Shown: positions 1 through 56,779 of the stretch, one piece after another
How the letters are laid out: each line of letters opens with the position of its first letter
Numbering within the stretch: the stretch's first letter is position 1
Assembly: GCA_021296345.1 (NCBI GenBank)
Contig: JAGWAN010000004.1
Span: 1-56,779, forward strand
Direction: 5' to 3'
DNA from: Acidimicrobiia bacterium
GTDB lineage: Bacteria > Actinomycetota > Acidimicrobiia > Spongiisociales > Spongiisociaceae
DNA: 56,779 nt
Program-made: the position numbers and the translations under genes
Notes under the pieces: generated by a model
What the model was told of the DNA's origin: nothing
Databases searched by the model: none
What the model saw: only the letters and a program-made list of their open reading frames with translations

Positions 1-42
1 CTCGACCGGGTAGCGCCCCTACTCGACGAAGTGCTGGCTTGA
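1..42 (+). CDS. C-terminal end of an upstream gene (possibly MoxR-type AAA ATPase)
   Basis: Only the last 13 codons are present, ending LDRVAPLLDEVLA and a TGA at 40-42. The stop overlaps the TTG start of the next gene (TTGA), so the two are translationally coupled. CoxE-like VWA genes normally follow a MoxR-type AAA ATPase, so that is the likely identity, but this is inferred from context. The visible residues are too few to name the protein. Confidence 0.5.
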   Translation, partial: LDRVAPLLDEVLA

Positions 43-1223
43 TCGCCTCCACAGAGGATCCGGCTCGACTACTCGTCTCGTTCGTACATGCTCTGCGTGG
101 GCAGGGAATAGCGGTGAGTCCGGCCGAGATCGTAACGTTCGGGCGGGCGGTCACGCTGCTCGGGGTCGATGATCTCGAAGACCTCTACTGGTCCGGGAGA
201 GCCTGCCTGGTTTCCGAGTTCGTGGACATCCCGGCGTATGACGCGGCCTTCGCCTCGTTCTTCCTCGGCTCGGAGGCGGACGTGTCGCTCGAGAGCAGCG
301 AGGACCCGGAGAGCCCGCCGGGTGAAGCGGCCGCTACCGAGGCCGGTGCAGAACGGACCTCATTGGTCGACAACACCTCCGTAGAGCACGGCCGCGGGGA
401 GCCCGAGCAGGAACCACCGGACCCCGAACCGGGCGCCGTGGCTTCGCTCTTCGAGACACTCCGGCGCCGGTCCTTCTCGCAATGGACCGAGAAGGAGAAG
501 GCTTTTCTCGCCGAACTCATAGGCCGGATCGAGGTCCGCGTACCGCGCCGATGCACCCGGCGGCGCCGACCGGCGCCGGCGGGCAGCAGCCTGGACCTGC
601 GCGGCACCGTTCGCAAGGCACTGCAGAGCGAGGGGGAGGTGTTTCGAAGGTCGTGGAGAAGGCGGGTCGTCATTCCCCGCCGCCTCCTCCTCCTGGTGGA
701 TGTCTCGGGATCCATGTCCACCCAATCCAGGGCGATGCTGCATCTGGCGTACGGCCTTGTGACCAGCACCCTCGACGCCGAGGTGTTCTGCTTCGGTACG
801 AGGCTCACACACACCACCGACCTGCTCAAGGGCCGCGACCCGGACCTCGCCGTGCAGCGCGCATCTTCGGGGGTTGTCGACTGGGCGGGAGGAACCAGGA
901 TCGGCGAATCGCTGGCGTCCCTGCTCCGGAACCCGATCGCTCTGCGCCATGTGCGGGGAGCAGTGGTGATGGTCGCGTCGGACGGTCTGGAGACGGGTGA
1001 CCCGGACCTGATGGCCTCCCTGGTCGGCCGCCTGTCCCGCCTCGCCTACACGATCGTATGGATGAGCCCCCTCAAGTCCGATCCTTCATACCGTCCGCTG
1101 ACCCGCGGCATCCGGCTGGCCCTCCCCCATCTCGACCACCTGGTTGCCGCCGACACGCTCGGCGACCTGGAGGCGGTGGCCACCCTCCTGCCAAGGCTCG
1201 TCTCCGGCATCCGCTCCCGGTAG
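39..1223 (+). CDS. CoxE-like VWA domain protein
   Basis: A 394-residue protein of the CoxE/VWA family. Members work with a MoxR-type ATPase in metal-centre insertion or complex maturation; CoxE itself is an accessory of CO dehydrogenase. The C-terminal half is a von Willebrand A domain with the metal-ion-dependent adhesion motif DxSxS at residues 221-225 (VDVSGSM) and a later strand VMVASDG. The N-terminal half begins with a helical segment (LLVSFVHALRGQGIAVSPAE), typical of this family, followed by an acidic low-complexity linker at about residues 85-130. The TTG start at 39 is chosen because it overlaps the stop of the upstream frame and begins right at the conserved helix. No CO dehydrogenase subunit is visible, so the client is unknown. 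Confidence 0.85.
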   Translation: MIASTEDPARLLVSFVHALRGQGIAVSPAEIVTFGRAVTLLGVDDLEDLYWSGRACLVSEFVDIPAYDAAFASFFLGSEADVSLESSEDPESPPGEAAATEAGAERTSLVDNTSVEHGRGEPEQEPPDPEPGAVASLFETLRRRSFSQWTEKEKAFLAELIGRIEVRVPRRCTRRRRPAPAGSSLDLRGTVRKALQSEGEVFRRSWRRRVVIPRRLLLLVDVSGSMSTQSRAMLHLAYGLVTSTLDAEVFCFGTRLTHTTDLLKGRDPDLAVQRASSGVVDWAGGTRIGESLASLLRNPIALRHVRGAVVMVASDGLETGDPDLMASLVGRLSRLAYTIVWMSPLKSDPSYRPLTRGIRLALPHLDHLVAADTLGDLEAVATLLPRLVSGIRSR

Positions 1224-1345
1224 TGAAGAAGGTCCCGTAGGCCCGGTTCCCGACAATGCAACCCCAGGTCAGAGCATCACGGGCCAACCCATCCTCGTCC
1301 TTTTGGGCACCCTTCTAGACGCATGCCGCCGACCGCCAGATCCGG

Positions 1346-3583
1346 CTACCTGGGAAGCGCTCGCGTTCGGGAGGCGACCCGGGAGGGCCACCAGTTCCAC
1401 CGGCCCAGCATGGAGACCACTGACGGGACTATCAGGGTGCGGGTGATGAAGGTGTCCATGAGGACCCCGACCGCGACCCCGAACCCGAGCTGCAACAGGT
1501 CCTGTAGGGGCAGGGTCATCAGCGCGGAGAAGGTGCCGGCGAGGATGAGGCCCGCAGACGTGATGACCGGCCCGGTCCGCGCCAATGCGTGGTGGGTCGC
1601 CTCTCTGAGCGGAACGGTCCTGGCCTCCTCGCGGATGCGGGACATGAGATAGATGTTGTAGTCGACGCTCAACGCGTTCAGGAACACGAAGAGGAAGAAC
1701 GGGACTGCCGGACCCAGCCCGTTGTGACCTGCCAGGACGATGAATACCACCACCACGAGGCCGAGCGTCGCGAAGTAGGTGAATGCGATCGTCGCCATCA
1801 GGTAGAGGGGGGCGATCAGCGAACGCAGCAGCAGGGCCAGGACCACGCCGATGGCAAGGAGGATCAGCGGGAGCACCACCACCGAATCCCGGTTGCCCGC
1901 CGTCCGCGTGTCGTAGGCCTCAGCCGTGTCCCCGCCGACCAGCACGCTCCCGGCGGCCAGGCCCAGGACCGAAGCTTCCTGCCGGGCGAGGGCCCGCAGC
2001 TCGGGCACGGCATCGAGGGCCTCTTCAGAGAAGGGTCTGTCTCGGAGCACCACGTCGATGCGGCCTGCGCCTCCATCGGCGGAGACGAACCGGCGCCCGC
2101 TCCCCTCCGGCAGTTGGGACGCTTCCGGTCCCCCTACGCCAAGGGGTCTGCTCGGACCGGAGGCATCAGCTACGGCCGGGTGGCCGGCGAGTTCGAGCGT
2201 GAGGGCGTCCATCTGGGCGAGCACGGCAGGGTCCAGCGCGCCGGCGCCGAGGGGCAGGGAGACGTAGACCTGGGTGGGAGAGAGCTCGCCGCCCGGGAAC
2301 CCGCCTCTCAACAGCTCGAAGCTACGGACGGACTCCGTATTGGCCGGCAACCTGTCGAGCTGGTCGTAGTTGGCCCGGAACGAGACCAGGCCCACAACCA
2401 GCACCGCCAGGCCCACTCCGGTCACGGCCAGGGTCAGGACCGGCCTACGGAGGACGACCGCGCCCACCCTGCCGTACACGCTGCGCCGCCAGTCGGTCTG
2501 CTCCGTAGCCTCCGCTTGCAGCCGGGGCTGGGCGGGCCAGAAGGCGCGCCGCCCGAAGATCGTCAGCAACGCCGGGATGAGGGTTAGGGCGGCCAGCATC
2601 ATCAGAGCCACCGCCAACGCGATGATGGGGCCGAGCGCCTGGTAGGAGCGCAGCGTCGCTAGAGCGAGCGCCGCGCAGGCGACCAGGATCGTGGCCCCCG
2701 CCGAGGCGACAGCACCGCCGACGCCGCGCATGGTCCGTCTCATCGCCTCGTGGGGATCATCGTGTCGCGTCAGCTCCTCTCGAAAACGCGCCGAGACGAA
2801 CAGCACGTAGTCGGTGCCTGTCCCGAAGAGAACCACCGTCATGATGCCGGTCGTCTGACCGGAGATCGGTATCCCGTAGCGGAGCGCGTACCAGGCCGCG
2901 ATGGCTCCGGCCATCTGGAAGACGAGTCCCACCCCCAGCAGCGGAATAGCGGCCATGACCGGGGAGCGGTAGATGATCACCAGCAGCACCAGCACCAGTA
3001 GGACCGTCACCAGAAGCAGCAGGGTGTCGATCTGCGTGAACACCCCGACCAGGTCGAGGATGAGACCTCCGGGCCCGCCCACGGCAATCTCGACGCCGCT
3101 CAGGTCGAACGCCCCCGAGCGGTCTCTGATGGCCTCGACCGTGTCGAGAAAGGACAGGTCGGCCGGCTCGCCGGAGACCTCCGCGAACACGTACATGGTG
3201 GTGCCGTCGGGAGACACCAGCCCGGTCCGCTGACCCATGACCGGATCGGGGCTGAGAACCTGGCCCACGTTGTCGGGCGCCGCCGGGCCGGACAGCCAGG
3301 TCGCGAGCTCGGCTGCGGCCCCGTACGCGGCAGGCCCCAGACCCTCGGCTTCCCGGAACACGACCAGGACCGGCGTGCCGGTCGCAGGGAAATGCTCCTG
3401 AGCGAACCGGTACGCCCGGGTGGCCTCGGCGTCCCTGGGCAGGAATAGCGCCTGCTCGTTCTCGTTGGCGTCGGCGAGCATCGGGAGCTGCAAGATCAAT
3501 GCTCCGGCGGCCACCAACCAGACCACCACCGTCACCCATTTGCCGCGGCGGCTGGAGGCGAGATCGGTCAGACGGCCGAGCAC
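1346..3583 (-). CDS. MMPL/RND family transporter
   Basis: A membrane exporter of the MMPL branch of the RND superfamily, about 745 residues. Two similar halves are visible, each with one N-terminal membrane helix, a large extracytoplasmic loop and a bundle of five or six helices. The first half has the helix WVTVVVWLVAAGALILQL and a loop around residues 40-170; the second half starts near VLTLAVTGVGLAVLVVGLVSF. The motifs GTGTDYVLF and LSVDYNIYLMSR are the paired D-Y signatures of the proton-relay helices. The frame is open to 3664, but a GTG at 3583 is preferred: a purine-rich GGGGAA lies just upstream and the protein then begins VLGRLTDLASSRRGKW, the usual family start. Related proteins in actinobacteria export lipids or drugs; the substrate here is unknown. 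It converges on the CoxE-like gene. Confidence 0.9.
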   Translation of the reverse strand: MLGRLTDLASSRRGKWVTVVVWLVAAGALILQLPMLADANENEQALFLPRDAEATRAYRFAQEHFPATGTPVLVVFREAEGLGPAAYGAAAELATWLSGPAAPDNVGQVLSPDPVMGQRTGLVSPDGTTMYVFAEVSGEPADLSFLDTVEAIRDRSGAFDLSGVEIAVGGPGGLILDLVGVFTQIDTLLLLVTVLLVLVLLVIIYRSPVMAAIPLLGVGLVFQMAGAIAAWYALRYGIPISGQTTGIMTVVLFGTGTDYVLFVSARFREELTRHDDPHEAMRRTMRGVGGAVASAGATILVACAALALATLRSYQALGPIIALAVALMMLAALTLIPALLTIFGRRAFWPAQPRLQAEATEQTDWRRSVYGRVGAVVLRRPVLTLAVTGVGLAVLVVGLVSFRANYDQLDRLPANTESVRSFELLRGGFPGGELSPTQVYVSLPLGAGALDPAVLAQMDALTLELAGHPAVADASGPSRPLGVGGPEASQLPEGSGRRFVSADGGAGRIDVVLRDRPFSEEALDAVPELRALARQEASVLGLAAGSVLVGGDTAEAYDTRTAGNRDSVVVLPLILLAIGVVLALLLRSLIAPLYLMATIAFTYFATLGLVVVVFIVLAGHNGLGPAVPFFLFVFLNALSVDYNIYLMSRIREEARTVPLREATHHALARTGPVITSAGLILAGTFSALMTLPLQDLLQLGFGVAVGVLMDTFITRTLIVPSVVSMLGRWNWWPSRVASRTRALPR

Positions 3584-3727
3584 TACCGGTTCCCCACGGG
3601 GACTCCGGCCGGCCGGCAGCCCAGGCTCGCAGTTCCGACGCTCATCATCAAACGATGCTAACAAGCCTCAAGGACTTGTCCTGCTACCGGCGGGAGGACG
3701 ATCGCGGCAGCTGGCTGCTCCTTGCCG

Positions 3728-4276
3728 TCAGTCGGGGATCCAGGATTCGGTCTCGATGCCGAGACCGTCGGCGATCCGGTTCGCGTAGGCGAAGTAGCCG
3801 ACAACCTCCACTATGTCCAGGATGTCACGATCTGAGAAGCCGGCCGATCGCAGGTCTTCCACGTCAGCGTCATTCATCGCGCCCGGCGCCCTGGTCAGCT
3901 TGATCGCGAACCTGAGCATCGAATGCCGCTTGGGCGACAGGTCTGCGGTCGTCCAGTCCCGTTCGATCGCCTCGACAAGCTCGTTATCCTTGATCAGCAG
4001 GCGCAGACCGCGCCGGTGGTGGACAACTCAGTAGTGGCAATCGTTCTCGAGGCTCACGACCAGGGCGATGATCTCCCGCTCGACCTTGCGGAGCGTCGCG
4101 GTGCCGGCCATCGCCGATTCGTAGAGGCCCTGGTGAGCGGCCATGCCGCGGGGGTTCAGCGAGTGCACCGCCAGGACGTTGTCGACGCGCCCGTATACAC
4201 GATCGACAACTCGGGGATAGATCTCACCGAGTGCCCCGTCCCAGGAGTCGTCAGGTATGACTTCAATGCGTGCCAT
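3728..4276 (-). CDS. AhpD-like peroxidase-related protein, candidate selenoprotein (in-frame UGA as Sec83)
   Basis: Carboxymuconolactone decarboxylase/AhpD-fold protein of 182 residues when the in-frame TGA at 4030-4028 is read through. AhpD proteins are thiol oxidoreductases with a CxxC active site followed by a His; this subfamily is the 'peroxidase-related enzyme' group. Residues 1-82 run from MARIEVIPDD to ENDCHY. The TGA replaces the second Cys, giving C80-H-Y-U83, and the same frame continues VVHHRRGLRLL, matching the usual CxYCVxHHG pattern, to SAGFSDRDILDIVEVVGYF and NRIADGLGIE, the normal family C-terminus. No frameshift is needed, and the total length is normal for the family. A SECIS-like hairpin lies 13 bases after the TGA. 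The alternative is a pseudogene with one nonsense mutation, but the mutation would have to hit exactly the redox Cys. The start is the ATG at 4276; no strong ribosome site is seen. Confidence 0.8.
4000..4014 (-). promoter_or_regulatory. Bacterial SECIS-like hairpin downstream of the in-frame UGA
   Basis: On the minus strand the sequence GGCGC-GGTCT-GCGCC forms a perfect 5-bp stem with a 5-base loop. The loop GGUCU starts at base 19 after the UGA. The E. coli fdhF SECIS has the same GGUCUGC stretch, also at base 19 after its UGA; that comparison is from memory of the fdhF sequence. SelB binds such a minihelix to deliver Sec-tRNA. Pairing below the 5-bp stem is weak. Confidence 0.75.
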
Positions 4277-4383
4277 GGTGCAGCGTTCCACACCACCCGT
4301 ACACTCGACAAATCCGCGACCAGCCTGCGGAGCCGCCCGGACTGGGCGAGCGCGGGGGATGTGGTATGCGGCCCGCTTGGCGT

Positions 4384-4722
4384 CTAGAAGAAGCCTACGC
4401 CGGGGGGAATGAAGTTTTGCGTGATTGTGATTGTGGTATGGGGCATGGTGGTCACCACGGTGATGGTGTAGCCGTGTACGGTGACACGATCGCCGCTGAC
4501 CAGGACGGGGTAGTCGTCGACCCGTCCGTCTCCTGAGTCGCCGACCACCTTCAATGGGAGTTCCCCGGTTCCGAGCCTCGCGTCGACTTTGTAGACCAGG
4601 ACACCCTCGGCCGCCAGTGCTGGGAAGGTCGTCGACCGACCGTCCGGAGCGACACAATCTCTGCCTTCGTCGTAGCCGATTCTCCGTCAGCTCTCGACAA
4701 CGATTACTTCTGACTCGGATAC
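4384..4722 (-). pseudogene. 3' fragment of a secreted M6-like protease gene
   Basis: Read on the minus strand, this stretch encodes VSESEVIVVES, an in-frame TGA, then RRIGYDEGRDC and a C-terminal domain with GVLVYKVDARLGTGELPL, PVLVSGDRVTVHGYTIT and a TAG stop at 4386-4384. It matches the C-terminus of the intact protein at 47072-49915 segment by segment (SETEVVVMES, RRQIGYDAG, GVLVYVVNSARSGG, PLLTDGKSVSVGSYTIT). The TGA stands where the relative has an Arg codon, so it is a simple CGA-to-TGA decay mutation. The 5' part of the gene, with signal peptide and catalytic domain, is missing. The fragment directly abuts the katG fragment. Confidence 0.75.
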
Positions 4723-4922
4723 CGGTCTCGCCACGCGTAGTCGAACCCTTCGCCCATGGGATCGATCAACGGCGGGTTCTTGTTCAACGGCCTCAGGTTC
4801 AACTGTTCCGGCCACCAGTGCTGATTCGCCAGCGAGCCCATCGCAGCGGGCATCTGGTGCGACACCGGACACTTGGCGTCCGATACGCCCTGGTCGGCGG
4901 CGGTGATGTCTTCGACAGTCAT
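4723..4922 (-). pseudogene. katG: 5' fragment of katG (catalase-peroxidase)
   Basis: The first 67 or so codons of a catalase-peroxidase. MTVEDITAADQG is followed by DAKCPVSHQM, NQHWWPEQLNLRPLNKN and DPMGEGFDYA, the conserved N-terminal leader of KatG (CPV, WWPnqLNL, NPMGe.FDYA). The homology stops just after FDYA and the frame ends at a TAA at 4704, so the whole haem domain (the WW-H active-site region) and the C-terminal domain are absent. A start codon and GAGGACT ribosome site are retained. The fragment is fused at about 4722 to the remnant of a protease gene, so it looks like the product of a deletion joining two decayed genes. A working KatG cannot be made from it. Confidence 0.75.
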
Positions 4923-4965
4923 CGGTAGTCCTCGGTCCTGGTAGGCCTATCGTGCGGCTCACAAT

Positions 4966-5802
4966 CTAGCTGTAGCTACTAAACCTTGGCGCGAGCCCGA
5001 CCCGTCCGGGAGGCGGGGTCACCGATGCGCCTGCAAGGATCTGGGATTGGCTCTTCTGAAGGATGCCGGAGAACAGGTGCTCCCCGCATCCGTCTCCGTC
5101 GCCGGGAAGGGGGAGAATCTCGGTCTCGAAGCCGGCATCCTCCATGAGAGAAACCCAGGTCGCCATGGGGAAGAGGCCGGTCACATGGAGGTCGGTCTCC
5201 ACGCGCAGACGGCCTCCCTCGTTGATCGTGTAGGTGATCCAGGACTCGATGGTGGTGTCGGCCGGATCGGGGTCGGTCAACCGCTCCTCGACCTTCACTT
5301 CCGGGTCGCCGGGTCGGGACGGTGGCGGGATGTCCCAGCGCAAGACCCTGCCCTCCTCGAAGGACTCCACCACCAGGTCGGGCGCCGCCAGAAGCAGACC
5401 ACCGGGCCGCAGGTGGACCCGGGCGGTGGTGAAGACCGCTCTCAAGTCGTCCTCGGTCAGCATGTACGACACCGCATCGTGAATGAGCACCGCGTCGAAC
5501 AGCTTCCCCAGGCGCACCGTCCGCATGTCACCCACGCGATGCTCCACGTCGGGGTTCAACCGCCGGGAGTGCTCCAGCATTTCCGGGGACAGGTCAACGC
5601 CGGTGGCCTCGAAGTCGGAAGTGAGGTGCGACAGGTTGTGGCCACCGCCCACGCCGAGTTCGAGTATGCGATGCCGTCCCTCCCCCAGCCGGGCCCGGAT
5701 GGCGTCCCTCCAGTAGCCGGCCTCCTCCGCGTAGTCCTCCGGAGGGCTCACCAGCGGCCACAGGTAGGCCAGGTCGGAATAGAGGCGGCGGCTTCCTGCC
5801 AT
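4966..5802 (-). CDS. Class I SAM-dependent methyltransferase
   Basis: A 278-residue cytosolic methyltransferase. The SAM-binding motif I is ILELGVGGGHN at residues 46-56, with the acidic residue at the end of strand 2 in ATGVDLSPEML and motif-III-like FDAVLIHDAVSYML, followed by LRPGGLLLAAPD. The C-terminal part has a beta-rich substrate region (TTIESWITYTINEGGRLRVETDLH) and ends with a Pro-rich tail. The ATG at 5802 follows a GAAGG ribosome site at good spacing. It stands between the katG remnant and the sugar operon, 11 bases after the aldolase stop, so it may be the last gene of that transcript. The acceptor molecule cannot be told from the sequence. Confidence 0.85.
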   Translation of the reverse strand: MAGSRRLYSDLAYLWPLVSPPEDYAEEAGYWRDAIRARLGEGRHRILELGVGGGHNLSHLTSDFEATGVDLSPEMLEHSRRLNPDVEHRVGDMRTVRLGKLFDAVLIHDAVSYMLTEDDLRAVFTTARVHLRPGGLLLAAPDLVVESFEEGRVLRWDIPPPSRPGDPEVKVEERLTDPDPADTTIESWITYTINEGGRLRVETDLHVTGLFPMATWVSLMEDAGFETEILPLPGDGDGCGEHLFSGILQKSQSQILAGASVTPPPGRVGLAPRFSSYS

Positions 5803-5813
5803 GGCCCTTCGGG

Positions 5814-6719
5814 CTACCGGATCGTGCTGCGCCGAGCCATCGAGATTTCCCAGGCCGTCCCCTCGGTCTGAGCGACGGCGCGGAGTTCGGTCATCCGCCC
5901 GGCAGCATGCTGCGCGTCACGGCGGCCGGTGGCAAGCTCACGCCAGATGGCCCGGCCTCCGAGGAACCCCGACGCCCCCGACGCGCACGCCACCCGCACC
6001 TGGTCGCGGAACAGCCCGAAGTCGCTGCCCTCGGACAGGATGACCCAGGGAACCGGACTCAACCGGTCGACCTCGACGCAGGCTTCGGCCCACTCCTCGG
6101 GAGCGTGCCGACCACCCTCCGGCATGACAGGGAACTGCAGCTTGAGCACCTCGGCGCCCAGCGGGCCGAACCGTCTCACCCCCTCCAACACGGCTCGTTT
6201 CCGGTCCTTCGGGTCCTCGTACAGGGCCAGCGGCTCGCAGAAGAGCGGCAACCCGGCCGCCCGGCACTGCCTCGCAACGTCCGTCACGAATCGCTCCGCC
6301 GCCGACATATCCCCGTCCGGGTCGTAGTACACGGAGATCTTGACGGCGTCCGCTCCCATCCCGGCCGCTCGCTCCGCGTTCCAGCCGGGGAGGAGGCGAG
6401 GGGCGGTGCGCACGTCGGCGTAGTCCCCATCCTCGATGCCGAGGATCAGACCCACACCCTCCGGACGGCGCCGGTCGGCCCGGTCCATACCGATCAGATA
6501 GCCGGGGTCGATCAGGACCGCCCCGGCGATGGGCCCGAGCGCGGCGATGATCGGTTGCTTGGCGGCGTTGATGTCCGCGGCGGTCATGCTCTCCGGTTGG
6601 TCCGGACTCACGGTCTGCGCGAACGACCCCACATGATCGATCGCCAGGACGGTGAACAGACCGGCGTCCGTTGCGACCCGCGCAAGCCCCTCCGAGCTTG
6701 CCCCCGACCGGCCGGTCAT
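5814..6719 (-). CDS. LacD-like class I aldolase (tagatose-bisphosphate aldolase family)
   Basis: A 301-residue TIM-barrel aldolase of the LacD family, which cleaves ketose phosphates to dihydroxyacetone phosphate and an aldehyde through a lysine Schiff base. Visible family residues are D28 in LAIDHVGS, K127 in DAVKISVYYDPD, E162 in FCEPLALY, the probable Schiff-base K193 in GAEVLKLQFPV, and ILSEGSDF in the phosphate-binding region. The ATG at 6719 overlaps the stop of the isomerase gene (ATGA), so the two are coupled. The family also includes the sulfofructose-phosphate aldolase YihT, so a modified sugar is possible. The isomerase and the DhaKL kinase upstream suggest the ketose is made and phosphorylated by the same operon; this last point is inference. 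Confidence 0.85.
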   Translation of the reverse strand: MTGRSGASSEGLARVATDAGLFTVLAIDHVGSFAQTVSPDQPESMTAADINAAKQPIIAALGPIAGAVLIDPGYLIGMDRADRRRPEGVGLILGIEDGDYADVRTAPRLLPGWNAERAAGMGADAVKISVYYDPDGDMSAAERFVTDVARQCRAAGLPLFCEPLALYEDPKDRKRAVLEGVRRFGPLGAEVLKLQFPVMPEGGRHAPEEWAEACVEVDRLSPVPWVILSEGSDFGLFRDQVRVACASGASGFLGGRAIWRELATGRRDAQHAAGRMTELRAVAQTEGTAWEISMARRSTIR

Positions 6720-8155
6720 GTGTTGAGGCCTTCGATCTGTAGGTGGTCGCGCATCGGAATAGGCCGGGTAGTGCGCATCCCCAGCCAGGCGGCAACCTCG
6801 GCAAGCTCCGAGGACAGGTCTCCCTGCGCCACCGCGTAGTGGTGCTCGCGGCCCTGCACCATCACGGTGTTGACCAGGTCCATCAGCTCGATCGGCTCGC
6901 CGTTGAGCCGGAAGCGGGTGAACCAGCCGCGGGTGCCGTCGAACCCGGCCTTCCCGGTGTCCACCACCTCGGCGGTGGCAACGAAGAGCTCGCTGAAGTC
7001 GTCCCCCGCATAGGCGATGGTGGTCTGCTGGGGAGCGAACAACAGGTCGCCCGACACCCCGTAGCGGACATCCGATTTCCGTCCCAGCGTCACGTGATCC
7101 ACCCAGCGGATCCCGTTGCCGGCGCCGAAATGGCGAGGCGTGACCCCGCAATGCCAGAGCAGGGCGGCATCGGATTCCAGGTCGAGGGTGGTGAGGTCCA
7201 GCAGGGTGGCGGACCCATGATTGGGCGACATCGAGTTCATCAGGAGCATCGACACCGCTCCGGGTACGTCCCCCTCGCAGGAGACCGCCACACCGTCCTC
7301 CGATCCCAGCAGGCTGTAGGCCATGCAGGGGGCCATCTCGAAGTCCTCCTGGAAGCTGGGCCAGCACTGGACCGCCAGGGCGTCGTACCCCTCCGTCTCG
7401 ATGATCCGGCGGAGCGCCAGGTAGAGACGGGCGTTGCGGTCCATGCCGATCGATGGGGCGGTCACCTCGGTGGCCAGGTCGGTGGCCATCCGCACCACGG
7501 AGGCGGCCGGCTTGGTCTCGACAGCCCGAGCCACCCGGACCACTTCGTCGATGGTGTGGGTGCCGACCCTGGTGCCGAACCGATTCTCGAGCCTGGCCTC
7601 GTCGAACAGCATGTTGTAGAAGCCGGGAGAGATGCCGCCGATCCAGCCGATCCGTGCCGAAGCCATCGTCTTGATCCCCTTCAGCGCCCGGAAGGTGACG
7701 CGGAAGCGCCGTTCCGTTTCCGGTTCGTCGATGTGGCCCAGGAACCACTTGTAGGGCACCCCCCTCTCTCGCAGGTAGCGGCGGATTATCGAGGCGAAGT
7801 GGTTGGTGGAGACCAGCGAGTGGAGCTGGATGGATCCCTCCAGTACCGGCTCCGGTGTGGCCCAGAGCCCGAGCCGGGGAGCGGCCGCCGCGAGCGGCTC
7901 GAGCAGCTCGCCCGATGCGCAGGCAGCAGCCTGCAGGACCAGGAAGTCGAGCTGTTGGGATGACAGGTGGTCGGCGGCCTGGCGAGCGGAGTCGAGATCG
8001 CCGATGCCGTGGTCGATGGCCACCAGGTCGAAGTCCAGCTCCTCCGCGAGGCGGCCGAGGCCGGTGATGGCCCGACGGTACTGGTCGTGCTCGTCGGCGT
8101 AGTAGCTCTCGAACGCCACCCCCACGTACCCGACCCGGAGTCGCCCTCCGCTCAT
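6716..8155 (-). CDS. L-fucose/L-arabinose isomerase-like protein
   Basis: A 479-residue protein with the fold and layout of L-fucose/L-arabinose isomerases, which interconvert aldoses and ketoses at a metal centre. The N-terminal Rossmann-like part starts RLRVGYVGVAFESYY and carries LDFLVLQAAACASGE. The middle has YDALAVQCWPSFQEDFEMAPC and GVAVSCEGDVPGAVSMLLMN, which match the conserved W/E metal-binding and active-site region of the family; the C-terminus has LWHCGVTPRHFG. Its start overlaps the DhaL stop and its stop overlaps the aldolase start, so it is embedded in the operon. The substrate cannot be fixed from the sequence: fucose, arabinose, a tetrose or a sulfosugar are all possible. 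No dedicated sugar transporter lies beside it. Confidence 0.8.
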   Translation of the reverse strand: MSGGRLRVGYVGVAFESYYADEHDQYRRAITGLGRLAEELDFDLVAIDHGIGDLDSARQAADHLSSQQLDFLVLQAAACASGELLEPLAAAAPRLGLWATPEPVLEGSIQLHSLVSTNHFASIIRRYLRERGVPYKWFLGHIDEPETERRFRVTFRALKGIKTMASARIGWIGGISPGFYNMLFDEARLENRFGTRVGTHTIDEVVRVARAVETKPAASVVRMATDLATEVTAPSIGMDRNARLYLALRRIIETEGYDALAVQCWPSFQEDFEMAPCMAYSLLGSEDGVAVSCEGDVPGAVSMLLMNSMSPNHGSATLLDLTTLDLESDAALLWHCGVTPRHFGAGNGIRWVDHVTLGRKSDVRYGVSGDLLFAPQQTTIAYAGDDFSELFVATAEVVDTGKAGFDGTRGWFTRFRLNGEPIELMDLVNTVMVQGREHHYAVAQGDLSSELAEVAAWLGMRTTRPIPMRDHLQIEGLNT

Positions 8156-8793
8156 GCTCTCACCTCACTGCTTAGCTGGTCGGCCCAGGACTCGAGGACC
8201 AGGGCAACCGTGTTGGCGCCGGGATCCTCCGTTCCCAGGCTGTGATCCGGGGCGAAGCGGGCCCGTCCCGCGGAGGGCCGCATGCCGGCGGTCGCCCTGG
8301 CGCCCCGGCGCGCCGCCCGGGCCGCCGCGGCCATCACCGACCCCAGGTCATCGTGCCTGTCCACCGACTTTCTGGCATCGCTTACCGCCGGCGCCAGGGC
8401 GTCGATCATGGTCTTATGGCCCGGCTCGGCCTTGCCCACCCGGGCTACGCGCGCCAGGCCCTTCTCCATCCCGGCTACCAACAAGCTCGCATCGGGGGCC
8501 GCCGACCGGGAGAGGCCGGCGGCCAGAGCGCCGAAGAAGGAGCCGAACAGGGCGCCGGCAGCGCCGCCCACCGTCTCGTGGAAGGCGGATCCGGCGGCTC
8601 GCATGACATCGGCGGCCGTGCTGTGGTCGCCTTGCTGGGCGCGACGAGCCGCTTCCGCCAGGGCGGTCGCCATGTTCACCCCGTGGTCACCGTCACCGGC
8701 CACCGAGTCGAGCCGGGACAGTTCCTCCTGGTGGTCGTTCACCCGTGTGGAGGCGGCGACCACCAGTCGCACCGCCAGGTCCCGATCGATCAT
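8152..8793 (-). CDS. dhaL: Dihydroxyacetone kinase subunit DhaL (ATP-binding)
   Basis: A 213-residue all-helical protein of the DhaL family, the nucleotide-binding half of dihydroxyacetone-type kinases. The Mg-binding motif DxxxxDxD is at D29, D34 and D36 in RLDSVAGDGDHGVNM. Helices with GGAAGALFGSFFGALAAG and GHKTMIDALAPA follow in the usual order. The gene lies 6 bases after dhaK and overlaps the isomerase gene downstream. In phosphotransferase-type systems DhaL keeps bound ADP and is recharged by DhaM. No DhaM is present, so an ATP-dependent two-subunit kinase is more likely. Related split or fused kinases act on dihydroxyacetone, erythrulose or other short ketoses. Confidence 0.88.
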   Translation of the reverse strand: MIDRDLAVRLVVAASTRVNDHQEELSRLDSVAGDGDHGVNMATALAEAARRAQQGDHSTAADVMRAAGSAFHETVGGAAGALFGSFFGALAAGLSRSAAPDASLLVAGMEKGLARVARVGKAEPGHKTMIDALAPAVSDARKSVDRHDDLGSVMAAAARAARRGARATAGMRPSAGRARFAPDHSLGTEDPGANTVALVLESWADQLSSEVRA

Positions 8794-8799
8794 GCCCCG

Positions 8800-9813
8800 C
8801 TACCGACCTACCATCGTGAAGCCCGCTCCCGTGGCAGGCCGGTCGTAGAGATCGAGCAGCTCGCGATCCATGTGGCAGATGGCGAACGAGAATCCCGCCA
8901 TATCGAGGGTGGTGGCATACGGACCCATCCAGGACCGGACTGCCTCGACCCCTCTCCGCTCCAGGGCGGTGCGAGCCCCCCGGTACAGGACCGATAGTTC
9001 CATGAGGGTGAGGGATCCGGCGTTGTTGAGCAGCAGACCTACCTGCGTCCCGGGCGGCAGGTCGGCGTCATCCAGCAGGCGGTCGATCATCAACCCCGAG
9101 ATCTCGTCCGCCCGGACATCCTCGCCGAGACGGTCACCCGGCTCGCCATGCACCCCCATGCCCACCGACAGGGTGGTGTCCTCGGGATCCCCGAGGGGTT
9201 GCCCGCTCACCGGATGGGCCACCGTGCCGGTCGCCGCAGAGAGCGAGCGGGTGCGGTCCCGGACCTTGCGGGCGACCGCGGCGCACGCCTCCAGCGGGTC
9301 GCCCCGTTCCGCCGCCGCCCCCACCATCTTCCACACGAAGAAGAGCCCGGCGCCGCCGCGGCGTTCGGCGATTCGCTCCTTGGGCGCCGAGGCCACATCG
9401 TCGTAGAGGACCACCACCTCCACCCCGTCGATGCCTGCATCCTCTGCCTCGTCAATGGCAAGCTCCGCGTTCATGATGTCCCCGGCGTGGCTGGAGACCA
9501 GTAGCAGCACGCCGCCGCACCGGTCGGCGGCCTCGATGCCCCGCAGGATCGCCGTCGGGCCTGGTGAGGAGAAGATCGGGCCTGCCACGTTGACGTCGAA
9601 CAGCCCCTCCCCGACCCAACCGATCATGGCCGGCTCGTGGCCGGAACCGTTGCCGATCACCAACCCCACCTTGCCCTCCGCCTTGGGAATGGTGCGGACC
9701 ACCAGACCGTCCCTCAGCGAGATGACGCCTGCGTGAGCGGAGACGTACCCTGCCAGCATCTCCGCCACCGCCCGGGCCGGATCGTTGAGAAAGCGTCGGG
9801 TGCGGATGCTCAT
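8800..9813 (-). CDS. dhaK: Dihydroxyacetone kinase subunit DhaK (ketose-binding)
   Basis: A 337-residue DhaK-family subunit that binds the ketose carbonyl covalently through a histidine. The key residues are present: GSGHEPA at 56-62, SSHAGDIMN near 107-115, and the covalent histidine H222 in VGMGVHGEPG. The C-terminal domain has VGLLLNNAGSLTLMEL, the normal subunit interface. The ATG at 9813 overlaps the stop of the preceding TIM-barrel gene (ATGA), whereas the frame is open to 9990; the overlap start gives the usual N-terminus MSIRTRRFLND. With DhaL just downstream it forms the kinase. In this operon it probably phosphorylates a ketose formed by the isomerase or a triose released by the aldolase; which of the two is not decidable here. 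Confidence 0.9.
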   Translation of the reverse strand: MSIRTRRFLNDPARAVAEMLAGYVSAHAGVISLRDGLVVRTIPKAEGKVGLVIGNGSGHEPAMIGWVGEGLFDVNVAGPIFSSPGPTAILRGIEAADRCGGVLLLVSSHAGDIMNAELAIDEAEDAGIDGVEVVVLYDDVASAPKERIAERRGGAGLFFVWKMVGAAAERGDPLEACAAVARKVRDRTRSLSAATGTVAHPVSGQPLGDPEDTTLSVGMGVHGEPGDRLGEDVRADEISGLMIDRLLDDADLPPGTQVGLLLNNAGSLTLMELSVLYRGARTALERRGVEAVRSWMGPYATTLDMAGFSFAICHMDRELLDLYDRPATGAGFTMVGR

Positions 9814-10652
9814 GCGATGTTGTCGCGGATGAATCGGGCCGCACCTGCCGCATCCCGATCCGGACGGTCGGTCAGGTCCCGCCAGGCATAAGTGGCCCGG
9901 CCGGTCTCGACCTTCGAGTTGGGGAACGTCTCGAACACCACCCAGCCCTCGTAGCCGGCCTGGTCCAGCGCCTGGCTGAAGGAAGCCCAATCGATGTGGC
10001 CGTACTGGGGCGCCCGCCGGTTGTTGGCGGCTACCTGGACGTGGCCGATCCGGCTCCCAGCCAGGCGAACGGCACCCGCGAGGTCATCCTCCTCCATGTT
10101 CATGTGGAAGGTGTCCAGTTCCACCTTGACGGATGGATGGTCCACCATGTCCATGTACTCCAGGCAATCGGCGACGGTGTTGAACATGAAGGTCTCGAAA
10201 CGGTTGAGGACTTCGAGGCATATATCGATGCCGAGTGTGGAGGCATAGCCGGCGACCTCGCGGAGGGCGGCGGCGGAGCGTTGCCTATGGCCGTCGTGGT
10301 CGCCATCCGGGAAACCCATCCAGGTGGCGTAGGTCACACCTCCGAGGATCGGGCTGCCGAGCCGGGCGGCGTCATCGAGGCAGCGCCGCAGATGGTCCAC
10401 ACCGGCTCTCCGAACGTAGGCGTCCGGGCTGGAGATGTCCATGGTCGGGCTCAGCCCGGTACTGCAGAGAACTTCGAGGCCCAGCGATCCGGCAGTCCGC
10501 GCCATCCGCTCGACGCCGACATCGAGGCCGGCCACCAGGGAGATCTCCACCCCGTCGTAACCGGCTTCGGCGGCCTTGGCGAACACCGAAGACTGGTCGT
10601 CCGACCATCTGTCGAGCCAGTAGAAGATCTCGATACCGACCGGTCGGGTCAC
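9810..10652 (-). CDS. Sugar phosphate isomerase/epimerase (xylose isomerase-like TIM barrel)
   Basis: A 280-residue TIM-barrel protein of the AP endonuclease 2/xylose isomerase-like family. The order of conserved parts is FAKAAEAGYDGVEIS near the N-terminus, then ICLEVLNRFETFMFNT (metal-binding Glu), VKVELDTFHMNMEE (metal-binding Asp and His), IGHVQVAANNR, and GWVVFETFP (second Glu). This pattern is typical of ketose 3-epimerases such as psicose/tagatose epimerase and of hydroxypyruvate isomerase. It is the second gene of the overlapping operon: its start overlaps the DUF35 stop and its stop overlaps dhaK. A ketose epimerase feeding the aldolase would fit, but this is inference. Confidence 0.85.
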   Translation of the reverse strand: MTRPVGIEIFYWLDRWSDDQSSVFAKAAEAGYDGVEISLVAGLDVGVERMARTAGSLGLEVLCSTGLSPTMDISSPDAYVRRAGVDHLRRCLDDAARLGSPILGGVTYATWMGFPDGDHDGHRQRSAAALREVAGYASTLGIDICLEVLNRFETFMFNTVADCLEYMDMVDHPSVKVELDTFHMNMEEDDLAGAVRLAGSRIGHVQVAANNRRAPQYGHIDWASFSQALDQAGYEGWVVFETFPNSKVETGRATYAWRDLTDRPDRDAAGAARFIRDNIA

Positions 10653-11125
10653 GCGGTCACCTCCTTGACTACGAACGCTATCCGCAAGAGCGGATGGGCG
10701 GGTTGGCGGTTGCTGAACGTAACCGCCACCACGGTACCCCGCTCCGGTATGTCCTCGGCCACCACCCGGTGGGTGATGCCACCGTCCACCCCGTCAAGCC
10801 GGATCGAGGCGAGTATGTACGGTACCTCGATACCGCCGAACGGAGGCGGGCTGTGAACCCGTGTGGCTGCCACGATCCTCCCCGTGCCGGGCAGGTCGTA
10901 CCAGGTAGTCTCGGACAGGTCGGCAACGCAGAACCGCCGCGGGGGGAACCAGGTCGACCCACACTCCGGGCACTCGGTGGCCCGGAGCACCCCGTTGTCG
11001 AGACCCCGATAGAACGGATCGGCCGATCCGACCGCATGGCGATACCGCTGGGCCATCTCGATATGTAGCAAGGAGAACGGATCCCCCGAAGGAGCGGTCC
11101 ACCGTTCAACTCCGGTCACCCGCAT
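10649..11125 (-). CDS. DUF35 OB-fold / zinc-ribbon protein (thiolase partner)
   Basis: A 158-residue DUF35 protein. The N-terminal helix ADPFYRGLDNG is followed by a rubredoxin-like zinc ribbon whose first pair is C-P-E-C (TECPECGSTWFPP); only one later Cys is present (RRFC), so the fourth ligand is not Cys. An OB-fold domain follows (GTGRIVAATRVHSPP to VAVTFSN). DUF35 proteins form complexes with thiolase-fold enzymes, as in ChsH2/Ltp2 of steroid side-chain degradation. The natural partner is the thiolase-like gene upstream, but the two are separated by about 390 bp, while the DUF35 stop overlaps the sugar epimerase start by four bases. It therefore leads the sugar operon. The ATG at 11125 is taken; an internal ATG 23 codons later is possible. 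Confidence 0.8.
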   Translation of the reverse strand: MRVTGVERWTAPSGDPFSLLHIEMAQRYRHAVGSADPFYRGLDNGVLRATECPECGSTWFPPRRFCVADLSETTWYDLPGTGRIVAATRVHSPPPFGGIEVPYILASIRLDGVDGGITHRVVAEDIPERGTVVAVTFSNRQPAHPLLRIAFVVKEVTA

Positions 11126-11519
11126 CAGGCGCCACCCCGGCGGAGAACGGATCCGGCGTAGGGCGAGCGGGATCTCCCCCCGAGCCCAGTACGGACGATC
11201 CCGTAGCAGCGCCGGCCGCCCCGAAAGGCGCCGAGAACGCGAAAATTATCCGGCAGACCGGCGCACCGCGCCGGGCCCTCCCCCACCACCACCTTTCCGA
11301 TTTGGAGCGTGGTCGGCCATGCCCGGCTGGCTGCCGGGAATCGGCCCTCCGCTCCATGAAGCCTTGGATATTCCCTCGGGCTGGTCGAGCCAATTGGCAG
11401 AGCTCTCGACCAGCGCAGGTGCTTGGTGATGGACAACGTATATCGGGGGTGTGACAGATTCAACCCCCTAGTCTTCGCAGTCTCGGAAATCGCGAGGGAA
11501 GCGCACCGGTCGGTCGCGT
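11126..11519. other. 394-bp non-coding interval between thiolase-like and DUF35 genes
   Basis: No frame here has protein-like composition in either direction. A hairpin with a 6-bp stem is visible at 11445-11468 (GGGGGT and ACCCCC around a 12-base loop), soon after the thiolase stop on the minus strand; it lacks a U-tract, so a terminator role is only possible. Short AT-rich patches (aaaattatcc near 11240, ttggatattc near 11365) may hold the promoter for the DUF35-led operon, but no clear -35/-10 pair is seen. Confidence 0.4.
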
Positions 11520-12719
11520 TCATGCGGTGCGTCCGAACACGTTCACGACCGCCAGCGAGCCGACCCCGGCGTGGGTGTCGGTGATTCCGATCCGCGCATC
11601 CGGGACGGCTCGGGCACCCGACACCTCTCCCCTGAGCTGGCGCGCCACCTCCACTGCCTGGGCGATACCGGTGGCGCCGACCGCCGATCCCCGGCCCAGC
11701 AGCCCGCCCGAGGTGTTGACCCAGACGTCTCCGCCCAGGTCGAAGCGGCCCTCGGCAGCCGCCAAGCCGCCCTCCCCCACCGGGCACAGGCCCAGGTCCT
11801 CGTAGGCCTGGAGCTCCGCCCCGCTGAACGAGTCGTACACCTCGGCCACATCGATCTCTTGCGCCGGATCGTCGATGCCGGCCATCCGGTAGGCGTCTCG
11901 GGCCGCCCTCCGCTTGGCGGCGAAGTGGGGGAACAACTCATCCGACCGGTCGGATAGGCGGGGATGGTCGGTGGATGACCCGGAACCGAGGATCGCCACG
12001 GGGGGACGCTCCGGGAGGCTGGACGAGTGCTGCTCGGCCCATTCCCGGGTGGCGAGGAGCACGGCCGCCGCGCCGTCGCTGAGCAGGCTCGCGTCGAACA
12101 TCCGATAGGGATCGGACAGCGGCGCCGAACCGCGCACGTCCTCCACCGTGATCGACATGCCCTTGTGGGCATCGGGGTTCTCCAGGGCGATGCGCCTGTT
12201 CTTCACCGCGATCTCGGCGAACTGCTCGGCTGTGGTTCCGTACCGTCGCATGTGCTCGGTGATCATCAGCGCGTAGGGAGCGGCGAAGGTCCCGAACACC
12301 GGGCTCTCCCACTCGAAATCGGCGGACATGGCGAGTATCTCGGTTGCGGTGGCCCGGTGGACGGACTTCCCGTTGGTCTCCCCGCCGAACACCAGCGCCG
12401 ACCGTGCGGCGCCCGAGGCGATCGCCATCACCGCAGTCCTGATGGCCAGTGCCCCGGTCGCGCCGCCACCCTCCACCCGGAGCGTGGGTTTCCCCACCAG
12501 TCCCACGCTGTCCTGGAGTATGTGGCCAAGGCTCATCTGGCGATTGAAGTGGTCGCTCTCGTATGCGACAACACCCATGTCAATCGATCCTGCCCGGATG
12601 CCGGCGTCGATCAGGGCCTCCCGAGCCGCCTCGACCACCATGTCCCGGACGCTCGCGTCGGCGCGGAACCCCACGAATGGGGTCATGCCCACCCCGACCA
12701 CCAGCACGGTGTCGCTCAT
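11520..12719 (-). CDS. Thiolase-fold protein lacking the nucleophilic Cys (SCP2/Ltp2-like)
   Basis: A 399-residue thiolase-fold protein of the SCP2-type group. The fold markers are clear: VLVVGVGMTPFVG at the start, EVYDSFSGAELQAYEDLG, and a C-terminal NTSGGLLGRGSAVGATG. The catalytic positions are altered. The loop that normally carries the nucleophilic Cys reads RVEGGGATGA (residues 81-90) with Gly or Ala where Cys is expected, and the GHP motif is GSA. The protein therefore cannot perform normal thiolysis. The same loss is known in Ltp2-type retro-aldolases, which act with a DUF35 partner, and such a gene lies just downstream. A C-C cleaving or forming aldolase role on a CoA thioester is the best inference. 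A GGAAG ribosome site precedes the ATG. Confidence 0.82.
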   Translation of the reverse strand: MSDTVLVVGVGMTPFVGFRADASVRDMVVEAAREALIDAGIRAGSIDMGVVAYESDHFNRQMSLGHILQDSVGLVGKPTLRVEGGGATGALAIRTAVMAIASGAARSALVFGGETNGKSVHRATATEILAMSADFEWESPVFGTFAAPYALMITEHMRRYGTTAEQFAEIAVKNRRIALENPDAHKGMSITVEDVRGSAPLSDPYRMFDASLLSDGAAAVLLATREWAEQHSSSLPERPPVAILGSGSSTDHPRLSDRSDELFPHFAAKRRAARDAYRMAGIDDPAQEIDVAEVYDSFSGAELQAYEDLGLCPVGEGGLAAAEGRFDLGGDVWVNTSGGLLGRGSAVGATGIAQAVEVARQLRGEVSGARAVPDARIGITDTHAGVGSLAVVNVFGRTA

Positions 12720-12753
12720 GAGGTGAGCGCTTCCAAGGGATCGGTGCGATATC

Positions 12754-12767
12754 GCCCGTTATCGGGC
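12754..12767 (-). other. Small hairpin upstream of the thiolase-like gene
   Basis: A perfect inverted repeat GCCCG-TTAT-CGGGC lies 35 bases before the thiolase-like start, inside the 204-bp interval 12720-12923. It could be a protein-binding site, an mRNA structure or the terminator of the Rieske gene upstream; there is no U-tract. The rest of the interval shows nothing coding. Confidence 0.3.
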
Positions 12768-12923
12768 AGGAAGACACCACGGCCTCCGCAGTTTGGTCCA
12801 AGAGGAATAGATTGTGTGGGACTGGCCATACTGGCGATCATTAGCACGGATTCTTAGCGACGGTCGGTTCGGGTCTAACTCGCGTTATGCCAACACACTA
12901 CGTTGTGATCATCCTGTTCGACC

Positions 12924-14270
12924 CTATCCGAGGGCCGGCGCCGTTGTGCCATCGACGTCGGCGGGCGCGCCGAGTCGTGCGGCCTCGGCCTCGATGGGCG
13001 GCGGCATAGGGTTCGGCTTGGTGCCGTAGAGATCGACATCGCCCGGCCGGTCACCCATCGGCACCTCCAGATCCGCCACCGATCCGAGGGTCATGAGATC
13101 GGCCGTCATGTTGTGGAAGCGGTTCAGGGGTTCTTCGAAACGCGGCGCCATGGGACCCGGCGGCGCGCCGGCCCGGGAGACGCCTCGCTGGACTCGTTCG
13201 CATATGTCGATGTCCTCGTCGTTCACGTCGATCCAGAATCGCCGAGTGGTCTCGAACGCTTCGGCAAGCCGTTGCCTCCCCTCCTCGTCCTCGGGTGACG
13301 GCGCGGCACCCGGCGGGAACAGGAAGGTGCAGTGCTCGATGGTTCGCCCGACGCTCAGCGGCTCGAGCAGGACCAGGAACACATGATTCGGCAGCACGGC
13401 GAGCAGAACGTTGGGGAACACGGCGACGAACCTTCCGCTCGCGGCATCGGAGGCGCCTAACCCAGTGGCTGGGGGTAACACTGCCCAGTCCTCGTGCTGG
13501 TCGCTCGACACCGGAGTCGTGGTCTGCCCGCAGTACATCCCGGGGCCCTGATAGCGGTAGTGATCCTTGACGCGGGACACCTTGGCCAGCTTCGGATGCA
13601 CCCACGGAAGGTGGTAGTACTCGGCGAAGTTCTCGACGAGGAGTTTCCAGTTGGCTGCGACATCGAACTTGGCGGTCGCCCCGTCAAGGTCGGCAAGCTG
13701 CCACCCCTCCAGGCGGTAGCCGGCCAATCGCTCGGGCAGGTCACCGAGCCACACATCCAGCGGGGGTGTCTCCTCGTCCAAGCAGACGAACACGATGGGA
13801 CCCCATGTGTCCACCCGTACGGCCACGAGACGCCAGTCGGCGGGGTCGAAGTCCGATGGGGGTGACGCCTCGAACAGCGGCGCCGCTACCAACCGGCCGT
13901 CGGTCGAGTAGCTCCAGCGATGGTATGGGCACCTGATGATGCCGGCTATGTCACAGTCGGCTTCGGCCAGTTCGGTCCCCCGGTGACGGCAGGTGTTCAT
14001 GAATCCGCGCAGCTGACTCCCGGACCGGGTCAGCAGAACCGACTTCCCGGCGACCGACCGCACGAGAAGTCGTCCCGGCCGGGAAAGTTCGTCAGCGAGA
14101 GCCACGCCGGTCCATGCCCGACCGAAAAGTCGGGTTTGCTCATCGGCGAAGAAGGCTTCGTCCGCGTACACGGCCGGAGACAACCCGAGGGCCGACCACA
14201 CTTGCGGCCGGATGTCGGCCCAGAATCCCGGAAGGCGCCAGGGCGCCGCGACGGCAGGTGGCATCGCCAT
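12924..14270 (-). CDS. Rieske non-haem iron oxygenase, alpha subunit
   Basis: A 448-residue ring-hydroxylating type oxygenase subunit. The Rieske [2Fe-2S] ligands are C94, H96, C114 and H117 (TCRHRG and CPYHRWSY). The catalytic iron ligands are H220 and H225 (ENFAEYYHLPWVH) with an Asp in NDEDIDICE near residue 353. The C-terminus has the usual beta-sheet domain around NHVFLVLLEPLSVGRT. No beta subunit, ferredoxin or reductase is adjacent, so it belongs to the single-component alpha group and depends on electron donors elsewhere. Related enzymes demethylate quaternary amines or hydroxylate aromatic compounds; the substrate is open. The ATG at 14270 is six bases after a TAAAGT box, consistent with a leaderless transcript. 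Confidence 0.9.
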   Translation of the reverse strand: MAMPPAVAAPWRLPGFWADIRPQVWSALGLSPAVYADEAFFADEQTRLFGRAWTGVALADELSRPGRLLVRSVAGKSVLLTRSGSQLRGFMNTCRHRGTELAEADCDIAGIIRCPYHRWSYSTDGRLVAAPLFEASPPSDFDPADWRLVAVRVDTWGPIVFVCLDEETPPLDVWLGDLPERLAGYRLEGWQLADLDGATAKFDVAANWKLLVENFAEYYHLPWVHPKLAKVSRVKDHYRYQGPGMYCGQTTTPVSSDQHEDWAVLPPATGLGASDAASGRFVAVFPNVLLAVLPNHVFLVLLEPLSVGRTIEHCTFLFPPGAAPSPEDEEGRQRLAEAFETTRRFWIDVNDEDIDICERVQRGVSRAGAPPGPMAPRFEEPLNRFHNMTADLMTLGSVADLEVPMGDRPGDVDLYGTKPNPMPPPIEAEAARLGAPADVDGTTAPALG

Positions 14271-14276
14271 CCGACG

Positions 14277-14282
14277 ACTTTA
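14277..14282 (-). promoter_or_regulatory. -10 box of the Rieske oxygenase gene
   Basis: TAAAGT on the minus strand, six bases before the ATG at 14270. No clear -35 is seen. The spacing implies a leaderless or nearly leaderless mRNA. Confidence 0.45.
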
Positions 14283-14425
14283 CTGCGCGAGCCAAGACTT
14301 CCCCGCAAATCGGCGCCGGTCGCGCCCTTGATCTCGATGTGTCCTGAAGGAAGGCTTGGCGACGAGCATCCCGCACGGGAACCCGGCCATGCAGCCTCCC
14401 CAGGCAACCCCGTTTCGGCCCGGGC

Positions 14426-16690
14426 TCAGCCGAGGTCGAAGTCGACTCGCTCCAGGTTGCCGGTGAAGGGAAACTCCCCTTCGTACGAACTGCTCACCGG
14501 GGACAGCGTGTCAGCGCCCACGCTGAGGGACCCCCACGAGATCATCCCTCGGGCCATGGAGATCATCTCCATCTCGCCGAGAGTCCGACCGCCCGCTGCC
14601 AGACGACCGGTGCCCCGGAAGTCCCCGGTCTTCTCGAACCCGAAGGACAGTTCGGTCGCCCCTGGCATCACCGGGCCGGACGAGGCGAGCGTCTGGCGAT
14701 CGCCGAGGTAGCAGTACTCGAACACGAGGCGCCCGCCGGCCAGGTACAGAACGTAACCGCCGCTCACGTCACCCACCGCCACCAGCACCCCCTCGTCGGC
14801 AGCGCCCAGCGGAGCGACCCGGGCCGTGATCTTGAAGTCCCGGTTGAACACCAGTGGCGTGGCGGCGCCGGGCACGCGGCTCGAACCGGCCAGGTACGAG
14901 AACGTGTCCCTCGCCCTCGGAGTACCTGGGGTCGTAAAGGTGGAGGCCCTCACTGCCAGGTAGCGGTCGTCCAGGGGGAACACGGAGAATCGGGAGGCCT
15001 CCTCCGACCACTGCTCCACGAGGCCGGCCAGCTTCTCGGGGTGTTCAGCGGCCACATCGTCGCACTCCGAGAAGTCGGAGTCGATGTGATACAGCTCCCA
15101 CGGGTCGTCCTCGAAGGGTTCGTTGCGCCGGTGCCGGGTGAGCGCCTTCCAGCCGTCCTGCCACATGGCCCGGTGGCCGATCATCTCGAAGTACTGCCGA
15201 TCCCGGGGAGCGGGGGCGCCCGGGTCGTCGAGCACATCGCGGATGCTGGCGCCGTGGTAGGGCATCTGGTCCACACCCCGGTACGAGGCCTTCGGTGCCA
15301 CGCCCACGAGGTCCAGGATGGTCGGGGTGATGTCGATGGCGTGGACGAACCGGGTGCGCACCCCCCCGTTGCCTGCCAACCCTTCCGGCCAGGAGACGAT
15401 CAGAGGCGTCCGCACACCGCCGGCGTACGTGTTCTGCTTGTACCAGCGCAGCGGCGTGTTGGCGGCCTGCGCCCAACCCCACGGGATGTTGGTCTGCGAG
15501 TGCGGGCCGCCGATCGTGTCGAACCGCTCCATGTTGAACTCCACAGTGCAGAACCGGTCCTCCTCGTAGGTCACGATGTCGGCGCCACCGTCGGGTCCGC
15601 CTTCCTGGCTGGCCCCGTTGTCCGACAGGGCCACGACGATCGTGTTGTCGAGCCTCCCTATGGACTCGAGGAAGTCGAACAGCCGTCCCATCTGGGCGTC
15701 GGTGTGATCCAGCATGGCCGCATAGGCCTCCTGGAACCGGGCGAAGAGCTTCTGCTGGTCAGGCGTCAGTTTGTCCCACTCCTCCACCCCGGGATTGAGG
15801 GGCGCGAGAACGGCGTCCTCGGGGACGATCCCGAGCTCCTTCTGGCGGGCGAAACGGCGCTCGCGGATCACGTCCCAACCCTCGTCGTAGCGCCCCCGGT
15901 ACTTGTCCAGGTACTCCTGGGGCGCCTGGTGCGGACAGTGGGCCGTTCCGAAGGCCGTGTACAGGAAGAACGGCTGCTCGGGCTTGACCGACACCTGGTC
16001 GCTCACGTAGGAGATGGCGTGGTCGATCAGATCCTCGGTGAGGTGGTAGCCGCCCTCAGGCTTGCCCGGCGGGTCGACCCGGTGGTTGTCCTCGACCACG
16101 TCCGGGTAGAAATGGTCGGTGAGGGCGTCGAGGAAGCCGTAGTAGCGACCGAACCCCCGTCCGAGCGGCCACTCGTCGTAGGGTCCGGCGGCGGTGGTCT
16201 CCTCGAGGGGCGCCAGATGCCACTTGCCGATCGCCATCGTGGCATAGCCGGCGCCCTGCAGCACCTCGGCGAGTGTGCCCGCCGACTTCGTCACCCGGCC
16301 ACGGTGTCCGGGGAATCCCGAGTCGACATTCGACAGGTAGGCCATCCCGACGCTGTGATGGTTGCGCCCGGTGAGCACGCAGGCACGGGTTGGTGAGCAC
16401 AGCGGGGTGACGTTGAAGTCGTTGAAGCGCAATCCCCGCTCCGCCAGCGCATCCATCACCGGGGTCTCCACCTCGGCCCCGTAGCACCCGAGACCGGCGA
16501 AGCCCACATCGTCGAGCACCACCAGCACGACATCCGGCTTACCGCGGGCATCGTTGGCCATCGGCGGCCACCACGGATCCGACTCGCGGAAGTCGGGTCC
16601 GATCACACCCTCGAAATCCGCCTCCGGGTGAGTCGGAGCCTCATGCTCTCCGCCGCCGGGCGTTCCGCCCGGATCAGTGCTGGAACCCAT
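14426..16690 (-). CDS. Arylsulfatase (type I, formylglycine-dependent)
   Basis: A 754-residue sulfatase that hydrolyses sulfate esters. The formylglycine motif CxPxR is C98-S-P-T-R (TPLCSPTRACVLTGRNHHSVG region), with metal ligands D60 and D61 in VVLDDVGF and later DNGA and the K/H residues of the alkaline-phosphatase fold. The long C-terminal part (from about residue 560) is a beta-sandwich typical of arylsulfatases near 780 residues. No signal peptide is seen, which is usual for this cytosolic group. The frame is open to 17047, but the ATG at 16690 follows AGGAAGG and gives the normal N-terminus. It is divergent from the enolase-superfamily gene. A formylglycine-generating enzyme is required and is not in the window. 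The substrate is unknown. Confidence 0.92.
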   Translation of the reverse strand: MGSSTDPGGTPGGGEHEAPTHPEADFEGVIGPDFRESDPWWPPMANDARGKPDVVLVVLDDVGFAGLGCYGAEVETPVMDALAERGLRFNDFNVTPLCSPTRACVLTGRNHHSVGMAYLSNVDSGFPGHRGRVTKSAGTLAEVLQGAGYATMAIGKWHLAPLEETTAAGPYDEWPLGRGFGRYYGFLDALTDHFYPDVVEDNHRVDPPGKPEGGYHLTEDLIDHAISYVSDQVSVKPEQPFFLYTAFGTAHCPHQAPQEYLDKYRGRYDEGWDVIRERRFARQKELGIVPEDAVLAPLNPGVEEWDKLTPDQQKLFARFQEAYAAMLDHTDAQMGRLFDFLESIGRLDNTIVVALSDNGASQEGGPDGGADIVTYEEDRFCTVEFNMERFDTIGGPHSQTNIPWGWAQAANTPLRWYKQNTYAGGVRTPLIVSWPEGLAGNGGVRTRFVHAIDITPTILDLVGVAPKASYRGVDQMPYHGASIRDVLDDPGAPAPRDRQYFEMIGHRAMWQDGWKALTRHRRNEPFEDDPWELYHIDSDFSECDDVAAEHPEKLAGLVEQWSEEASRFSVFPLDDRYLAVRASTFTTPGTPRARDTFSYLAGSSRVPGAATPLVFNRDFKITARVAPLGAADEGVLVAVGDVSGGYVLYLAGGRLVFEYCYLGDRQTLASSGPVMPGATELSFGFEKTGDFRGTGRLAAGGRTLGEMEMISMARGMISWGSLSVGADTLSPVSSSYEGEFPFTGNLERVDFDLG

Positions 16691-16722
16691 CGACCTTCCT
16701 GGCCTTTGCCGCCGGCGGTAAC

Positions 16723-16728
16723 CATACT
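16723..16728 (+). promoter_or_regulatory. -10 box of the enolase-superfamily gene
   Basis: CATACT (close to TATACT), exactly seven bases before the ATG at 16736, implying a leaderless transcript. It lies in the short interval shared with the divergent sulfatase gene. Confidence 0.5.
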
Positions 16729-16735
16729 CGCGACC

Positions 16736-17914
16736 ATGACCTCCACCGACACCGCCAGCGGCGGCCCCGGCTTCCCCATCATCGACCCGTTCACCATCGA
16801 GTCGTTGACTGTGTACGTCTACCGCGCCCCCGTCACCCGTCCCGTACGAACCTCCTTCGGGACGATGGCAGACCGCCCGGCGGTCGTGGTCACCGCCCGA
16901 TCCACCGACGGGACCCCTGGGTATGGGGAGGTGTGGTGCAACTTCCCGGATCCCGCCGCGGGGTACCGCGCCGACCTGATCGCTCAGGTGCTCGCTCCGG
17001 CCGTCGTCCGCCGGCCATGGCCCGGGCCCGAGGCCGTGTTCGATCATCTATCGGAACGGTTCAGGCTGCTCGGCATCCAGGCGGGCGAGCCGGGGCCCTT
17101 CGCTCAATGCATCGCCGGCATCGACATAGCACTGTGGGACATGGCGGCCCGGCGGGCACGCATGCCGCTCTGGAGGTTCCTCGGCGGTTCGGGCAGCGGA
17201 CGGGTACCGGCCTATGCCAGCGGGATCGGACCGGATGATCCCATCCGGCTCGTCCGACATGCCCGGCAGGCCGGCCACCGGGCCTTCAAGCTGAAAGTGG
17301 GATTCGGCTTGGAGCAAGACCTGGCCCACCTCTCGGCCATGCGCGAAGCGCTCGGCTCGGACACGACCATCGCCGTAGACGCCAACCAGGCCTGGTCACC
17401 GGAGGAAGCGCGGACGATGATCGGCGCCATGGCGCCCTATTCCCCGGCGTGGATCGAGGAGCCGATTGCAGTCGACCGGCCCGAGGCCGACTGGAGGAGC
17501 CTGGCCGACGGCTCTCCCATCCCCCTGGCGGGCGGCGAGAACCTGTACGGCGACGCGGCATTCGGCAGGGCGATCAGGACCGGAGCGCTGGCCGTCATCC
17601 AGCCGGACATAACCAAGTGGGGCGGCATCTCGGGATGCCTGCCCGTCGCCAGGCGGATCCTGGCTGCCGGTCGCCGCTACTGCCCCCACCATCTCGGGGC
17701 GGGAATCGGGGTTGTGGCGTCCGCTCACCTGCTGGCAGCGGCGGGTGGTGACGGCCTGCTCGAAATCGACTCCAACCCCAACCCGCTCCGCGAAGGCCTG
17801 GCCCAACCCTTTCCCCGGCTCATCGACGGAAGCCTGTGCCTGAGCGATGCTCCCGGACTGGGGGTGGCGCCGGACAGCGCTGTGTCCGGGCTGAGGGTCG
17901 GCAGGGACCGGTAG
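16736..17914 (+). CDS. Mandelate racemase/muconate-lactonizing family enzyme (enolase superfamily)
   Basis: A 392-residue enolase-superfamily protein. It has an N-terminal capping domain with a mobile loop (TSFGTMADRPAVVV) and a barrel domain. The catalytic lysine motif KxK is K185-L-K187; metal ligands are D215 (VDANQAW), E241 (WIEEP) and E268 (GGENLYG). The second-half base region reads PDITKWGG and PHHLG with His318/319. This is the mandelate racemase subgroup, whose members racemise, dehydrate or lactonise sugar acids and related carboxylates. The ATG at 16736 is chosen for its -10 box; the frame is open further upstream. It sits beside an MFS transporter, which may import the substrate; the specific reaction is not known. 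Confidence 0.9.
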   Translation: MTSTDTASGGPGFPIIDPFTIESLTVYVYRAPVTRPVRTSFGTMADRPAVVVTARSTDGTPGYGEVWCNFPDPAAGYRADLIAQVLAPAVVRRPWPGPEAVFDHLSERFRLLGIQAGEPGPFAQCIAGIDIALWDMAARRARMPLWRFLGGSGSGRVPAYASGIGPDDPIRLVRHARQAGHRAFKLKVGFGLEQDLAHLSAMREALGSDTTIAVDANQAWSPEEARTMIGAMAPYSPAWIEEPIAVDRPEADWRSLADGSPIPLAGGENLYGDAAFGRAIRTGALAVIQPDITKWGGISGCLPVARRILAAGRRYCPHHLGAGIGVVASAHLLAAAGGDGLLEIDSNPNPLREGLAQPFPRLIDGSLCLSDAPGLGVAPDSAVSGLRVGRDR

Positions 17915-18058
17915 CCGGGCGGATTCTCGACCTCCGCAGTCAAGGACGGCTTGAAGTCACCCGGTGCGCGCGATCGCGTGTGCGCGGGAGTACCCTCCGC
18001 CCGCAGGTAGATACCGAGGGAGAACTCCGACATCGACCATCCTCTGGAACCGAGCCCC

Positions 18059-19264
18059 ATGGCACCCCGGAGGGTCGGCCTCGTGGGACTCTCCGCCGTC
18101 CTCGCCGGTGCGATGGCACTTTCGATGACACCCGGGCCGATCATCGGGATACTGTCCCGTTTCTTCATCGATGACCTCGGCCTGACCCGGACCGAAATCG
18201 GAGCGGTCGCCACCTTTCACGCTTTCGCAATCATGATCACCAGCATCCCGCTCGGGGTACTGGCCGACCGCCTGAGCGGCCGCTACACCCAGGTCCTGAT
18301 GCTGTCGTTCGTGTTTCTGGGGCTGCTGACCATGGCTTTCTCCTGGGACTTGTGGTCCCTGCTGGTGTTCGTCGCGATAGCCGGGCTGCCGGCCGCCGGG
18401 GCAAACTCGGCGACCAACAACATCATCGTCGAGAACGTTCCGGCAGGGTCCCGCGGGTGGATAACCGGGATCAAGCAGTCCGGTGTACAGATCGGGATCC
18501 TGGCCGCCGGGCTCGCCCTCCCGGTGACGGCAACACGGCTCGGATGGCGGATGGCGCTGGTGCTTGCCTCTCTCGTAGCGCTGGCAGGGATCGCCGCCAC
18601 CCTCGCCATCGTGCCTTCCGGACCCGCCGCTTGGACTCCGGCGAGGAACGCCGGGGAACGGGGAGGCCGCCTACCCGGCGCGGTGCGGTGGATTTCTGCC
18701 TACGGCGTCACCATGGGCATCGGGGTGGGCACGTACGCGGCCTTCGTTCCACTCTACGCCCAGGAGAATCTGGGCATGGGTGTGGCTCTGGCCGGCACGG
18801 TCATCGCCGTTTCGGGCGCGTCCGGCGCATTGTGGAGGGTGGTGTGGGGAAGGATCGCGGAACGAGCCGCGCATCCCTCCGTCCCGCTGGTGGCGATCGG
18901 CGCCCTATCGGCGAGCGCTTTCATCGCCACCTGGATGGCCCCCTATACCACGCCCTACCTGATCTGGGTCGGGGCGGTGCTGGTCGGAATGAGCACGGGC
19001 TCGTGGATGTCGGTCGGCATGATGGCCGCCATCATGCTGTCGGAGCCCAAGCAGACCGGCCATAGCACCGGGTCGATCGTGCTCGGGTTCGCCGTGGGTC
19101 TGACCATCGGACCGGTGGTGTTCGGATGGGGCGTGGACACCTTCGGGTCCTATGACCTACCCTGGGCAGGCGTAACCCTTAACTTCGCTGCTGCCATGGC
19201 GATGATGGTGCTGTGGAGGTTCCGTGCTCGCTCAGAGGAGACGGCGGTCGGCCATGTCGCCTGA
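18059..19264 (+). CDS. MFS transporter
   Basis: A 401-residue major facilitator protein with about 12 membrane helices, in two halves joined by a hydrophilic loop near residues 185-205 (PSGPAAWTPARNAGERGGR). The loop between helices 2 and 3 has PLGVLADRLSGRY, the conserved G-x-x-x-D-R motif A. Helices such as LVVSLLVFVAIAGLPAAGAN-like segments and the C-terminal GFAVGLTIGPVVFGWG fit the cyanate/glucarate or nitrate-type branches. It follows the enolase-superfamily gene on the same strand with a gap of about 145 bp that contains no gene but has a CGCGATCGCG palindrome near 17965. Uptake of an organic acid for the neighbouring enzymes is plausible, not proven. Confidence 0.88.
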   Translation: MAPRRVGLVGLSAVLAGAMALSMTPGPIIGILSRFFIDDLGLTRTEIGAVATFHAFAIMITSIPLGVLADRLSGRYTQVLMLSFVFLGLLTMAFSWDLWSLLVFVAIAGLPAAGANSATNNIIVENVPAGSRGWITGIKQSGVQIGILAAGLALPVTATRLGWRMALVLASLVALAGIAATLAIVPSGPAAWTPARNAGERGGRLPGAVRWISAYGVTMGIGVGTYAAFVPLYAQENLGMGVALAGTVIAVSGASGALWRVVWGRIAERAAHPSVPLVAIGALSASAFIATWMAPYTTPYLIWVGAVLVGMSTGSWMSVGMMAAIMLSEPKQTGHSTGSIVLGFAVGLTIGPVVFGWGVDTFGSYDLPWAGVTLNFAAAMAMMVLWRFRARSEETAVGHVA

Positions 19265-19327
19265 GAGTGGTCCGAACCTGCAAGAATCGGCCCGACCGGA
19301 ACCACGACACCGGAGGATCCCGCCCCG

Positions 19328-19582
19328 ATGAGCACACCCGACACCTCCAATCGAGTACGCCTGACCGTGCCACAGATGGGTGTGGTCGAAGAAGTGGTGG
19401 TCATCGAATGGCTGGTCGACCCGGGCGCCGCCGTGGCACAGGGCCAGGAGGTGGTGATCGTGGAGACCGAGAAGGCCGAGGTGGCCCTGGAGTCTCCGGC
19501 GGACGGCGTTATCGAGATCATGGTGGCCGCTTCCGATGACGAAGTACCGGTGGGAGCGACCCTCGCCTATATCGACCCGTGA
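19328..19582 (+). CDS. Free-standing lipoyl/biotinyl carrier domain protein
   Basis: An 84-residue protein that is a single lipoyl domain. The modified lysine is K49 in VETEKAEV, within the usual hairpin turn, and the halves VVIEWLVDPGAAVAQGQ and ALESPADGVIEIMV fit the family. It begins the operon continuing to the SDR and E1 genes: its TGA overlaps the GTG start of the SDR, and GGAGGA lies upstream of its ATG. It can serve as a swinging arm for the E1 enzyme encoded downstream, in addition to the E2 at 23161-24345. The domain type allows biotin, but ETEKA and the E1 neighbours favour lipoate. Confidence 0.87.
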   Translation: MSTPDTSNRVRLTVPQMGVVEEVVVIEWLVDPGAAVAQGQEVVIVETEKAEVALESPADGVIEIMVAASDDEVPVGATLAYIDP

Positions 19583-20331
19583 CCCCACCCGGATTCCGTC
19601 TTGACGGCCGGAGCGCGCTGGTTACCGGATCGGCCGGTGGTCTGGGCAAGGCAATCGCTCTGGCTCTCGCGGCGGCCGGCGCCGAAGTGGTGGGTGCGGA
19701 CATCGCGAAGGAGGCCAACCATCAAGTGGCGAGTGCCGTAGGGGGGTCCGCCGTGACTCTGGACGTCTCCGACAGGGAGGCCGTCGACGCGGCGGTGGAA
19801 GACATCAGCACCCGCCTGGGCCCCATCGACGTGCTGGTCAACAGTGCCGGCATCGGGGGCCGCGGAACTGCAGCTGACTATCCACCGGATCAGTTGGCGC
19901 GGGTGATCGACGTGAACGTCAAGGGCAGTCTCTACATGTGCCAGGCGGTGGGACGGCGCATGATCGAACAGGGCCACGGCTCGATCATCAACATCGCTTC
20001 GATCGGTGGACTGGTCGGCTTCCCCGGCAGTGTCGGGTACCAGGCCAGCAAGGGCGGGGTGGTCCAGATGACCAGGAGCCTGGCCGTGGAGTGGGCGTCC
20101 TCGGGCGTCCGGGTCAATGCCGTCGCGCCAGGGCATATCGGCACCGCGCTCGTGCGGAGGCAATGGGAGGTGGAGCCGCACCTGAAGGAGTTCTTCCTCA
20201 CCCGCACGCCGATGGGCAGGCTGGGAACCCCGGCCGATGTCGCCGGCCCGGTGGTGTTCCTGGCCGGTGACGCCGCGGCCATGATCACCGGCCAGACCAT
20301 CGCCGTCGACGGGGGATACACCGCCCAATGA
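19579..20331 (+). CDS. Short-chain dehydrogenase/reductase
   Basis: A 250-residue classical SDR. The NAD(P)-binding motif is TGSAGGLG (residues 16-23) with an acidic GADIAKEA at the end of strand 2, which favours NAD. NSAG, and the catalytic S141, Y154 and K158 (IASIGG, YQASK) are present. It starts at a GTG overlapping the stop of the lipoyl protein and ends overlapping the E1 alpha start, so it is translationally coupled in the middle of an acetoin/2-oxoacid dehydrogenase operon. A role in interconverting diacetyl, acetoin and butanediol, or another hydroxy-ketone substrate, is inferred from this position. Confidence 0.9.
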   Translation: MTPPGFRLDGRSALVTGSAGGLGKAIALALAAAGAEVVGADIAKEANHQVASAVGGSAVTLDVSDREAVDAAVEDISTRLGPIDVLVNSAGIGGRGTAADYPPDQLARVIDVNVKGSLYMCQAVGRRMIEQGHGSIINIASIGGLVGFPGSVGYQASKGGVVQMTRSLAVEWASSGVRVNAVAPGHIGTALVRRQWEVEPHLKEFFLTRTPMGRLGTPADVAGPVVFLAGDAAAMITGQTIAVDGGYTAQ

Positions 20332-21308
20332 GCCTCACCGAGAACATGTCACCCGGCCTGGCCCTCGGCATCCACCGGACCATGGTGCGGATCCGGGTGT
20401 TCGAGTCCCGGGTCGAGGAGTTGTTCAAGGCCGGCAAGCTACCGGGGTTCGTCCATACCTACATCGGCCAGGAGGCCATCGCCGCAGGCGTGTGCGCCGC
20501 CCTGGACCGCAACGACTACATCACCTCGACCCATCGCGGTCACGGCCACGCCATCGCCAAGGGCATGGAGCTCGGTCCGATCATGGCGGAGTTGTACGGC
20601 AAGGCGACCGGGGCCTGCCGGGGCCGGGGTGGTTCGATGCACGTGGCTGACTTCTCGGTGGGGATGCTGGGGGCCAACGGGATCGTGGCCGGTGGGCTGG
20701 GCATCGCCGCCGGAGCCGCCCTCTCCGCCCGCTACCGGGGCACCCACCAGGTGGCGGTGGGTTTCTTCGGGGACGGGGGCATCAACAAGGGGACCTTCCA
20801 CGAGGCGCTCAACTTCGCCGCAACCCACCGCCTGGGGGTGGTGTTCGTGTGCGAGAACAACCAGTACGCCCAGTTCACCTCCCGGCTCCGCACCACGTCG
20901 GTAGAAGACCTCTCCGTGCGGGCCTCCGCTTACGGAATCCCCGGTATCACGGTGGACGGTAACGACGCCGCGGCTACCTACCGGGAGGCTTTGGAGGCGG
21001 TCGGTCGAGCCCGCGACGGAGGGGGACCGACTTTGTTGAACATGGAGACCTACCGCTTCGGCGGCCATTACGTGGGCGATGCCGAGGTTTACCGGGCATC
21101 CGCCGAGGTGGAGGCTCGACGCCAGGCAGATCCGATCCTCCGGTGGGAACGGACGCTCACCGATGAGGCGCTCATGACTGCCGGACTCGGGGAGGCTGTA
21201 TGGGCGGAGGCAGCGGATGAGGTGTCCGCCGCGGTGCGCTTCGCCGAGGAGAGCCCGCATCCGGACGGTGGCACCGCCCTCGAGAACGTGTTCACCCAGG
21301 TCTGCTGA
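20328..21308 (+). CDS. TPP-dependent dehydrogenase E1 alpha subunit (acetoin/2-oxoacid type)
   Basis: A 326-residue alpha subunit of a thiamine-diphosphate E1. The TPP motif runs from GDG at residues 148-150 to NN at 177-178 (FFGDGGINKGTFHEALNF, CENNQYAQ). An early STHRGHGHAIAKG and GGSMHVAD match the acetoin dehydrogenase AcoA and pyruvate dehydrogenase alpha families. The size and absence of an N-terminal extension favour the acetoin-type group. Its ATG overlaps the SDR stop (ATGA) and its TGA overlaps the E1 beta start. With E1 beta it decarboxylates or cleaves the substrate and passes the acyl group to a lipoyl domain. Confidence 0.9.
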   Translation: MSLTENMSPGLALGIHRTMVRIRVFESRVEELFKAGKLPGFVHTYIGQEAIAAGVCAALDRNDYITSTHRGHGHAIAKGMELGPIMAELYGKATGACRGRGGSMHVADFSVGMLGANGIVAGGLGIAAGAALSARYRGTHQVAVGFFGDGGINKGTFHEALNFAATHRLGVVFVCENNQYAQFTSRLRTTSVEDLSVRASAYGIPGITVDGNDAAATYREALEAVGRARDGGGPTLLNMETYRFGGHYVGDAEVYRASAEVEARRQADPILRWERTLTDEALMTAGLGEAVWAEAADEVSAAVRFAEESPHPDGGTALENVFTQVC

Positions 21309-22306
21309 TGCCTCAGGGGGACAGGACGATGCGAAGGATGAGCTTCGGCCAGGCGACCGTGGATGCCATGCGGTCCGCTATGCGAGAGGACGATCGGGTC
21401 GTAGTGCTCGGAGAGGACATCAGCTGGGGCGGCAACTTCGGGCAGTTTCGGGGCTTGCTGGACGAGTTCGGACCCGACCGCGTCATCGACATGCCCATCT
21501 CGGAGGCGATCATCATGGCGGTCACCGTCGGGGCGGCGGTGACCGGACTGCGCCCGGTAGCCTCGATGAGCTTCGTCGAGTTCACCCTCGGGGCCATGGA
21601 CGAGATCGTCAACCAGGCCGCCAAGTTCCGCTACATGTTCGGCGGGCAGGTGTCGGTCCCGCTGGTGCTCCGGGCCTCCGACGGGGTTCTCCGCTCATCG
21701 GCCGGCCAGCATTCATCCAGCCTGGAAGGCCTGTTCACCCACCTGCCCGGCCTGAAGGTGGTGGCCCCTTCCAACCCGGCCGACGCCAGGGGCCTGCTGC
21801 GGGCGGCCATCGCGGATGACGATCCCGTGGTCTACCTGGAGAACAAGCGGATCACCGCCAAACGAGGGCCGGTACCGGCTGGGGATCATGTGGTCCCGCT
21901 CGGCTCGGCCGCGGTGCGCCGCGAGGGCTCGGATCTGACCATCGTCACTTACTCTGTGATGACCCTCCACGCTGAAAAGGCTTGCTCCTCGCTGGCCGAG
22001 ATGGGTATCGAGGCGGAGCTGATCGACCTCAGATCGCTGGTTCCACTCGACCTCGATACCGTGCTGTCCTCCGTGGCCAGGACCGGTCGGGTGGTGGTGG
22101 CACACGAGGCCTGGGAGTTCGGCGGGTTCGGCGCCGAGGTGGTGAGCGCCATCACCGGTCAAGCCTTCGACCGGCTGCGAGCCGCCCCGGTGCGGGTGGG
22201 CGCCGCCCAAGCACCCATCCCGTTCAGTCCCCCGCTCGAACGGGCGGTCGTTCCCGGATCGGATGAGCTCGTGGCCGCCGCCCGGGAGGTCATGGGCCTG
22301 ACCTGA
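21308..22306 (+). CDS. TPP-dependent dehydrogenase E1 beta subunit (acetoin/2-oxoacid type)
   Basis: A 332-residue beta subunit. It has an N-terminal MSFGQATVDAMRSAM, VVLGEDISWGGNFG, and the region DMPISEAIIMAVTVGAAVTG, which matches the E1 beta family, where the normal sequence is DTPIsE. The C-terminal transketolase-like domain contains TIVTYSVMTLHAEKA and GRVVVAHEAWEFGGFG. The stop at 22304-22306 is directly followed by the stop of the convergent cupin gene (TGATCA). The E1 operon ends here, with E2 on the opposite strand beyond the cupin. No dihydrolipoamide dehydrogenase (E3) is seen nearby. Confidence 0.9.
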   Translation: MPQGDRTMRRMSFGQATVDAMRSAMREDDRVVVLGEDISWGGNFGQFRGLLDEFGPDRVIDMPISEAIIMAVTVGAAVTGLRPVASMSFVEFTLGAMDEIVNQAAKFRYMFGGQVSVPLVLRASDGVLRSSAGQHSSSLEGLFTHLPGLKVVAPSNPADARGLLRAAIADDDPVVYLENKRITAKRGPVPAGDHVVPLGSAAVRREGSDLTIVTYSVMTLHAEKACSSLAEMGIEAELIDLRSLVPLDLDTVLSSVARTGRVVVAHEAWEFGGFGAEVVSAITGQAFDRLRAAPVRVGAAQAPIPFSPPLERAVVPGSDELVAAAREVMGLT

Positions 22307-23137
22307 TCAGGTAGCCGGTACGCCGTCCGTCCATAGACAATCCCGCGGGCCCTGCAAACGGTGGAAGGCGAGGGCCAGCTCTGACGAGCCCGAACCCGGG
22401 CCGGCGTGGAGCTGCCCCGGGAGCCGGTAGGTGTACGTCCCCGCCGCCCACCGGTGGATCTGTTCGCCCCCCGGCCCGTCGGAGGGGTCAGGATGATGGC
22501 CGGGTAGGTGCTCGGCAATAGTGAACTCCCCGTCCAGCACGAAGATCTCCTCCGCGCCGGCGTGGGAATGCCACGGACCGTCCTCGTTGGTCCAGGCACG
22601 GGCCCCCGCCAGCCACACATGGCCATTGGGCCCATCGGCGAGTGGGCGGATGAACCGGCCCGGGAGTTCGCTGACGGGCGCCCACGGAGATCCGCCGACC
22701 GATCCGATCAGGGGCTTGGACAGCATTCCGCCGGCGGAGCTGTCGTACCGGACCGGAGCCGAGGTCATAAGGAGCGCCAGGGTGGGCACGAGAGCCCGTA
22801 TTCCGGAGATCACCTCGCCCGACCGGACAGCTGCGTAGTCATACCGGCCCACTCGCTCTCCCGCCACCATCAGGTCGCCGCGTATCACGAACAGCTCGAC
22901 ATCGGCGGTGAACGCCCCCACCACCCCCGACCCCCATCCCTGGCTCAGCATGACGAGACGGGTGGCCGGCCCGGACATGTCCTTCGAGAGGGTCCGGGTT
23001 TCGATCCGGCCCTCGCATCCCGAGATGGTCATGACCCGGCTCGGTAGCTCGGCCTCACGAATGGCCAGCAGTGACCGGTGACGCCGGTCAACCACCGCCG
23101 GATCGGTCACGGTCGTGCTGGAATCCACGTTACGCAA
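22307..23137 (-). CDS. Cupin-domain protein (two cupin halves)
   Basis: About 276 residues with two cupin-like halves. The second half is clear: GPWHSHAGAEEIFVLDGEF is the metal-binding HxHxxxxExxxxxG motif, and LPGQLHAGPG provides the second His. The first half has FVIRGDLMVAGERVG but lacks the His pair. It resembles DUF4437/ChrR-like proteins. The frame opens with TTG at 23137; a GTG three codons later is equally possible and no strong ribosome site decides. The gene lies convergent with E1 beta and 23 bases after the E2 gene region on the same strand, so it probably shares no message with E1. A metal-dependent enzyme or sensor is possible; the function is not known. Confidence 0.75.
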   Translation of the reverse strand: MRNVDSSTTVTDPAVVDRRHRSLLAIREAELPSRVMTISGCEGRIETRTLSKDMSGPATRLVMLSQGWGSGVVGAFTADVELFVIRGDLMVAGERVGRYDYAAVRSGEVISGIRALVPTLALLMTSAPVRYDSSAGGMLSKPLIGSVGGSPWAPVSELPGRFIRPLADGPNGHVWLAGARAWTNEDGPWHSHAGAEEIFVLDGEFTIAEHLPGHHPDPSDGPGGEQIHRWAAGTYTYRLPGQLHAGPGSGSSELALAFHRLQGPRDCLWTDGVPAT

Positions 23138-23160
23138 GAGTGCCGGCTAGTGATAATGGC

Positions 23161-24345
23161 CTAGTCGGCCATGAACAGGGCCGGTTCCTCCAGGTTTTCG
23201 ACCAGCCTGTTGAGGAATCGCTGCCCGAGGCCGCCGTCGATCGCCCGGTGGTCGAAGCCGAGCGACAGCGGCATCACGGGCGCCACAGCCACCGCGCCAT
23301 CCCGCACCACCGGGGTGTCGGCGGCCTTGCCTATAGCGAGGATGGCGGTGGTGCCCAACGGGATGATGGGGGTGCCCCTCCCCCCGCCCAGGGCTCCGAT
23401 GTTGGTGACGGTGAAGGTGGCGCCGGTCAGGTCGGCCGGACCGAGCGACCGGGACTTGCCCCTGACCCCGAGGTCGGCAACGGTTGCCGCCAGTTCCATG
23501 AGGCCCAGCTTCTCCGATTGGCGTATCACCGGCACCAGCAGGCCTTCATCGGTATCCACGGCGATCCCAACATCCAGGGAGGGATGAAACACCAGCTCGT
23601 CACCGTCCAGGGTTGCGTTGAAAACCCGGAACTCGTCCAGTACCGGAACGAGGGCCTTGATCACCAGGGCCTCCATCGGAATGCTCCGTCCATGGCGGGC
23701 CGCCAGTGCTCGCCGGCCCGCCAGGAGGCGGGTGGCGTCGGCGTCGTGGAAGACGGTCACGTGGGGGATCTCCCGCCATGAAGCCGTCATGTGGCCGGCG
23801 ATGGTACGGCGAAGCATCGAGAGACGGACCCGCTCACCCGCGGGCGCCGCCACAGCATCCTCCGCCGGCATGCCGGCGGAGGCCACCATCACGTCATCCC
23901 TGGTGATCCTCCCGCCCGGCCCCGTACCCCGGATGGACGACAGGTCGATGCCGTGTTCCCGGGCCAGCCGCCGCACCACGGGCAAGGCCTTGACAGGGGC
24001 ATCCCCCGCCGCCGTCCCGCTACCCGTATCCGGGCCTCCCGGGCTCGGAGACCGCCGAGAACCGGTCGCTGCTTCACTGGGTTGATTCCCATCCGGCCAG
24101 ACCTCCCCGGCTCGACCGATGACCGCCAGCACCGCCCCCACCGCCAGGGTTTCCCCCTCCTGGGCACCGTGGTGCAAGACCGTCCCTCCGGCTGGAGCAG
24201 GGATCTCCACCACCGCTTTGGCCGTCTCGACCTCGACCAGCACGTGGTCGCCATCCACCGTCCCGCCCACGGGAACGTGCCAGCGGACGATGTCGGCCTC
24301 GGTGAGTCCATCACCGATGTCGGGCAGTTCGAACACGTAGGGCAT
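23161..24345 (-). CDS. Dihydrolipoamide acyltransferase (E2)
   Basis: A 394-residue E2 of a 2-oxoacid or acetoin dehydrogenase complex. It has one N-terminal lipoyl domain (lysine K43 in VEVETAKAVVEI), a linker, a peripheral-subunit-binding domain (ALPVVRRLAREHGIDLSSI to GRITRDDV), and a C-terminal catalytic domain with HRAIDGG at about residues 366-372 (HRxxDG). It ends NRLVENLEEPALF. The ATG at 24345 begins at the lipoyl domain and follows a TACTAT -10 box by eight bases. It faces the E1 genes across a cupin gene, yet the two E1 subunits and a free lipoyl domain are just 1 kb away, so it probably completes that complex. Confidence 0.92.
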   Translation of the reverse strand: MPYVFELPDIGDGLTEADIVRWHVPVGGTVDGDHVLVEVETAKAVVEIPAPAGGTVLHHGAQEGETLAVGAVLAVIGRAGEVWPDGNQPSEAATGSRRSPSPGGPDTGSGTAAGDAPVKALPVVRRLAREHGIDLSSIRGTGPGGRITRDDVMVASAGMPAEDAVAAPAGERVRLSMLRRTIAGHMTASWREIPHVTVFHDADATRLLAGRRALAARHGRSIPMEALVIKALVPVLDEFRVFNATLDGDELVFHPSLDVGIAVDTDEGLLVPVIRQSEKLGLMELAATVADLGVRGKSRSLGPADLTGATFTVTNIGALGGGRGTPIIPLGTTAILAIGKAADTPVVRDGAVAVAPVMPLSLGFDHRAIDGGLGQRFLNRLVENLEEPALFMAD

Positions 24346-24353
24346 CGGGGCCA

Positions 24354-24359
24354 ATAGTA
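24354..24359 (-). promoter_or_regulatory. -10 box of the E2 gene
   Basis: TACTAT on the minus strand, eight bases before the ATG at 24345; implies a very short or absent leader. No clear -35. Confidence 0.45.
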
Positions 24360-24411
24360 CGCGAACCGGGCCGCCCTCCCATCGAGTGGAGTCAGCGGCC
24401 GGCAAGTCGGA

Positions 24412-26871
24412 TCAGACCGGCACCTTTGCCCGTTCCCGTTCCAGCTCCTCCATCGTGACCAGCACTTCGCGGGCCTTGGAGCCCTCGGAAGGCCCGACGA
24501 TCCCTCTGTTCTCGAGGATGTCCATGATCCGCCCTGCCCGGGCGAACCCGATCCGGAGCTTTCTCTGCAACATCGAGGTGGACCCCAGTTGCGAGCGGAC
24601 CACGAGGTCGGAGGCCTGCCGGATCAGGTCGGCATCCTCACCGTCGTCCTCATTGGTGGCCTCCTGGCGCCTGGATTCTTTGACCTCTTCCTCGATCTTC
24701 CGGTACTCGACCTTCTTCTGGTCCCGCACCCACTTGACCACCGCCGCGACCTCACCCTCACTCACCCACGCTCCCTGCACCCGTTGCGGGCGCGGATCGC
24801 GGGCGGTGATGACCAGCATGTCCCCCACTCCGACCAGCTTCTCGGCGCCCACCACGTCGATGATCACCCGCGAGTCGGCCTGCGAGGCCACGGAGAACGC
24901 GAACCGGCTCGGAATGTTGGCCTTGATCACGCCGGTGATCACGTTGACCGACGGCCGCTGGGTAGCGATCACCAGGTGGATCCCGACCGCCCGGGCCATC
25001 TGAGCAATGCGGACGATGGCCGTCTCGACATCGCGCCCCGCCACCATCATCAGATCGTTCAGCTCGTCGACGATCACCACCAGGAACGGGAAGCGATCGA
25101 ACTTGGCCCGATCCAGGCCGCCCGCGTCGTATTTCTCCCGGTAACCCGTGATGTCCCGCACCCCGCTCTCCGCGAGCAGCTCGTAGCGCCGGTCCATCTC
25201 ACCGACCGCCCAATGCAGAGCCTCCAATGCCTTCTTCGGCTTGGTGATCACCCGGGTAAGCAGGTGGGGAACCCCGTTGTACTGGCCGAGTTCAACCCGC
25301 TTGGGGTCGACCATGATCAACCGGACATCCTCCGGTTTGGTCCTCATAAGGATGGACGTGACGATCGAGTTGATGCATGAGGACTTGCCGGCGCCGGTCG
25401 CGCCGGCGATGAGCAGATGGGGTAGCTCTGCCAGGTTGACCAGGACGGGACGCCCCGAGATGTCCTCTCCCAGCCCGACCGCCAGCGGATGGTGGTTACC
25501 GGTCGATTCCTCCGAAGAGAGCACGTGGCCGAGCGTGACCAGCCGGCGATGCCGGTTCGGCACCTCCACCCCGATCGCCGACCGGCCGGGAATGGGCGCC
25601 AGGAGCCGCACATCAGGGGTCGCCAGCGCATAGGCGATGTCGCCGGCCAGGTTGGTGACCCGGGCGACCTTCACCCCGGCGGCAAGTTCGATCTCGTAGC
25701 GGGTGACGGTCGGCCCGGAAACCACGTTGGTGAGCCGGGCGTTGACCTCATGGTCGTGGAGCGTGGCTTCTAGCTGGCGGGCGGTCTCCTGGACCATCCT
25801 CCCGCTCCGATGCTCCGCCCTGGGTGTATCCAGCAGGTCAAGAGGAGGTAGCCGGTACCCGTCCGCATCGGGTGGAGTCGCTGCCGGGGACGGCTTCTTC
25901 GAAGCCTTGCGTTGACCGGCGACCTTCGCCCTACCGGGCTTCGAGGCGCCCGGAGCCGGACGCTTGGAAACCTTGACGACCTCACCCGATCCGGAGGGGT
26001 TTACCGGGGCAGGCTTTGGTGGACGGATTGGTCGGCGTGGTCTCGATACCTCGGAGGGCAGGGCTCTGCGGCGCTCCTCACGCCCGCCTACGATGCCGGC
26101 GAAACGGACTCGAGCGGCGCTCAGCCGTGCTCGAATCACCCTCACCGTATAGACGCTCAACTCACCCGACGCGACCAGGACCTCACCGATGGAGGCCCGC
26201 ATCGCCATCATCACCCCGCCGGACGACACCACTACGAGCACCACGAACGCACCCCAGAACCCGAGCGTCCGCTCCAGCGGGAAGGCGACCAGCGACCCGA
26301 TCACCCCTCCAGAATGCTTGACCCCCTCGGTGCCGGCGGCCAGGGCCGGATTGCCGGTCATGAGGTGGAACAGGCCCACCAACCCCACCAGCCAGACCAG
26401 TGCCCCGAAGAGAATCCGGCGGTAACCCTCGGCGGAACGACCGAGCAGGAGGGTGCCTCCCAGCCCGAGCAGCACCAGCGGAGACAGGTAGACCCACATG
26501 CCCAGCAGCAACCGGAGACCATCCAGCAGGTGCTGGCCCAGCGGACCGGCGGCCTCGACGAATGCGAGGGCCACCACCACGCCGGCCAGCGCCAGCGCCA
26601 GTCCGATCAGGTGGTGTGCCTGGCGCCCGATCCCGTAGCGGAGGCGCTCGTAGAGGAGAGCGAGGAGCGATTCACGAGGCTGACCGCGCGAGCCCTGTCG
26701 GACCCCCTTGGATCGGCCGGATGCTTGCGGCTTGGCCGACTTGGATCCAGACGCCCGGCGGGTAGCGGTACCCCCGCGCGGCTTGATCCGCTTCGTCTGC
26801 TCCCGATTCGCATGTACCTGTGACACCCGTCTCCGCCCCGTGTCCCCACGGGTGGATGTCGCCTTGGTCAT
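24412..26871 (-). CDS. ftsK: DNA translocase FtsK/SpoIIIE
   Basis: An 819-residue membrane-anchored DNA pump that moves chromosomes through the division septum. A basic N-terminal tail of about 75 residues is followed by four membrane helices (from LIGLALALAGVVVALAF to WGAFVVLVVVSSGGVMM), a Pro/Lys-rich linker, and the motor. Walker A is IAGATGAGKSS at about residue 489 and Walker B is VIVDELNDLMM. The C-terminal gamma winged helix (TSMLQRKLRIGFARAGRIMDILENRGIV) recognises polar KOPS-type DNA signals. The linker is short compared with E. coli FtsK, as in SpoIIIE-type proteins. It is the last gene of the conserved M16-dapB-dapA-rnj block, with a 137-bp gap after rnj. Confidence 0.95.
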   Translation of the reverse strand: MTKATSTRGDTGRRRVSQVHANREQTKRIKPRGGTATRRASGSKSAKPQASGRSKGVRQGSRGQPRESLLALLYERLRYGIGRQAHHLIGLALALAGVVVALAFVEAAGPLGQHLLDGLRLLLGMWVYLSPLVLLGLGGTLLLGRSAEGYRRILFGALVWLVGLVGLFHLMTGNPALAAGTEGVKHSGGVIGSLVAFPLERTLGFWGAFVVLVVVSSGGVMMAMRASIGEVLVASGELSVYTVRVIRARLSAARVRFAGIVGGREERRRALPSEVSRPRRPIRPPKPAPVNPSGSGEVVKVSKRPAPGASKPGRAKVAGQRKASKKPSPAATPPDADGYRLPPLDLLDTPRAEHRSGRMVQETARQLEATLHDHEVNARLTNVVSGPTVTRYEIELAAGVKVARVTNLAGDIAYALATPDVRLLAPIPGRSAIGVEVPNRHRRLVTLGHVLSSEESTGNHHPLAVGLGEDISGRPVLVNLAELPHLLIAGATGAGKSSCINSIVTSILMRTKPEDVRLIMVDPKRVELGQYNGVPHLLTRVITKPKKALEALHWAVGEMDRRYELLAESGVRDITGYREKYDAGGLDRAKFDRFPFLVVIVDELNDLMMVAGRDVETAIVRIAQMARAVGIHLVIATQRPSVNVITGVIKANIPSRFAFSVASQADSRVIIDVVGAEKLVGVGDMLVITARDPRPQRVQGAWVSEGEVAAVVKWVRDQKKVEYRKIEEEVKESRRQEATNEDDGEDADLIRQASDLVVRSQLGSTSMLQRKLRIGFARAGRIMDILENRGIVGPSEGSKAREVLVTMEELERERAKVPV

Positions 26872-27008
26872 GTAGCCGACCAGATTACACCAATCCGGGC
26901 CACACCGGCGGCTATCGGATGCGATCAGGAGAATCCCCGGCCGCAGATGTGGTTGCTCGCTGCTGGTTACTGGTCGCGGGAAGGCAGCGGGATAGACCTA
27001 ACTACCAA

Positions 27009-28640
27009 CTAGTCAAGGTAGGTGATCACCGGCACGACCACGGGTTTGCGGCGGACCTCGTGCCTGATCACCCGGCGCGCCGCGTGGCGGACGGCGGTGT
27101 CGACATCCCGGAAGAACCGAGCAGGATCGTCGTCGGCGGCATCCATGATCTCCTCGGCGACATCGTCCATAACGTGTAAGGGTTCGGCCATCAACCCGTA
27201 ACTCATCACCTGCGGAACCCTCACCAGTTCCTCCCCCTCCCCGTCCAAGAGGAGCGCCACCACCAGCACCCCGTCATCGCTGAGCCGGGCCCGCTCCCGG
27301 AGGAGACCTTGCTGGATGTCCCCTACTCCTGAGCCGTCCACATACACGTAACGCGCTTCGACCACACCACGCTCCACCCTGGTGGATTCGCCATCCAGGA
27401 CCACCGCATCGCCGTCTTCCAGGACCAGGACGTCCCGAACCCCCATGTCGATAGCGAGGTCGGCATGCGCCCGCAGATGGCGGTACTCGCCATGAACGGG
27501 CACGAAGGCATCGGGACGGACCAGGTTGATGAATGTCTTCAACTCCTCGGACGAAGCGTGACCGGACACATGCACGTTCGCGTTCCCCCCGTGATAGACC
27601 GTGGCGCCCCGCCGGATCATGTCGGAGATGACCTTGGAGACGGCGGTCTCGTTGCCCGGCACCGGGGTGGCCGAGATGAGGACCGTGTCGGTCTGGTTCA
27701 GGGCCACGAAGCGGTGCCGTCCCACAGCCATCAACGACAGCGCGGCGAAGGGCTCCCCCTGCGAACCGGTGGTGATGATCATCACCTCCTCGGCGGGCAG
27801 GTCCATCGCATCGGTGATCCTGATCACCCGGTCCTCGGGGATGTGGAGAACGCCCAGATCCCGACCGATAGCCACGTTGCGCTCCATGGACCTACCGATA
27901 AAGCTCAGGTAGCGACCGGCGGCCAAGCCGGCGTCGGACAGCTGTTGAACCCGATGCAGGTGGCTGGAGAAGCAGGTGCTGATGACCCGGCCCGGCGCCT
28001 GCTGGACGATGGAGAGGATGGGCGCCTCGAGCGACTTCTCGGAAGGCACGAACCCGTCCCGCTCGGCGTTGGTGGAGTCAGACAGCAGGAGCCGTACACC
28101 CTGGTTCCCGAACCGTCCGAAGGTGGGGAGGTCGGCGCGGCGCCCGTCGATCGGTGTCGGATCCAGCTTGAAGTCCCCTGTATGAAGGATCAGACCCTCG
28201 GGCGTGTCGAACACCACCCCGCTTCCCTGCGGGACCGAATGGGAGACTGGGATCAGCTGGAACCTGAACGGCCCCTCCGTGACCCATCGACCGTCCGGGG
28301 TGGGCCGGAAGTCCCTCTCGATTCTCATCTCGTCCACCCGCCCGGCCGCGATGGCCAGTGACAGCTCGGTGCCGAAGACCGGGACCGGTATCTCCGACAG
28401 GAAATAGCCGAGGCCGCCGATATGGTCCTCATGGCCGTGGGTGAGCACCACGCACCGGACGTCCTCCCAGCGCTCGACCAGCCACCGCCAGTCCGGAAGG
28501 ACGAGATCCACCCCCCGCATGTGCTCCTCGGGGAACATCAGGCCGCAATCGACCAGCGCTATCTGACCGTCGATCTCTACCGCAGCACAGTTGCGGCCGA
28601 TCTCGCCCAGACCCCCCAGGAATGTGACCCGGACGCTCAC
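27009..28640 (-). CDS. rnj: Ribonuclease J
   Basis: A 543-residue metallo-beta-lactamase/beta-CASP ribonuclease, with 5'-exo and endonuclease activity in mRNA decay and rRNA processing. The zinc motif HxHxDH is at residues 68-73 (THGHEDHIGG). Other metal residues are in LHTGDFK and the beta-CASP histidine region NVHVSGHAS, with VPVHGEYRHLRAHA at the second-half metal site. It begins at a GTG overlapping the dapA stop (GTGA). Order dapA-rnj matches many actinobacteria. The length is slightly below the common 555, all in the C-terminal dimerisation part. Confidence 0.95.
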   Translation of the reverse strand: MSVRVTFLGGLGEIGRNCAAVEIDGQIALVDCGLMFPEEHMRGVDLVLPDWRWLVERWEDVRCVVLTHGHEDHIGGLGYFLSEIPVPVFGTELSLAIAAGRVDEMRIERDFRPTPDGRWVTEGPFRFQLIPVSHSVPQGSGVVFDTPEGLILHTGDFKLDPTPIDGRRADLPTFGRFGNQGVRLLLSDSTNAERDGFVPSEKSLEAPILSIVQQAPGRVISTCFSSHLHRVQQLSDAGLAAGRYLSFIGRSMERNVAIGRDLGVLHIPEDRVIRITDAMDLPAEEVMIITTGSQGEPFAALSLMAVGRHRFVALNQTDTVLISATPVPGNETAVSKVISDMIRRGATVYHGGNANVHVSGHASSEELKTFINLVRPDAFVPVHGEYRHLRAHADLAIDMGVRDVLVLEDGDAVVLDGESTRVERGVVEARYVYVDGSGVGDIQQGLLRERARLSDDGVLVVALLLDGEGEELVRVPQVMSYGLMAEPLHVMDDVAEEIMDAADDDPARFFRDVDTAVRHAARRVIRHEVRRKPVVVPVITYLD

Positions 28641-29518
28641 AACCTCTGCGCTCGGCCTGCTGCGGCAACCACGACGTCGCGGGTCTCCGGCGACGCGGGG
28701 ACCAGCGGGAGCCTCGGATCACCAACCGGTTCCCAGAGGGCGTTGAGGCCGGCTTTCGTGGGCATCGGGTTGGGCTCCATGAAACAGGCATCGAACAGGG
28801 CAATCAGCCCGTGGTGAAGGCGCCACGCCTCGGCAGCGTCCCCCGCCCGGTGGGCCTCGATCATCCGCTTGATCTGGCGGCCGGCCAGATGTCCTGCCAC
28901 CGAGACCACGCCCTGACCACCCAACTCCATCATCGGAAGGGTTGCAGAGTCATCTCCCGAGAGCACCATAAAGTCATCCGGCAGCAGTTCCATGCTGGCT
29001 TTGGTGAACTCGAGGTCGCCCACCGCGTCCTTGGTAGCGGCGATATTCGGATGCTGTGCCATCTCGGCGAGGGTCTCCGCCTCGATCAACCGGGCGGTGC
29101 GGCTGGGAATGTTGTAGATCATGAGGGGAAGATCGGTTGCGTCGGCGATGGTCAGAAAGTGGGCCAGAAGGCCGGCCTGGCTCGGCCTCGAGTAGTAGGG
29201 GGTAACCGCCATCAAGGCGTCAACGCCCACATCGGCCGCTTTCTTGGACATCTCGACCGAGTGCCGGGTGTCGTAGGTGCCGGTCCCGGCGATCACCACG
29301 GCCTTACCTCCAACAGCCTCCACCACGGTGGAGTACAGGGCCAGCTTCTCCGCATCGGTCAATGTGGGCGACTCGCCGGTGGTTCCGGTCACCAGCAGAC
29401 CGTCGTGCCCGTTCTCGACCAGGTGGATCGCCAACCGGGCCATCCGGCCGTAGTCGACCGACCCGTCGCCGGCAAAGGGGGTGATCATGGCGGTGGTCAA
29501 GCCGGCAGTCAGGGCCAA
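28637..29518 (-). CDS. dapA: 4-Hydroxy-tetrahydrodipicolinate synthase
   Basis: A 293-residue class I aldolase-type enzyme that condenses pyruvate and aspartate semialdehyde in lysine and diaminopimelate synthesis. The substrate loop GTTGES (residues 45-50), tyrosine YNIPSR (Y135) and Schiff-base K163 in AATKDAVGDL are in place. The frame opens at 29560, but a TTG at 29518 is preferred: AAAGGAA lies just upstream and the protein then begins MALTAGLTTAMITPF, which is the family N-terminus. It is about 100 bp from dapB and overlaps rnj, so the genes probably share a message. Confidence 0.93.
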   Translation of the reverse strand: MALTAGLTTAMITPFAGDGSVDYGRMARLAIHLVENGHDGLLVTGTTGESPTLTDAEKLALYSTVVEAVGGKAVVIAGTGTYDTRHSVEMSKKAADVGVDALMAVTPYYSRPSQAGLLAHFLTIADATDLPLMIYNIPSRTARLIEAETLAEMAQHPNIAATKDAVGDLEFTKASMELLPDDFMVLSGDDSATLPMMELGGQGVVSVAGHLAGRQIKRMIEAHRAGDAAEAWRLHHGLIALFDACFMEPNPMPTKAGLNALWEPVGDPRLPLVPASPETRDVVVAAAGRAQRL

Positions 29519-29617
29519 GTTCCGTTCCTTTCGCGGGTGGCCGGCCTGGAGGCCGCCCATTCGGTTTACCGCGCGGGCTCAATCATAGGAGCATGCCGAA
29601 AGAGACGGGGACGGGGA

Positions 29618-30388
29618 TCAGAGGGCGAGCAAGCCATCGAGGCCCACCGTGACCGGCTCCTCCAGAGAGGACACCGACCGCAGTGCCAGCACGATTCCGG
29701 CGGCGAAGGCGGAGATGTCAATGGTGTCGTGGCGGATGGTCAGGTACTCGCCGACCCCACCCAGGATCACCTCCTGGTGAGCCAGCATGCCCGGTGAGCG
29801 GATCGAATGGACGGGAACACCCTCGACGTCGGCGCCGAGGGCGCCTTCCTTCAACTCCCGGCCCCGATCGATCGGTGGAATGCCCGCCTCCTGACGGGTC
29901 CGCGCCATGCGGGCTGCGGTGTTGAGAGCGGTTCCGGAGGGTGCGTCACGCTTCCGGTCGTGGTGCAACTCGATGATCTCCGCCGCCGCGAAGAACGGTG
30001 CCGCCATCTCCGCGAACCGCATCATCAGCACCGAGCCGAGGGAGAAGTTGGGGACCACCAAGCACCTCCGGTCGCTCCCCGCCCACTCGTCCCGGAGCCT
30101 GGCGATGCGGGAGGAGTCGTACCCCGAGGTTCCGATCACCACGTGTGCTCCGAAAGACTTCCACCGGCTGACGTTGGAAGGGGCCACTTCCGGGTGGGTG
30201 AGCTCCAGGACCACATCACACCGGCGCAAGTGCTCGGGATCGCCCGAGCAGGTGCCCCCGGCGAGCGGCTCGCCGTCGTGGCCCGGTGCGTACAGACCCC
30301 CGACGATCAGATCCTCCAACGGTTCGATGGCGGCCTGCGAGAGAAGACCCATCCTTCCGGGGGCACCGGAGATCCCGACCGAGATCAC
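29618..30388 (-). CDS. dapB: 4-Hydroxy-tetrahydrodipicolinate reductase
   Basis: A 256-residue NAD(P)H-dependent reductase, the step after DapA. The N-terminal Rossmann motif is VGISGAPGRMG. The catalytic and substrate-binding segment is IELHHDRKRDAPSGTAL, containing the conserved H-H-xx-K-xDAPSGTA signature. VVIGTSGY and PNFSLGSVLMMRF are also family segments. The gene overlaps the M16 peptidase start (ATGA) so is coupled to it. The region between dapB and dapA (29519-29617) holds no gene. Confidence 0.95.
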   Translation of the reverse strand: MISVGISGAPGRMGLLSQAAIEPLEDLIVGGLYAPGHDGEPLAGGTCSGDPEHLRRCDVVLELTHPEVAPSNVSRWKSFGAHVVIGTSGYDSSRIARLRDEWAGSDRRCLVVPNFSLGSVLMMRFAEMAAPFFAAAEIIELHHDRKRDAPSGTALNTAARMARTRQEAGIPPIDRGRELKEGALGADVEGVPVHSIRSPGMLAHQEVILGGVGEYLTIRHDTIDISAFAAGIVLALRSVSSLEEPVTVGLDGLLAL

Positions 30389-31635
30389 GATAGGTATGCC
30401 TCGAACTCCCCGGCCGGGAGGGGGCCCACGGCGCCCACCACCCGCGGCCCCGTCAGGTTGCGGGCGGCTATGTCCGCGACGTCCTTCCTGGTGACGGATT
30501 CGACCCGGGCCAGGCGCTCATCAAGCGAAAGATGTGGCAAGCCGAACAGCTGGTTACGGCCCAGGCGGATCATCCGGGCGTTGGTGTCCTCCATCGAGAG
30601 AGCCAGGGCGCCCCGCATGTGTCCCTTGGCCCTGTCCAGTTCTGCTCCCGTCACTCCCTCCGAGATCATCCGCGCGATCTCCTCGGCGAGGATCTCCATG
30701 ACCGTGTGGGCATTGGCCGGCGTGGTGCCTACGTACACTCCCCAACCGCCCGTCTCGGCGAAGCGCATCGTGAAGCTATGGACCGCGTAGGCCAGACCCC
30801 GTTCCTCGCGGATCTTCTGAAACAGCCGGGACGACATACCGCCGCCCAGTATGTGATGCATCACACCGTCGGCGATCCGACCCTCGTCGGTGCGGTGGAT
30901 CGACTCGCCCCCGTATACCAAGTGGACCTGCTCGGTGTCTCGCTCCACCACACTCGCCCTTGAGCCGACCCGGAGTGCATCCAGGTCATGGGTGCCGTCC
31001 TCGGCGTCCCAGGCGCCGAAGCGGCACTCCACCATCTCCTCCACCTCTTCGTGTTCCACATTGCCGGCCACCGCCACCAGTGCGGTTCCCGAGCCGTAGC
31101 GCCTCTGCCAGTAACCCCTCAGAACCTCCGGCGTCATGCCGCCGATCGACTCTCGGGTCCCCAGCACCGGCAGGCCCAGCGGATGTCCATGGAAGAGGGT
31201 CCGCATGAAGGTCTCACCCGCAACATCCGACGGATCGTCCTCGTTCATGTTGATCTCCTCGATCACCACGTTGCGTTCGGAATCGATCTCGTCCGGCCGG
31301 AACGCGGGACGCTGGAGCATCTCCGCCAGCAGGTCCATGCCGGTCGCTAACTCGCTGTCGAGCATGCGGGCCCAGAAACAGGTGAACTCCTTGGAGGTGA
31401 AGGCGTTGCTCTGGGCGCCGATGGCGTCGAACGTCTCGGATATGTACCGGGCCGACAGCTTTTCGGTACCTTTGAAAAGGAGGTGTTCGAGGAAGTGGGC
31501 CGCGCCCGCCTCACCGGGACGCTCATCCCTGCTCCCGGTGTCTATCCAGCAACCCACCGCCACCGACCTGACATCCGGAACCGGTTCGGTCACGACCGTC
31601 AACCCCGTGGACGCCCGGGAAATCTCAACCTGCAT
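30385..31635 (-). CDS. M16 family zinc peptidase
   Basis: A 416-residue member of the M16/pitrilysin family (mitochondrial processing peptidase-like, PqqL/YmxG group). The inverted zinc motif HxxEH is H47-F-L-E50-H51 (HFLEHLLFKGT), with the distal Glu in VVIEEINMNEDD. The C-terminal half has the inactive repeat and R/Y motif (GTALVAVAGNVEHEE and GMSSRLFQKIREERGLAYAVHSF). In actinobacteria this gene usually follows pnp and precedes dapB; here pnp is replaced by the divergent rhomboid gene. The ATG follows TACCAT by eight bases. Likely cytosolic; the peptide substrate is not known. Confidence 0.92.
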   Translation of the reverse strand: MQVEISRASTGLTVVTEPVPDVRSVAVGCWIDTGSRDERPGEAGAAHFLEHLLFKGTEKLSARYISETFDAIGAQSNAFTSKEFTCFWARMLDSELATGMDLLAEMLQRPAFRPDEIDSERNVVIEEINMNEDDPSDVAGETFMRTLFHGHPLGLPVLGTRESIGGMTPEVLRGYWQRRYGSGTALVAVAGNVEHEEVEEMVECRFGAWDAEDGTHDLDALRVGSRASVVERDTEQVHLVYGGESIHRTDEGRIADGVMHHILGGGMSSRLFQKIREERGLAYAVHSFTMRFAETGGWGVYVGTTPANAHTVMEILAEEIARMISEGVTGAELDRAKGHMRGALALSMEDTNARMIRLGRNQLFGLPHLSLDERLARVESVTRKDVADIAARNLTGPRVVGAVGPLPAGEFEAYLS

Positions 31636-31643
31636 GGGCCGGT

Positions 31644-31649
31644 ATGGTA
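31644..31649 (-). promoter_or_regulatory. -10 box of the M16-dapB-dapA-rnj operon
   Basis: TACCAT on the minus strand, eight bases before the ATG at 31635. It heads the block that includes dapB, dapA and rnj. Confidence 0.45.
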
Positions 31650-31747
31650 CAAGCAGTTCCCGGGTGGCCGGCCGCCGGGCACCGAGTCTCTTGCCGGGGG
31701 GCTCCCCACCACCACACGCCCCAGCCGAGTACTAACCACCCTGCTCG

Positions 31748-31753
31748 TACAAT
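31748..31753 (+). promoter_or_regulatory. -10 box of the rhomboid gene
   Basis: TACAAT, exactly seven bases before the ATG at 31761. The box overlaps an upstream in-frame ATG at 31752, which argues that 31761 is the true, leaderless start. Confidence 0.5.
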
Positions 31754-31760
31754 GGACGGC

Positions 31761-32579
31761 ATGGACAACGGAACGTCAAGCGCCGCCGGCCCGTCCACCT
31801 GCCACAGGCACCGGGACCGGATCACCTACCTGCGGTGCTCGCGGTGCGAACGGCACATCTGTGGGGAGTGTTCCCGGGATTCGCCCGTAGGCCAGCGGTG
31901 CCCGGAATGCGCCGGCGTCACGACCCGGGTTGTACCCGCCCGCAGCATCCGATCCGGTATGACCCCGGCGGTCCTCGTGATCATCGTGATTTCGGTGGCC
32001 GCCTACCTGGCCCAGCGGCTGAACGCTCGGTTCACCATCGACTACGCCCATATCACCGTGGCGGTCAGTGCCGGCGAGTGGTGGCGGGTCATCACCGCCA
32101 CCTTCCTGCACTCCACCGGCAGCATCGTCCACATCCTCTTCAACATGTACGCCCTCTACCTGTTCGGACCGTACATCGAGCGGCAGGCGGGTGTCATCCG
32201 CTTCGTGGCGCTCTACGTCGCCTCCGCGATTACGGGAGGAGTGGCCTTCCAGTACTTGGCGGACGGCGGCGCGGTGGGGGCCTCGGGCGCCATCTTCGGG
32301 CTCTTCGGCGCCGTTCTGGTGGGAACATATCCGCTCCGCCACACCCCGGCCGGCGCAGCCCGTTTCCGCCAACTCCTCCTGCTGCTGGCGATCAACCTCG
32401 CTCTGCCCCTCCTGGTTCCCGGGATCGCCTGGGAAGCCCATGTCGGCGGTTTGGTGGCCGGAATGCTCATCGTGGGGGCCTGGCAGAGGATTCCGCCGGG
32501 TCCCAGTGCCGATCTGGCGCGAACCCTCGTGCCCTCGATACTCATACTGGCGGGCTTGCTGGCCGTGTTCGTGGCCTGA
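31761..32579 (+). CDS. Rhomboid family intramembrane serine protease with N-terminal zinc finger
   Basis: A 272-residue membrane protease. The first 50 residues form a B-box-like zinc finger with paired Cys/His (CHRHRD, CSRCE, HICGEC, CPEC). Six or so helices follow; HILFNMYALYLFG marks helix 2, the catalytic serine is S175 in GASGAIFG, and the catalytic histidine is H227 in EAHVGGLVAG. Rhomboids of this kind with a cytosolic zinc finger are common in actinobacteria and cyanobacteria. The start at 31761 is chosen from the -10 box at 31748-31753; an ATG at 31752 would add three residues. It is divergent from the M16 gene. Confidence 0.92.
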   Translation: MDNGTSSAAGPSTCHRHRDRITYLRCSRCERHICGECSRDSPVGQRCPECAGVTTRVVPARSIRSGMTPAVLVIIVISVAAYLAQRLNARFTIDYAHITVAVSAGEWWRVITATFLHSTGSIVHILFNMYALYLFGPYIERQAGVIRFVALYVASAITGGVAFQYLADGGAVGASGAIFGLFGAVLVGTYPLRHTPAGAARFRQLLLLLAINLALPLLVPGIAWEAHVGGLVAGMLIVGAWQRIPPGPSADLARTLVPSILILAGLLAVFVA

Positions 32580-32639
32580 ACAACCGATAGTGGTCTGTCC
32601 TGGTCCACGCACGGGCCGGACCTGCGACAATAGAGCTTT

Positions 32640-34754
32640 GTGACACTTCGAGATCGCTCACTGCTGGCCGAGATCCTGCCTCCGGAGGACCGCGCCATCG
32701 AGTCGGTGGTCGGCCGGTACCAGCGGGTGGCCGGCGCCGTGACCCGTGTCGCACGCACCGTGTCCGGCAGGGAGGAACTGCGGGTGACGCTCGGATCCTC
32801 CAGCAGGGCATCCGAGCATGAGGTGGTGATCGACCCCGGACTCTTCCAAGCCGCCTACGGGCGCAGAGCCCCCGTCACCGCCGAGGAGACCGCTCTCGCC
32901 TCGGCGCTCCACGAGGTGATCCACCTGGTCTCCTCCGACTTCGACGAGCGCCGGCCCCTACCGGATCATTGGCTCGGGGACGACCATCCCAGCCCAAAGG
33001 ACGGCGAGGAGTTCACCGTGCTGGAGGCCCTCGACCGGACGGGCGGCCCCCCGGCCGAGGCTCTCTTCTTCGCTATAGAGGATGCGCGCCAGGAGCGTCA
33101 AGGTCTGGAGGCCTATCCGGGCGCCCGCTCCGTTCTCGAAGACCTCTACCGGTCCTCCCTACGAAGAGCGCTGGCGGGCAGCGGTCCTCTGACCCGGTTC
33201 ACCATCGCCTGCTTCATGTCCGTGGGAGGGTACGTGCCCCCCGACCGCCTGGAACGGCTCCTCGATTCCCGTTCCGGGGCTGCCTGGGCGGACTCCCGCA
33301 CCATTCTCGAAGAGGCATCGGTCGCCATACAACCTTGGGATACCGGCGAGCTGGCCATGCAGCTCCTTGCCATCGCAAAGGCCCACAGCTTGATCCGAAA
33401 AGCCCCGCCGGACGACCAACCGGCTCGCCGCGAACGGGAGCAGGCCGAGAAGGACGCCATGATCGACGGCCTCGACCGGGTCAGGCTCTTCTCTCCAGCC
33501 GTCCAGGATGCCGATCACTACAACGAGGTCCGCCAAGGGGCCGAGGATCCCACCGGTCTCGACCTCCGGCCGTCCCGGATGGACCGGACCTCCGGCGAAG
33601 GAACCGACCAGCTGCTGATGGTCAGCCAGGCCCCCGTCATCTATCTCCCCAACGGCCAGCGCGGCAAGCTGGCCGTGGCTCGCGTTCCCGACTCATTCCG
33701 CAGTTTCTCCCACCGGGGGAGAACGGCCCTCGTGGACGCGGCCCGGGAATGGAACGTAGATCAGAGGCGGGTGGGGGGCGAGCTGCATCCCCTGTTCATC
33801 GCGAACCAGCGTCGCGGGTTGAGGTCGGGCTTCGACGCCGGCGACCTGTCACCCCACGCCGCCCTGCTTCTGGGCGGCGGCCTCTACCAGCGGATGTTCG
33901 AGCGCCGCTCCGTCTCGACCCGCCGCTCCTACGCGGTCAGCGTTCTGGTGGACGGATCAGCCTCCATGCTCCAGCCACGGCGCCTGTCGGCGCCCCGCGA
34001 CCGCCGCCCTTGGGGTCTTGCGGCTGCCATGCTCGGCGCCTGGACCCTGGCCGCCATGTGCAACGAACTCCGGGTGGACTTCGAGGTGGCTCTGTTCAAC
34101 CGAGCCTTCGCCGCCCAGGTGGACGACACCGAGTGGACCTATTCCCGCCGCCGGGCCGCCGCCATCAGCGAGTTGCGCCAGAGCCACGGAGCAGCGGCCG
34201 AACGGCTCACCTCCACCGTCAACCACTACGTCCTGTCGGCCTTCCACGAACCCTGGCGGCGATCCGACGACCTCCTCGCCGGGCTGTTCTGGACGGCTGC
34301 GCGCGCAAGCGAGGCGGGTATCGAGGCACGGCGCAACCCGCGCCGGACCCCACCCGTATCGCTCTTCGAGAAGGGCGCCAACGTGGACGAGCTGAACGTC
34401 ACCTACGCGGCAGGGCGTCTGGCCAACCACGGCGCCCGGGTCCGGGTGATGGTGGTCCTCGCCGACGGGATGACCAGGGGGTCGGTGGAGGCTCTGGCCC
34501 GGTCGGTCGAGGAAGTGGACGGGCGGGGCACCACGGTTCTGGGGATCGGCGTGGGAGATGATACGGTGGTCTCCGCCTACCGTCACCACCAAGTGATCTC
34601 CCGTCCGGACGAACTGGCCAACTCCATGGTGGCCGGAGTGAGGATGGCGCTCCGGCGGGGTCTGGCCCTCGACGGGGAGGACACCTGGTGGATTCGGGCG
34701 GGCCGCCAGCAAACCGGGAGCAGCCCTCTCATGCCGGAACTACGCAGTGCCTGA
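32640..34754 (+). CDS. CobT-like VWA protein with an HEXXH motif
   Basis: A 704-residue two-part protein. The N-terminal region has an HEXXH zinc-metallopeptidase-like motif, H91-E-V-I-H95 (SALHEVIHLVSSD), with ALFFAIEDARQERQG near residue 150, which matches the helix of CobT-like proteins. The C-terminal third is a VWA domain with the MIDAS motif VLVDGSASM at about 433-441 and RVMVVLADGMT later. CobT is the VWA subunit of aerobic cobalt chelatase and works with the AAA subunit CobS; here a CobS-like gene overlaps by eight bases. No CobN or other B12 gene is nearby, so chelatase function is doubtful. The GTG at 32640 is used; a GACAAT box lies eight bases before it. Confidence 0.8.
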   Translation: MTLRDRSLLAEILPPEDRAIESVVGRYQRVAGAVTRVARTVSGREELRVTLGSSSRASEHEVVIDPGLFQAAYGRRAPVTAEETALASALHEVIHLVSSDFDERRPLPDHWLGDDHPSPKDGEEFTVLEALDRTGGPPAEALFFAIEDARQERQGLEAYPGARSVLEDLYRSSLRRALAGSGPLTRFTIACFMSVGGYVPPDRLERLLDSRSGAAWADSRTILEEASVAIQPWDTGELAMQLLAIAKAHSLIRKAPPDDQPARREREQAEKDAMIDGLDRVRLFSPAVQDADHYNEVRQGAEDPTGLDLRPSRMDRTSGEGTDQLLMVSQAPVIYLPNGQRGKLAVARVPDSFRSFSHRGRTALVDAAREWNVDQRRVGGELHPLFIANQRRGLRSGFDAGDLSPHAALLLGGGLYQRMFERRSVSTRRSYAVSVLVDGSASMLQPRRLSAPRDRRPWGLAAAMLGAWTLAAMCNELRVDFEVALFNRAFAAQVDDTEWTYSRRRAAAISELRQSHGAAAERLTSTVNHYVLSAFHEPWRRSDDLLAGLFWTAARASEAGIEARRNPRRTPPVSLFEKGANVDELNVTYAAGRLANHGARVRVMVVLADGMTRGSVEALARSVEEVDGRGTTVLGIGVGDDTVVSAYRHHQVISRPDELANSMVAGVRMALRRGLALDGEDTWWIRAGRQQTGSSPLMPELRSA

Positions 34755-35754
34755 CCACCCCACCAAGGTCACCTTCACCGACCCGACCGGGGAGGGCCGG
34801 CCCATCACCCTGGACACGGTCGCGGTTCCCGGGAGAGACGTCCGGGACCACGAGCAGCGCGTCAACAAGATTCCCGTGCCGGACCCCCATTACGTTGATG
34901 TAGGCATGCTGTACCGCTTCGCCCAGGTGGAGAGGATCCGCCGGGAGCAGCCCGACGGCACGGTGCCGCTCCACTTGGCGGTGCGGGGACACATGGGGAC
35001 CGGCAAGGATCACGACATCGAACAGTTCGCCGCCCTCTTGCGCCTGCCCTATTACCGGATCCCTCTGACCGGCGAGGTGCGCGACATCACCCTCATCGGT
35101 TCCGTGAAGCTCTACGGAGACGGCCTCGGCGGCACGGAGAGCCGCTGGGAGGATGGTGACATTACCCGGGCGTTGAGGGGACCCGCTCTCGTGAACCTGT
35201 CCGAGCTGAACGCCGCCGGGGCCGAGACCCTATTCGCCCTGCACGGCCTGCTCGACCGTTACGCGGCGCTGGACCTTCCGACCGGCGAGACAGTACCCCT
35301 CCGGGAGGACGTCCGCCTGTTCGGAACCATGAACCCGACCGACCTGCGCGACTACGCCGGCACCCAGACCCTCAACAAGGCCTTTGCCGACCGGTGGGTC
35401 GTCTGGGAGAAGGACTTCCCCGACATCTCCGAGATCGAGGCCATGCTGGACCGCCGCTATCCGTCGATGCGCGACGTGTACGTGCGCCACATCAGCAGGC
35501 TGGCCACCGAGATCAACCGGTCGTTCCTCTCGACCGATCCGGGCACCCGGGTGGAGACACCGATCAGCCTGCGGACGGTTCTCGACCGCCTTCCGGTGGG
35601 CCTGATGATGTATAGGCAGTGGCAGGACCCGCTCCGCACGGCGTGGGAAGCCATGGTGCTCCCCCACATCGATGCTTACGACATCGACCACTACGAGACG
35701 GTCTGGGCGGCCTGCGTGCGCAAAGGACCATCCGACCCGCCGTTCGGTTCGTAG
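34747..35754 (+). CDS. CobS-like AAA+ ATPase with unusual Walker motifs
   Basis: A 335-residue ATPase resembling CobS/MoxR. The Walker A loop is RGHMGTGKDHDIEQFA (residues 80-95), with Asp88 after the lysine where Thr or Ser is normal. The Walker B segment is PALVNLSELNAAG, with Ser152 where the Asp is normal and Glu153 retained. Later features are regular: sensor-like LFGTMNPTDLRDYAG, arginine-rich LNKAFADRWVVWEKDF, and a helical C-terminus. The GTG start overlaps the upstream VWA gene, so the two subunits are co-translated. MoxR/CobS-VWA pairs act as chaperones that insert metals or remodel complexes; the target of this pair is unknown. Confidence 0.85.
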   Translation: MPDHPTKVTFTDPTGEGRPITLDTVAVPGRDVRDHEQRVNKIPVPDPHYVDVGMLYRFAQVERIRREQPDGTVPLHLAVRGHMGTGKDHDIEQFAALLRLPYYRIPLTGEVRDITLIGSVKLYGDGLGGTESRWEDGDITRALRGPALVNLSELNAAGAETLFALHGLLDRYAALDLPTGETVPLREDVRLFGTMNPTDLRDYAGTQTLNKAFADRWVVWEKDFPDISEIEAMLDRRYPSMRDVYVRHISRLATEINRSFLSTDPGTRVETPISLRTVLDRLPVGLMMYRQWQDPLRTAWEAMVLPHIDAYDIDHYETVWAACVRKGPSDPPFGS

Positions 35755-35764
35755 CGTCGGCACG

Positions 35765-36676
35765 GTGCCACGGTTCGCCGCGGTCGATATCGGCACCAAC
35801 TCCACCCGGCTGCTGATCGCCGATGTAGAGCGCCACGGTGTGGCCGATGTGGAGCGGATCGAGAAGGTGACCGGGTTGGGGCGGGACTCGACCCGATCAG
35901 GACGGCTGGCGCCGGAATCCATCCGGCGGACCGCCCGTGTGCTGGCCGGATACGGGCAGCGGATCCGATCGGCCGGCGTCACCGGTTCTCGGGCGGTCGC
36001 CACCGCCGCCACCCGTGATGCGGTCAACCGCGAGGAGTTCCTGGCAGCCGCCCGGCAAGCGCTGGGTTTCCAACCCGATGTCATAGGCGGTGAGGAGGAG
36101 GCCGATCTGTGCTTCCGGGGCGCCACCGCCCGGAGTAGCACCCGCGGCGAGACCGTTGTGGTCGACATCGGCGGGGGAAGCACCGAGATCGTGACCGACC
36201 ACGGCGGCGTCTCGGTGAACATCGGATCGATCCGGCTCACCGACCGGTGCCTGCCGGCCCATCCTGCCACCCCCGCGCACCTGGCCGCGGCCCGCGAGGC
36301 CGCCACCGAGGCGTTGCGCTCCGCCGATCCCGTCCGCCGAAAGATTGGGCTCGGCACCGCCGGCACGTGGACGACTCTGGCCGCCATCCTTCTGCGACTA
36401 GACCGCTTCGATCCGGCGGGCATCGAGGGCGCCGGGCTGAGCCTGGCCGACCTCGAAGGCATGGTGTCCCGGCTGGGGAGGCTCACGCTCGACCAGAAGC
36501 GGGCCATCCCCGGCCTCGACCCGTTGCGGGCGCCCGTGATCCTGGGCGGCGCCGTCATCGCCGAGACCGCCCTCCGGGTTCTCGGCCTGGAACGGATTAC
36601 GGTGACCGGCTACGACATCCTCGACGGAGTATGCCTGGCATTGGCGGAGGGCGCCGGTCTGACTGTCACCACCTGA
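35765..36676 (+). CDS. Ppx/GppA family exopolyphosphatase
   Basis: A 303-residue ASKHA-fold phosphatase of the Ppx/GppA family, which degrades polyphosphate or the pppGpp alarmone. The two nucleotide/phosphate loops are AAVDIGTNSTRLLI near the N-terminus and VVVDIGGGSTEIV in the middle; ELTGEEEA-type motif appears as VIGGEEEADLCF. The C-terminal HD domain of long Ppx proteins is absent, as in actinobacterial Ppx1. The GTG at 35765 gives the normal N-terminus VPRFAAVDIG; the frame is open further upstream inside the previous gene. It lies 10 bases after the CobS-like gene and may be co-transcribed. Confidence 0.9.
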   Translation: MPRFAAVDIGTNSTRLLIADVERHGVADVERIEKVTGLGRDSTRSGRLAPESIRRTARVLAGYGQRIRSAGVTGSRAVATAATRDAVNREEFLAAARQALGFQPDVIGGEEEADLCFRGATARSSTRGETVVVDIGGGSTEIVTDHGGVSVNIGSIRLTDRCLPAHPATPAHLAAAREAATEALRSADPVRRKIGLGTAGTWTTLAAILLRLDRFDPAGIEGAGLSLADLEGMVSRLGRLTLDQKRAIPGLDPLRAPVILGGAVIAETALRVLGLERITVTGYDILDGVCLALAEGAGLTVTT

Positions 36677-36683
36677 TGGGGTC

Positions 36684-36702
36684 CCACCACTTCTGCTGGT
36701 GG
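36684..36702 (+). terminator. Possible terminator hairpin after the ppx gene
   Basis: CCACCA and TGGTGG form a 6-bp stem around a 7-base loop, eight bases after the stop. No U-tract follows, so intrinsic termination is uncertain. Confidence 0.3.
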
Positions 36703-36804
36703 TCCTTCGGACGCGGCGGGTAACCACTAGAGCGAGGTACCAGGCCCTACCTTCCATGGGTCTGCCATTAGTCAAGGTCAGTAGTCATCACACACCTGTT
36801 CTTT

Positions 36805-36841
36805 AGTCAGGTTGACTCATCCATATGACTACAGATATAGT
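36805..36841 (+). promoter_or_regulatory. Promoter and operator of the toxin-antitoxin operon
   Basis: -35 TTGACT at 36812-36817 and -10 TATAGT at 36836-36841 with an 18-base spacer. A perfect inverted repeat AGTCA-GGT-TGACT (36805-36817) covers the -35. TAGTCA-type half sites also occur at 36769-36774, 36782-36787 and, inverted, 36826-36831. This is the expected layout for autorepression by a ribbon-helix-helix antitoxin. Confidence 0.65.
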
Positions 36842-36848
36842 GGCATCC

Positions 36849-37094
36849 ATGGCAAAGCGACTACAGGTTCTCCTGGACGAGGCCGAGTATCTCGAGATTC
36901 GGCAGGCGGCTGAGAGGGAGCGGATGAGCATTGCAGAGTGGGTTCGCCAATCGCTCAGGACTGCTCGGCGTGTCGAGGCGGAGAAGGTGTCAACCAAGCT
37001 GCGGGCCCTGGCTGATGCGCTGGTACATGACTTCCCGACGGGCGACATAGAGGAGATGCTGGACGACATAGAAGCGGGACGCGCTCTCACTTGA
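36849..37094 (+). CDS. Ribbon-helix-helix antitoxin (VapB-like)
   Basis: An 81-residue protein. The N-terminal MAKRLQVLLDEAEYLEIRQ strand and helices with ERMSIAEWVRQSLRTARR form a ribbon-helix-helix DNA-binding fold; the C-terminal acidic tail (DFPTGDIEEMLDDIEAG) would wrap the toxin. The ATG at 36849 is chosen over 36825 because it lies seven bases after the TATAGT box, while 36825 sits inside the promoter. The TGA overlaps the TTG start of the PIN toxin gene (TTGA), the usual arrangement. It likely represses its own operon through the TAGTCA repeats. Confidence 0.88.
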   Translation: MAKRLQVLLDEAEYLEIRQAAERERMSIAEWVRQSLRTARRVEAEKVSTKLRALADALVHDFPTGDIEEMLDDIEAGRALT

Positions 37095-37486
37095 TATTCG
37101 TAGACTCGAATATCCCGATGTACCTCGTGGGCGCGTCGCACCGGCACAAGGATCGCTCCCTGGTCCTCGTGACCCGGCTGGTGAGAGACGAGCAACCGAT
37201 GGTCACCGGCATCGAGGTGTACCAAGAGATCCTGCATCGGTACACAGCGATCGACCATCCGGACGCCATAGACCCCGCTTTCGATGTCCTAGACGCGATT
37301 GTCGATGACGTCCTGGGGTTCGGCATGCAGGAAATACGCACTGCCAGGTCGATTATCGCTTCAGTTCCCGGTTTGTCTGCGCGGGACGCGCTGCATGTGG
37401 CCGTAATGCGGGCGGCTGGGATAACCCGGATCCTGAGCTTCGACCGGGGCTTCGATAGATGCGCCGGGATCGAACGGATCAGTTGA
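37091..37486 (+). CDS. PIN-domain toxin (VapC-like ribonuclease)
   Basis: A 131-residue PIN-domain protein. The acidic metal-binding residues are D5 (IFVDSNIP), E42 (TGIEVYQEIL), D99 (LSARDALHVAV) and D118 (ILSFDRGFD), the full VapC-type set, so it is predicted to be an active endoribonuclease that cuts tRNA or rRNA when freed from the antitoxin. The TTG start overlaps the antitoxin stop and the frame has no other start giving an intact N-terminus. The next gene starts 88 bases on with its own ribosome site. Confidence 0.88.
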   Translation: MIFVDSNIPMYLVGASHRHKDRSLVLVTRLVRDEQPMVTGIEVYQEILHRYTAIDHPDAIDPAFDVLDAIVDDVLGFGMQEIRTARSIIASVPGLSARDALHVAVMRAAGITRILSFDRGFDRCAGIERIS

Positions 37487-37573
37487 GAAAGAGGGCGTCC
37501 CGGCGGGATCCGTCAGAAAGAGCCTTCGTAATGCGGAACCCTCCCTAGCCTTGGGGATGACGCCGGAGGAAAC

Positions 37574-38647
37574 ATGGCCCGATACAGCATGGGAGACCCG
37601 CAACTGGACGAGACGATCCGAGATCTCGTCGCTCGAGCCGGGGACGGTGACAACCAGGACCTGATCGCCGAGCTGATGACTACCGCCCTCAAGCTCCACA
37701 GGGATCGGGCCGACCGCTGGGAGATCAAGCTCTTCAACAGCGCCCTCAAGGAGATGCGTTACTCCTCTAAGGTGTTCAGGTCCTATGTCGAGACGCCGAA
37801 GGTGACCATCTTCGGATCGGCGCGCACCTCGCCCGACCATCCCGACTACCGGCTGGCCTGCGAGTTCGCCCGCCTGATGTGGGAGGACCGGGGATGGATG
37901 GTGGTGACGGGCGCCGGCCCGGGGATCATGGAGGCCGGAAACCGGGGCGCCGGCCGGGAGGGCTCCTTCGGCGTCAACATCCGGTTGCCGTTCGAAGCCG
38001 AGGCCAACCCCCACATTGCGGAGTCCCGGCTGATAAACTTCAAGTACTTCTTCACCCGCAAGCTCGGGTTCGTGAAAGAGTCCCACGCCTTCGCCATCTT
38101 CCCGGGCGGCTTCGGCACCATGGACGAGGCCTTCGAGCTCCTCACGCTGATCCAGACCGGAAAGGCGCCCATCCAGCCGGTCGTCCTGATGGAGTCCGGC
38201 ACGTCCTACTGGTCCTCGTGGCAGGAATTCGTCCGGGACCGCCTTGAAGGGCACGGGATGATCAGCCCAGCGGACGCCAACCTGTTCGTGCTCACCGACA
38301 AAGCCCAAGCCGCGGCCGACGAAATCTGCCGGTTCTACGCCAACTATCACTCCCAGCGCTACGTGGACGGGCGGCTAGTGGTCAGGGTGCGACACGCCCC
38401 CACCGAGCGGCAGGTGGAACACCTCAACGAGGAGTTCGCCGACATCCTCGCCCGGGGCCGAATCAAGGCAATCGGCCCCCTGGAGGCCGAGATCCGTGAT
38501 GGAGACGCGCTCGACTGTGCCCGGCTGGCGATGTGGTTCGACCGGCGTAGCCTGGGACGCCTGCGCCTGCTGGTCGACCGGCTCAACGGCTACGTCTACG
38601 AGACCCCGGGGTTCGAGGGTCCGTTACCCAGGCCGCATACAGCCTGA
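37574..38647 (+). CDS. LOG family (TIGR00730-like) Rossmann-fold protein
   Basis: A 357-residue protein of the LOG/lysine-decarboxylase-like family, whose best-known members release cytokinins from nucleotide precursors (phosphoribohydrolase). The signature PGGFGTMDE is near residues 176-184, and the first motif VVTGAGPGIMEAGNRGA is present. The protein is longer than the typical 190 residues, with a 75-residue N-terminal extension and a C-terminal domain of about 100 residues, as in the larger bacterial subgroup. GGAGGAAAC precedes the ATG. Its substrate in this organism is not known. Confidence 0.88.
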   Translation: MARYSMGDPQLDETIRDLVARAGDGDNQDLIAELMTTALKLHRDRADRWEIKLFNSALKEMRYSSKVFRSYVETPKVTIFGSARTSPDHPDYRLACEFARLMWEDRGWMVVTGAGPGIMEAGNRGAGREGSFGVNIRLPFEAEANPHIAESRLINFKYFFTRKLGFVKESHAFAIFPGGFGTMDEAFELLTLIQTGKAPIQPVVLMESGTSYWSSWQEFVRDRLEGHGMISPADANLFVLTDKAQAAADEICRFYANYHSQRYVDGRLVVRVRHAPTERQVEHLNEEFADILARGRIKAIGPLEAEIRDGDALDCARLAMWFDRRSLGRLRLLVDRLNGYVYETPGFEGPLPRPHTA

Positions 38648-38822
38648 GCCCTGCCAGAACCAGACCGCAGTGGCCTGTACCGAGCTCCGGATCCGGCGCG
38701 GTCGAGCGACCATAACCGGGCGATCCCACGTCTCTGATTCCCTCTCGAGAAGCGGGCGGCCCGACCGGTAAAACAACGGAGGCAAGGGTCTCACCGGCAG
38801 GCCGATTAGGGATTTGCAATGG

Positions 38823-38828
38823 TAAACT
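38823..38828 (+). promoter_or_regulatory. -10 box of the DinB-like gene
   Basis: TAAACT, exactly seven bases before the ATG at 38836, consistent with a leaderless transcript for the two-gene unit that follows. Confidence 0.45.
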
Positions 38829-38835
38829 TGGGATC

Positions 38836-39573
38836 ATGCGGGAAGTATTGTCCGATCTCGTTGCCGAGCAACAACAACTAGATCAGTTCCTCCAGAGGAT
38901 CACCGTCAACAAGTGGAGCACCCGGATCCCCCACCACGAGTGGACCATCCGCGACACGATCTCCCACCTGGCCCATTTCCAGGAGTACGCCTACAACGCC
39001 ATCGCGGAGGACGGCGCCATGCTCGACGACCTCGACGAGTACGAGAGCATCGATGACTTCGCCGAGGTAGGCATCGAACGAGGCCGGCAGATCCGCCCCC
39101 AGGATGTGATCGAGTGGTGGCGGCTCGGCAGGGCACAGGTCGTGGACGCCTTGAGCAGGGCCTCGGCCACCGACCGCGTTACATGGGTGTACTCGGACAT
39201 GTCCACCAAGACTTTCGCCACACTCCAGATGGCGGAAGTCTGGGCGCACGGCCTCGACCTCTACGAAGCGATGGACGAGGAGCCGGAGGATACGGATCGC
39301 CTGCGCCATGTCATCTGGTTCGCCCACAAGACCCTCCCATGGGCCTTCGACCTGGCCGGGTACGAGTACACCGAACCGGTCCGGATCGAGGGGATCGGGC
39401 CCATGTACGCCAAGTACGTGGCCGGCCCCGAGGACGCGGATCAGCTCATTCGCGGTCCGGCAGGGGAGATCTGTCGGGTAGCGGTCGGGCGGCTCCATCC
39501 GGACGACGCCGAGAACGTCATCCTGAAGGGCGACGTCGCCGAGGTAGCCTTCCGGGAGATGCGCATCTTCTGA
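38836..39573 (+). CDS. DinB/maleylpyruvate isomerase-like protein (TIGR03084 type)
   Basis: A 245-residue member of the DinB-like metal-dependent superfamily. The N-terminal helical bundle begins VLSDLVAEQQQLDQFL and contains WTIRDTISHLAHFQEYA, the first His ligand helix; LQMAEVWAHGLDLYEAM supplies further His residues, as in mycothiol-dependent maleylpyruvate isomerase. The C-terminal part includes a SCP2-like region (DADQLIRGPAGEICRVAVGRL). Actinobacterial members often use mycothiol. The TGA overlaps the ATG of the BtpA-like gene, so they are coupled. The substrate is not known. Confidence 0.82.
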   Translation: MREVLSDLVAEQQQLDQFLQRITVNKWSTRIPHHEWTIRDTISHLAHFQEYAYNAIAEDGAMLDDLDEYESIDDFAEVGIERGRQIRPQDVIEWWRLGRAQVVDALSRASATDRVTWVYSDMSTKTFATLQMAEVWAHGLDLYEAMDEEPEDTDRLRHVIWFAHKTLPWAFDLAGYEYTEPVRIEGIGPMYAKYVAGPEDADQLIRGPAGEICRVAVGRLHPDDAENVILKGDVAEVAFREMRIF

Positions 39574-40349
39574 TGGCCTCCCGCCAACTCATTGGGATGG
39601 TCCACGCTCTACCCCTCCCCGGCTCGCCTTCCCACCACCCGCCCACAGCGGCCATCGTGGAGCGCGCCGTAGAGGATGCGATCCGACTCGAGGAGAGCGG
39701 CTTCGATGCGGTCCTGGTCGAGAACTACGGAGACGCTCCGTTCTTCGCCGACCGGGTACCCCCGGTCACCGTGGCATCCATGGCCCGGGTGGTGGCCGCA
39801 GTCCGAGACTCGGTTGACATTCCCGTGGGGGTCAACGTGTTGCGCAACGACGCCATCGCCGCACTCTCGATCGCCGCCGCCTGTGATGCCCGGTTCATCC
39901 GGGTGAACGTCCTCTCGTCCATGATGTACACCGACCAGGGCCCAATAGTCGGCCAGGCCGCCCGGTTGTCCCGGCTGCGGGCGGCACTGAGCCCCACGAT
40001 CGAGGTGCTGGCCGACCTGTTCGTGAAGCACGCCACTCCCCCGCCCGGCCTCCGCATCGAGGACGCGGCGACCGATCTCCGGGACCGGGCAATGGCGGAC
40101 GGAATCATCCTCTCCGGACGTGGGACCGGCCTGCCAGCAGACCGGGACATGATCCGGCAGGTCCGACGGGCGGTTCCCGACACCCGGTTGCTGGTGGGAT
40201 CAGGAGTCGACAGGGAGTCCGTCGCCTCCGTGCTCCAAACCGCCGACGGGGTGATCGTGGGCACGGCCATCAAGGAGCAGGGCGATGTCCGCCGCCCCGT
40301 GGACCCGGCCCATGCCCGGGCGCTGGTCCAGGCCGCTCGTTCCGTCTGA
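39573..40349 (+). CDS. BtpA/SgcQ family TIM-barrel protein
   Basis: A 258-residue TIM-barrel protein of the BtpA family. LIGMVHALPLPGSP at the N-terminus, FDAVLVENYGDAPF, VGVNVLRNDAIAALSIA, FIRVNVLSS and the phosphate-binding GSGVDRESV/GVIVGTAIK are the family landmarks. BtpA was named for photosystem I accumulation in cyanobacteria, but most members occur in non-photosynthetic bacteria and their reaction is unclear; some are in sugar operons. The ATG at 39573 overlaps the DinB-like stop. It converges with the HNH gene 15 bases away. Confidence 0.85.
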   Translation: MASRQLIGMVHALPLPGSPSHHPPTAAIVERAVEDAIRLEESGFDAVLVENYGDAPFFADRVPPVTVASMARVVAAVRDSVDIPVGVNVLRNDAIAALSIAAACDARFIRVNVLSSMMYTDQGPIVGQAARLSRLRAALSPTIEVLADLFVKHATPPPGLRIEDAATDLRDRAMADGIILSGRGTGLPADRDMIRQVRRAVPDTRLLVGSGVDRESVASVLQTADGVIVGTAIKEQGDVRRPVDPAHARALVQAARSV

Positions 40350-40363
40350 GAGCTCCGGGCCGG

Positions 40364-41593
40364 TTATCCGCCGGGGTGGGGTTGTTCGGCTTTGTATCTG
40401 TCCAGGAATTGTTGGTAGGCGCGTTGTTGCTGGTCGTGGGGGCTGTGGTATTCGAGGTTGGTCGGGTGTCGGTACTGGTTCCAGGTTCGGGGCGGGAGGA
40501 GCCGGCGGCGATGCGGAGGTGTGTGGGGATCGATCCGGTGTCCCCGGCGGTGTACAGCAATGTGGTGGTGGTACCAGCAGAGGGTGGCGAGGTTGTCCGC
40601 GGTGTCGGTGCCGCCGTCGCGTCTATGGATGACGTGATGCGTTTGGAGCCGGTATCCACTTCGGCAGGAGTCGATCACGCATTGGCGGTCTCTCGCTAAC
40701 ACGGCCCGGCGGAGCCGTTTGGGGACCTGACGCCGGGGTGGGCCGGTGGCTGTGATCCGGCCGTCCGTGATAGTGATCGCTTCGACGCGTCCTTCGCATT
40801 CGACTTCTTCTGTGGTTTGGGGTCCGACCCGGGGTCCTCCGAACACCTCTACGCCTTGGGTGTCGTGGGATTGGTCGGCGAGTTGTTGGTCTTTGATCAG
40901 CATGATGACCGGTTCCCGCCCGGCGGGATCACCCGACACAAGACCCTGGTCCAGGTCGTCTTGGGCCAAAGTGGCCAGGCCGATGGCTTGTTTCTGGGCC
41001 GGGGTCAGGTCAGCCTCGGTGTCGGACGCGAGGGCCGGGATCTGGTCGGCCCGCTTGTCCAGCGCCTTACGCACCACCTGGCCGTCGGTGGCGGTGAGCC
41101 GCCCTGACAGGTGCCACACCGCGCCGTCGTCGGAGACTCTCAGGTTCACGTACTGGCGCTCGAAGCTGTTCCGCTCGTCGCCTCGGCTGAGCTTCCGGTG
41201 TCTGGCGGCCAGTTTGTTGACCCCCGCCAGATCCAGATCGGCCGACCCGGCCACCTGGGACGCGCTTGCCCCTACTTGGATAAGCCGCTGTTCGGAGACG
41301 GTACGGTCGAACGGCAGATGGCCTCTTCGGATCAGGTCGATCACGTCGTCGTCCAACCGCCGCGCCAGATAAGCCATATCCCGGGCGACTGGATGGGGTA
41401 TGTCCAACCTCGACGCGGTCCAGTCGACCAGAGAGCGGTATCCGTCCCGGACGATTCCGCGGTGGCGGATCACCATCTTGAGCCAGGCGAGTTGGGCGCC
41501 TCGTTGCCGGTCGATCTCCCGCTGGTGGTCTTTGAGGTTGTCCTCAGCGACCAGAATCGGGTCGGCGTCATGGAACGCTGTTCCTTCATACAT
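40364..41593 (-). CDS. DUF222/HNH endonuclease-like protein (13E12 family)
   Basis: A 409-residue protein of the 13E12-repeat family, common and multi-copy in actinobacteria. The N-terminal DUF222 region includes RHRGIVRDGYRSLVDWTASRL and LAAR-HRKLSRGDE; the C-terminal HNH nuclease motif is RLQTHHVIHRRDGGTDTADN, LATLCWYHHHIAVH, with flanking Cys (RQCVIDSC). The frame opens with TTG at 41602, but the ATG at 41593 is chosen: TATATT ends seven bases before it. These genes spread within genomes, possibly as homing-like or phage-derived elements, but no flanking repeats were found. The upstream 100 bp is unusually AT-rich for the region. Confidence 0.9.
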   Translation of the reverse strand: MYEGTAFHDADPILVAEDNLKDHQREIDRQRGAQLAWLKMVIRHRGIVRDGYRSLVDWTASRLDIPHPVARDMAYLARRLDDDVIDLIRRGHLPFDRTVSEQRLIQVGASASQVAGSADLDLAGVNKLAARHRKLSRGDERNSFERQYVNLRVSDDGAVWHLSGRLTATDGQVVRKALDKRADQIPALASDTEADLTPAQKQAIGLATLAQDDLDQGLVSGDPAGREPVIMLIKDQQLADQSHDTQGVEVFGGPRVGPQTTEEVECEGRVEAITITDGRITATGPPRRQVPKRLRRAVLARDRQCVIDSCRSGYRLQTHHVIHRRDGGTDTADNLATLCWYHHHIAVHRRGHRIDPHTPPHRRRLLPPRTWNQYRHPTNLEYHSPHDQQQRAYQQFLDRYKAEQPHPGG

Positions 41594-41600
41594 GACAATC

Positions 41601-41606
41601 AATATA
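41601..41606 (-). promoter_or_regulatory. -10 box of the DUF222/HNH gene
   Basis: TATATT on the minus strand, exactly seven bases before the ATG at 41593. It lies in a conspicuously AT-rich stretch (41585-41705). Confidence 0.5.
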
Positions 41607-41707
41607 ACGACCAGCTATGACAAACTAAGCCCAACATCGAGAAAAGGTCAGAAAAACGATACAGGAACAGACCCAAACCATGCTCACCCATATAGGAAAC
41701 CAGTCCC

Positions 41708-42157
41708 CTAGGACTGCGCGATCCGCTCCGAGACCGTGGCGCCAGTCGAGAGGTCCATGTGGCGCTCGCCCCTCGCCCCCTCGTACTCTTCTAGGAGAGA
41801 CAACAGATGCTTGACATAGCCCCGGACGCCGTGGCGGTCTACGGCTATCTGATAGTCCTCCATGTTGTCGTGATGGAAGTGGATATATAGCTTCTCGGCA
41901 GCTGAGAACCCGTTGATCAGCGAGGAGTCACCGTACTCTTTGGCCATCTCCTTGGAGGCATTCTTGTTGGCGCGATGCGAGTCATACTTCCACCCGCGCT
42001 GGAGAGAGGCCGCGATGATGGCCTGGACGGCAGCGCCGTAGAGTTTCTCCGCACCCTGATGAGTGTCGCCGATCGCGAACTCCGCCTCCGCCTGCTCCAG
42101 GAAGACCAAGGACTGCGTGACCCGTTTCGCGACGGTGGATTCCTTGATCATGATCAT
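41708..42157 (-). CDS. Small helical protein, PaREP1/HEPN-like
   Basis: A 149-residue all-helical protein. The central part (LEQAEAEFAIGDTHQGAEKL, AAVQAIIAASLQRGW, FSAAEKLYIHFHHDNM) resembles the PaREP1/HEPN-like helical bundle, but no diagnostic catalytic RxxxxxH motif was identified. The frame is open to 42247; the ATG at 42157 follows GGAAGGAG at good spacing and begins MIMIKESTVAKRV. It stands alone between the HNH gene and the helicase, in a patch of lower GC, and may be an acquired gene. Function unknown. Confidence 0.7.
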   Translation of the reverse strand: MIMIKESTVAKRVTQSLVFLEQAEAEFAIGDTHQGAEKLYGAAVQAIIAASLQRGWKYDSHRANKNASKEMAKEYGDSSLINGFSAAEKLYIHFHHDNMEDYQIAVDRHGVRGYVKHLLSLLEEYEGARGERHMDLSTGATVSERIAQS

Positions 42158-42574
42158 CGATGGTAACTCCTTCCTGTCTGTTGTAGGTGAGCTTGAAGCA
42201 CTGGCCGGCCGGGGCTGACTCTTGGAGTCAACGTACGGCCTGACCACAGAAGGGTCAAGACCCTTGTTCAGCTCCCGAGGCCGATCTGCGAGACCCGGCG
42301 AACGTCGGCAACGGGATCCTGAGAAACCCGGCTCCGCGTGGATGCGCCGGGAAACAATGGGAGCGATGGAAGACGGGACGGGTCGAAAGGCGGCCTATCT
42401 TCGTGGAGTTAAACCATACATGCTGAAACTCGATGAGAACTCCGAGGCGTCCGCTACCGGGCCCACGCATCAGCATCGACCCGTGTGGTTCGGTGCCTTC
42501 GCGCCGGATGGGACGATCCCATTCAGGGTGCTGCTGGTATGAGCGTCACAGGCATGCGATAGCCTGCCACCAGA
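42158..42574. other. Interval between the small helical gene and lhr
   Basis: 417 bp with no confidently recognised gene. It must hold the promoter of the minus-strand helical gene and that of lhr, but no clear -10/-35 pair was seen. A short plus-strand open frame at 42357-42542 is listed separately. Confidence 0.4.
42357..42542 (+). CDS. Possible small hypothetical protein
   Basis: An open frame of about 61 codons starting at ATG 42357 (a second ATG is at 42366) and ending at TGA 42540-42542. The translation (AAYLRGVKPYMLKL, HQHRPVWFGAFAPDG) has mixed composition and resembles nothing recognised. No good ribosome site. It may be chance. Confidence 0.25.
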   Translation: MGAMEDGTGRKAAYLRGVKPYMLKLDENSEASATGPTHQHRPVWFGAFAPDGTIPFRVLLV

Positions 42575-45500
42575 GTGCTGAGAGAGCTGTTTTCGCCCGC
42601 CACCGCCACCTGGTTCGAGGAGGCCTTTCCGGGCCCGACGGAAGCCCAGGCCGGCGGCTGGCCGGTCATCGCCGCCGGCCACCACACCCTGATCCACGCC
42701 CCCACCGGATCGGGCAAGACGCTGGCCGCCTTCCTCTACACGCTCGACCGTCTCCTAACCGAACCGGTACCGGCCAAGTCCCGGCGCTGCCGCGTCCTCT
42801 ACATCTCTCCGATGAAAGCCCTGGCCCATGACGTGGAGCGCAACCTCCGAGCGCCCCTGACCGGGATAGCCCACGCCGCCGACCGCCACGGCATGCCGCC
42901 CCCTCCCGAGGTTGTGGCCGCTATCCGCACCGGAGACACCCCGCCCGCCGACCGCCAGCGGATGCAGCGCCACCCCCCGGACATCCTGATCACCACCCCC
43001 GAGTCCCTATTCCTCATTCTCACCAGCGCGGCCCGCAAGATGCTGGCCTCCGTCCGGTGGGTGATCCTGGACGAGGTCCACGCCGTGGCCGGGACCAAGC
43101 GGGGATCGCATCTGGCCTTGTCGCTGGAGAGGTTGGAGGAGGTGACTGCCGTCCGTCCCCTCCGCATCGGCCTCTCCGCCACCCAGCAACCACTATCCAC
43201 CATCGCCGAGTTCATGGGAGGCGGAACCATGGACGACGGCACTTGGACACCTCGACCGGTGACCATCGTCGACGTCCCCGGCCGGCGGGGCCTGGAGGTG
43301 GAGATCGTCGTCCCGGTCGAGGACATGGCGGCGCCGACGCCCCCCGATCCGCTCTCCTCCGAACCCGCCGACCCGGGCTACCGGTCCATCTGGCCCTCCG
43401 TGTACCCGGCCCTGCTGGAGCTGGTCAGGGCGCACCGGTCCACCATCGTGTTCGCCAACTCCCGCAGGCTGTCCGAGCGACTCTGCGCCGAGCTCAACAA
43501 CCTGGCAGGGGATGAGATCTCGCGCGCCCATCACGGGTCGGTGTCACGCGAGCAGCGGATCGTCATCGAAGACCTGCTCAAACGGGGAGAGCTTCCGGCC
43601 GTGGTGGCGACCTCGACGCTGGAGCTGGGCATCGACATGGGCGCGGTCGACCTCGTGATCCACGTCGAGTCGCCCACCAGCGTGGCTTCCGGCCTGCAGC
43701 GGGTGGGGAGGGCCGGCCATCAGGTAGGGGCGACCAGCAAGGCCAAGATCTTCCCCAAGTTCCGCGGGGACCTCCTCGAGGCGACCGTGGTGGCCGACCT
43801 CATGCTGGCACGGTCGGTGGAGCCCACCACCGTTCCCCAGAGCCCGCTCGACGTGCTGGCGCAGCAGGTGGTGGCGGCGGTGGCGATGGACGAATGGAGC
43901 GCGGACGACCTCCTGTCCCTGGTCAGGCGGGCCGCCCCCTATCGCGAGCTGGCCCGAGGGCCCTACGAGGCGGTCCTCGACATGCTGTCCGGCCGCTACC
44001 CGTCCGAACTGTTCGGGGAGCTGCGCCCCCGCCTGGTCTGGGATCGGGTCACCCACACGCTGACCCCTCGTTCGGGGGCCCAGCGCCTGGCGGTCACCAA
44101 CGCCGGAACCATTCCCGACCGCGGGCTGTACTCGGTCAACCTTCCCGACGGCAGCCGGGTGGGAGAGCTCGACGAGGAGATGGTCTACGAGTCCCGTCCC
44201 GGAGACGTGTTCGTCCTCGGCACCTCGGCGTGGAGGATCAGCGACATCACCGCCGACCGAGTGGAGGTGATCCCCGCCCCCGCGGAGTCGGGCCGGATGC
44301 CGTTCTGGAAGGGAGATCGAGTGGGCCGTCCCGTCGAGACCGGGCGGGCGATCGGCCGCTTCATCCGCACGCTCGGAGCGATGGAACCCGACGAAGCGGT
44401 GGACACGCTCCGGCACCGGTACCACCTGGACGAATGGGCGGCTCGCAACCTCGTAGCATTCCTCGACGAGCAGCGTGACGCCACCGGAGTCCTTCCTACC
44501 GACCGGACGGTGGTGGTGGAACGTTTCCGCGATGAGATCGGGGACTGGCGGATCGCCATCCTCTCGCCCCTGGGCGGCCGGGTACACGCACCGTGGGCGA
44601 TGGCCATCAACCAGCGCCTGCGAAACCGCTACGGGCGGAATCTGGACGTCATCTGGAGCGATGACGGGATCTCCTTCCGCTTCATCGACACGGACGACCT
44701 GCCTTCGCTCGACGACCTGCTGCTCGGCCCGGACGAGTTGGAGTCGATCCTGATCGAAGAACTGTCCGGCACGGCCATGTTCGCGGCCCGGTTCCGGGAG
44801 GCCGCCGCCCGCGCGCTGCTGCTGCCCCGCCGCCGCCCCAGCGGTCGCACCCCGCTGTGGCTCCAGCGACGCCGGGCCGCCGACCTCATGGCCATCGTGA
44901 CCCGCTTCGGCTCTTTCCCGATCATCCTCGAGACATACCGCGAGATACTCCAGGACGTGTTCGACCTTCCGTCCGCCAGGGAGCTCCTGGGGGACATAGA
45001 GGCCCGCCGGGTGCGGGTGGTGGAGGTCGACACCGCCACGGCCGGACCTTTCGCTTCGTCGCTCCTGTTCGAGTTCGTAGCCTCCTACCTGTACGAGGGA
45101 GACGCCGCCCCGTCGGAACGGCGGGCCACGGCCCTCACGCTCGACCGGGAGCTACTCCGCGAGCTGCTCGGGGAGGGTGAACTCCGCGACCTACTCGACG
45201 AAGACGTGATCGCCGCCGTCGAGCTGGAGCTGCAGTACCTGACCCCGGAACGCCGGGCCAGGGGACTGGACGGAGTACACGATCTGCTCCGGGCGCTCGG
45301 GCCGCTCACCAGCGGGGCAGTGGCCAACCGGCTCTCCGACGGCTCCGCAGCCGGCTTGCTTCGCGAGCTGGAGGAACGCCGCCGAGCCATCCGGGTTCAA
45401 GTGGGAGGCGCGCCGAGCTGGGCGGCCATCGAGGACGCCGGTCGGCTCCGGGACGCCATGGGAGTCCAACCGCCGCCCGGGGTTCCCCATGCCTTCCTGG

Positions 45501-46987
45501 AGGCCGGTCCTGACCCGCTCGGGGAGGTGGTGCGACGCTACGCCCGCACCCACGCGCCGTTCACTGCCGAGGAGGCCGGGTCAGCCCTCGGCCTGCCCCC
45601 GGCTGCCATCCGCGCTGCCCTGGTGGTGCTCGAGCAGGCCGGAACGGTGGCCCGGGGCGCCTTCCGGCCGGGTGAGGCCGGCCAGGAGTGGGTGGACGCG
45701 GGAGTACTGCGCCGGTTGAAGCGGCGTAGCCTGGCGGTGCTCCGCCGTGAGATCGAAGCGGTCGAGGCCGCCACCCTCGGGCGGTTCCTGCCCGCCTGGC
45801 AGGGAGTGGGCCGGACCGGGCGCAACCACCTTGCGGCGCTGGTCGAAACGATCCGCACCCTCCAGGGCCGTCCCATCCCCGCCTCGATACTCGAACGGGA
45901 TGTCCTGGCGGCGAGGCTCGACTACACGCCCGCCATGGCAGACCAGTTGATGGCGTCGGGCGAGGTGGTATGGGTGGGCCGGGGTGCGATCGGACCTCGT
46001 GACGGAAGGGTGGCCCTCTACCTACGCGAGCAGCTGCCGGTCCTCCACCGACCATCCGGGGACGACCTGCCCGACTCGGACCTCCACCACGCCATCCGGA
46101 CCCACCTCTCGCAAAGGGGCGCCAGCTTCTTCCGGGACATTCACCTAGCTGCCCGCGGCGAGAGCGTCGAGGACACCCTCGATGCTCTCTGGGACCTGGT
46201 GTGGTCGGGAGAGGTCACCAACGACACCCTCGCCCCGGTGCGTGCAGTACGAATCCGCCGCCTGGCCCGGTCCCGCTCCGGGCGATCCCGGCGCCGCCTG
46301 CCGTCCGCCATGCCCCCTTCATCGTCCGGAAGGTGGTCGCTGGTCGCCGACCTGTGCACGTTTGATGTGGCCGATGCGGAATGGGGTGCGGCCTGGACGG
46401 AACTCCTGCTGGAACGCCACGGCGTGGTGACCCGAGCCGGCGCCCGAGCCGAGAATATCCCCGGAGGCCTGACCACCCTCTACCCCATCCTCAACCATCT
46501 GGAGGAGACGGGACGCATCCGCCGCGGCTACTTCGTGGAGGGCCTCGGGGGCCTTCAATTCGCCCTGCCGGGGGCCTTGGACCGGCTCCGAACAGCGGAT
46601 GACGACGAAGGAACCGTGATCCTTGCCGCCGCCGATCCGGCCAACCCGTACGGCACCCTGCTGCCGTGGCCCGAGGAAGCCCGAGGCCGGGCTTCCCGCT
46701 CCGCCGGCGCCTACGTGATTCTCCACGATGGCCGGCCCCTGCTGTTCCTGGAGCGGGGCGGGAAGACCGCCACCCTCCTCACCGACACAGAGGATCTTCA
46801 CGGCTCGGCCGCTGATGCCCTGACCGAGATCGGAACCCGGCAACGGCGGTTGACCGTCGAGACCATCAACGGTCTCCCGGCCGGCGACCACCCGCTAGGC
46901 GCCATCCTGCTGGAAAACGGCTTCGCAGTGAGCCTCAAGGGCCTCGCCTATCGAGGCCCCACCCGCCGCCAGCCCTCCCGGAGGTGA
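42575..46987 (+). CDS. lhr: Lhr family ATP-dependent DNA helicase
   Basis: A 1470-residue superfamily 2 helicase, full length for bacterial Lhr, a 3'-to-5' DNA translocase of DNA repair. Walker A is HAPTGSGKTLAAF at about residues 41-53, Walker B/motif II is ILDEVHAVAG near 163, motif III LSATQQPL, and motif VI QRVGRAGHQVG. A winged-helix and Lhr-core domain follow, and the C-terminal 600 residues are the Lhr-CTD. The GTG at 42575 is used; upstream is non-coding. It is a stand-alone gene, with the secreted protein 85 bases downstream. Confidence 0.93.
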   Translation: MLRELFSPATATWFEEAFPGPTEAQAGGWPVIAAGHHTLIHAPTGSGKTLAAFLYTLDRLLTEPVPAKSRRCRVLYISPMKALAHDVERNLRAPLTGIAHAADRHGMPPPPEVVAAIRTGDTPPADRQRMQRHPPDILITTPESLFLILTSAARKMLASVRWVILDEVHAVAGTKRGSHLALSLERLEEVTAVRPLRIGLSATQQPLSTIAEFMGGGTMDDGTWTPRPVTIVDVPGRRGLEVEIVVPVEDMAAPTPPDPLSSEPADPGYRSIWPSVYPALLELVRAHRSTIVFANSRRLSERLCAELNNLAGDEISRAHHGSVSREQRIVIEDLLKRGELPAVVATSTLELGIDMGAVDLVIHVESPTSVASGLQRVGRAGHQVGATSKAKIFPKFRGDLLEATVVADLMLARSVEPTTVPQSPLDVLAQQVVAAVAMDEWSADDLLSLVRRAAPYRELARGPYEAVLDMLSGRYPSELFGELRPRLVWDRVTHTLTPRSGAQRLAVTNAGTIPDRGLYSVNLPDGSRVGELDEEMVYESRPGDVFVLGTSAWRISDITADRVEVIPAPAESGRMPFWKGDRVGRPVETGRAIGRFIRTLGAMEPDEAVDTLRHRYHLDEWAARNLVAFLDEQRDATGVLPTDRTVVVERFRDEIGDWRIAILSPLGGRVHAPWAMAINQRLRNRYGRNLDVIWSDDGISFRFIDTDDLPSLDDLLLGPDELESILIEELSGTAMFAARFREAAARALLLPRRRPSGRTPLWLQRRRAADLMAIVTRFGSFPIILETYREILQDVFDLPSARELLGDIEARRVRVVEVDTATAGPFASSLLFEFVASYLYEGDAAPSERRATALTLDRELLRELLGEGELRDLLDEDVIAAVELELQYLTPERRARGLDGVHDLLRALGPLTSGAVANRLSDGSAAGLLRELEERRRAIRVQVGGAPSWAAIEDAGRLRDAMGVQPPPGVPHAFLEAGPDPLGEVVRRYARTHAPFTAEEAGSALGLPPAAIRAALVVLEQAGTVARGAFRPGEAGQEWVDAGVLRRLKRRSLAVLRREIEAVEAATLGRFLPAWQGVGRTGRNHLAALVETIRTLQGRPIPASILERDVLAARLDYTPAMADQLMASGEVVWVGRGAIGPRDGRVALYLREQLPVLHRPSGDDLPDSDLHHAIRTHLSQRGASFFRDIHLAARGESVEDTLDALWDLVWSGEVTNDTLAPVRAVRIRRLARSRSGRSRRRLPSAMPPSSSGRWSLVADLCTFDVADAEWGAAWTELLLERHGVVTRAGARAENIPGGLTTLYPILNHLEETGRIRRGYFVEGLGGLQFALPGALDRLRTADDDEGTVILAAADPANPYGTLLPWPEEARGRASRSAGAYVILHDGRPLLFLERGGKTATLLTDTEDLHGSAADALTEIGTRQRRLTVETINGLPAGDHPLGAILLENGFAVSLKGLAYRGPTRRQPSRR

Positions 46988-47071
46988 CCTGCCCCGGGGA
47001 CGGGCAACAGCTCTTACACTTCCCGCAGGATCTACGGTGCGGTTCATGACCCGGATAGGCTTCGTAGAGCA

Positions 47072-49915
47072 GTGAGTACGACCGACGGCCGCAGTGACAG
47101 TGCCGGGCATCCGTGCCGAATGCAAGCCCGCGGTCGCCTGGTTGTGTTCACTGTGTTGCTCATGATGGGGGGCTTGCTACCGGGCTTGGCACGCCCGGCA
47201 CTCGCCTGGGAACTCGGAGAACCCTCCTCCGGAACCGGCGAAGGTGCAACCTCGCAGGCTGCCCAGCGGTTCTCCGATGTCGGCGGGGCAGGTCCTCACG
47301 GGCCGAATGTGGAACTCCTGGCTGCGAGAGGAATCTTCGAGGGCACGGAGTGCGCAGCGGGCCGGTTCTGCGCCGATCTGCCCATCCGGCGCTGGGTGAT
47401 GGCGGTTTGGCTGGTCCGCGCGCTGGACGGCGCCGATCCGACCCCCACCGAACCGACCCCCATCGATCCGCCGCGGTTCGCCGACGTCGACGAAGGTGCA
47501 TGGTGGGCGGTTCATGTGGAACGCCTCGCAGATCTGGGTATCACCCGGGGATGCGAGGTCGAGCCGGCCCGCTTCTGTCCCGACTCCCCGGTCACCCGCG
47601 CGCAGATGGCCACCTTCCTGGCGCGCGCCTTCCGGTTGGCATCCGCGCCGGCGGCGGGGTTCGCCGACGTGGGGGAGGGCACCACCCACCAACCGGGCAT
47701 CGCCGCCTTGGCCGCCGCCGGGATCACCTCCGGGTGCGCTGTCGAACCGGCCCGCTACTGCCCGAGGCGAGCCACCACCCGTGCGCAGATGGCCACCTTC
47801 TTGACCCGCGCTCTCCGGTACGCCGGCACGATCCCGTCCGTGGACCCCAGCGTCCCCGGTCCACCAAGCGAGGGAGGTTTCACCGCGGTCGCGGTCGGTT
47901 GGGATCATTCCTGCGGGATACAGAAGGATCGCACGGTGATCTGCTGGGGGAACAACGCAAGGGGCCAGGCCACACCACCGGACGGGGAGTTCGTGGCCGT
48001 GGCCGCCGGTCGGAGCCACACCTGCGGTATCGACGCCCGCCAGGAGATCCTCTGCTGGGGTTGGAACGGATTGGGGGCAGCCGAAGCACCGGACGGGAGG
48101 TTCAGCGCCATCGCCGCCGGAGGCGATCATTCGTGCGCCATCCGAACCGACCGAGGCGTTACCTGCTGGGGCGCCGACCACGCGGGTCAGGCCGATCCCC
48201 CACCCGGCGAGTTCGCGGCGATCGCGGCCGGAGAGTGGCATACCTGCGGGCTCCGCTACACCGACCGGACCGTGGCCTGCTGGGGGGCTGACAACGATGG
48301 CCAAGCCGCTCCGCCACCTGGACGGTTCCTCACCATCGCAGCCGGCAACTGGTACTCGTGCGGCGTGCGCACCGATGGCGCCGGCGTTTGCTGGGGCGCC
48401 GACCACGCGGCTCAATCCCAGACCCCCGCCAAGAGCTTTGGCGCCATAGCGGCCGGTTGGCAGCACTCCTGTGGAATCACCACCGGGAGTTCGGTGGTCT
48501 GCTGGGGTTACGATCAACACGGTCGGGCCAGCCCCCCACCAGGGAGGTTCAGCGCCATCGCCTTAGGGGATTGGCACTCGTGTGGGTTGCACACCGGCGG
48601 CGCCATCACCTGTTGGGGTCAGGTCCCCGACGGGCGTGACGCGCCTATCCCGATGGTACCGATGCCCATAGGGGTAGACCGCTATGTCAGCCCTGATGGG
48701 CCTGATCCCGGTTCTTGCCGTCCACCGGGTCCGGCCGGATTCCCGCTTCGCAGTCGAGTCCCGTCGACGGGAGTGCTCCGGGTGGCGGTGCTGTTCCTGG
48801 ACTTCCCGGACGCCCAGGCGCGCCACACCACGCGACGAGAGGCGGAGTTGGGTCTGCCCTACATCGAGAGGTATCTCGAGACGACCAGCTACGGCCGGCT
48901 CAAGACGGAGTTCACGCCCCTGCACCGGTGGCTACGGGCCGAGCACGGCTATCGGAGTTATTCTCTAACTTCAGCAGTTCCGACACTCGACGCCCCGCTT
49001 GACGCGGATGCGGAGGCGGTGAGGCTTGCGGACCCGGACTTCGACTTCACGGGGCACGACGCCCTACTGGTGGTGATGCCCAGCTCACACTTCGGTAACG
49101 GGCTCGCGACGGGGAGCATCCGAACGGAGGAGGGGATTCTGTCGAGGGTGCGGATCAACTTCCTGTCCCTGGCCGAGCCGCGCCGACCTCTCGAATGGGG
49201 TTTGGTCGCCGCACATGAACTGGCGCACGTGCTCGGGCTGTTGGATCTGTATCCCGCCGACGCTTCCCTGCGCGATCATCCCGCGCCGCCCCCTGCCAGG
49301 AGGTGGGTGGCGAACCAGATCGGCCTTATGGGTCTCTGGGCCAACTTTCTCACCACCGGCAGCGATCCACGCCTGGCCCATGAGCTACGACTTCCGGATG
49401 GGCGTAGCCGCACCGCCTTCAGATACGACCTGCAAGCCCGGGAGATGCTGGCGTGGAGCCGATGGCAGCTCGGTTGGCTCCAGCCCGGCCAGGTCCGCTG
49501 CCTCACCGGTCTCGAAACCGAGGAGGCCGTCACCCTTCGGCCGGTCGCCTCTCCAGGGGATGGAACCGCCATGGTTGCCATCCCGCTCTCGGAGACCGAA
49601 GTCGTCGTCATGGAAAGCCGCCGGCAGATCGGCTACGACGCCGGACACGAATACCGCTACGAGGACGGCGCCCGCACCACTCTCCCCACCCTGGCCGGCA
49701 ACGGCGTGCTCGTCTACGTAGTGAACTCCGCCCGCTCCGGCGGACAGATGCCGATCCGGGTGATCGGACAGTCCGACAACCCCTATCCCATCCTCCACTT
49801 CGAGGAGTACCCGCTGCTCACGGACGGCAAGAGCGTCTCGGTCGGCAGCTACACCATCACGGTCCGTTCCTCCGACGATCGCAAGGACAACCTCACCATC
49901 ACCAGAGACGGCTGA
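47072..49915 (+). CDS. Secreted protein with SLH-like repeats, RCC1-like repeats and an M6-like metalloprotease domain
   Basis: A 947-residue exported protein. A signal peptide (RGRLVVFTVLLMMGGLLPGLARPALA) follows a short N-terminal extension; a start at ATG 47120 would begin right at it. Three S-layer-homology-like repeats follow (residues 60-255), each with FADV, a Cys pair and TRAQMATFL. Seven RCC1-like repeats (about 267-525) of some 36 residues each have a Cys pair in HSCG...CWG. The C-terminal part is a metalloprotease domain with HExxHxxGxxDxY at H715 (HELAHVLGLLDLYP), as in immune inhibitor A (M6), then a beta domain ending TITVRSSD. A decayed copy of its C-terminus is at 4384-4722. 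Probably cell-surface or secreted; substrate unknown. Confidence 0.85.
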   Translation: MSTTDGRSDSAGHPCRMQARGRLVVFTVLLMMGGLLPGLARPALAWELGEPSSGTGEGATSQAAQRFSDVGGAGPHGPNVELLAARGIFEGTECAAGRFCADLPIRRWVMAVWLVRALDGADPTPTEPTPIDPPRFADVDEGAWWAVHVERLADLGITRGCEVEPARFCPDSPVTRAQMATFLARAFRLASAPAAGFADVGEGTTHQPGIAALAAAGITSGCAVEPARYCPRRATTRAQMATFLTRALRYAGTIPSVDPSVPGPPSEGGFTAVAVGWDHSCGIQKDRTVICWGNNARGQATPPDGEFVAVAAGRSHTCGIDARQEILCWGWNGLGAAEAPDGRFSAIAAGGDHSCAIRTDRGVTCWGADHAGQADPPPGEFAAIAAGEWHTCGLRYTDRTVACWGADNDGQAAPPPGRFLTIAAGNWYSCGVRTDGAGVCWGADHAAQSQTPAKSFGAIAAGWQHSCGITTGSSVVCWGYDQHGRASPPPGRFSAIALGDWHSCGLHTGGAITCWGQVPDGRDAPIPMVPMPIGVDRYVSPDGPDPGSCRPPGPAGFPLRSRVPSTGVLRVAVLFLDFPDAQARHTTRREAELGLPYIERYLETTSYGRLKTEFTPLHRWLRAEHGYRSYSLTSAVPTLDAPLDADAEAVRLADPDFDFTGHDALLVVMPSSHFGNGLATGSIRTEEGILSRVRINFLSLAEPRRPLEWGLVAAHELAHVLGLLDLYPADASLRDHPAPPPARRWVANQIGLMGLWANFLTTGSDPRLAHELRLPDGRSRTAFRYDLQAREMLAWSRWQLGWLQPGQVRCLTGLETEEAVTLRPVASPGDGTAMVAIPLSETEVVVMESRRQIGYDAGHEYRYEDGARTTLPTLAGNGVLVYVVNSARSGGQMPIRVIGQSDNPYPILHFEEYPLLTDGKSVSVGSYTITVRSSDDRKDNLTITRDG
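47870..48640 (+). repeat. Seven RCC1-like repeats inside the secreted protein gene
   Basis: Seven units of about 36 codons, each encoding a pattern close to AIAAG-xx-HSCG, then CWG, then PPPG. The second to last variants diverge at the DNA level but keep both cysteines, which suggests a disulfide within each blade. Confidence 0.75.
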
Positions 49916-49976
49916 CCCTCGCAGCGGCTGCCGCTTCCATACCCGCTACCGGCTGCGGCGAGACCGACGGTTCCCG

Positions 49977-50765
49977 TTACACGTAGGGGGAGGAGTGGGC
50001 GATCCCGCCGTCCACGTCGAGCGTCACTCCGGTTACCCAGGAGGCCTGATCGGAACACAGGAACACCACCGCCGATGCCACGTCGATGGGCTCGCCGATG
50101 CGTCCCAACGGGTGCATGGCCGCACCTCGTTCCTCATCTTCCCAGAGGACTCTCGACAGGCGGGTCCTCACCACACCGGGCGCCACCCCGACCACCCGGA
50201 CAGTGGGCGCCAACTCGTAGGCGAGGTGCCGGGTCATGTAGATGAGCCCGGCCTTGGAGATGTTGTAGGCACCCATCTTCCAGCCCGGTAACCGCCCGCC
50301 CACGGAGGCGATGTTGCAGATCACCCCTCCGTGGTCGCGCATCCAGGCGGCCCACACGGCTCGAGCGTAGAGGAGCGGGCCCAGCAGGTTGATCTCCCAG
50401 GTCCGCTTCAGGGCGCCCAGGTCCACGTCCGTGAGAGGCCCGTAGGCAGGATTGGTCGCAGCATTGTTGACCAGCACATCGCAGGATCCGAAGCGCTCGA
50501 TGGCGGCGCCTACGGCTGTGGCCGCTCCCTCCTCGGTATCCGATCGCGCCACCACTGCCGCCACTCGATCGGCCTCGCCCAGCCGGTCGGCCGCCCCCGC
50601 GATGTTCTCCGGATTGCGGCTGGTGATCACCACGCCGCGAGCGCCCGCCGCCAGCACGGCAGCCGCGATTGCCTCGCCGATTCCCCGCGAGGCGCCGGTG
50701 ATAACGGCCACCCGCCCGTCGACGCGCTCCTCCATCGGCCAGGCACCCGGACCGGGCCGGCCCAT
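49977..50765 (-). CDS. Short-chain dehydrogenase/reductase
   Basis: A 262-residue classical SDR. TGASRGIG (residues 23-30) binds the cofactor, and the Arg after strand 2 (VITSRNPE) favours NADP. NNAA, and the catalytic S154, Y167 and K171 (NIASVGG, YNISK) are in place. The ATG at 50765 overlaps the stop of the flavin reductase gene (ATGA); the conventional N-terminus would begin at Met11 (MEERVDGRVAVITG), so an internal start is possible. The C-terminus DGGIAHSSPYV is a variant of the usual DGG-x-T/S. It forms a two-gene operon with the flavin reductase. Confidence 0.9.
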   Translation of the reverse strand: MGRPGPGAWPMEERVDGRVAVITGASRGIGEAIAAAVLAAGARGVVITSRNPENIAGAADRLGEADRVAAVVARSDTEEGAATAVGAAIERFGSCDVLVNNAATNPAYGPLTDVDLGALKRTWEINLLGPLLYARAVWAAWMRDHGGVICNIASVGGRLPGWKMGAYNISKAGLIYMTRHLAYELAPTVRVVGVAPGVVRTRLSRVLWEDEERGAAMHPLGRIGEPIDVASAVVFLCSDQASWVTGVTLDVDGGIAHSSPYV

Positions 50766-51265
50766 CAGTGACCGCCCCGCTTTACACCGCCGTACTTCAT
50801 ACGCGTGTCGCCCATCCAGGCAGCCCGCCCAGGCTGGTCCGTCACGCCCGCGGCCACCAGCTCACCGGCGAACAGCGTATGCGTCCCGAAGTCGATCGCC
50901 CGCCGCACCTCGCACTCCATCCAGGCGATGGCATCCTCGAAGATCGGAGCCCCGGTGACCCCTTCCCGGATCGCCCGGCCGTTTAGAGTCATCCCCTCCT
51001 TGGCGGCGGGCTTCGAGAACTTGACGAACACCCTCCGATCATCCGGTGACCACAGGTTGACGCTGAAGGAACCCCCTCCGGAGATCAGCCGATGGGTCAC
51101 GGCCTTGTTGTCCACCCCGATCCCGATCATCACCGGCTCCATCGACAGCTGGGTGATCCAGGAGGTGGTCATCCCGTTCCATTCGCCGCCCGCCCGGGAG
51201 CCCACCAGAGCCAGAGCATTTGGGATCATCCAGGTGACCCTGTTGATCAATGCCGCCTCCACCAT
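50765..51265 (-). CDS. Flavin reductase-like (FMN-binding split barrel) protein
   Basis: A 166-residue flavin reductase-domain protein. PNALALVGSRAGGEWNGMTTSW is the flavin-binding strand-loop, followed by MEPVMIGIGVDNKAVT and GSFSVNLWSPDD, the family's order. Members reduce FMN or FAD for a monooxygenase, or bind the flavin as a redox cofactor. No monooxygenase gene is next to it. GGAAAG precedes the ATG at 51265. It is divergent from the ATP-grasp gene, with about 175 bp between the starts. Confidence 0.88.
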   Translation of the reverse strand: MVEAALINRVTWMIPNALALVGSRAGGEWNGMTTSWITQLSMEPVMIGIGVDNKAVTHRLISGGGSFSVNLWSPDDRRVFVKFSKPAAKEGMTLNGRAIREGVTGAPIFEDAIAWMECEVRRAIDFGTHTLFAGELVAAGVTDQPGRAAWMGDTRMKYGGVKRGGH

Positions 51266-51442
51266 GACTTTCCTGCTCCATCCCGTTTCCGACCGAACCC
51301 ACGTTACACATGGCCGGGGAGGCCGGTCCCGCCTTCGGTATGCTTCCGGTACCGGTTACTCGATCCGTAGATGGTGACTGGCAGACACGGCTGTACGGTG
51401 GGAGACGGTGATCATTACGGCGCGCATGCCCAGGTATTCGAC

Positions 51443-52879
51443 ATGAAGTTCGACGGCTACGACCTCGATCCGGCCATCTACGACGAGTTGTTCCGGAGCA
51501 GCGGCGAGCCCCGTCCCCACGGCAGGGATCTCTACGACACCCTCCTCGAATCTTCTGACGACTATGTCAACGCGGTCGGCGAGTGGGTGACCAGATCCTT
51601 CACCCACGAGGGCATCACTTTCACCGTGTACGGCGACGAGGAGGCCGACGAACGCATCATCCCGATCGACTGCATTCCCCGGGTGATGGCGGGGTCGGAA
51701 TGGCGGAGCCTGGCGCAGGGCCTGGAGCAACGCCTGGCCGCGCTCAACGCCTTCCTCAGGGACGTCTACGGTTCGGCCCGTATCGTCGCTGATGGGGTCA
51801 TCCCACCCGACATGGTCTTCGGTTGCCCCCACTACCGCATCGAGATGCGGGGATTCGAAGCGCCCCGGGGAATCTGGGCGGCAATCTGCGGCACGGATCT
51901 CGTCCGGACGACCGAGGGGTTCCGGGTTCTCGAGGACAACCTGAGGGTTCCGTCGGGCGTGTCCTATATGATCGCCATCCGGAAGGCCACCAAGTCGGCC
52001 ATGCGTCGCCTATACCGTCGCTCCCGGGTTGGCGACGTGGAGAACTACGGGCTGGTTCTCAGCCAGACCCTCCGGGACATGGCGCCCGACGGCCGCGACG
52101 ATCCGACGATGGCGCTCCTGACGCCGGGCGTGTACAACTCGGCCTTCTACGAGCACATTTTCCTGGCCCGCCAGATCGGGGCCGAGTTGGTACAAGGTCG
52201 GGACCTGGTGGTCGAGGACAGCTACGTATACATGCGAACTACTACGGGCCTGCGGCGGGTGGACGTCATCTACCGCCGTGTGGACGACGACTTCCTCGAC
52301 CCCCTCGTATTCCGTCCGGACTCGCTACTGGGCGCACCCGGCCTGCTGCATGCCGCCCAGCTCGGCAACGTGTCGCTGGTCAACGCGCCCGGCACTGGGG
52401 TTGCCGACGACAAGAGCGTCTACGCATTCGTCCCCGACATGATCCGCTACTACCTGGGGGAAGAGCCGTTGATACCAAACGTCGACACCTACCTGTGTAG
52501 ACGACCCAAGGATCTCGAGTACACCCTCGACAACCTCGAGCGCCTGGTCGTGAAGAGGGTGGGCGAGTCCGGCGGCTACGGCATGCTGGTCGGTCCCCAC
52601 TCCACCGCCAAGGAACGGAACCGCTTCGCCGCCCTGCTCCGCGCCGATCCTGCCGGGTTCGTCTCCCAGCCCACGCTGAAACTCTCCCGAGCACCTTGCC
52701 TGATCGACGGCCGGATCGAGCCCCGCCACGTCGATCTGCGGCCTTACATCCTGTCGGGGAGCGAGACCCGCATCGTGCCAGGGGCATTCTGTCGCATCGC
52801 CCTGCGGGAGGGCAGCCTGGTGGTCAACTCCAGCCAGGGTGGGGGCGCCAAGGACTTCTGGGTACTGGAGGACGAGTAG
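51443..52879 (+). CDS. Circularly permuted ATP-grasp type 2 protein
   Basis: A 478-residue protein of the DUF404/DUF407 circularly permuted ATP-grasp family. YDELFRSSGEPRPH starts the family N-terminus; GFEAPRGIWAAICGTDLVRT, RVLEDNLRVPSGVSYM, and GESGGYGMLVGPHST (nucleotide-binding glycine-rich loop) follow, then the ligand-binding ending SSQGGGAKDFWVLEDE. The frame opens at 51371; the ATG at 51443 gives the usual N-terminus (MKFDGYDLDPAIYDE). ATP-grasp enzymes join a carboxylate to an amine; these occur with an alpha-E and a transglutaminase gene, as here. The product is not known; a peptide or amide is predicted. Confidence 0.9.
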   Translation: MKFDGYDLDPAIYDELFRSSGEPRPHGRDLYDTLLESSDDYVNAVGEWVTRSFTHEGITFTVYGDEEADERIIPIDCIPRVMAGSEWRSLAQGLEQRLAALNAFLRDVYGSARIVADGVIPPDMVFGCPHYRIEMRGFEAPRGIWAAICGTDLVRTTEGFRVLEDNLRVPSGVSYMIAIRKATKSAMRRLYRRSRVGDVENYGLVLSQTLRDMAPDGRDDPTMALLTPGVYNSAFYEHIFLARQIGAELVQGRDLVVEDSYVYMRTTTGLRRVDVIYRRVDDDFLDPLVFRPDSLLGAPGLLHAAQLGNVSLVNAPGTGVADDKSVYAFVPDMIRYYLGEEPLIPNVDTYLCRRPKDLEYTLDNLERLVVKRVGESGGYGMLVGPHSTAKERNRFAALLRADPAGFVSQPTLKLSRAPCLIDGRIEPRHVDLRPYILSGSETRIVPGAFCRIALREGSLVVNSSQGGGAKDFWVLEDE

Positions 52880-53014
52880 TGGTCTGCCTACGAAACAACC
52901 AGGTGTGCTCTGGCGGCCACCGGCGTCCCGTCGCTGCGTTCCGCTTACTCAACGTACCGCTGCGGGTACGCCTTCGTCAGCGGGCCTTGCGAGGAACACC
53001 GCTGCCGACGCCAC

Positions 53015-53044
53015 ACCACACCGCCATTCCACAGACAGACCACT
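53015..53044. repeat. 30-bp repeat, copy 1 (before the alpha-E gene)
   Basis: This 30-base sequence starting ACCACACCGCC and ending CAGACCACT recurs at 55007-55036 with a single mismatch. Copy 1 ends one base before the ATG of the alpha-E gene. Its end, read as AGTGGTCTG, occurs inverted at 52877-52885, so 52877-53044 is bounded by short terminal inverted repeats. Confidence 0.7.
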
Positions 53045-53045
53045 G

Positions 53046-54032
53046 ATGCTGTCCCGGAGCGCCGACAGCCTGTACTGGATAGGTCGTTACCTGGAGAGGG
53101 CCGACCACCTCACCCGGCTGATGCGGCAGCAAACCGAGTCGTTGGTGGACAGCCCGGTTCGGGACATCTACTTCGGTTGGCACCGCATCTACGGCGCCCT
53201 GGGGCGCACGCCCCACCCGGGGCCCCTCGACCTCGAAGAGGACGACTCCTACACGCTGGCCGACTCGTACACGCTGGCCGATGACCTCACCTTCGAAGAC
53301 ACCACGCCGGATTCGATCCGGAACTGTTTCGCCGAGGCCCGGGAAAACGCCCGCCAGGTACGCCATCGCATCTCCGCCGAAATGTGGACCTGCCTCAACC
53401 GGTCCTACCTGCAACTCCAGGGCGTCGCGATCCAGCACATCTGGTCGTCATCGCCCGAACAGTTCTACGCCGGGGTCGAGGCGGACATCGATACCTTCCG
53501 GGGAGTCAGTTCGTCCACCATGTACCGGGATCAGGGCTGGCACTTCATCCGCCTGGGCAGCTTCCTGGAGCGGGCCGAACTGGTGGCGTCCCTGCTGAGC
53601 GCCCAGATCGCCGCGGTGCGTCTCTTCGACGTACCCGCCGACGCGTACTGGACCAGCTTGCTCCGCCTCTATCACGCCTTCGAGGCCTACCAGAAGGGTG
53701 ATGGCCTGGCGATCGACGCCGACCGAGTTCTTGACCTCCTCGTAGTCAACCCCCAGCTCCCTGATTCGCTGAGCGTGTCCGTGCTGGGCCTGAACCGGGA
53801 GTTCTCGTCGATCGGGGCCGGTCCGGATCGCACCGCCGCAGCCCAGGCTCGGTCACAGTTGGACTACATGTCGGACCTGCTGCGCTCCTCCTGGCCGCGG
53901 ACCACCGACCGCCATGGTTTGCTCACCGAGTTCAGGGACGCGTGCAGGCGGCTCCACGACCTGGTTGGTGACACCTACTTCGACTATCCCGTGGTCACCC
54001 ACCCGGCTCGTACGAGCGCCTTCAACCAGTGA
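53046..54032 (+). CDS. Alpha-E domain protein (DUF403)
   Basis: A 328-residue all-helical protein of the alpha-E/DUF403 family. MLSRSADSLYWIGRYLERADH is the usual start, and GWHFIRLGSFLERAELVASLL is the second arginine-rich repeat. Family members always travel with a permuted ATP-grasp and a transglutaminase-like protein; the three are thought to build or process a peptide-like product. An 18-bp tandem duplication at 53244-53279 adds a second DSYTLA; it lies in a variable loop and leaves the frame intact. The frame is open upstream to 52839 but that would cover the repeat. Its TGA overlaps the GTG of the transglutaminase gene. Confidence 0.9.
   Translation: MLSRSADSLYWIGRYLERADHLTRLMRQQTESLVDSPVRDIYFGWHRIYGALGRTPHPGPLDLEEDDSYTLADSYTLADDLTFEDTTPDSIRNCFAEARENARQVRHRISAEMWTCLNRSYLQLQGVAIQHIWSSSPEQFYAGVEADIDTFRGVSSSTMYRDQGWHFIRLGSFLERAELVASLLSAQIAAVRLFDVPADAYWTSLLRLYHAFEAYQKGDGLAIDADRVLDLLVVNPQLPDSLSVSVLGLNREFSSIGAGPDRTAAAQARSQLDYMSDLLRSSWPRTTDRHGLLTEFRDACRRLHDLVGDTYFDYPVVTHPARTSAFNQ
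53244..53279 (+). repeat. 18-bp tandem duplication in the alpha-E gene
   Basis: Two adjacent 18-base units, GACTCCTACACGCTGGCC and GACTCGTACACGCTGGCC, differ at one base. Both encode DSYTLA. They look like a recent slippage event. Confidence 0.85.
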
Positions 54033-54976
54033 CCCTTCCCGCCGCCGGTTCGGCTCGTGCGGCGCGCTACCGGATCGAGCATCTCACCGGATTCGGCTAC
54101 AGCTCCCCGGTGCGAAGGTGCACCATGTCGCTCTGCCACCGGCCCCTCGACGATGCCCGCCAACAAGTACTGGGGTTCGGGATCACCACTTCCCCCCGGG
54201 GGCGGCTGACCACCGAGATCGATCCGTTCGGCAACACCAGGCACGTCCTCACCGTGAACGAGACGCACGACACCCTCGAGGTGGTATCCGTCTCCACCGT
54301 CGAGGTATTCCCCTCGCCGACCCTTCCGCAATGCCTCGGGCCGGACGCGTGGGAGGTGGTGCGATCGTGGAGCACCGACCTTGCCTCCTGGCAATTCACC
54401 CACCCGAGTCCCGGCGCCGGTCCTACTCCGGCCCTCACCGGGTTCGTTTCCGAGTTAGGAGTCCAGCCGGGGTCCGATCCGCTAGCCGATCTGGTGGACC
54501 TCGCCTCGACCTTGAACGACGCCTTCGATTACGTACCGGGCTCGACATCGGTGGATTCGTCCATAGACGAGATCCTCGCGACCCGGCGAGGGGTGTGCCA
54601 GGACTATGCCCATGTGATGATCGCGATTGCCCGTTCATGGGGTGTCCCCACGCGATACGTGTCCGGCTACCTGCACGTGGAGGGTGCTTCGGGCGGTCCG
54701 AGTGGACCGCCCGGCACTGCAACCCATGCCTGGGTCGAATGCCGGATCCCGCAACTCGGATGGGTGGAGTTCGACCCCACCAACCGCACCCTGACCGACC
54801 ATCGCTACGTGCGCACAGCGGTCGGCAGGGACTACCGGGATGTCCCGCCGACGCGAGGGGTGGTGGAGGGGGGAGCCAACTCCCGCCTGGACGTGGACGT
54901 CAGGGTGACCCGTCTGGCTGACGCTGCACCACCCGGAACGACCCCGGACCCGGAGGGCACGGCTCGAAGCGGATGA
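54029..54976 (+). CDS. Transglutaminase-like cysteine protease family protein
   Basis: A 315-residue protein of the transglutaminase-like superfamily. The catalytic triad is C190 (RRGVCQDYAHVMIAI), H233 (ATHAWVECRIP) and D249 (VEFDPTNRT). The N-terminal beta domain (YRIEHLTGFGYSSPV, MSLCHRPL) is the usual bacterial transglut_N. Such proteins hydrolyse or transfer peptide amide bonds in the cytosol, here with the ATP-grasp and alpha-E proteins. The GTG at 54029 overlaps the alpha-E stop (GTGA). Confidence 0.92.
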   Translation: MTLPAAGSARAARYRIEHLTGFGYSSPVRRCTMSLCHRPLDDARQQVLGFGITTSPRGRLTTEIDPFGNTRHVLTVNETHDTLEVVSVSTVEVFPSPTLPQCLGPDAWEVVRSWSTDLASWQFTHPSPGAGPTPALTGFVSELGVQPGSDPLADLVDLASTLNDAFDYVPGSTSVDSSIDEILATRRGVCQDYAHVMIAIARSWGVPTRYVSGYLHVEGASGGPSGPPGTATHAWVECRIPQLGWVEFDPTNRTLTDHRYVRTAVGRDYRDVPPTRGVVEGGANSRLDVDVRVTRLADAAPPGTTPDPEGTARSG

Positions 54977-55006
54977 TGGGCGCCCTTGGCGTACTCCGGC
55001 GGTCCT

Positions 55007-55036
55007 ACCACACCGCCATTCCACAAACAGACCACT
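55007..55036. repeat. 30-bp repeat, copy 2 (before the universal stress protein gene)
   Basis: Identical to copy 1 at 53015-53044 except for one A/G difference. Its final T is the first base of the TAGATT -10 box of the next gene, so the repeat lies in the promoter's -35 region. The two copies flank the alpha-E and transglutaminase genes in the same orientation. Confidence 0.7.
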
Positions 55037-55041
55037 AGATT
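55036..55041 (+). promoter_or_regulatory. -10 box of the universal stress protein gene
   Basis: TAGATT, exactly seven bases before the ATG at 55049; predicts a leaderless mRNA. The upstream promoter half is formed by the 30-bp repeat. Confidence 0.5.
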
Positions 55042-55048
55042 TGAAGTG

Positions 55049-55537
55049 ATGGACGTGCTGATCGCTACGGCCGGGGTACTACCGCCGGAGCCGGTCGCCC
55101 ACTTCGTGGAGTTGCTGGCGGGTCCCCGAGGAAAGGTCACCGTCATGAACGTGACCCAGGCTCCAGCCGAGTTCCTCGATGAACTGGAGGACGGGCCGTG
55201 GCAGCCCTTCGATGCTCCGCCGGGCCGGAGCGACGCCGACCGCGCCGCCCGGGAGGCCGAACGGTACATCCAGGAGCGGGGCTCGAAGATCGTAGCTCCG
55301 GTGGTCGCTGCGCTGAAGCTTCGAGATGTCGTGACCGCGATGCTGTTCGTGGAAGCGGAGGACGTGGCGCGGGCCATTATCGACACCGCCGAGCGGGTTG
55401 GCGCCGACGCCATCGTCATGGGCGCCACCCGACACCTGTTCAACGAGATGTCCTGGACCAGCGTCTCCATGACGGTTGTCGCCAGGTCCAGCCTGCCTGT
55501 GCTGCTGATTCCCGCACCGGCCCAACCGGACAATTAG
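55049..55537 (+). CDS. Universal stress protein family protein
   Basis: A 162-residue USP-fold protein. It starts MDVLIATAGVLPPEPVAHFV; strands such as GKVTVMNVT and VVTAMLFVEAEDVARAI precede the end motif GADAIVMGATRHLFNEM...SSLPVLLIP. The ATP-binding loop G2xG9xG(S/T) is only partly present (MGATRH), so it may not bind ATP. The ATG at 55049 is supported by the -10 box; the frame is open to 54986. It follows the ATP-grasp cluster but has its own promoter. Confidence 0.82.
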   Translation: MDVLIATAGVLPPEPVAHFVELLAGPRGKVTVMNVTQAPAEFLDELEDGPWQPFDAPPGRSDADRAAREAERYIQERGSKIVAPVVAALKLRDVVTAMLFVEAEDVARAIIDTAERVGADAIVMGATRHLFNEMSWTSVSMTVVARSSLPVLLIPAPAQPDN

Positions 55538-55569
55538 GAGAGGACGAGTACGGGGAAGGCCGTACCTTC

Positions 55570-56775
55570 CTACGTGGTGTAGTCGGCGTTGATGCGCACG
55601 TAACCATCGGTCAGGTCGCACCCGTACACGGTGAAGGTGCCCGCCCCCAGGGAGTCGGAACCGGCCCCCGGCACACCCAGGTTGACGTGGATGAGTACCT
55701 CCGGGGACGCCAGGTATCGCTCCAACTTCTCCAGCACCAGGGAGGTGACGGGCGCCGGGTATACCTCCGTCCGGCCGAAGCGGATGGTGACCCGCTCCGC
55801 CAGGATGTCATCCTCGTAGCACTTCCCCACCGCCATGGCGACCCGACCCCAGTTGGGATCACGGCCATGGACCGCTGTCTTCACCAGAGGTGAGTTGACG
55901 ATCGACTTGGCCACCCTCTTGGCCTGGGCATTGTCTCGGGCACCGTCCACCGTCACCACGATGAGGGTCTCGGCGCCCTCGCCGTCGGCCGCGAGCTGCC
56001 TGGTCAGGTCCAGGCAGACCTCGTCCAGTGCGGCCTCCAGTGCAGCCTGGTTTACCGGTCCGGCCCGGCCCGAGGCGAGCACCACCGCCATGTCGCTCGT
56101 GGAAGTGTCGGTGTCGATGCTGAGGGCGTTGAAGGTGCGGTCCACCACCCGCCGGAACATGGCATCCAGCGAGGTCGGATCGACTAGGGCGTCGGTGGTG
56201 ACAACCGCCAGCATGGTCGCCATGTCGGGCTCGATCATCCCTACCCCCTTGGCGATGCCCACCACACGAGCAGTACCGGCACGGGCGCCCGCAACCTTGG
56301 CATGGGTGTCGGTGGTCATGATGGCGCTGGCCGCAGCGGTGGCCGAACCGGGCTCATCGAATGCATGTCTGCTGCTGGCTTCGAGGCGACGCATGTAGGC
56401 GCGGATCCTGTCCATCGGATAGCGAACACCGATCACGCCGGTGGAAGCGATGATGACTTCGCGAGTGTTGCAACCCACCACCCGGGCGGTAAGTTCGGCC
56501 ACCTCCACCGCGTTCGCATCCCCCACCGCGCCGGTTGCCACGTTGGCGTTCTTCGAGAGGATCACCACCGCCCGCGAACGACCATCGGCGACATGATGTC
56601 GACTCAGCGTCACGCTCGGACCCGAGAACCGCCTCTTGGTGAAGACTCCGGCCGCGGTCGTTCCCGGTGGGGAGGAGAGGATCATCACGTGTTCGGTCCG
56701 GTCCTTTATTCCGATGTTGCCGGTATGCAGCCCGTACCCGGACGGAAACGCCACCTCCTCGACCACGATGCCCAA
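55570..56775 (-). CDS. argJ: Bifunctional ornithine acetyltransferase / N-acetylglutamate synthase
   Basis: About 401 residues of ArgJ, which transfers acetyl groups from N-acetylornithine to glutamate in arginine synthesis. The self-cleavage site is A-T187 in GMIEPDMATMLAVVTTDA; the N-terminal Thr of the released beta chain is the nucleophile. STGVIGVRYPMDRI and the C-terminal GTFTVYGCDLTDGYVRINADYTT are family hallmarks. The frame is open to the window edge: TTG at 56775 is the outermost start visible, a GTG at 56766 is also possible, and the true start may be just outside. It converges with the universal stress gene, 32 bases apart. The usual partners argC and argB would lie upstream, outside the window. 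Confidence 0.93.
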   Translation of the reverse strand: MGIVVEEVAFPSGYGLHTGNIGIKDRTEHVMILSSPPGTTAAGVFTKRRFSGPSVTLSRHHVADGRSRAVVILSKNANVATGAVGDANAVEVAELTARVVGCNTREVIIASTGVIGVRYPMDRIRAYMRRLEASSRHAFDEPGSATAAASAIMTTDTHAKVAGARAGTARVVGIAKGVGMIEPDMATMLAVVTTDALVDPTSLDAMFRRVVDRTFNALSIDTDTSTSDMAVVLASGRAGPVNQAALEAALDEVCLDLTRQLAADGEGAETLIVVTVDGARDNAQAKRVAKSIVNSPLVKTAVHGRDPNWGRVAMAVGKCYEDDILAERVTIRFGRTEVYPAPVTSLVLEKLERYLASPEVLIHVNLGVPGAGSDSLGAGTFTVYGCDLTDGYVRINADYTT

Positions 56776-56779
56776 CGCG

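Follow-up and report, generated by a model that had tools for sequence, protein, structure and literature searches.

An AhpD-like gene from an Acidimicrobiia bacterium very probably encodes a selenoprotein with a CxxU active site

Introduction

If an otherwise ordinary gene is interrupted by a TGA codon, is the gene broken, or does it encode selenocysteine (Sec)? We consider this question for an AhpD-like gene from an Acidimicrobiia bacterium. The gene lies in a stretch of DNA of 56,779 nucleotides (contig JAGWAN010000004.1 from assembly GCA_021296345.1), which we will call the window. A standard annotation would split this gene in two, yet it very probably encodes a working selenoprotein.

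A single reading frame across an internal TGA

The AhpD-like gene is at positions 3728–4276 of the window, on the minus strand. The frame runs from MARIEVIPDD...ENDCHY through a TGA to VVHHRRGL...NRIADGLGIE...WIPD and ends at another TGA (3728–3730, minus strand), so that the read-through product has 182 residues, including one Sec. The terminal TGA acts as an ordinary stop, without a hairpin of the SECIS type after it. An earlier note on this DNA had described a gene that is open in one frame across a single TGA at 4030–4028, and these coordinates turned out to be exact. This is codon 83 of 182 and the sole internal TGA, and we did not see any other stop or any frameshift within the gene.

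We assigned the protein to the AhpD-like family because of its profile matches and its predicted fold (see below). The read-through product matches the CMD family from Pfam (PF02627; 38.5 bits, with a cut-off of 23) across residues 45–105. It also matches TIGR01926 from NCBIfam (peroxidase-related enzyme) across residues 29–175, with 145.1 bits (E = 1.8e-42), which is above the curated cut-off of 81.8 bits. Because both matches span residues on both sides of the TGA, both sides belong to the same family, in agreement with the earlier note. The note had also placed the TGA at the second Cys of a CxxC redox pair, and this is what we see: the motif is C80-H-Y-U83, within NDC80-H-Y-U83-VVHH. The in-frame UGA (4028–4030, minus strand), a codon that is kept in relatives, would thus encode selenocysteine 83, at the second position of a CxxU pair.

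The UGA codon is conserved

Relatives of the AhpD-like protein at 53% identity or above are present in 23 of 59 related genomes (including the gene's own genome). All 23 genes contain exactly one TGA, and it is at the same codon, so this TGA is more than chance. In a named collection with at least 571 relatives, the best 80 all have U at the position of codon 83. (Two of these 80 loci are on contigs of the same assembly, so they do not represent 80 genomes.) Most of the best 80 (55) are named as Acidimicrobiia, Acidimicrobiales, or Acidimicrobiaceae, and most of the others are from actinobacterial groups or are named only as "bacterium." One locus that is named as a Planctomycetaceae bacterium (L107) bears an otherwise actinobacterial AhpD-like gene, at 65% identity, which could reflect a mislabelled bin or a transfer.

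Across the class, we found matches with E < 1e-80 in 48 of 296 genomes. One genome has two such matches, and all 49 contain one TGA inside (the position of the codon was checked in the genes that we fetched). The distribution of the gene is patchy even within its own genus: 3 of 10 genomes have no match, and one of those three is 84% complete.

The earlier note had suggested looking for both Cys-containing and UGA-containing relatives. The UGA-bearing relatives keep the UGA at the same codon, while Cys stands at this position in more distant, Cys-type paralogs. We did not find a Cys form of the AhpD-like clade among the close relatives that we examined, including the best 80 of at least 571. 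Overall, the gene has an in-frame UGA where homologs have Cys, and this UGA is conserved across species, as is expected for a bacterial selenoprotein. In a phylogenetic tree of 51 chosen proteins, the 25 members of the AhpD-like group form one clade (support of 96/96). A second AhpD group that also bears UGA is represented by 15 members, which share a branch (94/98), and three other proteins have long branches.

We also compared codons among eight close genes (28 pairs). The ratio of synonymous to nonsynonymous differences is 560:204 before the UGA and 588:356 after it, where these are raw counts of differing codon pairs and not corrected rates. Both halves of the gene look to be under constraint, the second half somewhat less so.

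A conserved SECIS-type hairpin follows the UGA

In bacteria, SelB recognizes a hairpin (the SECIS element) just 3' of the UGA. The mRNA downstream of codon 83 reads GUUGUCCACCACC-GGCGC-GGUCU-GCGCC, and the last three segments form the core of a putative SECIS hairpin (4000–4014, minus strand). The apical loop, GGUCU (4005–4009), starts 18 nt after the UGA. The earlier note had proposed a search for a bacterial SECIS element, and we applied published constraints to the hairpin. As given in PMC13188914, these are a loop of 3–9 nt, an upper stem of 4–16 bp, a G in the first two positions of the loop, a distance of 16–37 nt from the UGA to the loop, and a minimum free energy of at most −7.5 kcal/mol. 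The hairpin agrees with every one of them: it has a 5-nt loop that begins with G, a 5-bp stem, a distance of 18 nt, and a minimum free energy of −9.7 kcal/mol (24-nt hairpin) or −12.2 kcal/mol (46 nt).

We gathered 109 genes, of which 101 are distinct. Among the 101, the apical loop is GGUCU in 99 cases and GGGCU in the other two, and it always starts 18 nt after the UGA. The complete 5-bp core stem is present in 92 of the 101, as compared to a mean of 11.8 and a maximum of 21 under a null model that draws synonymous codons (1000 trials); in the other 9 genes, at least one of the five pairs is missing. The complete stem together with GGUCU is present in 90 of the 101 (null mean of 2.6 and maximum of 7 across 1000 synonymous resamplings). 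Because the 101 genes are related, these counts are not independent. Two additional pairs below the core stem are less well kept, and are standard in 86 and 57 of the 101 genes. One pair within the stem has been altered on both sides: it is G-C in 83 genes, G-U in 12, A-U in 3, and C-G in 2.

Synonymous sites are frozen at the hairpin. Among pairs of genes with the same residue, we computed the fraction with different (synonymous) codons. Codons +5 through +9 have fractions of 0.12, 0.14, 0.04, 0.02, and 0.29, as compared to 0.23–0.71 for the remaining codons between −15 and +25 (leaving out Trp).

The two strands of the window contain 1,262 TGA triplets, and codon 83 is the only one of these that has N18-GGNCT and a 5-bp stem after it. 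When we searched the bacterium's own genome for the hairpin with up to 3 mismatches, we obtained 15 matches: the AhpD-like gene with no mismatches, and 14 others with 3 mismatches each. A reversed control pattern gave 5 matches in the same genome.

The genome encodes the selenocysteine machinery

The bacterium's genome assembly is 2.83 Mb in 82 contigs (the window is contig 31) and is 94.95% complete. We found all four genes for selenocysteine incorporation in it: selB (313.6 bits, cut-off 242.25); selA, which directly adjoins selB (435.4 bits, cut-off 267.9); selD (371.2 bits, cut-off 125); and selC, or tRNA-Sec (76.6 bits, gathering score 47), which has the anticodon UCA and was called by ARAGORN as well. 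The absence of selB and selC, which the earlier note had named as grounds for giving up the selenoprotein, is thereby excluded. The selD gene itself bears an in-frame TGA, at SPGGGU.

More broadly, selB is above the cut-off in 50 of the 59 related genomes. Among the 23 genomes with a relative of the AhpD-like gene, 20 have selB over the cut-off, and the exceptions are G012 (72% complete), G044 (56% complete), and G022, in which selB is in two pieces. Similarly, 20 of the 23 have a tRNA-Sec with at least 70 bits; the exceptions, from a search with stricter filters, are G012, G044, and G018 (which is listed as 100% complete). The cut-offs matter, because the control genomes match the sel genes at any score and few of them do so over the cut-off: among 14 control genomes, the number with any match was 14 for selB, 14 for selD, 14 for tRNA-Sec, and 4 for selA, and the number over the cut-off was 2, 2, 5, and 1.

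From established bacterial biology, SelD would form selenophosphate, SelA would convert Ser-tRNA-Sec to Sec-tRNA-Sec, and SelB would bind the hairpin just 3' of the UGA and bring Sec there.

Alternative explanations for the UGA

Could the TGA be a nonsense mutation that breaks an ordinary Cys-type AhpD gene, leaving a pseudogene? By the standard code, the frame is indeed cut in two, and the patchiness of the gene within its own genus might also suggest decay. However, all 23 relatives, and also the best 80 of at least 571 named loci, have a TGA at this catalytic codon. Moreover, the gene has no other stop or frameshift, synonymous differences predominate on both sides of the TGA, and synonymous sites within the hairpin are conserved. 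The earlier note would have abandoned its reading if close relatives showed a random nonsense mutation along with other decay, but the stop is not private to this genome and there is no decay around it. We consider a nonsense mutation to be refuted by the conservation of the TGA codon and of the hairpin, and its remaining probability is negligible.

An open frame across the UGA would also be expected if UGA were reassigned (e.g., to Trp or Gly) or were read through without selenium. But the AhpD-like gene itself ends in TGA, which argues against reassignment, as does the location of codon 83 at the place of the catalytic Cys in the Cys-type paralogs. Also, reassignment needs neither a SECIS-type hairpin nor the full Sec machinery, and both are present. 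Given the terminal TGA, the conservation, and the hairpin, we rejected reassignment, which seems very improbable, and the same observations led us to reject a frameshift. Instead, the sequence evidence indicates that the UGA at codon 83 almost certainly codes for Sec, and the AhpD-like gene very probably encodes a genuine selenoprotein.

Predicted fold and active site

We used AlphaFold2 with 19 aligned sequences, with Sec entered as Cys, and obtained a model with a pLDDT of 94.5. The predicted structure is all-helical and of the AhpD/CMD type. The best matches to this fold in PDB are AhpD-like "peroxidase-related" proteins, namely 2prr (TM score of 0.88) and also 2pfx, 3c1l, and 6k40. A sequence profile for the family matches 3c1l as well (E = 6.8e-40).

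In AhpD from Mycobacterium tuberculosis, the second Cys is more reactive than the first. The active-site region of the AhpD-like selenoprotein (4016–4075, minus strand) contains E68 (4073–4075), C80 (4037–4039), Y82, U83, and H87 (4016–4018), and these five residues are invariant in the 19 aligned sequences. Their spacing is that of the five-residue proton relay in PA0269, which is reported in PMC3141380 as Glu36, Cys48, Tyr50, Cys51, and His55. More generally, the protein fits the relay pattern Glu-x11-Cys-x-(His/Tyr)-Cys-x3-His, with Sec as the second Cys.

Genomic neighborhood

In the window, a gene for an MMPL transporter is downstream of the AhpD-like gene and a methyltransferase is upstream. 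In the flanks of 80 loci (up to 5 kb, and often shorter), the MMPL transporter was found in 3 and the methyltransferase in 1. We also clustered the open reading frames from these flanking regions. No cluster was present in more than 18 of the loci, so we did not see a conserved operon partner.

We noticed two other features near these genes. In the window, about 70 codons at 4707–4919 (minus strand) are similar to the N-terminus of catalase-peroxidase KatG and end in a stop codon. This is a short remnant: the match in NCBIfam (E = 3.7e-8) is far below the cut-off for the whole protein, PDB chains match with E = 3.7e-10, and we did not see the remainder of KatG between the remnant and the AhpD-like gene. 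And in 9 of the 80 loci (L105, L106, L116, L117, L121, L123, L131, L133, and L137), the AhpD-like gene adjoins another gene that runs divergently and has a CFYU motif; the UGA region of this other gene lies 812–818 nt upstream of the start of the AhpD-like gene. These loci would thus have a pair of adjacent genes that both likely encode selenoproteins.

Possible functions

We propose that the thiol of C80 and the selenol of U83 act as a redox pair, with a selenenylsulfide in the oxidized state, and that the Glu68-His87 relay activates this pair. The selenoprotein might act as a peroxidase in its own right, or it might be a reductase or adaptor for peroxiredoxins. Because we did not identify a conserved operon partner, the redox role rests on membership in the family, from which we consider a role in peroxide or thiol redox to be fairly likely.

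Alternatively, the Sec protein could catalyze another type of reaction, such as a reductive dehalogenation like that of the debrominase Bmp8 (PDB 6ohi). 6ohi does match the family's profile (E = 2.4e-5) and the predicted fold (TM score of 0.73), and the lack of an operon partner is compatible with this idea. On the other hand, the AhpD-like "peroxidase-related" structures 3c1l and 2prr match far better (by the profile and the fold, respectively), and the five-residue AhpD relay is invariant, which argues against a dehalogenase-type activity. We think that another reaction is unlikely.

Nine matches to the AhpC-TSA family are found in the bacterium's own genome, and 3 of these contain an in-frame TGA at their active sites. 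They are of the TRGU, UGC, and UETC types (G000:C20:22984-23349, C65:2926-3264, and C1:70232-70546; loci L191, L192, and L198), and from their sequences, they are likely to be further selenoproteins. We speculate, quite tentatively, that the AhpD clade of Acidimicrobiia is an obligate selenoprotein without a Cys form, and that it performs one step of a selenium-based peroxide defense together with these Sec-containing peroxiredoxin-like or thioredoxin-like proteins. If this were true, then a peroxidase and its reductase would both use Sec.

Relationship to known selenoproteins

Other UGA-bearing AhpD proteins occur in this class. The second UGA-bearing group in our tree includes proteins from genomes that are just about 1 Mb in size (family f12), and the four of these that we fetched have a TGA at CEYU (L152–L155, from G099, G084, G067, and G078). 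We found tRNA-Sec in all 8 of the ~1 Mb genomes of this class that we tested. These genomes are streamlined yet keep selenocysteine. Another AhpD-like protein (L030, from G028:C70) has a TGA within GGAPU and lacks the first Cys; it scores 84.2 bits against TIGR01926, as compared to the cut-off of 81.8.

The earlier note had stated that AhpD-like selenoproteins with CxxU were already reported from marine metagenomes, and two papers agree: in 2005, 27 such genes were described from the Sargasso Sea (PMC1088965), and "AhpD-like protein, TIGR01926, CxxU" (MCB9421940.1) is listed in a 2026 review that cites the 2005 paper (PMC13188914). Another report has 299 genes for "AhpD-like 1" (PMC2398784). 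Since this kind of protein is already published, the gene described here is a new member of a known family. The earlier note considered that a selenoprotein in this lineage would be noteworthy, and it overstated the novelty, as the CxxU family is in the literature and selB is common in related genomes. We did not find a report of selenoproteins from the Acidimicrobiia lineage in the open-licence literature, which does not prove that there is none. What is new here is the lineage with its Sec machinery, the conservation of the SECIS element, and the absence of a Cys form among the close relatives that we examined. A selenoprotein family that was defined from metagenomes is now tied to a bacterial class with the Sec machinery. 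Should a complete survey also fail to turn up a Cys form, this would inform the question of why Sec is retained in certain lineages.

How does the AhpD-like selenoprotein compare to characterized or annotated systems? The Cys-type, peroxidase-related AhpD structures (3c1l, 2pfx, 2prr, and 6k40) share its fold and are 31–39% identical in structural alignments, but 3c1l, 2pfx, and 6k40 have C-Y-C where it has Sec. The SECIS of E. coli's fdhF, which we fetched as a control, also has GGUCU as its apical loop, at the same distance of 18 nt after the UGA, but it belongs to another protein family and its stem has another sequence. With its strict 18-nt spacing and GGUCU loop, as in fdhF, the hairpin of the AhpD-like gene could be used to test how actinobacterial SelB recognizes its signal. 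The review (PMC13188914) equates NF041238, the AhpD-related CFYU(T) (seleno)protein, with "hypothetical protein 1" from the Sargasso Sea. NF041238 too has an AhpD domain with CxxU, and its motif is the one in the divergent neighbor at 9 of the 80 loci, but its model is longer (357 positions), and the AhpD-like gene scores just 43.1 bits against it, below the cut-off of 175, so it is not a member. The closest counterpart is the published AhpD-like CxxU selenoprotein. Going by its descriptions, it shares the AhpD-like family, TIGR01926, the CxxU motif, and a bacterial SECIS element downstream, and we see no essential difference. The descriptions that we consulted do not give a host lineage, and the protein is placed here in Acidimicrobiia, along with the Sec machinery.
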